A stretch of DNA of 33,420 bases from Microcaldota archaeon (GTDB lineage Archaea; Micrarchaeota; Micrarchaeia; Norongarragalinales; UBA97), in contig JACQBR010000005.1 of NCBI GenBank assembly GCA_016194335.1, positions 1 through 33,420 on the forward strand, read 5' to 3'. How positions within the stretch are numbered: the first letter of the stretch is position 1; every line of letters starts with the position of its first letter. The notes below the pieces were generated by a model. That model saw only the letters and a list, made by a program, of their open reading frames with translations. It did not search any database and was not told where the DNA came from. The position numbers and the translations under genes are program-made. Positions 1 to 33,420 of the stretch are shown here, piece by piece.

Positions 1-1
1 C

Positions 2-3000
2 AGTTTTGACAATGGCGTCGGGTCTTTCACCAACGACTCGAACCAGGGCTTCACAAGCTACATTAACGTAACAAGCACCGTCAAGACACTCACTTCCGCC
101 ATCGGTGCTAATGTGCGTTGGCGTGTTTATGCCAAGGACGGCGTGGGCCAGTGGAACGCCACGCCTGTTTACTCGTTCACGACGGTAAACTGCGGGGTTG
201 CCGACACGCAGCCGCCGCAATGGTCTTCGAATTCCACAAGTTCTGTCTGCACGGGCTCTGCAAGCGTCCTCTCTTCCTTCTGGACTGACAACGTCCAGCT
301 CTCGTCGTACGTGCTTCAGTTCGACAACGGAAGCGGAGCGTGGGTGAACGATTCTTCCGTAGCTGTTGGAGGGGCGTCTGCGTGGGTGAACGTGACAAAG
401 GGCCTCAACAACACGGTCCTCTCCACCATCCGCTGGCGCGTTTACGCCAACGACATTTCCGGAAACATGAACGCCACGCCCGTCCAGCAGTTCGACTCGC
501 GCGACTGCGAGCTTCCAAAGTTCTTCGACGCGCAGGCCAACAGCACCTGCGTGGGCGAGGCAGTCAACCTCTCGGCAAGATGGACTGACAACAACCGGCT
601 TTACGGCTTCATAATGAGTTACGACAACGGCAACGGCACGTTTGTGAATGATTCCGCCGTGGGGCTTAGTGGAGTGCAGGACTGGAGCAACGCGACTAAA
701 GTGATAACAGGACCGGTGGGCAGCACCGTGCGCTGGCAGGTGTTCGGCCAGGACTATTGGAACAATTGGAACAACACGCCAGTCTATTCCTTCACCGCGA
801 GGGATTGCTACGCGCCCGGTTGGTTTGATTACTCGTCGAACAACACCTGCGTGGGCAACCTAACTTCGTTCACCGCGCGCTGGAGCCACAACCTTGCGCT
901 CTCCAGCTACACCTTCAGCTTCGACAACGGCACGGGAACGTTCGCCAACGACTCGGCCGTGCAGTTCAGCGGCATTTCCAACTTCAGCAACTCCACCAAA
1001 TACATAAACCAGACCATAGGCGCGGCAATCAGGTGGAGATATTTCGCTTCCGACGCCTACGGCAATTCCAACGCCACTCCAATAGCGTCGTTCCAGACGG
1101 TCGATTGCCGCATTCCCGACGTGCAGCCGCCACAGTGGTCAAACAACCAGACCACCGGCACGCAATGCGGCGGGAGCCAGTCGGTCTTCTCCTCGTTCTG
1201 GCAGGACAACATGCAGCTTTCCGGCTATGTCCTGCAGTACGACTCCGGAAACGGGGTTTTCGCCAATGATTCGTTCGTCCCCCTCAACGCCCAGAACGCG
1301 TGGGTCAACATCACCAAGCAGCTCAACTCAACTTCAAACTCGCTCGTGCGCTGGCGCGTTTTCGCCAACGACACTTCCAACAACTGGAACGCGACTGGAA
1401 TAAACTCGTTCTACACCAGGGATTGCGAGCCGCCCAAGTGGTTTGAGAACTACACCAGCGCCATTTGCGCGGGACAGCCGGCAACGCTTGGGATGCGCTG
1501 GACGGACAATTACGCCCTTTACGGTCACATCTTCAGCTTCGACAACGGCTCGGGCGTTTTCGCCAACGATTCCGCAACGGGAATGTCTGGAGTGCAGGAC
1601 TGGAGCAATGCAACCAAAGCCCTCAACGCCACGGTGGGTGCAAACATCCGCTGGCGCGTTTACGCCCAGGACGCGTACGACAATTGGAACTCAACTCCCG
1701 TAATGTCGTTCCAGACGGTTTCGTGCGGCGGCGGGGGCGACACCCAGCCTCCCACCTATTCCAACAACCAGACCACGGGCACCTGCTCCGGCTCGACTTC
1801 AGTCCTCTCTTCCTACTGGACCGACAACGTCCAGCTTTACGGCTACATATTAAGTTTTGATAATGGAAGCGGCATGTTTTCCAACGATTCAATAGTTCCC
1901 CTTGGCGCTCCAACCGCATGGGTGAATATTTCAAGAGGCATCAACACCACTCCAGGTACAACGATTCGGTGGAGGGTGTTTGCAAACGACACTTCCAACA
2001 ACTGGAACGCAACCGGAATAAACTCAATCTCCACGCGCGACTGCGAGGCGGGAAAGTGGTTTGCCAACTCCACCAACAGCACGTGCTTCAACACCGCCGC
2101 CCGCCTTTCGCTTGGATGGACTGACAATTACGCCCTTTACGGCTACATCTTCAGCTACGACGAGGGCAACGGCGCGTTTGTCAACGACTCCCCCGCCCTC
2201 CTTTCGGGCACTCTCAACTGGACCAACTCCACCCGCCTCCTCTCCTCGCCTGCAGGCAGCCGGGTGAGGTGGAAGGTCTACACGCAGGACTTCTGGAGCA
2301 ACTGGAACGCCACTCCCGTCTTTTCCTTCACCATCAGCGACTGCGCCGCCCCGCATTGGTCCGGCGCCTCTTCGAACAACACCTGCACGGGAAACCTCAC
2401 GTCATTCTCGATGCTCTGGGCCGATGACAACGCGCTTGCCAATTCGGTGTTCAGCTTCGACAACGGGACGGGGACTTTTTCTGACGACCCCGCACAAACC
2501 ATGGCCGGGACGCAGGACTGGAGCAACGCCACGAAGTTCATCAACCAAACGCCGGGTTCCGCCATCCGCTGGCGCGTGAGGGCGTACGACGCCTCGGGCA
2601 ATTCCAACCTCTCCTCCACCTCGGCATTCAATGCCGTTGACTGCCGGATTCCCGACACTTCCGCCCCCGCCTACTCGAACCTGCAGCAAAGCACCATGTG
2701 CTCCTCCTCAACCTCGCTCCTCTCATCGCTCTGGAGCGACAACGTTGAAATTGCAGGCTTCATCTTCAGTTTCGACAACGGCACCGGCTCTTTCGCAAAC
2801 GACTCGTGGGCCCCGGTGGGATTGCAGTCGGCGTGGCTCAACGTCTCCAAACTCCTCAACAACAGCGTCTCTTCAGCCATCCGATGGCGCGTTTACGCAA
2901 ACGACACGTCCGGCAACTGGAACGCCACTCCCATCCAGCAGTTCACCTCGCGCGACTGCTCGGCGCCCCAGTGGTTTGACAACTTCACCAACTCCAGCTG

Positions 3001-5611
3001 CGCCGGGCAGGCCGCCACGCTGGGCGCGAGGTGGGCTGACAATTACGCGCTTTACAGCTTCATCTTCAGCTGGGACAACGGCACGGGCGCATTCACAAAC
3101 AACTCCGCAGTTGCAATGGCCGGGACGCAGGACTGGAGCAATTTCACCCTCCTGCTCAACCCCGCTGCCGGCTCCACCATCCGCTGGCGCGCCTTTGCGA
3201 GGGATTCCGCCAACAACTGGGCCGCCACCCCGTTAAGCACGTTCCAGACGGTGAATTGCGCCGTTCCCGACACCACGCCCCCCGCCTATTCCAACAACCA
3301 GACGATAGGAATGTGCTCCGGCTCGGCCGCCATCCTCTCGTCATTCTGGACCGACAACGTCCAGCTTTCCTCCTACATCCTCAGTTTCGACAACGGCTCG
3401 GGGACTTTCGCCAACGACTCTCTCGCCTCCATCGGCGGGCAGGGCGCGTGGGTGAACGTGACAAAGGCGCTCAACACCACTGTCCTCTCCACCATCCGCT
3501 GGCGCGTCTTCACTTCCGACGCTTCCAACAACTGGAACGCCACTCCAGTGCAGCAGTTCTCCACACTCGATTGCGAATCGCCCAAGTGGCTCTCCCAATC
3601 AAGGAACAACTCGTGCTCCGGGGTCCCGACGAAGTTTTCCACTCTTTGGACGGACAACAACCGCCTCTACGGCTACATCTTCAGCATCGACAACGGCAAC
3701 GGCACTTTCGCCAATGAGAGCGCAGCCGGCCTCAACGGCGTGGCGGACTGGGCCAACGCCACCGAACTTCTCAACGCCACTCCGGGCGCCACCGTCCGCT
3801 GGCAGGTCTACGCGCAGGACTTCTGGAACAACTGGAACGCGTCGCCAGTCTCCTCCTTCCAACTCACGGACTGCCAGGCGCCCAAGTTCGGAATGAACGC
3901 CTCGAGCAGCGCGTGCGCCGCCACCTACACGACTTTCCGGCTGCCGTGGACTGATAACGGCGGGCTTGCAAGCTACGTGGCGCAGTTCGACAACGGCACG
4001 GGCTCGTTCGTTTCCGACCCCCCGATGGCGTTCGGCGGGGCCGTTAACTGGAGCAACTTCACCAAGCTCGCAAGCACCACCCCCGGCGCCGTCATCCGCT
4101 GGCGCGTGAGCGCAACCGACGCCTCGGCCAATTCCAACACTTCCAACACGTATTCATACTCCACCCTCGACTGCCGCGCGGACAACACCCCGCCACTCTA
4201 TTACTTCCCGAGCTGGAGTTCCACGATTGCCGGCCTGCCCTCCAGCCACAACCTCTTCTGGACCGACGATTACAGCCTCTCGGGATTCATCTTCAGCTTC
4301 GACAACGGCACGGGCATTTTCGTCAACGACAGCTGGAGGCAGTTCGATTCCTTCAACAACAGCTGGAGCAACATCACCAAGACCCTTCCGCCCGTTGTCG
4401 GCGTAACAGTAAGGTGGATCGTGTATGCCAACGATTCCAACAACAACTGGAACGCCTCTCCCGCATATGCCTACCTCACCACCGACGAGCCGCCCAAATA
4501 TTTCGAGAACGCAGTGAACTCAACTGTCGCAGGGAAGCCCGCCTCGTTCTTCGTGCGCTGGACGGACAACCTCGCCCTTAACGGCTCGATATTCTCCTTC
4601 GACAACGGCAACGGGGTGTTCGCCAACGACTCCTTCGCGCCCTTCGGCGGCCGGTGGAACTACACCAACGCCACCAAGACCCTCAACCCGCGTGTCGGCG
4701 CGGTGATCCGCTGGCGCGTGTGGGCCAACGACTCGGGCAGCCTCGGCAACTTCACCCAGATCTATTCATTCACCACCGCCGCCGATTCGGGCGTGCCTTC
4801 GCTCATTTCGATGGGCGTGAACTCCACCTGCACTGGCGAGGCGGTGAGCTTCTCCACACTCTGGAGCGACCCGAACGGGTTCGGCTTCTTCATCTTCAGC
4901 GTCGACGAGGGCGACGGGTTTGCCAACTACTCTCCCACCCACGCGCCCGGCCACACGCTGGTTGCCGCAGAATTGGTAAAGCGCATCACCGACCAGGAGG
5001 GCAGTGCCGTGAGCTGGCGCGTTTACGCAACCAACGCCGTTGGACGCTCGAACGCCACGCCGGTGCAGACCTTCACCACCGCATCGTGCGCAGGACGGGG
5101 GTACGGCCCAGCCGGCGGCATCAGCGGAGGCGGCGGGGCAGGGAACAGCATCCCGGCGGGGCTTGAGGGCATCGACGACCGAACGCTTCTGGGGCCCGAA
5201 GTTTACCGCCTCCACCTCGCCTGCCCGTACGCCGTGGTGAACGCATCCGGGGAATTCACCGCCACGCACATTGCGGCCGGCCGGTTCTCCTGCAGCGGCG
5301 TAACGCTCAGCGCCGCCCGCACGGACGGGCTGCAGGTCGACCCCGGCGCCATCGCCGATTCGGGCTGCGTGGGCACGAGGCCCAAATTCGTAGTCACATT
5401 CCCGGCAAGCGGCGATTACATCATCACCGCCTCCAGCAGCGCGAGGCCAGGCCTTTCCACAAGCTGCATCGTGAACTATCAGGCAATCCGGCTCACGCCT
5501 GTAAAAGTCCCCGAGTTCAGCCTCCTGCTCCTCCCGCTAATTGCAATGCTGGCAGTGGGACTGATGAGAATCCGGAATAGGCGGAAAGAAAGCATGCGGA
5601 AAATGGGGTAA
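2..5611 (+). CDS. Giant tandem-repeat surface protein, 5' truncated by the window edge
   Basis: The reading frame is open from base 2, so the true start lies upstream; an internal ATG at 113 is only a Met inside a repeat. The visible 1869 residues are about 17 tandem domains of roughly 100 residues. Each carries FDNGxGxF, NDS, W(S/V)N(A/V)TK and (I/V)RWRVYAxD motifs and usually ends in a Cys. The pattern resembles fibronectin-III or Ig-like beta-sandwiches, but I cannot name the family. Each domain has several N-x-S/T sequons and one early plus one terminal Cys, which suits a glycosylated, disulfide-stabilised exported protein. After the repeats comes a Gly-rich linker and a non-repeat domain, then KVPEFSLLLLPLIAM, a hydrophobic helix and RIRNRRK. 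This resembles the PEF-CTERM signal processed by archaeosortases. Likely role: cell-surface or adhesion protein (inference). Confidence 0.85.
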   Translation, partial: SFDNGVGSFTNDSNQGFTSYINVTSTVKTLTSAIGANVRWRVYAKDGVGQWNATPVYSFTTVNCGVADTQPPQWSSNSTSSVCTGSASVLSSFWTDNVQLSSYVLQFDNGSGAWVNDSSVAVGGASAWVNVTKGLNNTVLSTIRWRVYANDISGNMNATPVQQFDSRDCELPKFFDAQANSTCVGEAVNLSARWTDNNRLYGFIMSYDNGNGTFVNDSAVGLSGVQDWSNATKVITGPVGSTVRWQVFGQDYWNNWNNTPVYSFTARDCYAPGWFDYSSNNTCVGNLTSFTARWSHNLALSSYTFSFDNGTGTFANDSAVQFSGISNFSNSTKYINQTIGAAIRWRYFASDAYGNSNATPIASFQTVDCRIPDVQPPQWSNNQTTGTQCGGSQSVFSSFWQDNMQLSGYVLQYDSGNGVFANDSFVPLNAQNAWVNITKQLNSTSNSLVRWRVFANDTSNNWNATGINSFYTRDCEPPKWFENYTSAICAGQPATLGMRWTDNYALYGHIFSFDNGSGVFANDSATGMSGVQDWSNATKALNATVGANIRWRVYAQDAYDNWNSTPVMSFQTVSCGGGGDTQPPTYSNNQTTGTCSGSTSVLSSYWTDNVQLYGYILSFDNGSGMFSNDSIVPLGAPTAWVNISRGINTTPGTTIRWRVFANDTSNNWNATGINSISTRDCEAGKWFANSTNSTCFNTAARLSLGWTDNYALYGYIFSYDEGNGAFVNDSPALLSGTLNWTNSTRLLSSPAGSRVRWKVYTQDFWSNWNATPVFSFTISDCAAPHWSGASSNNTCTGNLTSFSMLWADDNALANSVFSFDNGTGTFSDDPAQTMAGTQDWSNATKFINQTPGSAIRWRVRAYDASGNSNLSSTSAFNAVDCRIPDTSAPAYSNLQQSTMCSSSTSLLSSLWSDNVEIAGFIFSFDNGTGSFANDSWAPVGLQSAWLNVSKLLNNSVSSAIRWRVYANDTSGNWNATPIQQFTSRDCSAPQWFDNFTNSSCAGQAATLGARWADNYALYSFIFSWDNGTGAFTNNSAVAMAGTQDWSNFTLLLNPAAGSTIRWRAFARDSANNWAATPLSTFQTVNCAVPDTTPPAYSNNQTIGMCSGSAAILSSFWTDNVQLSSYILSFDNGSGTFANDSLASIGGQGAWVNVTKALNTTVLSTIRWRVFTSDASNNWNATPVQQFSTLDCESPKWLSQSRNNSCSGVPTKFSTLWTDNNRLYGYIFSIDNGNGTFANESAAGLNGVADWANATELLNATPGATVRWQVYAQDFWNNWNASPVSSFQLTDCQAPKFGMNASSSACAATYTTFRLPWTDNGGLASYVAQFDNGTGSFVSDPPMAFGGAVNWSNFTKLASTTPGAVIRWRVSATDASANSNTSNTYSYSTLDCRADNTPPLYYFPSWSSTIAGLPSSHNLFWTDDYSLSGFIFSFDNGTGIFVNDSWRQFDSFNNSWSNITKTLPPVVGVTVRWIVYANDSNNNWNASPAYAYLTTDEPPKYFENAVNSTVAGKPASFFVRWTDNLALNGSIFSFDNGNGVFANDSFAPFGGRWNYTNATKTLNPRVGAVIRWRVWANDSGSLGNFTQIYSFTTAADSGVPSLISMGVNSTCTGEAVSFSTLWSDPNGFGFFIFSVDEGDGFANYSPTHAPGHTLVAAELVKRITDQEGSAVSWRVYATNAVGRSNATPVQTFTTASCAGRGYGPAGGISGGGGAGNSIPAGLEGIDDRTLLGPEVYRLHLACPYAVVNASGEFTATHIAAGRFSCSGVTLSAARTDGLQVDPGAIADSGCVGTRPKFVVTFPASGDYIITASSSARPGLSTSCIVNYQAIRLTPVKVPEFSLLLLPLIAMLAVGLMRIRNRRKESMRKMG
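199..4780 (+). repeat. Higher-order repeat (ABC-AB) x3 in the surface protein gene
   Basis: Domain boundaries come in three flavours. A has a D-x-PP or DTxxP linker followed by Y/W, B has CE(P/L/S)PKWF-like text, and C has CxAP(G/H/K). They occur in the order ABC AB ABC AB ABC AB, followed by one last divergent domain. A-type boundaries fall near 199, 1117, 1738, 2650, 3268 and 4180, so spacings alternate near 915 and 615 bases. The five-domain superunit is therefore about 1.53 kb and is present three times. This indicates growth by duplication of a five-domain block. Confidence 0.75.
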
Positions 5612-5699
5612 TAGGGGCTTTGGCCTGCCACTGCATTCCTTAAAAAGCCGGGCACTGCGCAGCCATGGGAAAGGCCGGCTTGGCGGCTTCCGCATAACG

Positions 5700-7130
5700 T
5701 CAACCTTTGCGCGCATGAGCCCGCAGGTTCGATACCATTTCATTGGCATCAAGGCAATGCACGGGTTTCCCTTCAAATTCAGTAGTCCTTTTACCGAAGG
5801 ACTTGGCGAAGATTGCGTAGTGCTCTTTCCGCTTGCCGTTGTTCCACTCCACCTTTGCGGCTTTTCCGGCAAGTCCGGCAACCAGTTCTCCAGCGTTGAC
5901 CCGCTCAGACCACTTGCATTCCGCAAGGAGAATGGTCTTAGTGCGTTCATCGAGGGTGACTATGTCTATCTCCTCCACAACCCGCGTCCCCTCCTTTTTT
6001 ACGTGCCCCCACCACTTGCCCACCTTATTGTAGGGGATTTCCCCCTGCCGTGAGAGATATTGGGCGCACACCTGCTCGAAGGCGAGGCCTACGAACGGAT
6101 TGAGGTCGCGCCCGATTTTCGGCAGGACGTCCTGAATGCGGCCCGCCTCCAACTCGCTCCTATGCGGGTAGACGAACTTGAACCAGAACGCGAAGAAATT
6201 GTCGTCGATAAAGTAGAGGCTCTTCTTGGAGTTCCTTTCAGTCACGGGGTTTATCTTGCGCACGAGCTGGAGTTCCTCGAGCGTTTTGAGGTACTTCGGC
6301 ATGTCCTTGGCGTTCACGCGGGCCGCATTGGCGATGTCGGTGAGCTTGGCATTGCTGGCCATCGCTTGCAGGATTGAGAGGTAGGTTGGCGGCTCGCGCA
6401 ATTCCTCCCGCAGCAGCACTTCGGGTTCGTTGTACAAAGTTTCCCCTTTTGAGAGGATGCGGTCCTGGATGCTCCTCAAAACATCCCTGCCGTCAAACTT
6501 CGCGGCGTAAGCTGGGATGCCGCCAAAAACGGCGTACGCGGCAACCGCCTCGGCCATGGGCGCGCGGGGGTAGAAACCGCGTGCTTCAAAAAACGTCATG
6601 GGCTTGACCAGCCAATCGCCCGTGCGCCTGCCGTAAAGCGGGCTTTCGTAGCTTAGCGCCCCCCTGAACATCATCGACATGCTCGAACCGCATAAGATGA
6701 GGAGGAGGTTTGAACCCTTCACTATCTGGTCGACAATCCTCTGGAAGAAGGACGGGACGGCGGAATCCTTTTCCACGAGGTAGGAAAACTCGTCAAGAAC
6801 CACGACGAGCTTGCCCTTGCCAGCTGCATTTTGGGCAATGCGGTTCCCCAGGTACGCGAAAGCGTCCTCGAAATTCAATGCCTTTGGAGTAAGGTCCTCA
6901 AAGCGGGCTGCGCATGCCTCTGCAAAACGCTGGGCATTGGCCTGCGTGCCTCCCTTGTCCGCCAGGAAATAAATCCCATCCTTCCCTTCGGTAAAGTGGT
7001 TGATCAACTCGGTTTTTCCCACCCTGCGGCGCCCGTAGAGCACTGCAACCTGCAGTCCCGGCCTGCGGTATAGCCCTTCCAGGAAAGCCAGTTCCCCAAG
7101 CCTATTGACAAAAGGATTTGCCGGATGCAT
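5700..7130 (-). CDS. Archaeal ATPase with C-terminal DUF234 nuclease-like domain
   Basis: A 476-residue protein. Walker A is GRRRVGKT at residues 33-40 and Walker B is VVVLDEF around 109-115, which places it in the archaeal ATPase family (PF01637, STAND/AAA-like). A winged-helix-like middle region (about 240-300) is followed by a DUF234 domain. That C-terminal part contains EEIDIVTLDE and then LLAECKW, an acidic residue plus ExK pattern like PD-(D/E)xK nucleases. These proteins are abundant in archaea and often lie near mobile or surface genes; their substrate is not established. The gene stands alone and converges with the surface protein gene. A TTAAAT box 27 bases before the ATG suggests a leaderless transcript. 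Nuclease activity is inference from the motif. Confidence 0.85.
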   Translation of the reverse strand: MHPANPFVNRLGELAFLEGLYRRPGLQVAVLYGRRRVGKTELINHFTEGKDGIYFLADKGGTQANAQRFAEACAARFEDLTPKALNFEDAFAYLGNRIAQNAAGKGKLVVVLDEFSYLVEKDSAVPSFFQRIVDQIVKGSNLLLILCGSSMSMMFRGALSYESPLYGRRTGDWLVKPMTFFEARGFYPRAPMAEAVAAYAVFGGIPAYAAKFDGRDVLRSIQDRILSKGETLYNEPEVLLREELREPPTYLSILQAMASNAKLTDIANAARVNAKDMPKYLKTLEELQLVRKINPVTERNSKKSLYFIDDNFFAFWFKFVYPHRSELEAGRIQDVLPKIGRDLNPFVGLAFEQVCAQYLSRQGEIPYNKVGKWWGHVKKEGTRVVEEIDIVTLDERTKTILLAECKWSERVNAGELVAGLAGKAAKVEWNNGKRKEHYAIFAKSFGKRTTEFEGKPVHCLDANEMVSNLRAHARKG

Positions 7131-7150
7131 AAGATTATCTTTGTAATCCT

Positions 7151-7162
7151 AATAATTTAAGG
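7151..7162 (-). promoter_or_regulatory. TATA-like box of the ATPase/DUF234 gene
   Basis: On the minus strand this reads CCTTAAATTATT, centred about 27 bases before the ATG at 7130. That spacing predicts transcription starting at or next to the start codon. Confidence 0.5.
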
Positions 7163-7274
7163 TTTTGGGTTGTGCTTTCGGGAGGTTGAATAGGGAGCGA
7201 AAAAAGAGGCGGAACGGCCTTTAGGAACAAGACTGGCTGAAAATCAGGAAAACCCAAAAGGATGGATTCAAGAG

Positions 7275-7345
7275 ACCAAAAAAAGAAGATAAAAAACAGG
7301 AGAATCGGGAAGCGAGGGACGAAAAATAAGAAAAGAAAATTAAGA
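7275..7345 (-). terminator. T-rich terminator region after the L12 gene
   Basis: Downstream of the rpl12 stop the minus strand has several runs of T (plus-strand A-runs at 7279-7285, 7292-7297 and 7321-7345). Archaeal transcription commonly stops at such oligo-T stretches without a hairpin. The rest of the 230-base gap up to the ATPase gene shows no other feature. Confidence 0.5.
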
Positions 7346-7361
7346 AGGGAAAGAGGGAAGT

Positions 7362-7658
7362 TCAGCCGAAGAGGGCCGCGAGGCCCGCCGCCGCTTCCTC
7401 TTCCTTTGCGGCTTCGGTCTTCTCGTCCTCCTTCTTCTCTTCCTTCTTGCCCTCGCCCGCCGCGGGAGCCGCGACGGAGGCGACTGCGGCCTGCTTCACC
7501 GCCTCGTCTATGTCCACGCCCTGCAGCGCGGCAACGAGCTGCTTGACCTTGAGCTCGTCAACGGCCGCGCCGGTTGCGCCGAGCACCTTCTTCACGCGCT
7601 CCTCGTCGACGGGCTGCTTTGCAGAGTGCAGAAGCATTGCCGAGTAAATGTATTCCAT
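7362..7658 (-). CDS. rpl12: Ribosomal protein P1 / aL12 (stalk)
   Basis: A 98-residue acidic stalk protein that dimerises on L10 and recruits translation GTPases to the large subunit. The N-terminal helical dimerisation domain starts MEYIYSAMLLHSA and includes VDELKVKQLVAALQGVDI. A charged Ala/Lys/Glu hinge follows, and the tail ends in GLAALFG, the conserved factor-binding peptide of archaeal and eukaryotic P-proteins. Length is normal for the family. It is the last gene of the L11-L1-L10-L12 cluster and has its own TATA-like box in the L10-L12 gap, which fits the need for several copies per ribosome. Confidence 0.95.
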   Translation of the reverse strand: MEYIYSAMLLHSAKQPVDEERVKKVLGATGAAVDELKVKQLVAALQGVDIDEAVKQAAVASVAAPAAGEGKKEEKKEDEKTEAAKEEEAAAGLAALFG

Positions 7659-7706
7659 GTTCCTGTCAACACCCCTATTGTTTTACATTAGTTTTCTGGC
7701 TGGAAA

Positions 7707-7719
7707 AAATATTTAAACC
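7707..7719 (-). promoter_or_regulatory. Internal promoter for the L12 gene
   Basis: In the 77-base gap between L10 and L12 the minus strand reads CGGTTTAAATATT, a strong archaeal TATA-like box. A start about 25 bases downstream would give a leader of roughly 30 nt, with a purine-rich GACAGGAAC just before the ATG at 7658. Confidence 0.55.
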
Positions 7720-7735
7720 GCCGTTTGTCCAGCAT

Positions 7736-8617
7736 TTATCCCGCTGCGGGGGATGCTTGGGCTGAAGGAACTCCCGCAGTTTCCTGCGCTGAAGCTTCGG
7801 GAGCCGCTCCGCCGGCCGAAGCGCCTTCCATTGCCGGCTGCGCCTCTGCGCCTGATTTTGAATCCACGGCGGCCTTGACCGCGTTTGCCGCGCGGGACGC
7901 CTTGCCGATGATGAGCGGCGTGGTCGCAGCATTGAATATCTCAGCAAACACCCCCACGTTGAGGGCCTGCCTGTGCGCAAGCTGGATTTTGGCGATGAAG
8001 GTTGGCTGGTCCACGTCGAGGATTTCAGCGGGGTAGACAGTCCCATTTTCAAAAGCGCTCAGCACGGTGAGGCCGATTTCCATCGGCTGCACCCCGAGCT
8101 TGGCAAGAATCTTGGCAGCCGTCTCGTTGATTACCGCGTCCTTCTTCACCACCGTGGAGTCCCTGTCAATCACTACCTTGGGGCCCTGGATCTTCGCGGA
8201 AATGCCAGCCTGCTTCAGTTCGGTGAGCACGGGACCGGGCGCGAGGCTGGTCTCGCCAGCGGGCACGACGAGGTCGAAAGGCGCGATTTGCCCCGGTTTT
8301 GCCGCGGTTTTGGAACGGTTCTGCTTAATCGCCGCAAAGAGGCTGAAGGGATTGAGGTCGCTGACAATGAGCGCGGTGCTGCCCTTGAAGGAGGCGGCAA
8401 GCGGCTCGAGTTCGGGCCTGCCTTCCTTGATTGCCTTCTGCAGAAGGGTGGCGCGCGCCACTATGATTGATGCCTTGCCGCGGAGCATCTTCTTTATTGC
8501 GTTGTACTGCCGGGAGGGGAGGTTCTGCAGGGTGGCGACTGCCACTACGGGATGCTTTGAAAGCGCATCCTTGATTTCCGCAACCTTCGCTTCCTTCTTC
8601 TCTTTGCTCAAGACCAT
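7736..8617 (-). CDS. rplP0: Ribosomal protein P0 / uL10 (stalk base)
   Basis: A 293-residue acidic ribosomal protein P0. It anchors L12 dimers to 23S rRNA with L11. The N-terminal rRNA-binding domain is typical: KEAKVAEIKDAL, then LPSRQYNAIKKMLRGKA. The inserted domain carries GPVLTELKQAGISAKIQGPK, and the helical spine that binds L12 dimers follows near residues 195-250. Archaeal P0 is usually longer (about 310-340) and commonly ends in the same GLxxLFG peptide as L12. Here the end is Ala/Ser/Pro-rich (SAQASPAAG) and lacks that peptide. I see no obvious frameshift that would restore it. It lies 64 bases after L1 and is probably co-transcribed with it. Confidence 0.93.
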   Translation of the reverse strand: MVLSKEKKEAKVAEIKDALSKHPVVAVATLQNLPSRQYNAIKKMLRGKASIIVARATLLQKAIKEGRPELEPLAASFKGSTALIVSDLNPFSLFAAIKQNRSKTAAKPGQIAPFDLVVPAGETSLAPGPVLTELKQAGISAKIQGPKVVIDRDSTVVKKDAVINETAAKILAKLGVQPMEIGLTVLSAFENGTVYPAEILDVDQPTFIAKIQLAHRQALNVGVFAEIFNAATTPLIIGKASRAANAVKAAVDSKSGAEAQPAMEGASAGGAAPEASAQETAGVPSAQASPAAG

Positions 8618-8681
8618 ATTTCTTCAACTTCAGTGATTGCCGTGCGGGCGTGATTATTGTAATTTTTTTCAAGCCAAATCC

Positions 8682-9320
8682 TTACATCAGCTTGAATGCC
8701 GGGCCCATCGTGAGCTTGACGTAGGCGCTTGCGATGTTCGTCTCTGGAATCTTCCTGATTACCGCGTCGAGGACCAGGATTATGTTGTCGGAAATCTGCT
8801 CGGGAGTCTGCGTCTCCTTGCCCACGAGGCAGTTGACAGTCGGGAGGTATTTTCCCTTGCTCTTCACCGTGACGCTGGAGCGCGTGCGGGAAATGAGTTC
8901 CTTGAGGTTGGCGTTTGGGAGGATGGGCTTTGGCGTCTTGCCTTTGGCCGAAAGCGCCTGCCCGAGGGTCTTGCCCACCTGCGCGATGAGCTGGGGGCTT
9001 GAGAGAACGGCACTTGAAAGAACGAGGTCGCGCTTGGCCGCGTCGGAGGCCAGGCCCGCAATTTCAAGGCCGGTGACGACGATGTCCGCACCAGCGTTCT
9101 TCGCCTCGAGGGCAAGCTGGCCGTCGGCAAACACCGCCACCTTCGACTGGCGCGGGGGAAAGGGGAGGTTGACGTCGACATTAAGCCTATTTTCGGGCTT
9201 CTTGAAATCCACTTCGCGGAAGTTGATGGCCAAGTCAACGCTCTGGGAGAACTTCTTCCTGCCCTTCCCAGCATCGAGCGCTTTCTGGACTGCGTCTTCA
9301 ACCTGCTTTCTTGCGACCAT
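8682..9320 (-). CDS. rpl1: Ribosomal protein uL1
   Basis: A 212-residue L1, the mobile stalk protein near the E site, close to the usual archaeal length of about 215. Recognisable text includes FSQSVDLAINFREVDFKKPENR near the start, FPPRQSKVAVFADG, and LPTVNCLVGKETQ in the C-terminal part of domain I. In methanogenic archaea L1 represses its own operon by binding its mRNA; whether that holds here is unknown. The 190-base gap upstream holds an AT-rich promoter-like stretch and a long-range stem, suggesting separate transcription from L11. Confidence 0.94.
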   Translation of the reverse strand: MVARKQVEDAVQKALDAGKGRKKFSQSVDLAINFREVDFKKPENRLNVDVNLPFPPRQSKVAVFADGQLALEAKNAGADIVVTGLEIAGLASDAAKRDLVLSSAVLSSPQLIAQVGKTLGQALSAKGKTPKPILPNANLKELISRTRSSVTVKSKGKYLPTVNCLVGKETQTPEQISDNIILVLDAVIRKIPETNIASAYVKLTMGPAFKLM

Positions 9321-9365
9321 GTGGATAAACCCATAAATTGAGGTAACCGGACCGGCTCAAATCCA

Positions 9366-9445
9366 TTTTCCCGCAAAGGGATTGAAGGAGCACAAAGAGG
9401 ATTTCTTTTGCGTCCCCTCCTGCAAGTTGCAGTCAAGCGGGAAAA
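9366..9445 (-). promoter_or_regulatory. Candidate structured leader of the L1-L10 operon
   Basis: Upstream of L1, the plus-strand sequence TTTTCCCGC at 9366-9374 is the perfect 9-base complement of GCGGGAAAA at 9437-9445. The enclosed stretch has a small TGCAAGTTGCA palindrome at 9421-9431. An RNA starting near 9445 would fold with this stem about 45 nt before the L1 start. A regulatory role, such as an L1 binding site, is speculation. Confidence 0.35.
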
Positions 9446-9454
9446 CGAGCTTTT

Positions 9455-9476
9455 GATTTTAATTGCAAATTAATTA
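9455..9476 (-). promoter_or_regulatory. AT-rich promoter candidate for L1-L10
   Basis: The minus strand has AATTAATTTGCAATTAAAAT here, the only AT-rich block in the L11-L1 gap. It is placed so that a start 25 bases on would fall near the beginning of the leader stem. Confidence 0.35.
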
Positions 9477-9510
9477 CTCGTGGAAAACCATTAAAAAGGC
9501 CTGCTAGCCC

Positions 9511-9999
9511 CTAGAACTCCTTGTCAAACTTGCCCTCGTCGATGAGCTTCATCACTTCCTTGGGGCTCTTCCCTTCAACGGTTGCGCCGAGGCTGAGGCA
9601 CGTTCCGCACACTTCCTTAACGGCGCCTTTGGCGTCGTGCGCGAGAATCGAGCTGCCTTTCATCGAGGCGATTTTTTTCACCTGCGCAATCGTGAGGTTG
9701 CCTATGGCCTTCTTTCCCTTCACGCCCGCCTCTTCCTTCACGGGCGCGGCGAGCCCGAGTTCCTTCTTCACAAGAGCGCTGGTGGGCGGGGTGCCTACGG
9801 TAATCTCGAATGCCTTGGAGCCCTTCTCGAACTCGACCTTGACGGGCACCTGCATTCCCGCAAAGTCCTTTGTCTTCTCGTTGATTTTCGCAATCACGTC
9901 GTTGATCGGCAGGCCGCTGGGGCCGAGTGCCGGGCCGAGTGGCGGGGCTGCGCTTGCCTTGCCGCCCTCCACCATTGCCGCAATAGTCGTCTTGGCCAT
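9511..9999 (-). CDS. rpl11: Ribosomal protein uL11
   Basis: The first gene of the stalk cluster. L11 binds the GTPase-associated region of 23S rRNA next to L10. The N-terminal domain has the signature GGKASAAPPLGPALGP followed by GLPINDVIAKINEKT, and the C-terminal RNA-binding domain has KKIASMKGSS. I place the start at the MAKTTIAAM Met at 9999 (162 residues, typical for archaea). An ATG three codons upstream at 10008 is possible but would add an atypical MNT. It is divergent from the hydrolase gene and shares an AT-rich promoter region with it. Confidence 0.94.
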   Translation of the reverse strand: MAKTTIAAMVEGGKASAAPPLGPALGPSGLPINDVIAKINEKTKDFAGMQVPVKVEFEKGSKAFEITVGTPPTSALVKKELGLAAPVKEEAGVKGKKAIGNLTIAQVKKIASMKGSSILAHDAKGAVKEVCGTCLSLGATVEGKSPKEVMKLIDEGKFDKEF

Positions 10000-10082
10000 T
10001 GTGTTCAAAACACGCCCGTAGCTTGATGCAGTTTGAATGACTTAGAAATAGTTCAAACAGGAATAGATTACGCCGAGAAATT

Positions 10083-10093
10083 ACTTAAAAGCC
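10083..10093. promoter_or_regulatory. Shared TATA-like element between L11 and hydrolase genes
   Basis: ACTTAAAAGCC reads as a TATA-like box in both directions (CTTTTAAG on the minus strand). It sits about 85-90 bases before the L11 start and 55 bases before the hydrolase ATG, so it could serve either divergent gene. Confidence 0.4.
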
Positions 10094-10142
10094 TATCGCT
10101 ATTTATCTCCCAACCGCCTAATGCCAACTTGATATTCGCACA

Positions 10143-12929
10143 ATGTCCCAGGACTCGGACAAGCCATTCTACAAACGCGGCGATGCGCGCGCATTCGCCA
10201 TCACGGTCCTAATCGGGATTCTTCTCTTCCTCCTCCTTTCCGGAAGTGAAGGCGCGGGCAAAAACAAGATCAAACCATCGCCCGCACCCAATCCTCCCGC
10301 AATATCAAACAGCGTTTCCCAAAACTTTCTCGCCAACCAAACCCCGATTTCCCTCTTCCGGAACGCCACGCTCTCTCCCGACGGAAACAAGTCCGCTTAT
10401 AGCGACGAGATTCTCCTCACCAATTCCGGCAACAGTTCCATCCTCGCGGGGCTGATTGCCATCTTTCCCAAGGGGGCTGACGAGTCCGGCGCGAGCGCGG
10501 TTGAGATTTCTGCAGGCCCGAATTCCAACGTCACCTTCCTCTCCCCCAACCCCCTGGCCTACGCGAGCGAATCCAACCTCCATCCGGGCGAAAGCGGCTC
10601 GCTCAAAATCGTTTCGCAAAACTATCCGTTCAGCCGCCCTCCGGCAATACTGCTCGCCTCCCCGCCCCTCACCGCGGGCGAGACCGTAATGCTTGGGGCG
10701 TTTCTGGAGTCGGCTTCTAGATTGGAACTCGATTTCCCCGCATCGAGCGCGTTTTCAGAGATGGCTTCCGAAATCCTCTTCTCGCCCCTGCCGTTCGAAC
10801 GGAAAATCCCCTTAGCGAACGTTCTGGCAACCTCATTCTCCACGTCAACCTTTCTTTCAAGCGACGCGGACCGCAAAATTGCAGAGAAGACGCTGGCCAA
10901 AATCGCTTCATCAGGCGGTCCGCTTTCAGAAAGAATTGACGACGCGGCGCTCTTCGCGTCTTTCCTTAGGCGCGCGGCGTACTATTCCCAAAAGACCGGG
11001 AATTCCGCAAGTGGGATTATCCTGAAGTCGGAATCGATTCTCCTCTCGCCAACCCTTGGGCTGCAGGAAAAGTTTTCCTCCCTCGACGAGGCCATTTCGC
11101 CCCTTGAGCAAAAGGCGGGAATCGCCCCTGGGAGATCCCTGCTTTCAAGCGCTGGCAATGGCGCAGGGCCATCCGATGCAAATCCAAGCGCCAGCGGCAA
11201 CAACCCCCCGCCAACCGCCTCAGGCAACACGCAGTCCAGCGGCGGCAATTACGCCAACGGCCTCTTTCCCGCCATTCCCCCAAGGATGGATTTCACAGTA
11301 AGTGAAATGCAGCCGAGAAGCGAGAAGGAACTTTCCCTTGTTTCAAGCGTCGGGCTTGGCTATCCCGTGGTCGGGTTCACGGGCGAATCGCCACAATCGT
11401 TCAGCTCGCGGGCAACCGCAGCGGGGCTGAGGGAAAACAGGTTCGCAATTGCGGCGGACATTTCCCAAGAGGCAATCAATGACGACGGCGTGGTCGGGTT
11501 CGACTCCAAGAATGCCGATTTGCAGCTGAAATACTTCTCCCTCCCCGACAAGACGGGAACCGTCCCCCTTTCCGCGGCAGTGCGGCACCAGAGCCTGCAA
11601 CCCGCGCTCGATTACTATGGAATCGATTTTGGGGACAGCGAACCTACCGTGGGCGAGGCGCTCGCGGCAATCAACGAGGCAAGGCAGTGCAACCCTCTGG
11701 GAACTCTGGCGTACGCGGGAATAAAGGAATACTCGACAACTTCCGCCGATGCCAACGGGCTTTTCTGCCCCGTTGTGGGGAGAATCACTTCCGGCTTCGG
11801 CCCGCGTTCCAAACCCTGCGCCACGTGCAGCGGCAACCACCAGGGGCTGGACATCGCGGCGTCGGAAGGGACGCCCGTGAAAGCGCCCGTTGACGGCGTG
11901 GTGACGCAGGAATTCCACGACAAGTACTGCGGCAACGGGCTGAAAATAAGCCACGGCAGCGATTCGCAAGGCCGCTCTTTTGCCACTGGCTATTGCCACC
12001 TGTCGAAGATAATCGCCCGTGCCGGAACGCAGGTGAAAAAAGGCGATGTTGTGGGGCTGGCCGGAAGCACGGGCTCGGCAACGGGCCCGCATCTGCACTG
12101 GATCGTCTACATAAACGGGAAGAAGAATGACCCCGCGCCGTATTACAGACCGTGCACCACTGCGGTTGCGGCTTCAAGCACTCCGGCCGTTCCAGCCGCA
12201 TCATCCAACTCCGCCCTCCAGCCGCCTTCAAGCGCCCCAGCCGCTGCCCCTGCGCCCGCATCGGCCTCAAGCCCCAACGCTCCCGCCCAATCTCCCCCCT
12301 CGGCCGAAGCATCATCCCAACCTCCAGGCCAACCGCAAACCCTTTCAACCGGCCTTGACCAGAACGGGTGCGTCACCAAGGATTTCTTCTACGGCCAAGA
12401 CATTTCCAACACCACGGCAGGAAGCACGTCCCTCCGGGGCTTCCCGAGCATTTCGCAAAAGACTGTGGAAAGCATTATTGGCCATTACGGTTCTCCGGCA
12501 CTCTTAGAGCCGGGATTCCCTCAGTGCGTAATGAGCGCGGGCGCCAACGCCCAGATGGACCCAGTCTTTTTTCTCGCATGGTCGCTGCATGAAACCGCGC
12601 TGGGAAATACCGGAGTGGGAACGCCTGAGAAGGCAAAGAACATGGGCGGGCTGAGCAAGGGCATTGCCGACGCTCCCGGAATCGCCACGACGCTCTACTA
12701 CGCGCCGAAACACGCTTACAAGAAGTATTCGAGTTACTGCGATTATGCCAAAGACTGGTTTGCATATATGAATCGAATGTACGTGAACAAGGGCCAGGGA
12801 ACTGTCGAGCAAATCATCCCCATCTATGCCCCTTCAAGTGATGGGAACGACGTGGACGGATACGTAAAGACGATACGGGCAGTAGTTGCGAGATGGCGTT
12901 TGCAGGAGCAGAATTCCAAAACGGCCTGA
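10143..12929 (+). CDS. Membrane-anchored two-domain cell-wall hydrolase (M23 peptidase plus glucosaminidase-like)
   Basis: A 928-residue protein. One N-terminal membrane helix at about residues 18-36 is followed by roughly 500 residues of Ser/Ala-rich extracytoplasmic sequence of unknown fold. The M23/LytM metallopeptidase domain spans about 540-670. Its zinc ligands are visible: H566 and D570 in HQGLD, and H650/H652 in PHLHW. Several Cys around it suggest disulfides. A Pro/Ala/Ser-rich linker (about 672-735) leads to a C-terminal domain (about 745-925) with PVFFLAWSLHETALGNTG, a candidate catalytic Glu, and IYAPSSDGNDVDGY, as in glucosaminidase or lysozyme-like hydrolases (PF01832-like). The pair would cut peptide and glycan bonds of murein, which archaea lack. 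Targets could be bacterial walls or another envelope polymer. It ends three bases from the convergent pheT. Confidence 0.85.
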   Translation: MSQDSDKPFYKRGDARAFAITVLIGILLFLLLSGSEGAGKNKIKPSPAPNPPAISNSVSQNFLANQTPISLFRNATLSPDGNKSAYSDEILLTNSGNSSILAGLIAIFPKGADESGASAVEISAGPNSNVTFLSPNPLAYASESNLHPGESGSLKIVSQNYPFSRPPAILLASPPLTAGETVMLGAFLESASRLELDFPASSAFSEMASEILFSPLPFERKIPLANVLATSFSTSTFLSSDADRKIAEKTLAKIASSGGPLSERIDDAALFASFLRRAAYYSQKTGNSASGIILKSESILLSPTLGLQEKFSSLDEAISPLEQKAGIAPGRSLLSSAGNGAGPSDANPSASGNNPPPTASGNTQSSGGNYANGLFPAIPPRMDFTVSEMQPRSEKELSLVSSVGLGYPVVGFTGESPQSFSSRATAAGLRENRFAIAADISQEAINDDGVVGFDSKNADLQLKYFSLPDKTGTVPLSAAVRHQSLQPALDYYGIDFGDSEPTVGEALAAINEARQCNPLGTLAYAGIKEYSTTSADANGLFCPVVGRITSGFGPRSKPCATCSGNHQGLDIAASEGTPVKAPVDGVVTQEFHDKYCGNGLKISHGSDSQGRSFATGYCHLSKIIARAGTQVKKGDVVGLAGSTGSATGPHLHWIVYINGKKNDPAPYYRPCTTAVAASSTPAVPAASSNSALQPPSSAPAAAPAPASASSPNAPAQSPPSAEASSQPPGQPQTLSTGLDQNGCVTKDFFYGQDISNTTAGSTSLRGFPSISQKTVESIIGHYGSPALLEPGFPQCVMSAGANAQMDPVFFLAWSLHETALGNTGVGTPEKAKNMGGLSKGIADAPGIATTLYYAPKHAYKKYSSYCDYAKDWFAYMNRMYVNKGQGTVEQIIPIYAPSSDGNDVDGYVKTIRAVVARWRLQEQNSKTA

Positions 12930-12932
12930 TTT

Positions 12933-14591
12933 TCATTCCCCCGCGAAAATCTCAAGGGCAGCGCAGGGGGCCTGCAGCCCGAAATTCGCAAGCACTTCCG
13001 GGTGCACTTCGCCAACGACGCCGGCTTTCTTCGCGTCAATCCACACTTCGGCACACCTGCCGGGAATGAATTGCGGCGAGGTGAATTTGCCAAGCGCAAA
13101 GCTTTTTCCCAACCGCTTGGCAAGCTCCATCCCCGCGCTGGCGGCTTCAGTCATCGAGGCGGCGGCGTGCGCGGCGACAATGCAGGCGTGCAGCCTCGTC
13201 TCCATCTTTTCGTGCAGCTTGGGGTTGGGCACTACGACCTCGCCCACCTCGAAAACCCTCTGGGGGTAGTCGTTGTGCGTGTTTTGCGAAAGCACCTCGA
13301 GAAGGTTGGGCAATAGCGTCCCGCGCATGGCGGAATAGTCTCGGCTCACGGGGTTGAGCACTTCCACGAGCTCCTCGCCGCTTTTTGCCTTCCTTATTTT
13401 CTCCCCGTTGGTGAGCACATAGGTTGAGAGTTCCAGATAGCCCGCCCCGGTGAAAAAGTCGCGCAGAATCTGCTCGTGGAGCGTCTGGGGCGCGAGGCTG
13501 CCCTTGGTGAATGCGGTTGGCGCAAGAGGCTCGAAATTGTCGTAACCGTTGCCTATCGCAACCTCCTCCACCAAATCGGCAGGGTGCAGGAAATCCGCCC
13601 TGTAGGCAGGAATTTCGCAATGCACGAAATCGCCCTCCACCCTGGCGTCAATGCGCTGTTTTGCAAGGCACGCAACGACGTGGGCAGGGGAAAACTGCAC
13701 TCCCAGCATTTTGTTCACCTGCGAAACCGACACCTTCATCCCATCGCTTTTGGTGTCCGGGGTGAAGACATTCCTCCCGTCGGGGTAGCTTACCTCGCAC
13801 CGCGTGACCTTCGCCCCGGCCTCGGCAAAATCCTGGCAGAACATCGCGAGGCTGGCGTTGCACGAGTGCCAGTCGGTCCCCTCGTTCTCAATGAGCAGCC
13901 GCGTGGTATTCTCGGTAACCGCCGAGGTCGCCTCGTTGATGATGGGAATGAGCCCGAGCACCAGCCCGTCAGCGCCCTGGAGCACCGGGAGGTTCTTGTG
14001 CCCCTCAACGAGCTTGGCGTATTCCATTCCTTTCGGAATCGTCTCGACCATCTGCCTCAGCGTCATTGGGGAGGTGGCCTTGAGCGGGACGAACTTGGTC
14101 TTCTCAGCATCCGCCGTCCTGAACCTGATTGGGAACGCGACCTTGTCCGCGTCGTAAAGCCCGAAGCTCACGCGCTTGCGGTTGCGCCCGATTGTGGCGT
14201 TGATTTTTTCCTGCGTCTCGAAAAGCGACGCGACGTCATCGTGGGAGAACTTCAACCCTTCAACCACCGCGCCCACCATCACCGGCCGAATGGCCGCGGC
14301 ATCCTTCTCCACAATTATCTTGTGCCCGGACGAATCGGAAATGCGGGTCTTCGGCGAGCCCGCTTCAATCCCGAGCGTCCCCTTCAACGCTCGCGCCACG
14401 CCGTAGGCGCTGAGGAGGTCGGGCCGGTCGGGAGTGATTTCAAGCGTGAGGCCGTCGGTCTTCTCGTCATGGCTTTCAAGCACGACCTTGGCAAGCTCGA
14501 GCCTGTAGCCCAGCTCGTCGAGGTCCTTGAATTTCACCCCATTGCCCAAAAGGGCCACGAGCTGTTTTTTCCTTACCGTTATGGTGACCAT
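12933..14591 (-). CDS. pheT: Phenylalanyl-tRNA synthetase beta subunit
   Basis: A 552-residue archaeal/eukaryal-type beta subunit of the tetrameric enzyme that charges tRNA-Phe. Visible family features are the B3/B4 editing region (around GYRLELAKVVLE, EITPDRPDLLSAYGVARAL and the later PIINEATSAV), the B5 domain (MKVSVSQVNKMLGVQ, YRADFLHPADLVEEVAIGNGY) and the catalytic-like core (PVSRDYSAMRGTLLPNLLEVL). Length is usual for archaea. The start is the MVTITVRKK Met. It is the last gene of the rnz-pheT operon, 29 bases after pheS, so the two subunits are co-expressed. Confidence 0.95.
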   Translation of the reverse strand: MVTITVRKKQLVALLGNGVKFKDLDELGYRLELAKVVLESHDEKTDGLTLEITPDRPDLLSAYGVARALKGTLGIEAGSPKTRISDSSGHKIIVEKDAAAIRPVMVGAVVEGLKFSHDDVASLFETQEKINATIGRNRKRVSFGLYDADKVAFPIRFRTADAEKTKFVPLKATSPMTLRQMVETIPKGMEYAKLVEGHKNLPVLQGADGLVLGLIPIINEATSAVTENTTRLLIENEGTDWHSCNASLAMFCQDFAEAGAKVTRCEVSYPDGRNVFTPDTKSDGMKVSVSQVNKMLGVQFSPAHVVACLAKQRIDARVEGDFVHCEIPAYRADFLHPADLVEEVAIGNGYDNFEPLAPTAFTKGSLAPQTLHEQILRDFFTGAGYLELSTYVLTNGEKIRKAKSGEELVEVLNPVSRDYSAMRGTLLPNLLEVLSQNTHNDYPQRVFEVGEVVVPNPKLHEKMETRLHACIVAAHAAASMTEAASAGMELAKRLGKSFALGKFTSPQFIPGRCAEVWIDAKKAGVVGEVHPEVLANFGLQAPCAALEIFAGE

Positions 14592-14620
14592 TTTTGCGTT
14601 GTGCCTTCCTGATGAATTTT

Positions 14621-16093
14621 TTACCTGCTCCTGAGAAAGTCAATCTTGTGCGAATTGAGCTCGCGGATGTCGGTAATCCCGAGGGTGAGCATCGCGAGCC
14701 TGTCGATTCCCAAGCCCCACGCGATGACGGGGTGCTTCACGCCGAGGGCGCAGAGCATCTCCGGCCTGAACATCCCCGCCCCGCCGACTTCCGCCCATCC
14801 CTTGCCGGGAATCTCTACGTTGAGCGTCACGCTCGGTTCTGTGAATGGATAATAGGTGGGCAGGAAGCGCACTCCCTTGGCGCCGAACACCTCCACCGCG
14901 AATGTCTTGAGGTATCCCAGCATCTCCCTAAAGCTCATGCTTTCGTCCGTGACGTAACCGCCGAGCTGGTTGAACTCGATGAAGTGCTTCCAGTCTATCT
15001 CGTCGGGGCGGAAAACGTGGGCGAAGAAAAACACGCGGTCAGGCGAGCGGAAGTCGTAGAAGAGGTTGCGCGCGCTGATGCCCGTGTCGTGCGAGCGGAG
15101 GATGAGCGATTGGGAAACGGACTTGCTCATCGGATAGCGCCATCCCCTGCTTCCCGTCGAGTCGCCTCCCTTGTGCGCGGAGTACACGGCCTTGAAAACC
15201 TCCTCATCGGGAATCTCGCCCTCGCGCGGCTGCCTGATTTTGAAAACGTCGTGAATGTCCCTCGCCGGGTGATCCTGCGGCATGAAAAGCGCGTCCATGT
15301 TCCAGAATTCCATTTCCACCAGCGAGCCGCGCACCTCGCGGAATCCCATTCCCACGAGCTTGGTCTTCATCCTCTCGAGAAATTCCCTATAAACGTGCTT
15401 GCGCGCAAGCTGGGGCAATGGCGCGGCCACCGTTTCGAGGCCGTACTCCCTGAACCTGGCGTTCCTCCACGAGCCGTCCTTGAGCATCTGCGGCGTGAGC
15501 TGCCCCAAAAGCGCCGCGTTCTCTTCCAGAGCCTTTTTCGCTGGAGGCAGCGCCTTAAGCGAAACGCTCTTCTCTACCTTTTCCGAAACCAGCCCCCTCT
15601 GGCGCAGGATGGCCTCGAGGGACGCGTCAGCGGCGCCCAGATGCTTTCCGCGCAAGAGCGCCTGAAGCAGCAGCTCCTCCCTCGTTTCAACTGCGGGCGC
15701 GCCAAGCGAAAGAACCGCGCGCCCGTCGTTTCCCCTTCCGTTTTTGACCCACTTGTTGCGGAACGCCCACTGCAGCGCGATTTTCTTTTCATTCCCATCC
15801 AGCCCCGCATTGGCTGAAACTTCCTCAAGCGGCGCTTCCTTCAATTCCCTAAGCGCCTTGACGAGCCTCCGTTCGGGAGTGCCTTGCCTCGCATAGCGCT
15901 CGCCCTCCTTTGAAAGCGAAATTAATTTCTTCTCCTCCCGCCTCACTTCCGCAAGCTTCATTTTCTCAAGCGTGACGAGGGCACTCTGCACTGCCGACAC
16001 TTCAAGCCCGCTTTCCCGCGCCGCCTGCCCGGCGCTGAGGTAGCCGTGCGCATCGAGGAGCGCCTTGAGAACCTTGAGTTCGTTGTCGTTCAA
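14621..16093 (-). CDS. pheS: Phenylalanyl-tRNA synthetase alpha subunit
   Basis: A 490-residue alpha subunit with the archaeal/eukaryal N-terminal winged-helix repeats (about residues 1-150, including VLKALLDAHGYLSAGQAA) and a class II catalytic core. Core signatures are GFREVRGSLVEMEFWNMD, the LPTYYPFTEPSVTLNV substrate-binding stretch and the motif 3 region GLGIDRLAMLTLG. Phenylalanine and ATP bind in this subunit. The start ATG lies 15 bases after the stop of the preceding gene. Translation coupling within the operon is likely. Confidence 0.95.
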   Translation of the reverse strand: MNDNELKVLKALLDAHGYLSAGQAARESGLEVSAVQSALVTLEKMKLAEVRREEKKLISLSKEGERYARQGTPERRLVKALRELKEAPLEEVSANAGLDGNEKKIALQWAFRNKWVKNGRGNDGRAVLSLGAPAVETREELLLQALLRGKHLGAADASLEAILRQRGLVSEKVEKSVSLKALPPAKKALEENAALLGQLTPQMLKDGSWRNARFREYGLETVAAPLPQLARKHVYREFLERMKTKLVGMGFREVRGSLVEMEFWNMDALFMPQDHPARDIHDVFKIRQPREGEIPDEEVFKAVYSAHKGGDSTGSRGWRYPMSKSVSQSLILRSHDTGISARNLFYDFRSPDRVFFFAHVFRPDEIDWKHFIEFNQLGGYVTDESMSFREMLGYLKTFAVEVFGAKGVRFLPTYYPFTEPSVTLNVEIPGKGWAEVGGAGMFRPEMLCALGVKHPVIAWGLGIDRLAMLTLGITDIRELNSHKIDFLRSR

Positions 16094-16108
16094 GAAGAAA
16101 CACCAAAA

Positions 16109-16612
16109 TCATTTCTTGTATCCGAACTTCCGCAAAAGCCCGCGCCTTTCGGTCTTGTCCGCATCAGTCTCTATTCCCCGGGTGGGGCTGCCGTCAATCA
16201 CTCCCACAATCCCGCGGCCCTGTCCCGTCCGGGCGATTATCACCTGCAGGGGGTTGGCCGTTGCCGCGAATATGCACGTCACCTCGCTCACCAACTTGAT
16301 GCGGTTGAGCACGCTGACGGGAAAGGCGTCGCGGAGGAAGATGACGAACGTGTGGCCGCAGCCGAGCTTGAGCGCCTCGCCCTCGGCCGCCCGCACCAAC
16401 TCCGCGTCGTTGCCTTCCGAACGCACGAGGCACTTCCCGCTCGCCTCGCAAAACGCGACTCCAAACTTGATTTGCGGCGAGCTTTCAGCCAAAGTTTCGT
16501 AAATGTCCTCAGCCGTCTTGATGAAGTGCGTCCCGCCCAGAATGGCGTTCGCGCCCTCGGGAATTGAGATTGTTTGAACGACCAATTCGGGCGGTTGCTG
16601 TTCCAGTGCCAT
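16109..16612 (-). CDS. Adenosine-specific kinase family protein (DUF355)
   Basis: A 167-residue protein matching the small archaeal/thermophile family annotated as adenosine-specific kinase (PF04008). It shows the family's ILGGTHFIKTAEDIYE, FGVAFCEASG, FIFLRDAFP-like and VIDGSPTRGIE motifs and the usual length. Known structures of the family bind adenosine nucleotides; the in vivo reaction is poorly established. It sits between a membrane protein gene and pheS, spaced 12 and 15 bases, so it is in the same operon. The link to aminoacylation, which releases AMP, is suggestive only. Confidence 0.85.
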   Translation of the reverse strand: MALEQQPPELVVQTISIPEGANAILGGTHFIKTAEDIYETLAESSPQIKFGVAFCEASGKCLVRSEGNDAELVRAAEGEALKLGCGHTFVIFLRDAFPVSVLNRIKLVSEVTCIFAATANPLQVIIARTGQGRGIVGVIDGSPTRGIETDADKTERRGLLRKFGYKK

Positions 16613-16624
16613 CTGTGTAAACCA

Positions 16625-17185
16625 TCACTTTGATGAATCTGAATTCGAGGCAGTTGCCGCCAGCGCCCACTTGAACACCCCGCGGAGCCTTGCGGAATTG
16701 ACAAGAAGCCACTCGTCACTCCCGCTTACCTCGACCCTGTCGGAAAGCGGCCGGACGCAGTTGCACCCGGCCTCGACCACGACGACCTGGGGCTGCAGGC
16801 ACGCTACCGTCTTCCTGTCAGCATCGACGCAATGCGGCTTGTCCCCGCCGCCTTCGACGTAACCTTGCACCGTGACGTTCCTTCCCGAAGTGCTCAGTGC
16901 CGATGCGATCTCGGCCATTGCCGCGCTCTGCCCCGGGATGGATTGGTTGACGTCCTCCACCTGGCCGCGGAGCACGATCTTTTGCCGTGAGAGGATTGCC
17001 GCCATCTCCCCGTGGGCGTTGGCGCCGGCTTGCACGCGCAGGCCGTTGACGAAAATGTCGTTGGGCCCGACAAACGCCCTCATCCCCAGGTAGACGATTG
17101 CGAATGCCGCAACGGCGATGATGATGAGAACGGAGTTCTCCCGCAGGAACTTGAGCAACCCCTTGGATTCTTTCTTATCAGCCAT
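16625..17185 (-). CDS. Small membrane-anchored protein of unknown function
   Basis: About 186 residues from the MADKKESKG Met. An in-frame Met at 17221 would add 12 residues, and no ribosome-binding site decides between them. A basic N-terminus is followed by one membrane helix (VLIIIAVAAFAIVYLGM). The rest is a soluble domain probably outside the membrane, with IVLRGQVEDVNQSIPGQ, four Cys (HC, AC and CNC) and a putative hydrophobic patch near the end. The Cys suggest disulfides or a metal site. I do not recognise the family. It lies between rnz and the adenosine-kinase-family gene with short gaps, so it is transcribed with translation genes. Confidence 0.7.
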   Translation of the reverse strand: MADKKESKGLLKFLRENSVLIIIAVAAFAIVYLGMRAFVGPNDIFVNGLRVQAGANAHGEMAAILSRQKIVLRGQVEDVNQSIPGQSAAMAEIASALSTSGRNVTVQGYVEGGGDKPHCVDADRKTVACLQPQVVVVEAGCNCVRPLSDRVEVSGSDEWLLVNSARLRGVFKWALAATASNSDSSK

Positions 17186-17234
17186 CGTCCAACCCGCCAT
17201 TTGCGTTTTTGCAGGAATCATTCTTTGGCGAAAA

Positions 17235-18128
17235 TCAGATTAAAATCTCCATGCCTTCCCGCCCCACTTCGCTGTTGGCGAAAACCCCCTTCGCCTCTGC
17301 AAGCATCCCGCCCCTGTCTTCGTACCTGTTGGAGACGTGGAGGAGCAGGAGCCTTTTTGCGTCCGCCTTTCTCGCAATTGCCGCCGCCTGCCCCGCGGTG
17401 GAGTGCCTCTTCTCCCTCGCGACGGCCCCCTCGGCCTCCATGAAAGTCGCCTCGTGGATGAGCAGGTCGCATTCCTTGGCGTGCTTCTCAACTGCCTTGC
17501 ACGGGAGCGTGTCGCCGGAATAGACTATAGTCTTCCCCTTCTGCAAATAAGTGACATCCTCGTACTTCACGACATTCTCCCCAACCTGCGCCACTCCCTT
17601 TTCCTGTATGAATGTGAAGAGATGGCCGCGGATGCCCGCCTCCCTTGCCTTCTTCTCATCAAACCTGCGGTAGGAATGCGTCTGGAGGGCGAAGCCCAGC
17701 GCCTTGGCCGAGTGCTCCACGGAAAATGCCTTCACTTCAAACAAGTCGTTCTTGAAGACCTTTCCCGCCCGCGCAACTTCCTTGAACTTGATTTTATACC
17801 CCTGGGGGGCAAGCACGCGCGTGGAAAAGAGCGTTTCGAAAAACTGCCTGGTCCCCGTCGGCCCGACGATGAGCATCTCGTCCGTGCGCCCCTGGAGGTT
17901 CATCGTCTGAATCAGGCCGGGAATGCCGAGGAAATGGTCGGCGTGAAGGTGGGAGAGGAAAATCGCCTTGACCTGCATCATCGAAACGCCGTAGCGCATC
18001 ATCCGCTGCTGAACGCCCTCGCTCGCGTCGAAGAGGTAGACCCCCCCGTGCTTGACCGCAAAGCAGGTGGGCGAGTGGTCCTTGGAAGGGAGCGCCGCGC
18101 TCGAGCCCAGGATGACGAGCTTGATCAT
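17235..18128 (-). CDS. rnz: Ribonuclease Z (tRNA 3' processing)
   Basis: A 297-residue short-form RNase Z of the metallo-beta-lactamase fold, which cuts the 3' trailer from pre-tRNA. The zinc motif is SHLHADH (H60, H62, D64, H65). Downstream ligands and signatures are FSVEHSAKALGFAL, VYSGDT, LLIHEATF, KRHSTAGQAA and LLHVSNRY, all in family order. Length fits the RNase Z-S class. It is the first gene of the operon leading to pheS and pheT, and a TATA-like box lies about 33 bases before its ATG. Confidence 0.94.
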   Translation of the reverse strand: MIKLVILGSSAALPSKDHSPTCFAVKHGGVYLFDASEGVQQRMMRYGVSMMQVKAIFLSHLHADHFLGIPGLIQTMNLQGRTDEMLIVGPTGTRQFFETLFSTRVLAPQGYKIKFKEVARAGKVFKNDLFEVKAFSVEHSAKALGFALQTHSYRRFDEKKAREAGIRGHLFTFIQEKGVAQVGENVVKYEDVTYLQKGKTIVYSGDTLPCKAVEKHAKECDLLIHEATFMEAEGAVAREKRHSTAGQAAAIARKADAKRLLLLHVSNRYEDRGGMLAEAKGVFANSEVGREGMEILI

Positions 18129-18155
18129 GCGATGAACTTAATTAACGGGCGGAGG

Positions 18156-18166
18156 GTTAAAATACG
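18156..18166 (-). promoter_or_regulatory. TATA-like box of the rnz-pheT operon
   Basis: On the minus strand this reads GTATTTTAACC, about 33 bases before the rnz ATG at 18128. It is the only clear box upstream of the five-gene run. Confidence 0.45.
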
Positions 18167-18396
18167 ATGGGAAGTAGACGAGGGAAGGCGGCCGAATTTG
18201 ATAAAGGAAAAAATCCCAGCCAGGCAGGTTTTGGCGCGGGTGATTGAAGGCGAAGGGCTTAAGCAGACGCCCCACCCTCTCCGCACCTTCTCCAGAGACT
18301 TCAATGGATTCCAGAAAACGGAATTTCCGCAAGCAGGCCTTCGGGTTATTTTCACCAAAAGCAGGGCAAGGCGCGAATGGGCCCAATTCCCTTTGC

Positions 18397-18945
18397 ATGA
18401 TGGGGGAAACGCTTGAGGCCCTGAGGAAATTGGCCGAGGAAGAGATGGCCCATGCGGGAAACCCAATCCTTTCGAGGGCAGAAACAGGCAAGAGCCCGCC
18501 CAACCTCCCGTTCAAGTCGCTTGAGCCCAAGGAAGACCAATTCGGCATTGCCTTCGATTCAAAGGGAAACCCTCGCGTGATGGCGAGCTATTCCATGCGC
18601 CTCGAGAGGAACGAGCCTTTATGGAGGGGGGGCCCTGCGCGGGCCGGAAGACGTCACGCTGTACTAATGGCTCACGCTTGGAAAGAAGAGGGAGGCCGAA
18701 GTGCTCAACGGGATTGCGGGCAAATGCGGTTTGAGCGCAAAGCTGCAGAAGGGCAGGATTGTCGTTGAAGGAGAACGCCTTACTCGCTGCGGCCGGCGAA
18801 CGAACCCCTCCTGCGGCCGATGGGCAGGCGCACCGGAAGCCAGGCAGAACCGCAAACCCTCCTGCGCCCCCGAGGCAACGAAAATCCGCGCATCACCCTG
18901 TGGAGGCCTCAGGATTATTACGGCGGGAAGCGGCGGCGGAAATAG
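18397..18945 (+). pseudogene. Frameshifted remnant of a hypothetical protein gene
   Basis: Plausible coding text moves between frames. From 18397 it reads MMGETLEALRKLAEEEMAHAG and continues to YSMRLERNEPL. Near a run of seven G at 18626-18632 it shifts to frame 2 (GALRGPEDVTLY, an in-frame TAA, then LTLGKKREAEVLNGIAGKCG). At about 18778 it returns to frame 1 (YSLRPANEPLLRPMG) and ends with RRRK and a stop at 18943-18945. Two compensating shifts and one nonsense codon make this a decayed gene, unless the G-run is a sequencing error. The frames between 18180 and 18397 may hold its upstream part. The family is not recognised. Confidence 0.5.
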
Positions 18946-18967
18946 CCAGTGGGGCTGCGGGCCTCAT

Positions 18968-18978
18968 TCTTATAATTG
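18968..18978 (+). promoter_or_regulatory. TATA-like box of lonB
   Basis: TCTTATAATTG lies about 37 bases before the lonB ATG at 19010, which would give a short leader of roughly 10-15 nt. Confidence 0.45.
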
Positions 18979-19009
18979 CGCCTGCGCTTAATATCAATCA
19001 GCGATTTTA

Positions 19010-22000
19010 ATGGCCAGGAAGGCTTCCTCGGTGGGTGCAAAGGCTATTTCCCCAGCCAAGGCCATGCGCCTTGAAGCGGCAGGCAAGCCCGCAAAATTCG
19101 TCCGCGGCCACGCGCCCAGAAGCAGGTTCAAGACCGGAAAGGCAAGCCCGCAGGACGGCGCGAAGGAATCGGAAATAGAGGCGAAGGAAGAAAGGAAATA
19201 CGAGCCCAAGTTCGAGAATGTGAAGAGCACCGCGGAAGTCGAGGTCCCCAAGGCGCTTGTCGAGCAGGTCATCGGCCAGGAGAGGGCGGTGAAAATCATC
19301 CGCAAGGCCGCGATGCAGAAGAGGAACGTGCTGCTCGTCGGCTCTCCGGGCACGGGAAAGAGCCTCCTCGCGCAGGCAATGGCGGAATTGCTTCCCGTGG
19401 GCGAACTCGAGGACGTCCTTGTCGCGGCCAACCTCGAGGACGAGAACCAGCCGAAGATAAAAGTCGTGCGCGCGGGGGAGGGAAGGAAAATCCTCCAGCA
19501 GGAACGCATGCGCGGGGCGATTCCCGGCTCGAACAACAACCTCCTCCTAATCGCCATTCTCTTCATCTCCTCCTTCCTTCTCCTCACTTACGGCCGGAAG
19601 CAGCTGGGCGACATCATCACCGCCGCGCTGCTCATAGGCCTGCTCATCATGGGCGCGATGGTGATGTTCGCCTCGTCAATGGGAAAGCGCGGCCTCTTCA
19701 CGCAGACTTTCGACGGGGTGAAGCTCCTCATCGACAACGCCAACAGGAAGAAAGCGCCGTTCATCGAAGCTACGGGCACGAGGGCGGGCGCATTACTCGG
19801 CGATTGCAGGCACGATCCACTTCAGACATTTTGGCCCTACTCGACAGTACTCAAAAAGGAGGGCGAAATGTTTGTTCCGATCGTGATGAAGCGTTTGGTT
19901 GACTCATTACTCGAAAAATATCCTGATTTAGTGGATAGGAGCACGCCGGGTTATGACGGGTTGGTAATTCCAGAATCGGAAGAAATTTACGTTGCAGGCT
20001 ACTCGGACGCCAAGATAGTTCCAGTTAGGCTTTTGTGCGTGAACAGAAAGGCATACTGCAATCCAATGAGAGTAGTTGCCTCAAATGGCCAAAGACTCAT
20101 AGTCACCCCCGAGCACAAGGTCTTTTCCGACGGGCAATTCGTAGAAGCTGCCGACCTGCCCGAAACCCCCCGGCTGTTGGCATTCAAGCCTGAGGTAATC
20201 TCGGACGAAGACGTTCTTAAAACATTCTCTCAAAGAGATGTTGCCTCCGCAAGGAAGTATTGCGAATTTTTGAGGGAAAAAGCAAACCACCCCGAATTCG
20301 GCTACAAGCGCTTCTCTAAAATCCTCCAAATCAAGGAAGGATGCACTCGATGGTGGCACACTGCAGGCTCCAAACCCGGCCCAGTAAAGACTGTGGAATT
20401 CCTCAAAAACCGCAATCTATTGCCCCTCTCGCAGGATGACGCCCGCATCCCTGCGATAGCAAGGGTGCTTGGAACCGCTTTTGGCGACGGCGGCATAGCC
20501 GGCAACCTCAACAACATGTTCCTTTCCTCGGCCGAAGAAAGTTCCCTTGATGGTTTCAGGAGAGATTTGACTGAAATTTTCGGGGAGGAAATCCAGAATA
20601 ACTTCTCTACCATCAAGAGCGGGGTTAACGGCACAGGCCGTTGCATCAGGAATTCAAATCGGGCGGTCGTAAGGTTCTTCGCAGCCCTAGGCGCTCCAAT
20701 CGGGAGAAAGAACGCGAACCTCGCCATTCCCCCGTGGATTTACCTGAATGAAGACGCTTTGAAAGAATTCTTCGGGGCATACTTGGGCAACGAGTTTTGC
20801 AGCCCTGCCTTCAGGTCCGATGGCCACTGCCTGAGTTCATTCGACGTAGCTATGTGCGGAACGGAAAAAACCAGGGCCAACAGGTTGGCTTTCCTCAAGG
20901 AGTTGGCGGACTATCTCAGAAGCTACGGAGTGAAGAGCACCTCAATTTCCGAACACGAATACAGGCCGGGCCGCCTCATGTGGAGGCTGCTCATTTCAAG
21001 AGAGTTGGAAAACGTGCTTAAATTCCAGAAACTCATCCCCGTTCGCTACTCGAATGACAAAGTTGCCAGGTTGAACAGTGCAGTCGCAGCGATGTCAGAG
21101 CTCAAACTGGCAAAATACTCCGAACTGCGTTCCCGGGGAAAAGGTAATCAGTACATCCTCAACCACCTCAGGTCGCCGGCGGTAATGCTGGAAATGATGC
21201 GGGAAAAGGAAGGCCTTCACTTGGATGCGTCTTCGGAAATATTCTACGACGGGACTATCTACAACGTAACGACCGAGTCGGGCAACGTGTTCGCCAACGG
21301 AATCCTCGCAAGCAACTCCGGCGGCCTGGGCACTCCCCCCCACATGCGCGTTGAAGTGGGGATGATCCACCGAGCGAACAAGGGAGTTCTTTTCGTTGAT
21401 GAGATAGCGACCCTTTCCGCCCGCTCGCAGCAGGAACTGCTTACCGCCATGCAGGAGAAGAAATATTCCATCACGGGGCAGAGCGAGGCTTCAAGCGGCG
21501 CGCTGGTGAAGACCGAACCCGTCCCCACGGATTTCATCCTCGTCGCAAGCGGCAACTACCAGGACGTGAACAAGGTGCATCCCGCGCTGCGCTCGCGCAT
21601 CCGCGGCTACGGCTACGAGGTGTACATGGAGGACAGCCTTGCAGACACTGCCCAAAACCGCAACCTGCTCGTGCAGTTCATCGCGCAGGAAGTGGTGAAG
21701 GACGGCCGCATCCCGCATTTCGACCGCAGCGCCATTGACGAGATAATCAGCGAGGCGCGAAGGCGGGCGGGGAGGAAGAACCGCCTTACCGCAAAATTGC
21801 GCGAGCTCGGCGGCCTCATACGCGCGGCTGGGGATGTTGCGAAGGAAAGGCAGCTTGCGCTCGTGACGGCCGTGGAGGTCGTGGAGGCGAAGAAAATCGC
21901 CCAGACTCTCGAGCAGCAGGCGGCGCAGCAGATTATCGACGTGCGCAAGGAATACCGCGTGTTCGCCACTGGCGGATTCCAGACAGGCAGGGTCAACGGG

Positions 22001-22564
22001 ATGGCGGTGATGGGCGACAGCGGAATCATCCTGCCAATCGTTGCGGAAGTCGCGCCCGCCGCGTCGCGCGACGAAAGCCGCATAATCGCAACCGGCAAGC
22101 TGGGGAGCATCGCGAAGGAAGCGGTTGAAAACGTTTCTGCAATCATCAAGAAACACACCGGCAAGGACACTTACAGCTTTGACATCCACATCCAGTTCCT
22201 CCAGACTTACGAAGGCGTGGAGGGCGACAGCGCAAGCATCTCGGTCGCAACCGCCGTCATCAGCGCCCTTGAAGGAGTGGGAGTGGACCAGTCTGTCGGG
22301 ATGACCGGCTCGCTTTCAGTCAGGGGCGAAGTGCTCCCCGTCGGCGGCGTGACGCAGAAAGTAGAGGCGGCGGTGGAAACCGGCCTCACCACCGTGCTGA
22401 TTCCCAAGGCGAACCTCGGCGACCTCTACCTCGACGGCGAAAAGGCCAAGAAAATCAAGGTCATTCCCGTGAGCAACATCTACGAAGTGCTCGAGCACTC
22501 CCTAAAGGACGGCAGCGCGAAGGAAAAACTCCTCTCCAAAATCAGTAAGGAATTTGCAGGATAG
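19010..22564 (+). CDS. lonB: Archaeal LonB protease precursor with an in-frame intein
   Basis: A 1184-residue precursor. Removing the intein (residues 273-769) leaves 687 residues, close to usual LonB length. LonB is a membrane-anchored ATP-dependent protease that degrades misfolded and regulatory proteins. In order it shows a basic N-terminal extension of about 75 residues, the AAA+ module with Walker A GSPGTGKS (111-118), two membrane helices typical of LonB (about 176-194 and 203-226), the GALLGDCRHDPLQ-SGGLGTPPH segment split by the intein, and Walker B GVLFVDEI. The protease domain has the Ser-Lys dyad S1074 (EGDSAS) and K1117 (GGVTQK), 43 residues apart as in characterised Lons. The enzyme should be active only after splicing. 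Confidence 0.95.
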   Translation: MARKASSVGAKAISPAKAMRLEAAGKPAKFVRGHAPRSRFKTGKASPQDGAKESEIEAKEERKYEPKFENVKSTAEVEVPKALVEQVIGQERAVKIIRKAAMQKRNVLLVGSPGTGKSLLAQAMAELLPVGELEDVLVAANLEDENQPKIKVVRAGEGRKILQQERMRGAIPGSNNNLLLIAILFISSFLLLTYGRKQLGDIITAALLIGLLIMGAMVMFASSMGKRGLFTQTFDGVKLLIDNANRKKAPFIEATGTRAGALLGDCRHDPLQTFWPYSTVLKKEGEMFVPIVMKRLVDSLLEKYPDLVDRSTPGYDGLVIPESEEIYVAGYSDAKIVPVRLLCVNRKAYCNPMRVVASNGQRLIVTPEHKVFSDGQFVEAADLPETPRLLAFKPEVISDEDVLKTFSQRDVASARKYCEFLREKANHPEFGYKRFSKILQIKEGCTRWWHTAGSKPGPVKTVEFLKNRNLLPLSQDDARIPAIARVLGTAFGDGGIAGNLNNMFLSSAEESSLDGFRRDLTEIFGEEIQNNFSTIKSGVNGTGRCIRNSNRAVVRFFAALGAPIGRKNANLAIPPWIYLNEDALKEFFGAYLGNEFCSPAFRSDGHCLSSFDVAMCGTEKTRANRLAFLKELADYLRSYGVKSTSISEHEYRPGRLMWRLLISRELENVLKFQKLIPVRYSNDKVARLNSAVAAMSELKLAKYSELRSRGKGNQYILNHLRSPAVMLEMMREKEGLHLDASSEIFYDGTIYNVTTESGNVFANGILASNSGGLGTPPHMRVEVGMIHRANKGVLFVDEIATLSARSQQELLTAMQEKKYSITGQSEASSGALVKTEPVPTDFILVASGNYQDVNKVHPALRSRIRGYGYEVYMEDSLADTAQNRNLLVQFIAQEVVKDGRIPHFDRSAIDEIISEARRRAGRKNRLTAKLRELGGLIRAAGDVAKERQLALVTAVEVVEAKKIAQTLEQQAAQQIIDVRKEYRVFATGGFQTGRVNGMAVMGDSGIILPIVAEVAPAASRDESRIIATGKLGSIAKEAVENVSAIIKKHTGKDTYSFDIHIQFLQTYEGVEGDSASISVATAVISALEGVGVDQSVGMTGSLSVRGEVLPVGGVTQKVEAAVETGLTTVLIPKANLGDLYLDGEKAKKIKVIPVSNIYEVLEHSLKDGSAKEKLLSKISKEFAG
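19826..21316 (+). mobile_element. LonB intein with LAGLIDADG homing endonuclease
   Basis: A 497-residue insertion between HDPLQ and SGGLG, the conserved site also used by Pyrococcus Lon inteins. The splicing block with TPEH (T366, H369 of the precursor) is present, and the C-terminal block is NVFANGILASN followed by Ser+1. Endonuclease motifs are VLGTAFGDGG (D493) and FFGAYLGNEF (E595 as the probable second acid). The first intein residue appears to be Thr, not Cys or Ser, and the penultimate residue is Ser where His is usual. The DNA is less GC-rich at third positions than the flanking extein, a sign of separate origin. Confidence 0.9.
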
Positions 22565-22658
22565 GCCGCAAACAATCCCCCGCGTTTTCCAAGCCCGCAT
22601 CCCAGCTTCCACGGAACTCCCTCCAGTTTAGCATCCCCACTTCCACTGAATCCCCCCT

Positions 22659-22668
22659 GTTTATATAC
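22659..22668 (+). promoter_or_regulatory. TATA-like box of unknown transcript
   Basis: GTTTATATAC is a strong archaeal box but lies about 245 bases before the next gene. It could start a long leader or a small RNA; the palindromic core could also work on the minus strand. Confidence 0.35.
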
Positions 22669-22802
22669 TTGCGCTGCGTGGTCGTAGCAATAACAGGGCA
22701 GCCAGACGCAACTGCCGCAAAAGAGCATTCAAACCCGCCGCAATAAAGCAGCAAATCAAAGCGAAAAAATCAACCCGCCCACTTCGGAAGAGGGCGAAGT
22801 TA

Positions 22803-22813
22803 GCTTTAAAAGA
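22803..22813 (+). promoter_or_regulatory. TATA-like box of the division cluster
   Basis: GCTTTAAAAGA about 95 bases before the PRC-barrel gene ATG at 22906, predicting a leader of about 70 nt that contains a GGTGAT ribosome-binding site. Confidence 0.5.
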
Positions 22814-22905
22814 TTATTGCCGCGGAAATTAGAATCGCCCCCGGAAAAAAACGGGAATTTGCAACAACGATTTTTGAAAAAAAATGGCAAGATGGTGATA
22901 CGACG

Positions 22906-23232
22906 ATGAAACGACTCAGCGAAATTCCCGGCTTGGACATATACGCCGACAACGCCAAGAACCTCGGGAAGGCCCACGACCTGGTAATCGACCTGCAGAA
23001 GGGCGAGGTTGCGCGCATCACCCTCCAGCCCATCGAGTCGCTCCTGGGCGCTTCGCAGCAGTGGATAAAGGAAAACACCGTTTCCTACAAGAACGTGACC
23101 AGCGTCGGCGACATCATAGTGGTCTCAAGCAAGCCCCGCACCGAAGACCCGATGGACGAAACGCCGGCATCCACGCAGGCAAGGCCCGCGAAATACTCCT
23201 TCGTCGCCAACCGCGCGCCGATGTACAAGTAA
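22906..23232 (+). CDS. PRC-barrel protein, CdpB-like division factor
   Basis: A 108-residue single PRC-barrel domain: KRLSEIPGLDIYADNAKNLG, DLVIDLQKGEVARITLQP and VSYKNVTSVGDIIVV, with a charged flexible C-terminal tail. Small PRC-barrel proteins CdpB1/CdpB2 bind SepF in haloarchaea and act in cytokinesis. The gene directly precedes sepF and ftsZ here, which supports the same role, but a CdpB identity is inference from context. The ATG at 22906 is preceded by GGTGAT at a good distance; two nearer upstream ATGs hit stops at once. Confidence 0.8.
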   Translation: MKRLSEIPGLDIYADNAKNLGKAHDLVIDLQKGEVARITLQPIESLLGASQQWIKENTVSYKNVTSVGDIIVVSSKPRTEDPMDETPASTQARPAKYSFVANRAPMYK

Positions 23233-23275
23233 ATGCAAGTAAGACACTTCAAACCCCAACGAGGCGATTAGAGAC

Positions 23276-23641
23276 ATGGGCTTTCTGGACAGGCTTTTCG
23301 GATCCGGCGCAGGCGCTCCGGTAGACGTGGAGGGCGCGATGAACTCCCTAGAGGACGAGGACATCGATTTGCTCCACGAACCCGCCCAATACTACGTCAA
23401 GCCCCTCTCGCTCGAGAACGACGGCGACATCGCCATCGTGGAAGGCGAGCTGAAGGCGAAGAACGTCGTGCTTCTCAACATCGCGCCCATCGCGCGCAAC
23501 CCCGCGAGGCTCCAGGAGGCCATGGGGCGCCTGAGGAGCACCGCGTCGGCCCTTGACGGCGACATCGCGCGCATCAGCGAGGACAAGGTCATCATCACCC
23601 CGGCAATGATGAAAATCGTGAAAAGCACCAAGAAGCACTGA
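23276..23641 (+). CDS. sepF: SepF, FtsZ membrane anchor
   Basis: A 121-residue archaeal SepF. The short amphipathic N-terminus MGFLDRLFGSG fits a membrane-targeting helix. After an acidic linker the SepF core begins with YYVKPLSLENDGDIAIVEGE and includes NVVLLNIAPIARNPARLQEAM and RISEDKVIITPAMMK. It polymerises or dimerises at the membrane and tethers FtsZ. It lies 43 bases after the PRC-barrel gene and 159 bases before ftsZ in the same direction. The last codons are part of an imperfect tandem repeat that continues beyond the stop. Confidence 0.9.
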   Translation: MGFLDRLFGSGAGAPVDVEGAMNSLEDEDIDLLHEPAQYYVKPLSLENDGDIAIVEGELKAKNVVLLNIAPIARNPARLQEAMGRLRSTASALDGDIARISEDKVIITPAMMKIVKSTKKH

Positions 23642-23720
23642 CGAAGCATTGAAGGAGCTATAACCAAGAAGGCACTTACGAAACATCCAGAGGCTCTGAA
23701 GGAGCTAACCAAGAAGCACT
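23628..23720 (+). repeat. Imperfect tandem repeat spanning the sepF stop
   Basis: CCAAGAAG(G)CACT recurs at 23628, 23664 and 23709. The units are 36 and 45 bases, both ending GAAGGAGCTA(TA)A, with a partial third copy. The sepF stop lies in the first copy. A frame through the later copies reads ALKELTKKHW but lacks a usual start codon. Confidence 0.6.
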
Positions 23721-23786
23721 GGGGAAAAGCCGGTGTGAAGCCGGTTCGCGATAATGGCAGTTAATGGCAAAAACCCTGTTTTGATC

Positions 23787-23792
23787 GGAGGT
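23787..23792 (+). promoter_or_regulatory. Strong ribosome-binding site of ftsZ
   Basis: GGAGGT eight bases before the ATG at 23801. It is the best Shine-Dalgarno match noted in the window and fixes the ftsZ start. Confidence 0.7.
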
Positions 23793-23800
23793 CGTTTGGC

Positions 23801-24901
23801 ATGTTGGAAGACATTGTGAAGAGCGCGATGAACTCGCCGAGGCAGTCGGTGCACGACAGTGCGGATGAGGAGATCAAGATAAGCGTAATCGGGGTGGGCG
23901 GCGGCGGGAACAACACGATCAACCGCCTCAGGCGACTGGGGGTGAAGGGCGCGCAACTAATTGCGATGAACGCCGACAGGCAGCACCTTTCAATGATTGA
24001 CGAGGGCATCACAAAGATGCTCATAGGCAAGAGCGTCACCCGCGGCCTTGGCTGCGGAGGCTTTCCCGAAGTGGGGGCCAAGTGCGCCGAGGTCGACCGC
24101 AAGCAGATTGAGGAGCTGGTCGGCGGCAGCCACCTCGTGTTCATCTGCGCCGGAATGGGAGGCGGCACCGGAACCGGAGCGGCTCCCGTGGTCGCGGAAG
24201 TGGCGCGCGCGCAGGGCGCAATCGTCATCGCCATGGTCACCTACCCATTCGCGCTCGAGAGGGCGCGCACCGTGAAGGCCGAGGAAGGCATCGCCCGGCT
24301 GCGCGAGATTGCCGACAGCACCATCATCCTTGACAACAACCGCCTCGTGCAGCTGGTTCCCAACCTGCCGATGAACCAGGCGTTTCTCGTCGCGGACGAG
24401 ATTCTCGCCAAGGCAATCGACGGCCTCGTCTTCACCATCACCCAGCCCTCGCTTGTCAACATCGACTTTGCCGACGTGAAGGCCATCATGAGCCAAGGGG
24501 ACGTGGGAATGATAGCTGTTGGAAGCGGGAAGGGCACGAACAAGGTCGAGGAGGCAGTCAACGGCGTGCGCACCAACCGCCTTCTTGACGTGGACTTCAC
24601 CGGAGCCAAGGGCGCCCTCATCCACATCGCAGGCGGCCACGACCTCACCCTCGGGGACGCCATCCACGCGGGCGAGCGCATCACCGAAGAGATGGACGCG
24701 CACGCGAGCGTCAAGTGGGGCGCGAGGCTCGTTCCCGACTACGACGGCAAGCTCGAGATTACGGCCATCGTCACCGGCGTGAACTCGCCGCAAATCGCGG
24801 GCAAGACCCACACGATGACATCAAGCCACGGGATGGGCGGAAGGCACGGCGGCAAGGCAGCTGCCTCCGAAGAATTCGGCGGAATCGAAGTCATAGGTTA
24901 A
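23801..24901 (+). CDS. ftsZ: Cell division protein FtsZ
   Basis: A 366-residue tubulin-like GTPase that forms the division ring. The GTP-binding region has ISVIGVGGGGNNTINRL near residues 27-43 and the signature GGGTGTG at 120-126. The catalytic T7 loop is NIDFAD (220-225), so it should hydrolyse GTP on polymerisation. The N-terminal 25 residues are variable. The C-terminus after the core is short (SHGMGGRHGGKA and then EEFGGIEVIG); the end may be a SepF-binding tail. It is the third gene of the PRC-barrel, sepF, ftsZ set. Whether it is FtsZ1 or FtsZ2 cannot be settled here. Confidence 0.96.
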   Translation: MLEDIVKSAMNSPRQSVHDSADEEIKISVIGVGGGGNNTINRLRRLGVKGAQLIAMNADRQHLSMIDEGITKMLIGKSVTRGLGCGGFPEVGAKCAEVDRKQIEELVGGSHLVFICAGMGGGTGTGAAPVVAEVARAQGAIVIAMVTYPFALERARTVKAEEGIARLREIADSTIILDNNRLVQLVPNLPMNQAFLVADEILAKAIDGLVFTITQPSLVNIDFADVKAIMSQGDVGMIAVGSGKGTNKVEEAVNGVRTNRLLDVDFTGAKGALIHIAGGHDLTLGDAIHAGERITEEMDAHASVKWGARLVPDYDGKLEITAIVTGVNSPQIAGKTHTMTSSHGMGGRHGGKAAASEEFGGIEVIG

Positions 24902-24982
24902 ACCCTTTCTTCGAGCACTCTCCTCACCTTCGGGCTCGTCGAGGTGCTCCTGAAAGCGTTTACGGAAAACGACTAACCAGCC

Positions 24983-25020
24983 GATTTTCCCTTTTCTCTT
25001 CCGGGAGGGCTTTTTTCCCC
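24983..25020 (+). terminator. Pyrimidine-rich terminator region after ftsZ
   Basis: Runs of T and C, including TTTTCCCTTTTCTCTT and GGCTTTTTTCCCC, about 85 bases after the ftsZ stop. Oligo-T stretches are the usual archaeal stop signal. A GAGCAC/GTGCTC stem lies nearer the stop codon. Confidence 0.45.
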
Positions 25021-25086
25021 TCCAAACTTCTCCTCTTTCCACCCTTAAGCACTAGGCGGATAATAGCCCTAATGCGCTTCCAGCCC

Positions 25087-25350
25087 TTAGGCCTGAAAGT
25101 CGGCGATTATAATCCAGTTATTCCTGTCCAGAATCTGACAGTTTTCAACGAAAGGTTTAAATATGGGGTTGCGGATAAAATAGTTCCTCGGATTATGAAA
25201 AGAGTGGAGTCGAGAGGCTGCAGGGCTTGATCGGATTCTAACGGATTGCCTCCTTGGGGTTGCCTTGAAGCTCTCGTCCCACACCTCCAATTTCTTTTTC
25301 TTCGTTTCGTTTTCTCCCTTGTCTGGCTGTAGCCTCCTCCAGTCCTCCAC
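25087..25350 (-). CDS. Candidate small protein, unsupported family
   Basis: An 87-codon frame starting at GTG. A TATA-like AATATTTAAATAG lies about 38 bases upstream on the minus strand. The protein is charged (DKGENETKKKKLEVWDES) and ends with NNWIIIADFQA. No family is recognised, and the frame runs across another TATA-like box, so it may be chance. Confidence 0.22.
   Translation of the reverse strand: MEDWRRLQPDKGENETKKKKLEVWDESFKATPRRQSVRIRSSPAASRLHSFHNPRNYFIRNPIFKPFVENCQILDRNNWIIIADFQA
25152..25165 (+). promoter_or_regulatory. Strong TATA-like box without an assigned gene
   Basis: AAGGTTTAAATATG has both a purine-rich BRE-like flank and a TTTAAATA core. A start near 25190 would produce RNA containing the complementary pair CGAGAG (25210-25215) and CTCTCG (25273-25278). 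No protein frame follows, so a small RNA is possible. Confidence 0.35.
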
Positions 25351-25992
25351 CTCCGGGTTGCTATTATTTGCGCATAACTCCTATTTAAATATTCCCCTTC
25401 AGCATCCTCCGTTTGCCAAAAGAAGTATTCTTGTGCCTTATTCCGGTAAATAGAGCAAGCTAGTGGTAATTTATTTTTCGCACTGGCATCCGCTCTTGGG
25501 GGAGCATAAATGCCCTGGCGGGAAAAGCGCTTTTTTAACTGTTGGTCGGGTCCGTTTCTCAAAAGCACTTAGAGAACTTCATCCCCATCCCGCCTTGCCT
25601 TCATGGCGACGGTAATGACCGACGACATATAGGGCGCGCAGTTGAGGTTAAGGCCGCCGCTAAGGACGTGAAGAAGGATTTGCCACGCGGACGGCGTCGT
25701 TCTCATACGGGAAGAGTTTGCGCGCAGGTTGTTAATAAGGGTTTCTGCGGCCTCGGCTTTGCTAAACAATTCGTTTTTGTTAAATAATCGCCATTCTTGC
25801 TAATTAATTCGTGAAAGTCAAGTTTTTAAGCAGTTGACTCTTGTGGGTTTCGGCCAAGAGAACCAGCGAGCGTTAGCGAGCGGACTGGCTTTTAGGCAGT
25901 GGGGTGAATTGGCCGTAGTGGTAAGGGGTTTGTAAGGGGAGAAGCCAGTTTTTCCCCTTACTGCATTGTTTCTTCTCTGGGGTTAGCGTGAT

Positions 25993-26033
25993 GTCTCCAG
26001 CCGGGGCTTTGTCGGGCCGGACCGGCTGGAGAC
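25993..26033 (+). repeat. 12-bp perfect hairpin before the decayed transposase
   Basis: GTCTCCAGCCGG at 25993-26004 pairs perfectly with CCGGCTGGAGAC at 26022-26033 across a 17-base loop, directly before the tnpA remnant. IS200/IS605 elements carry such subterminal palindromes, and IS200 has a translation-blocking hairpin here. Confidence 0.65.
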
Positions 26034-26034
26034 G

Positions 26035-26478
26035 ATGTGTTATGGAGGTAGTGTGAGCTTTGTTCGGGGCGCGGCGCATTCGCGCGGGTTTGCAGCGTGG
26101 TTTCTTACTTGGAATACGAAGTACCGGTATAAGATGCTTGCGAAGAGAGGGCATTTCGTTGCGTGCGAGGCGATTTTACAGCGGGTTTGCCGCAGCATGG
26201 TTTTCAGTTGCTTGCAGTGTCGGTGATGCCGACGACCGTGCAGTTGGTGGTGGTCGGGCCACACACTTTGAGCGCGAGCGTATACGCATTTTTGCTGAAG
26301 GGTGCGAGCGCTCACGAGTTGTGCGAGTTCGAGCCGCGGTTTCACTTGCGGTATCCGCAGGGCCACTTTTGGGCGCGTGGTTTTGACGCCTAAGCCCGTC
26401 AGCCCGCTCGATGTGCAAAAAGCAGTTGACTACGTGCGCGCGCCGCACAATGACCCACGGCAAACCACCCTTAGCTGA
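26035..26478 (+). pseudogene. tnpA: Decayed IS200/IS605-type Y1 transposase (tnpA)
   Basis: The sequence reads as tnpA across three segments in frames 1, 3 and 1. First is WFLTWNTKYRYKMLAKR, matching the family's W-x-TKYR start. From about 26190, after a shift, comes HGFQLLAVSVMPTTVQLVVV and FLLKGASAHELCEF, ending near FWARGF. After a second shift near 26380 comes SPLDVQKAVDYVRAPHNDP, which holds the candidate catalytic Tyr. The HUH motif that should read H-V-H is T-V-Q, so both metal-binding His are lost. The enzyme cannot be active. A hairpin precedes it and another follows (AAAGGC-GAGCG-GCCTTT at 26550-26566), probable element ends. No tnpB is seen. Confidence 0.7.
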
Positions 26479-26549
26479 CTGGACTGGGCAGCAGGAAACC
26501 GCGAGCCGCCCGAGCCACGACAGCGAGGGCGGCCTGCGAGCCTAACCCA

Positions 26550-26566
26550 AAAGGCGAGCGGCCTTT
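26550..26566 (+). repeat. Hairpin downstream of the tnpA remnant
   Basis: AAAGGC and GCCTTT form a perfect 6-bp stem around the loop GAGCG. Its form and position fit the right-end hairpin of an IS200/IS605 element. Confidence 0.4.
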
Positions 26567-26584
26567 AGGTCGCGGAGGAGGTCG

Positions 26585-26656
26585 TTGTGAGCTTGCCGGC
26601 TGCGGGATTGCAGTTGGCGTCTCGCGGTTTCCCATAATCTGCTGGATCGCCTGCCG
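26585..26656 (-). repeat. Duplicate of the 3' end of the neighbouring membrane-protein gene
   Basis: On the minus strand this encodes RQAIQQIMGNRETPTAIPQP, paralogous to RQAVRQIMGNRQGTASPQP at the end of the gene at 27354-27878. Two exact DNA matches are shared: 14 bases (26593-26606 with 27392-27405) and 18 bases (26625-26642 with 27421-27438). The copy is in the same orientation and has no gene body upstream. Confidence 0.7.
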
Positions 26657-26705
26657 CATGGGAAAGTATTAATTCAAGTATGACAAATTACTATTGGTGG
26701 TAATA

Positions 26706-26948
26706 ATGACTTACGTCACCGTTCACGTCAACGAGAAGGGGCAGGTGGTAATCCCCAAATTCCTCCGTGAGGCTTACGGGATTGAACCCAACAGCGAGGT
26801 TCTTATCGGGGAGAAGGAGGACTCTCTGGTCATAGAACGAAAGCTCAGCGTCAAGGAGTTCGCCTCGGCACTTGATTCCTTCCCCAAACGAACGGGAGTC
26901 AAGGTTGACAGCGATGCGGATTACGCCGAAGAGATGGAATCCAGATGA
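26706..26948 (+). CDS. vapB: AbrB/MazE-type antitoxin
   Basis: An 80-residue antitoxin. The swapped-hairpin DNA-binding fold is seen in VTVHVNEKGQVVIPKFLREA and YGIEPNSEVLIGEKEDSLVIER; the C-terminal part (KEFASALDSFPKRTG) would wrap the toxin. I chose the ATG at 26706 because GGTGG lies five bases before it; a TTG four codons upstream is less likely. The stop overlaps the toxin start by four bases (ATGA), so the two are translationally coupled. The pair probably represses its own promoter. Confidence 0.88.
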   Translation: MTYVTVHVNEKGQVVIPKFLREAYGIEPNSEVLIGEKEDSLVIERKLSVKEFASALDSFPKRTGVKVDSDADYAEEMESR

Positions 26949-27319
26949 ACTACGTTGACGCAAACGTCATCATCTACGCGTTGACCGACAGGGAGACTAA
27001 AGGAAGAAAATCGCGGGAACTGCTTGCCAACCAAAGGCTCTGCACAAGCATCCTGTCACTTGACGAGGTTGCCTACAAACTCTCCAAACGCTCAAAGAAG
27101 GACGCGATTGCAGCCGTGGACATTCTCAGCCACTCTCCAACCCTGTTGCTTGTTCCGTTTCTGCCCCAAGACGTTGATCAGTTCAAGTCGCTGCTTGAAG
27201 GGTTTGATCCGCGGGATGCGATTCACGCACTCACCGCAACCAAAATGCGGGCTTCAATAATCTACTCTGAAGACCCTGATTTTGACCAGCTTGCCATCGC
27301 GAGAAAAACCCCGTGGTGA
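26945..27319 (+). CDS. vapC: PIN-domain toxin, VapC-like ribonuclease
   Basis: A 124-residue PIN domain, predicted Mg-dependent endoribonuclease. Acidic active-site residues are all present: D5 (VDANVIIY), E41 (SLDEVAYKL), D91 (RDAIHAL) and D110/D112 (SEDPDFDQL). Length is typical of VapC. It overlaps the antitoxin gene by four bases. The pair lies between two copies of a gene's 3' end, next to a transposase remnant, which suggests recent acquisition. Confidence 0.9.
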   Translation: MNYVDANVIIYALTDRETKGRKSRELLANQRLCTSILSLDEVAYKLSKRSKKDAIAAVDILSHSPTLLLVPFLPQDVDQFKSLLEGFDPRDAIHALTATKMRASIIYSEDPDFDQLAIARKTPW

Positions 27320-27353
27320 AAGATCGTCAAGCGTAAAAAACAGTTTTTCGCAA

Positions 27354-27878
27354 CTATCTTCTCTTCCCTGATTTTTTCCCCGCCTGGGGGATTGCCGGCT
27401 GCGGGGAGGCCGTTCCCTGCCGGTTTCCCATAATCTGCCTCACCGCCTGCTGCTTTGCGGAAAGCGCTCCGTCAAGGGCGTCGCGAAGCTGCTTGAGGGC
27501 GTCCCTTCCCAGGTTGCCGGAGAAGATTGGCGAGCCGTCGCGGCTGATGTCGAAGTGGATGAATTCCGAGACGAAGTCGCGCGAGTCCCGGTCCACGACC
27601 TTGGGGTATTGCAGGGGGGTGAGGGAGAAGCCAATCATCCCTCCCTCGCCGACTGCCGGCGTGTGCCTGTGGCCCGACGCCTCCAGCACCTCCTCCGCGG
27701 CTTGGGGCGAAAGCTGGCGCAGCACGAGAAAGAGCAGCGTGTTGAGCGCCAAGACTCCGGCCGCAAAGAGCAGGAACGAAGCGTCGCGCCTCAAGAGCGT
27801 GAGGCCGATTGCCAAGACGCCCGTCCAGAAAAGCGCGTTTGCAGCCGAGCTCCGCACGAAATCCAAGACTGAAGCCAT
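27354..27878 (-). CDS. Two-helix membrane protein of unknown function
   Basis: A 174-residue protein with two N-terminal membrane helices (about residues 14-28 and 33-53), then a soluble domain with GGMIGFSLTPLQYPKVVDRD, FVSEFIHFDISRDG and a helical DALKQLRDALDGALSAKQQ. The tail is basic and Pro/Gln-rich. I do not recognise the family. Its 3' end is duplicated about 800 bases downstream, beyond the toxin-antitoxin pair. A GATTAATAGG box lies about 38 bases before the ATG. Confidence 0.75.
   Translation of the reverse strand: MASVLDFVRSSAANALFWTGVLAIGLTLLRRDASFLLFAAGVLALNTLLFLVLRQLSPQAAEEVLEASGHRHTPAVGEGGMIGFSLTPLQYPKVVDRDSRDFVSEFIHFDISRDGSPIFSGNLGRDALKQLRDALDGALSAKQQAVRQIMGNRQGTASPQPAIPQAGKKSGKRR
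27381..27452 (-). repeat. Resident copy of the duplicated gene end
   Basis: The last part of the unknown membrane-protein gene; the partner copy is at 26585-26656. The offset between the two copies is 796-799 bases, and the 3-base indel keeps the reading frame. Confidence 0.7.
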
Positions 27879-28000
27879 AAAAAAAATCCCCCAATGCGTT
27901 ATGCGGCTCCAGCCTATTAATCCATTCGTTTTTGTTGAGGGGAGTATAGGGCTAATCCGACCGCGGTGCGAACTGCGTGTTATCGGGGGGTTTTTCCGGA

Positions 28001-29212
28001 TTAATATCTTATGATTACCTTGTCGCCCACGTTGGCGATGTGGTTGAAGTCAAGGTCGATTCGCGAGCCTGAATCCGTTTCAATCACGAACGAGTCCTTG
28101 CGCTTGTTCACTCCCACCACCTTGCCCAGGAGCGTGCCCAGTTCGGTGTAGACGGCCTTGCCTTCCAGTTGCAGGCCGGAGACGATGTCCTTGCGGAATT
28201 CGCGGGAGAGGAATATGACGAGGAAAAGCACGCCCACGATGAGGAGGAGCACGAGGAAGAACTCTGGGAAGGAAATCGCGCCGAGCACCCAGTCGGACGC
28301 CGAGTTGAAAAGCACCCAGAAGAGGACGATGGCGCTGGCGTTGACCATGAAGTTGGGGTAGAGGAAGTTCTTCTTCTCCACGTACGCCTCGAGAAACTGG
28401 CCGGTCACCGTGAGGAGGAGTGCCACCACCAAAAGCGAAAGCTCCTTTAGGAACACGGCGGCGATCTTGAGCAGTTCCGTGCCGTGGTACGCCGACGCCT
28501 TGGAATAGCCAATCGCGATTGCAACCACGGCAAGGGGGATGGCGGCGAAGTAGAAAACCGAACTCACGCGGTCGAAGGAGAACCTCGCCGACTCCAGGCC
28601 GCGCGCCACCCACTCCTCAATGCCGGTTGCCTTGATGATGAGGTACGCGCCAAGCAGCCCGAGGAACACGCGAAGGCCCTGTCCGCCGAAGAGGTAATAG
28701 AGTCCGAGAGCCACGCCGGGAATGCCGAAGACGATGCGCGCGAACTGCGGTTCCTTCAGCTTGTCGATGATGACGAAATAGGTCTTTTCCAAATCCTTGT
28801 TCTGCTTGATGTAGACGGACTTGACGCTCACGATTTTCAGGCGGCTTTGGATAAGCGGCATCACCCTCTCGTCGCTCGCGCCGTCGGAGACGAACACGCA
28901 CGCCTCGGGGTGGAAGTCGCTGATCACCTTCTCCACCTGGTTGACGATTTCTCTGTCGGCCGCGTATCCAAGCGAGCGGCTGCCGGTGAGGACCGCAATC
29001 TCCACCGTGTGCTCGCCGGAAAGCTCGTCGTAAGTCTTCACGGCCTGGAACATGGTGTTGGCGTCCGACTCCTCCGGGTCTGCTAGCGCGAGCTTTGCTG
29101 CGGCGTCGCCCACGGCCTTCCGCCCCACTACCGGCCCGCGGATTTTCGCCTTTTCGAGCAAGTCGGCATCCACGTCGATTGCGAGGACGAGAAGGCGCTT
29201 GAAATCAGCCAC
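28001..29212 (-). CDS. DUF373 family archaeal membrane protein
   Basis: A 403-residue protein of the archaeal DUF373 family (PF04123), function unknown. The N-terminal soluble half has FKRLLVLAIDVDADL, DPEESDANTMFQAVKTYDEL, TGSRSLGYAADREI and VFVSDGASDERVMP, all typical of the family. Several membrane helices occupy about residues 160-330. A C-terminal soluble tail has GSRIDLDFNHIANVGDKVII. The start is GTG at 29212, supported by GGTGGAG just upstream; an ATG seven bases before it is out of frame. The TATA-like box at 29245-29256 overlaps the edge of a 91-bp repeat. Confidence 0.88.
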   Translation of the reverse strand: MADFKRLLVLAIDVDADLLEKAKIRGPVVGRKAVGDAAAKLALADPEESDANTMFQAVKTYDELSGEHTVEIAVLTGSRSLGYAADREIVNQVEKVISDFHPEACVFVSDGASDERVMPLIQSRLKIVSVKSVYIKQNKDLEKTYFVIIDKLKEPQFARIVFGIPGVALGLYYLFGGQGLRVFLGLLGAYLIIKATGIEEWVARGLESARFSFDRVSSVFYFAAIPLAVVAIAIGYSKASAYHGTELLKIAAVFLKELSLLVVALLLTVTGQFLEAYVEKKNFLYPNFMVNASAIVLFWVLFNSASDWVLGAISFPEFFLVLLLIVGVLFLVIFLSREFRKDIVSGLQLEGKAVYTELGTLLGKVVGVNKRKDSFVIETDSGSRIDLDFNHIANVGDKVIIRY

Positions 29213-29244
29213 TGCATCTCCACCGCATAACTAAAGTGAAAAGC

Positions 29245-29256
29245 CCTTAATTAATA
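29245..29256 (-). promoter_or_regulatory. TATA-like box of the DUF373 gene
   Basis: The minus strand reads CTATTAATTAAG, about 38 bases before the GTG start. Its upstream flank is the end of a 91-bp repeat element, so the element may have altered this promoter. Confidence 0.4.
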
Positions 29257-29344
29257 GCGGATTGCATAAATAATGAAACATTGCCAGCAATCCGCTAGTT
29301 GCAAATCGCACTTCTAAAGTTCCAGAATTAATGCGATTTGCTAT
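29254..29344. repeat. 91-bp double-hairpin element, copy 1
   Basis: It contains GCGGATTGC/GCAATCCGC (29257-29265 and 29287-29295) and GCAAATCGCA/TGCGATTTGC (29301-29310 and 29332-29341), two perfect stems. Its ends are also imperfect inverted repeats (14 of 19), bounded by TA. It is nearly identical to the copy at 31024-31114, with two mismatches. A small non-autonomous mobile element is the likely explanation. Confidence 0.8.
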
Positions 29345-29382
29345 AAGAATCGAGTGGGGGCAGGCGTGACGGGCCTCATCAG

Positions 29383-30012
29383 CTAGAGCATGGCTGGCGC
29401 GAGGGCAAACCTAAATTTGGGAACCTTCGCCCTTTCGCGTTTGGGCGGTTTCTGGATTTCAAAGCGCGTCCGCTGCAACGGCTGCCCCCAATAAAACTGC
29501 TCGACAAACTTATCCCAACCCTGTTTCGCCGAGAGTGACGGGTGCCTAAGAAGCACGAGGTTGCCGGCGTTGTCAACTACGCCATAGTGAAAGCGTTCGA
29601 GCAACTGCCGCGAGTCGGGCCGCGAAAAGGGAGATTCGCCATTCCCTGCAATCTTTTTGATTGCCCCCCCCAGCTTGATGGTCCTTTTGTTTGGAAGATA
29701 ATACGGGACGAAAAGGTTTTCGGCGCAATGCTGTGTTAGTTTAGTATACTTCAGGTCCGTGTCTGACATAAGGCTGGCCAGTATGCTTCCTAGTCCAATC
29801 AGTGGATTCAATAGTTCTGAGTCTGGGTTGGCTAAGGAATTTGCCCACCATGCAATACCCAGCCTTGACGCGAGGACAAAGCCGCGGATTTCATCAACTT
29901 TTTCCTTGAGTTCGGGGTGGAGCTCTTCATACTTCACGATTTCGTGTTCGTAGGGAACGCGGTTTTTCAGCCAGAGCTTCGGGTTTCCATCCTTCCGTTT
30001 CTCAAGAGCCAT
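29383..30012 (-). CDS. Orphan protein of unknown function
   Basis: A 209-residue protein starting MALEKRKDGNPKLWLKNRVP. I reject the longer frame from 30051 because it would run through the TATA-like CTTTTAAG at 30035-30042, which sits at the right distance for a leaderless start at 30012. It has one weakly hydrophobic stretch (LLNPLIGLGSILASLM) and a basic, Pro-rich C-terminus. Text such as FHYGVVDNAGNLVLLRHPSL does not match a family I know. It lies between two 91-bp repeats with the SPFH gene, and its codon use looks less GC-biased than its neighbours, so it may be acquired. Confidence 0.65.
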   Translation of the reverse strand: MALEKRKDGNPKLWLKNRVPYEHEIVKYEELHPELKEKVDEIRGFVLASRLGIAWWANSLANPDSELLNPLIGLGSILASLMSDTDLKYTKLTQHCAENLFVPYYLPNKRTIKLGGAIKKIAGNGESPFSRPDSRQLLERFHYGVVDNAGNLVLLRHPSLSAKQGWDKFVEQFYWGQPLQRTRFEIQKPPKRERAKVPKFRFALAPAML

Positions 30013-30033
30013 GCAAGACAAAAAGACAAGAAC

Positions 30034-30043
30034 GCTTAAAAGC
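30034..30043. promoter_or_regulatory. TATA-like element between divergent genes
   Basis: GCTTAAAAGC lies about 25 bases before the orphan gene's start (minus) and about 44 bases before the SPFH gene (plus). It can serve as a box in either direction. Confidence 0.45.
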
Positions 30044-30081
30044 CCCCCCAATCACAATCACTACTGGTTGGTGGCAACTTA

Positions 30082-30951
30082 ATGTCGGAAAGGCGCGTGG
30101 TGGTTTTCGTTACGGTGATAGCCGCGGCGCTGCTTCTCTTCTACGGCGCCGTGGGCTTTCTCAAGGCCTCCCCACTCCTAACGGGCGCGCTTCTTCTTTC
30201 AATCGCCGGCCTTTTCTTCCTCTCCCCCACGATTGCGAGCTTTCTCGAATACGAGCGCGGGGTGCGGTTCCGCTTCGGCCGTTTCAAGGACGTGCTGGGG
30301 CCCGGCTGGAAAATCGTCATCCCGCTTTACGACACTATCGTGCGGGTGGATTTGCGCGAGCAGGAAATCGACGTCCCCCCCGTGAAGGTCGTCACGAGCG
30401 ACGACGTTGCCGTGAGCGTGGACACGATTTACCTCATGAGGATAAAGGACCCGGCAAAGAGCGTGATTGCCGTGCGGGATTACCGCAAGGCGGTTTCCGA
30501 CCTCATCACCTCCGAAATCCGCACTGCGGTGAGCAAGATGCCGCTCAAAGACGTCCTCAACAGGCCCGAGGACATCAACACCGCCCTTACGAGGCAGCTG
30601 GAGGAGATTGACGGCGCGTGGGGAATCCAGACGACGAAATTCGAGGTCGAGGGAATCGTCCTTCCCGAGGAGCTCGTGGCCGCGATGACGAAACGGCAGG
30701 TGGCCTCCGAGGTCCAGCAGCGCACCACCATCGAGGCGGAAACGCGCAAGATTTCGATAAACGCAATCAACCAGGCGGCGAGCGCCCTGACGCAAAGGAC
30801 GATGGCATTCCTCTACATCGACGCCCTCAAGCAGATTGGCCAAAGCAGGAGCACCAAAATCGTGCTTCCCTCCCAACTCGTTTCCCCCGACGCCCTGCGC
30901 GAGGGGATTGCCGAAGGGCTTGGCAGGGACTTCATTGAGGAGGCGAAATAG
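30082..30951 (+). CDS. SPFH/Band 7 protein, stomatin/slipin-like
   Basis: A 289-residue membrane-organising protein. Two N-terminal hydrophobic segments (about residues 7-27 and 34-52) precede the SPFH domain, with EYERGVRFRFGRFKDVLGPG, IPLYDTIVRVDLREQEIDVP and VKVVTSDDVAVSVDTIYLMR in the usual order. The coiled-coil part follows (AMTKRQVASEVQQRTTIEAE), and the end has SQLVSPDALREG. Stomatins form rings at the membrane and often work with a NfeD partner and a membrane protease; no NfeD gene is in this window. GGTTGGTGG precedes the ATG. Note that lonB lies elsewhere in the window. Confidence 0.92.
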   Translation: MSERRVVVFVTVIAAALLLFYGAVGFLKASPLLTGALLLSIAGLFFLSPTIASFLEYERGVRFRFGRFKDVLGPGWKIVIPLYDTIVRVDLREQEIDVPPVKVVTSDDVAVSVDTIYLMRIKDPAKSVIAVRDYRKAVSDLITSEIRTAVSKMPLKDVLNRPEDINTALTRQLEEIDGAWGIQTTKFEVEGIVLPEELVAAMTKRQVASEVQQRTTIEAETRKISINAINQAASALTQRTMAFLYIDALKQIGQSRSTKIVLPSQLVSPDALREGIAEGLGRDFIEEAK

Positions 30952-31023
30952 TTTTTGGGTGGTAGAGCAGTGCCGGATGTTTTTTCCCTCACACGAAGAA
31001 GCACAATGAGGGTTTGCGAAATT

Positions 31024-31114
31024 ATAGCGGATTGCATAAATAATGAAACATTGCCAGCAATCCGCTAGTTGCAAATCGCACTTCTAATGTTCAAGAATTA
31101 ATGCGATTTGCTAT
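31024..31114. repeat. 91-bp double-hairpin element, copy 2
   Basis: Direct-orientation copy of the element at 29254-29344, 89 of 91 bases identical. Both stems are intact (31027-31035/31057-31065 and 31071-31080/31102-31111). The two mismatches lie in the second loop, so structure is conserved. It lies between the converging SPFH and Nudix genes. Confidence 0.8.
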
Positions 31115-31128
31115 TAGTTTCTTTTGGG

Positions 31129-31677
31129 CTAGAACAGCTCCGGATGCCCTTCCCTCACCATCAGGATTGCCGCGACGTGGCCCGGCGTGACGATTTTTTT
31201 CTCCCTCACTAGCGTGAGCAATTCCTTCGGGGTTGAAAGCTCCACCTCTATCTCCTCCGTCCCGTCCAGATCCTGCCCGCGGGTTTTCTCCGCCCCCCTC
31301 GCGAAAAACGCGTGCGCGCGGTTGGCGCGCTGGGACGGTTCGGGGATGAACGTGAATATCTCCTCCATCCTCCCCTTCACCGCATAGCCCGTCTCCTCCC
31401 GCAGCTCCCGCCTTATTGCGTCCGCGGGCTTTTCGTCCGGCTCGCAGACGCCAGCGGGAAGTTCGAGCACAATCCTGCCCGCGCCGTGCTTGTACTGCCG
31501 GACGAGAGGCACCTTCCCGTTTCTGGTGAGTGCGAAAATCACGTTCCAGTCGCGGCTTTCGATGACGAAGTAGTCGCGTATCCTCCTCCCGTTGGGCAGG
31601 AGGCATTCGTCCGAACGCACGCGCAGGTAGGGGGAGTTGAAAACCCGCTTGCTTGAGAGCACCTTCCAGCTTTTCAT
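31129..31677 (-). CDS. Nudix hydrolase, ADP-ribose pyrophosphatase type
   Basis: A 182-residue Nudix protein. The Nudix box G-x5-E-x7-REUxEExGU is complete: GVCEPDEKPADAIRRELREE followed by TGY. Ahead of it is VPLVRQYKHGAGRIVLELPAG, typical of ADP-ribose diphosphatases, which split ADP-ribose into AMP and ribose 5-phosphate. Substrate is inferred from that region only. It follows the SpoIIM-like gene by 27 bases but has its own TATA-like box on top of that gene's stop, giving a leaderless or short-leader transcript. Confidence 0.92.
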   Translation of the reverse strand: MKSWKVLSSKRVFNSPYLRVRSDECLLPNGRRIRDYFVIESRDWNVIFALTRNGKVPLVRQYKHGAGRIVLELPAGVCEPDEKPADAIRRELREETGYAVKGRMEEIFTFIPEPSQRANRAHAFFARGAEKTRGQDLDGTEEIEVELSTPKELLTLVREKKIVTPGHVAAILMVREGHPELF

Positions 31678-31700
31678 GAGATAAGCTGAGGGCGTTGAAC

Positions 31701-31712
31701 AAATTTAAGGCG
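31701..31712 (-). promoter_or_regulatory. TATA-like box of the Nudix gene
   Basis: The minus strand reads CGCCTTAAATTT, overlapping the stop of the SpoIIM-like gene and about 28 bases before the Nudix ATG. Confidence 0.4.
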
Positions 31713-32556
31713 CGATGATTGACTGGCTTTCGATAAAGGCGCCGATGGCGAGGAACACCGTCGCGAGGGCAGCGAGTTTCGCCACATCGTAAACCACGAT
31801 GAAGAACGAGTCCGCAAGCTTGGCGCGCCGGATGAGTGCGCTGCTCATTATGCCCCCCGCAAGCGCCGCCGTGAGATAGGCGAGAAGCTCGAAAGAGCCG
31901 TGGGGCAAGATTCCCAATATCCCGCTGCCCAGTGCCGCAAGAGCGTCGTAGGAAGAGCCTCCCATCCCAGCTGCCTTGAAGGCAAGCGAGCCGAGGAACA
32001 CGCCGATGATGCTGGAGTTCCACGAGAGGATTGCCACCGAGCCGGCGCTGAGGAAGATTGAGAACGCCAGGATTGCCAGGAGCACCTGGAAGTTGTGCAG
32101 GAAGAGGCCTTCAAAAAGCGCAACCTGCCTCTCCTCGCTTTGCGCCTGCGTAACGCGGCCGCTGAACGTGCTTTGGATAGCGCCAAGCTCCCAGACCTGC
32201 ACGTCGAACACCGCGTTCCCCTGGCCTGAAGGCAGCGCGATGTAGGAAGCGGTGAAGCCAGCAACCAATCCCGTGAAAAGCCCGATGAGAACGATTACGA
32301 CGGGAAAGTGGCGAGCGAGCGTGCGGCTGCCGAGGAAAGTCGCCTCTTCGTATCCCGACTCGTCGAAGTTGAACAGCTCGTAGACAAACGGGATGCACGC
32401 GATTGCGGCAATGGCCACCAGCGCCACGCCCTTGTCGTGCAGGCCTGAAAGGATGGAAAGCCACACCGCAACTGCCGCGAACACGAACGCAAGCAGGAAT
32501 ACCTTCCACGGCCGCGCCTCGGCCTCCTGCGGGGAAATCACCGACTCGAGCACCAT
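31705..32556 (-). CDS. SpoIIM-like (DUF95) integral membrane protein
   Basis: A 283-residue protein with about six membrane helices. The family signature GILPHGSFELLAYLTAALAG is near residues 213-232, and WNSSIIGVFLGSL precedes it. Archaeal members of the stage II sporulation protein M family (PF01944) are widespread; their role is unknown, though bacterial SpoIIM acts in envelope remodelling with peptidoglycan hydrolases. A GGTTAAAAACC box lies about 29 bases before the ATG, consistent with a leaderless mRNA. Confidence 0.88.
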   Translation of the reverse strand: MVLESVISPQEAEARPWKVFLLAFVFAAVAVWLSILSGLHDKGVALVAIAAIACIPFVYELFNFDESGYEEATFLGSRTLARHFPVVIVLIGLFTGLVAGFTASYIALPSGQGNAVFDVQVWELGAIQSTFSGRVTQAQSEERQVALFEGLFLHNFQVLLAILAFSIFLSAGSVAILSWNSSIIGVFLGSLAFKAAGMGGSSYDALAALGSGILGILPHGSFELLAYLTAALAGGIMSSALIRRAKLADSFFIVVYDVAKLAALATVFLAIGAFIESQSIIAP

Positions 32557-32617
32557 GAGGGAAAAGAAGGGCGGGAATAGGGTTTTTAACCAGGGGGGAG
32601 AGGGCTCGGGAAGTGTC

Positions 32618-32846
32618 TTTCACGAAAACCTCTCTACACTTTTTCATAGTTTGAATGCGAAGTATTGTCCGTAGGGTTTTCGGCAGTCAGCCGTAACCCG
32701 TCTGGCGCGAAATCCTCAAAACTCGGCATAATCGCCGAGAATTCCCGTCATTCCGATGCAGAACCAAGTGCCGTTTCTTCCGCGCCAAATCCACCTCCAA
32801 CCGCCCAGAATAAGTATGGCGAAAGTGTCAGCTAGTTTTCGTGAAA
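32618..32846. mobile_element. Candidate 229-bp element with 32-bp imperfect terminal inverted repeats
   Basis: The left end starts TTTCACGAAAAC (32618-32629) and the right end closes with its exact complement GTTTTCGTGAAA (32835-32846). After a 6-base mismatch the match resumes with ACACTTT on both arms. No gene lies inside. A non-autonomous element or a large RNA hairpin are both possible. Confidence 0.35.
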
Positions 32847-32987
32847 AACAGGCCCGTATTGCCCCCAACTTTCCTTGTAAATTACTGGAGTTTTGATTGA
32901 GCACAATAGGTGTATATTGCTCAATGAATTACGCAATATTAATATACTGGCGGCTTCATTTACCCTAGTAGATAGTCCGCTAATAAA

Positions 32988-32999
32988 GTTTAAATATTA
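32988..32999 (+). promoter_or_regulatory. TATA-like box of the transposase gene
   Basis: GTTTAAATATTA centred about 24 bases before the GTG at 33018, predicting a leaderless transcript. Confidence 0.5.
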
Positions 33000-33017
33000 A
33001 TCTGCGTTTATTCTGGT

Positions 33018-33420
33018 GTGCCCCGTCCGCCAGTTCAAATTGAATTATCTCGTGACGAGCGAAAGCTTTTGGTTGAGAACACGAGACCGAGTGTACAGTA
33101 TCGATTTGTTCAGCGGTCGCAGGTAGTTTTGTTGGCTGCGAACGGTTTGTCGAACGACGAGATTTCCAAACGCGTTGGATTGTCTTTCGTGTCAGTCAGC
33201 CAATGGCGTAATCGTTATGCCAAACACGGTATCGTAGGATTGAAGGACGAAACTGGGCGAGGTCGGAAGCGGCGGTTGTCGCACGACCAAATGCTCAAGA
33301 TTGCTGAAGTCGCATGCATGACGCCGAAGAACGCGACGCACTGGAGCGTCCGCCGTTTGGCGGATGAACTTGGTTTCATCAAGAAAAGTCGTTTGCAAAA
33401 AGTCCTGAAGGGCTTTGACC
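33018..33420 (+). CDS. IS630-family transposase, 5' part (runs off the window)
   Basis: Open from a GTG at 33018 to the window end, 134 codons. The text reads PRPPVQIELSRDERKLLVEN, then QRSQVVLLAANGLSNDEISK, VGLSFVSVSQWRNRYAKHGI, GLKDETGRGRKRRLS and WSVRRLADELG. These are the two helix-turn-helix DNA-binding modules at the start of IS630/Tc1-mariner-type transposases. The DDE catalytic domain would lie beyond the window. GTG is chosen because a TATA-like box is 24 bases upstream and no ATG is available in frame before it. The DNA is less GC-biased than the chromosomal genes, as expected of a mobile gene. Confidence 0.85.
   Translation, partial: MPRPPVQIELSRDERKLLVENTRPSVQYRFVQRSQVVLLAANGLSNDEISKRVGLSFVSVSQWRNRYAKHGIVGLKDETGRGRKRRLSHDQMLKIAEVACMTPKNATHWSVRRLADELGFIKKSRLQKVLKGFD

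Follow-up and report, generated by a model that had tools for sequence, protein, structure and literature searches.

A recent study describes modular archaeal peptidoglycan hydrolases with bacteria-killing activity (Strock et al. 2025, PMC12352652) and defines such proteins by at least one catalytic domain and at least one cell-wall-binding domain. Woesearchaeota and Pacearchaeota, both DPANN archaea, encode large extracellular murein-like lytic transglycosylase proteins for which an attack on bacterial walls, or binding to them, has been proposed (PMC8204110, PMC9723730), and an extracellular M23B peptidase encoded in a Micrarchaeota genome, Ca. Norongarragalinales, has been suggested to serve in defence or predation (PMC8561730).

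Here we analyze a Micrarchaeota gene from a 33,420-nucleotide stretch of DNA ("the window") whose product is probably a surface-tethered, two-enzyme lysin directed against bacterial peptidoglycan, with catalytic modules exchanged among its relatives. The proteins of Strock et al. likewise carry M23 and other wall-cutting domains, show evidence of domain shuffling, and are proposed to act against bacteria; the present one differs in having a predicted membrane anchor and two catalytic domains, and in being part of an anchor family that extends across its order. We recognize no cell-wall-binding domain in the window protein, in which a Pfam scan matched M23 alone, so that by the definition of PMC12352652 the catalytic part is present and the binding part is absent; the published archaeal screen would miss such proteins, since it requires a cell-wall-binding domain. 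The 2025 study makes an antibacterial hydrolase in an archaeon less surprising than the preliminary description of this locus had held. The Woesearchaeota and Pacearchaeota proteins differ in enzyme class and lineage, with no common scaffold demonstrated, and PMC8561730 mentions neither an anchor module nor a second enzyme, nor any exchange of cassettes. Our searches of the open-licence literature gave no description of the anchor family or of the head exchange; an order-specific N-terminal anchor module of ~500 residues bearing different cassettes is the new element described here.

Domain architecture and the two putative enzymes

The gene is a single uninterrupted open reading frame with the coordinates reported previously. 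It lies between rpl11 and pheT, with the following features (positions in the window, strand, residues, and basis):

9511..10008, minus: rpl11, divergent neighbor that marks the conserved slot (synteny)
10143..12929, plus: gene for the membrane-anchored M23 and GH73-like protein, 928 aa (ORF; syntenic relatives)
10176..10238, plus: predicted membrane anchor, residues 12-32 (helix in AlphaFold model)
10302..10658, plus: first beta-sandwich (Ig-like) domain, residues 54-172 (model; generic Ig/CBM-like Foldseek matches)
10674..11114, plus: helical region, residues 178-324 (model)
11127..11258, plus: disordered linker, residues 329-372 (pLDDT < 50)
11286..11585, plus: second beta-sandwich domain, residues 382-481 (alignment A2; model)
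11760..12152, plus: M23 (LytM-type) metallopeptidase, residues 540-670 (PF01551; PDB relatives; motif check)
12153..12377, plus: Ala/Pro/Ser-rich linker, residues 671-745 (sequence)
12465..12917, plus: GH73-like N-acetylglucosaminidase domain, residues 775-925 (family alignment, profile, fold, motifs)
12933..14591, minus: pheT, convergent neighbor, in an arrangement repeated in genomes G001 and G004 (synteny)

The M23 domain is matched by PF01551 over residues 565-664 (E=7.7e-25; 87.4 bits, where the cut-off is 28.7), and its zinc/catalytic pattern HxxxD...H...HxH is complete (H566, D570, H619, H650, and H652), so the complete zinc site noted earlier is correct. Its relatives of solved structure in the PDB include the LytM-type endopeptidases ShyA, lysostaphin, and LytM, which share sequence and the full zinc motif with it but differ in domain context. 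EnvC and NlpD also turn up as weak matches, and degenerate M23 regulators are known to exist; a non-catalytic binding or regulatory role of this kind for the M23 or the GH73 domain is nevertheless very improbable, given the complete site in the window protein, the M23 heads with intact zinc motifs in relatives from genomes G001, G003, G007, and G012, and the invariant Glu of the GH73-like domain. A second, standalone M23 gene is present in the window's own genome (G000, contig C2, L056:9749-10342, minus strand), where it adjoins an AAA_14/DUF4143 gene.

The glucosaminidase-like domain of the preliminary description stands on indirect grounds. The direct check of residues 745-925 failed, as PF01832 gave no match even at E<=1 to the whole protein, to the domain alone, or in the same genome; the relatives, profile, and fold support the assignment. 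Weak PF01832 matches (best E=9e-7), below the curated cut-off (best 29.6 versus 30.2 bits), are found in six of the seven family members, and a family profile retrieves the GH73 structures of FlgJ and LytB (E 6e-4 to 4e-3). The candidate catalytic Glu, E817, lies in an E[ST]xxG motif and is invariant across the 7 sequences, and a YAP motif is found at residue 895. When the AlphaFold model of the domain (pLDDT 72, pTM 0.73) is searched with Foldseek, the first 19 matches are all GH73 enzymes (best E 2.9e-3, probability 1.00), among them AtlE, LytB, SagB, AtlA, FlgJ, and Auto. The C-terminal domain is thus assigned as GH73-like through its relatives and predicted fold rather than through a Pfam match of its own. 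The domain has fold and catalytic Glu in common with GH73 autolysins and endolysins (AtlE, LytB, SagB, FlgJ) but is too divergent for Pfam, and the nearest non-archaeal relatives that we found are from Chloroflexota.

In a tree of GH73 domains, the archaeal sequences cluster (94/76) separately from the mostly Chloroflexota ones. A standalone GH73 gene of G004 is the partner of the window head (100/98), and a standalone gene of G001 is that of the fused G003 head (98/87). Such pairings would fit a movement of domains between standalone genes and fused ones, although only tentatively because the branches are long. The standalone GH73-like genes L039:9615-10286 and L042:9068-9724 lie near a GCD14-like methyltransferase gene in G001 and G004 alike and may therefore have a conserved place too.

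The N-terminal anchor module and its chromosomal slot

The ~500 residues before the M23 domain, previously left unassigned, can now be described as an order-specific anchor or ectodomain module, comprising in the model a helix (residues 12-32), a beta-sandwich, a helical region, a disordered stretch, and another beta-sandwich. The mean pLDDT of this model is 76 and its pTM 0.53, which leaves the arrangement of the domains uncertain. The helix agrees with the membrane anchor proposed earlier; basic residues precede it, predicting an N-in, C-out orientation, and in G025 the equivalent N-terminus resembles a lipobox (AFAGC). Conservation within the module is highest at P379, E388, G449, F453, D454, and H482 (alignment A2), which fall in the second beta-sandwich and its edges. 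Foldseek matches to the module are generic and Ig/CBM-like, and an apparent likeness to alpha-hemolysin-type pores is spurious (rmsd ~25 A).

We surveyed a sample of 29 genomes of the order and 266 other genomes of the class. An initial scan of genome contigs with the whole window protein gave no match. A profile of the module (A2) matches 17 of the 29 order genomes but, among the 266 others sampled in the class, none (Fisher p=3e-20), which answers the earlier suggestion to examine the distribution in related genomes; some of the matched proteins, in G000:C17, G002, G011, and G013, are weakly similar paralogs that lack a hydrolase.

Where its position can be read, the gene often lies antisense at a largely fixed chromosomal site: in the window and G001 it is flanked by rpl11 and pheT, in G004 it adjoins pheT where the contig ends, in G015, G019, G025, and G028 it is flanked by spt5 and rpl11, and in G006 and G017 it adjoins spt5. 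The slot is empty in G005, G010, G012, and G013, where the gap between spt5 and rpl11 is 7-42 bp, and the two module copies of G012 lie elsewhere, outside the spt5-rpl11 slot. This conserved position, together with the tight closure of the empty slots, indicates an old, largely vertical locus rather than a recent import. We also considered whether the lysin might come from a virus or phage, or be misbinned, instead of being a cellular archaeal protein. M23 and GH73 domains are common in phage lysins, and PHROG matches were obtained for the window M23, but the gene is surrounded by archaeal ribosomal, pheST, LonB, and FtsZ genes, is syntenic in several genomes, has a GC content close to that of its neighbors, and has relatives of its GH73 domain in just two viral contigs, all of which makes a viral or artefactual origin barely credible.

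A role in the cell's own envelope, with the enzymes working on a polymer that the archaeon itself makes, perhaps during division, is suggested by the vertical retention of the anchor and by the proximity of the gene to ftsZ1-secE-spt5 and rpl11 clusters in several relatives. Since several genomes of the order have an empty slot, however, the gene is not essential for division. The window carries a sepF-ftsZ pair at 23276-24901, and each genome of the order has between two and five FtsZ matches that fall into clearly distinct identity groups; the slot-side ftsZ of the relatives is a different paralog, not the orthologue of the window's ftsZ, and the window gene itself is therefore not ftsZ-linked. 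We consider an own-envelope role unlikely, also on the evidence of the catalytic heads and of murein synthesis given below.

Differing, probably exchanged catalytic heads among relatives

The same module is fused to varied C-termini, including M23, NlpC/P60, GH73, SLT-like, Amidase_3, GDSL, and phosphoesterase domains, in the following combinations:

Window: M23 and GH73
G001: M23 and an SLT-like head
G003: M23, GH73, NlpC/P60, Amidase_3, and a last domain
G004: NlpC/P60 and an SLT-like head
G006, G017, G019, G025, and G028: NlpC/P60
G007: M23
G026: NlpC/P60 and GH73
G012: GDSL and M23, in two copies
G015 (L123:492-3062, minus strand): metallophosphoesterase and M23 without the motif residues, in the slot between spt5 and rpl11

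The genes of G003 and G007 are incomplete at contig ends, the module being mostly off the contig in G003 and split over two contigs in G007; the last domain of the G003 protein shares 40% identity with the end of the G007 one. An SLT/GH23 identity for the second head of G001 and G004 has a motif in its favor but neither Pfam nor PDB support and is not claimed. Not every head is a wall hydrolase, as the phosphoesterase and the M23 domain stripped of its motif residues in G015 illustrate.

The heads differ even within one genus, to which G007 and G026 belong, whose modules are 45% identical over 241 aa. On the module tree, the M23/NlpC label switches three times, two of them forced by well-supported branches, and most deep branches are weak. 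Furthermore, both domains are commoner in the order than elsewhere in the class: M23 in 15/29 versus 52/266 genomes (p=3e-4) and NlpC/P60 in 8/29 versus 11/266 (p=1e-4).

Bacterial polymorphic toxins follow a similar plan, in which the N-terminal part is conserved and the C-terminal catalytic parts are exchanged. The window locus differs from these in that no immunity gene stands beside the lysin gene, whose neighbors are rpl11 and pheT; such a gene would be needless in a cell without murein. We suggest that the anchor and stalk would act as a constant display platform on which catalytic heads can be replaced, because the relatives keep both but carry non-homologous cassettes, mostly of wall-degrading folds.

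Murein synthesis in the host and the proposed target

The genes around the lysin gene in the window are archaeal (ribosomal proteins, pheST, LonB, and FtsZ/SepF), and the named relatives of its C-terminal domain are Ca. Micrarchaeota (e.g., CG1_02_55_22, CG08_land, and BP5.bin122). PBP transpeptidases (PF00905) are found in none of the 29 genomes of the order, with all 10 bacterial controls positive. PF08245 matches occur once per genome in 17 of the 29 and were rejected as Mur ligases, 16 having a FolC-type GKGS P-loop and one being truncated but FolC-like. With no PBP transpeptidases and all Mur-ligase-like matches attributable to FolC, no route to murein is seen, and the archaeon appears to make no peptidoglycan; the genomes are incomplete, so this absence is strong rather than absolute.

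These results sharpen the preliminary description, which had noted that archaea have no murein and had named bacterial neighbors, a host polymer, or the cell's own envelope as targets. The archaeal host and the missing murein machinery are borne out, and we infer bacterial neighbors as the best-supported target, because one anchor bears several unrelated folds that mostly share peptidoglycan as a substrate. Unrelated heads cutting different bonds fit one external polymer better than an endogenous one, and no PBP or Mur ligase was found, which makes the own envelope the less likely target. M23 and GH73 folds might act on other polymers, but a lysin against bacterial walls is the simplest reading, since the common substrate of the heads is one that the archaeon appears not to make.

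As a surface-tethered lysin, the protein would be held by its membrane helix and its stalk of two beta-sandwiches and a helical region so that the enzymes lie outside the cell, where the M23 domain would cleave peptide cross-links of bacterial peptidoglycan on contact and the GH73-like domain its glycan backbone. Such a platform would open or kill adjacent bacteria, or remodel the wall of a bacterial partner. The latter, a local thinning for attachment or exchange without killing, would suit a protein predicted to be tethered rather than secreted, and DPANN archaea are mostly predicted to be episymbionts, some proposed to live on bacteria on similar grounds (PMC8204110). Set against this, the partner reported for Micrarchaeota in culture is the archaeon Cuniculiplasma (PMC5498576), and we regard remodelling without killing as possible but rather doubtful. 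Sequence alone cannot separate it from killing, nor feeding, competition, and partnership from one another.

More broadly, an archaeal display platform at a largely fixed site with evolutionarily exchanged wall-cutting heads, serving contact-dependent attack or dependence on bacteria by ultra-small Micrarchaeota, is a plausible though tentative generalization of the lysin reading. If true, a DPANN lineage has kept its surface platform while changing its wall-cutting tools. That would point to an interaction with bacteria of long standing, and which organisms serve these archaea as partners or food would become a testable question.

The window contains several further features: a repetitive surface protein of great length that is open at the window start and has no Pfam match (2-5611); a LonB protease ORF whose AAA domain is split by a ~500-residue insert, intein-like by sequence and matching no Pfam intein family (19010-22564); a MazE/AbrB-like antitoxin and PIN-domain toxin pair (26694-27319); and the start of a transposase-like HTH protein that runs off the contig end (33018-33420).
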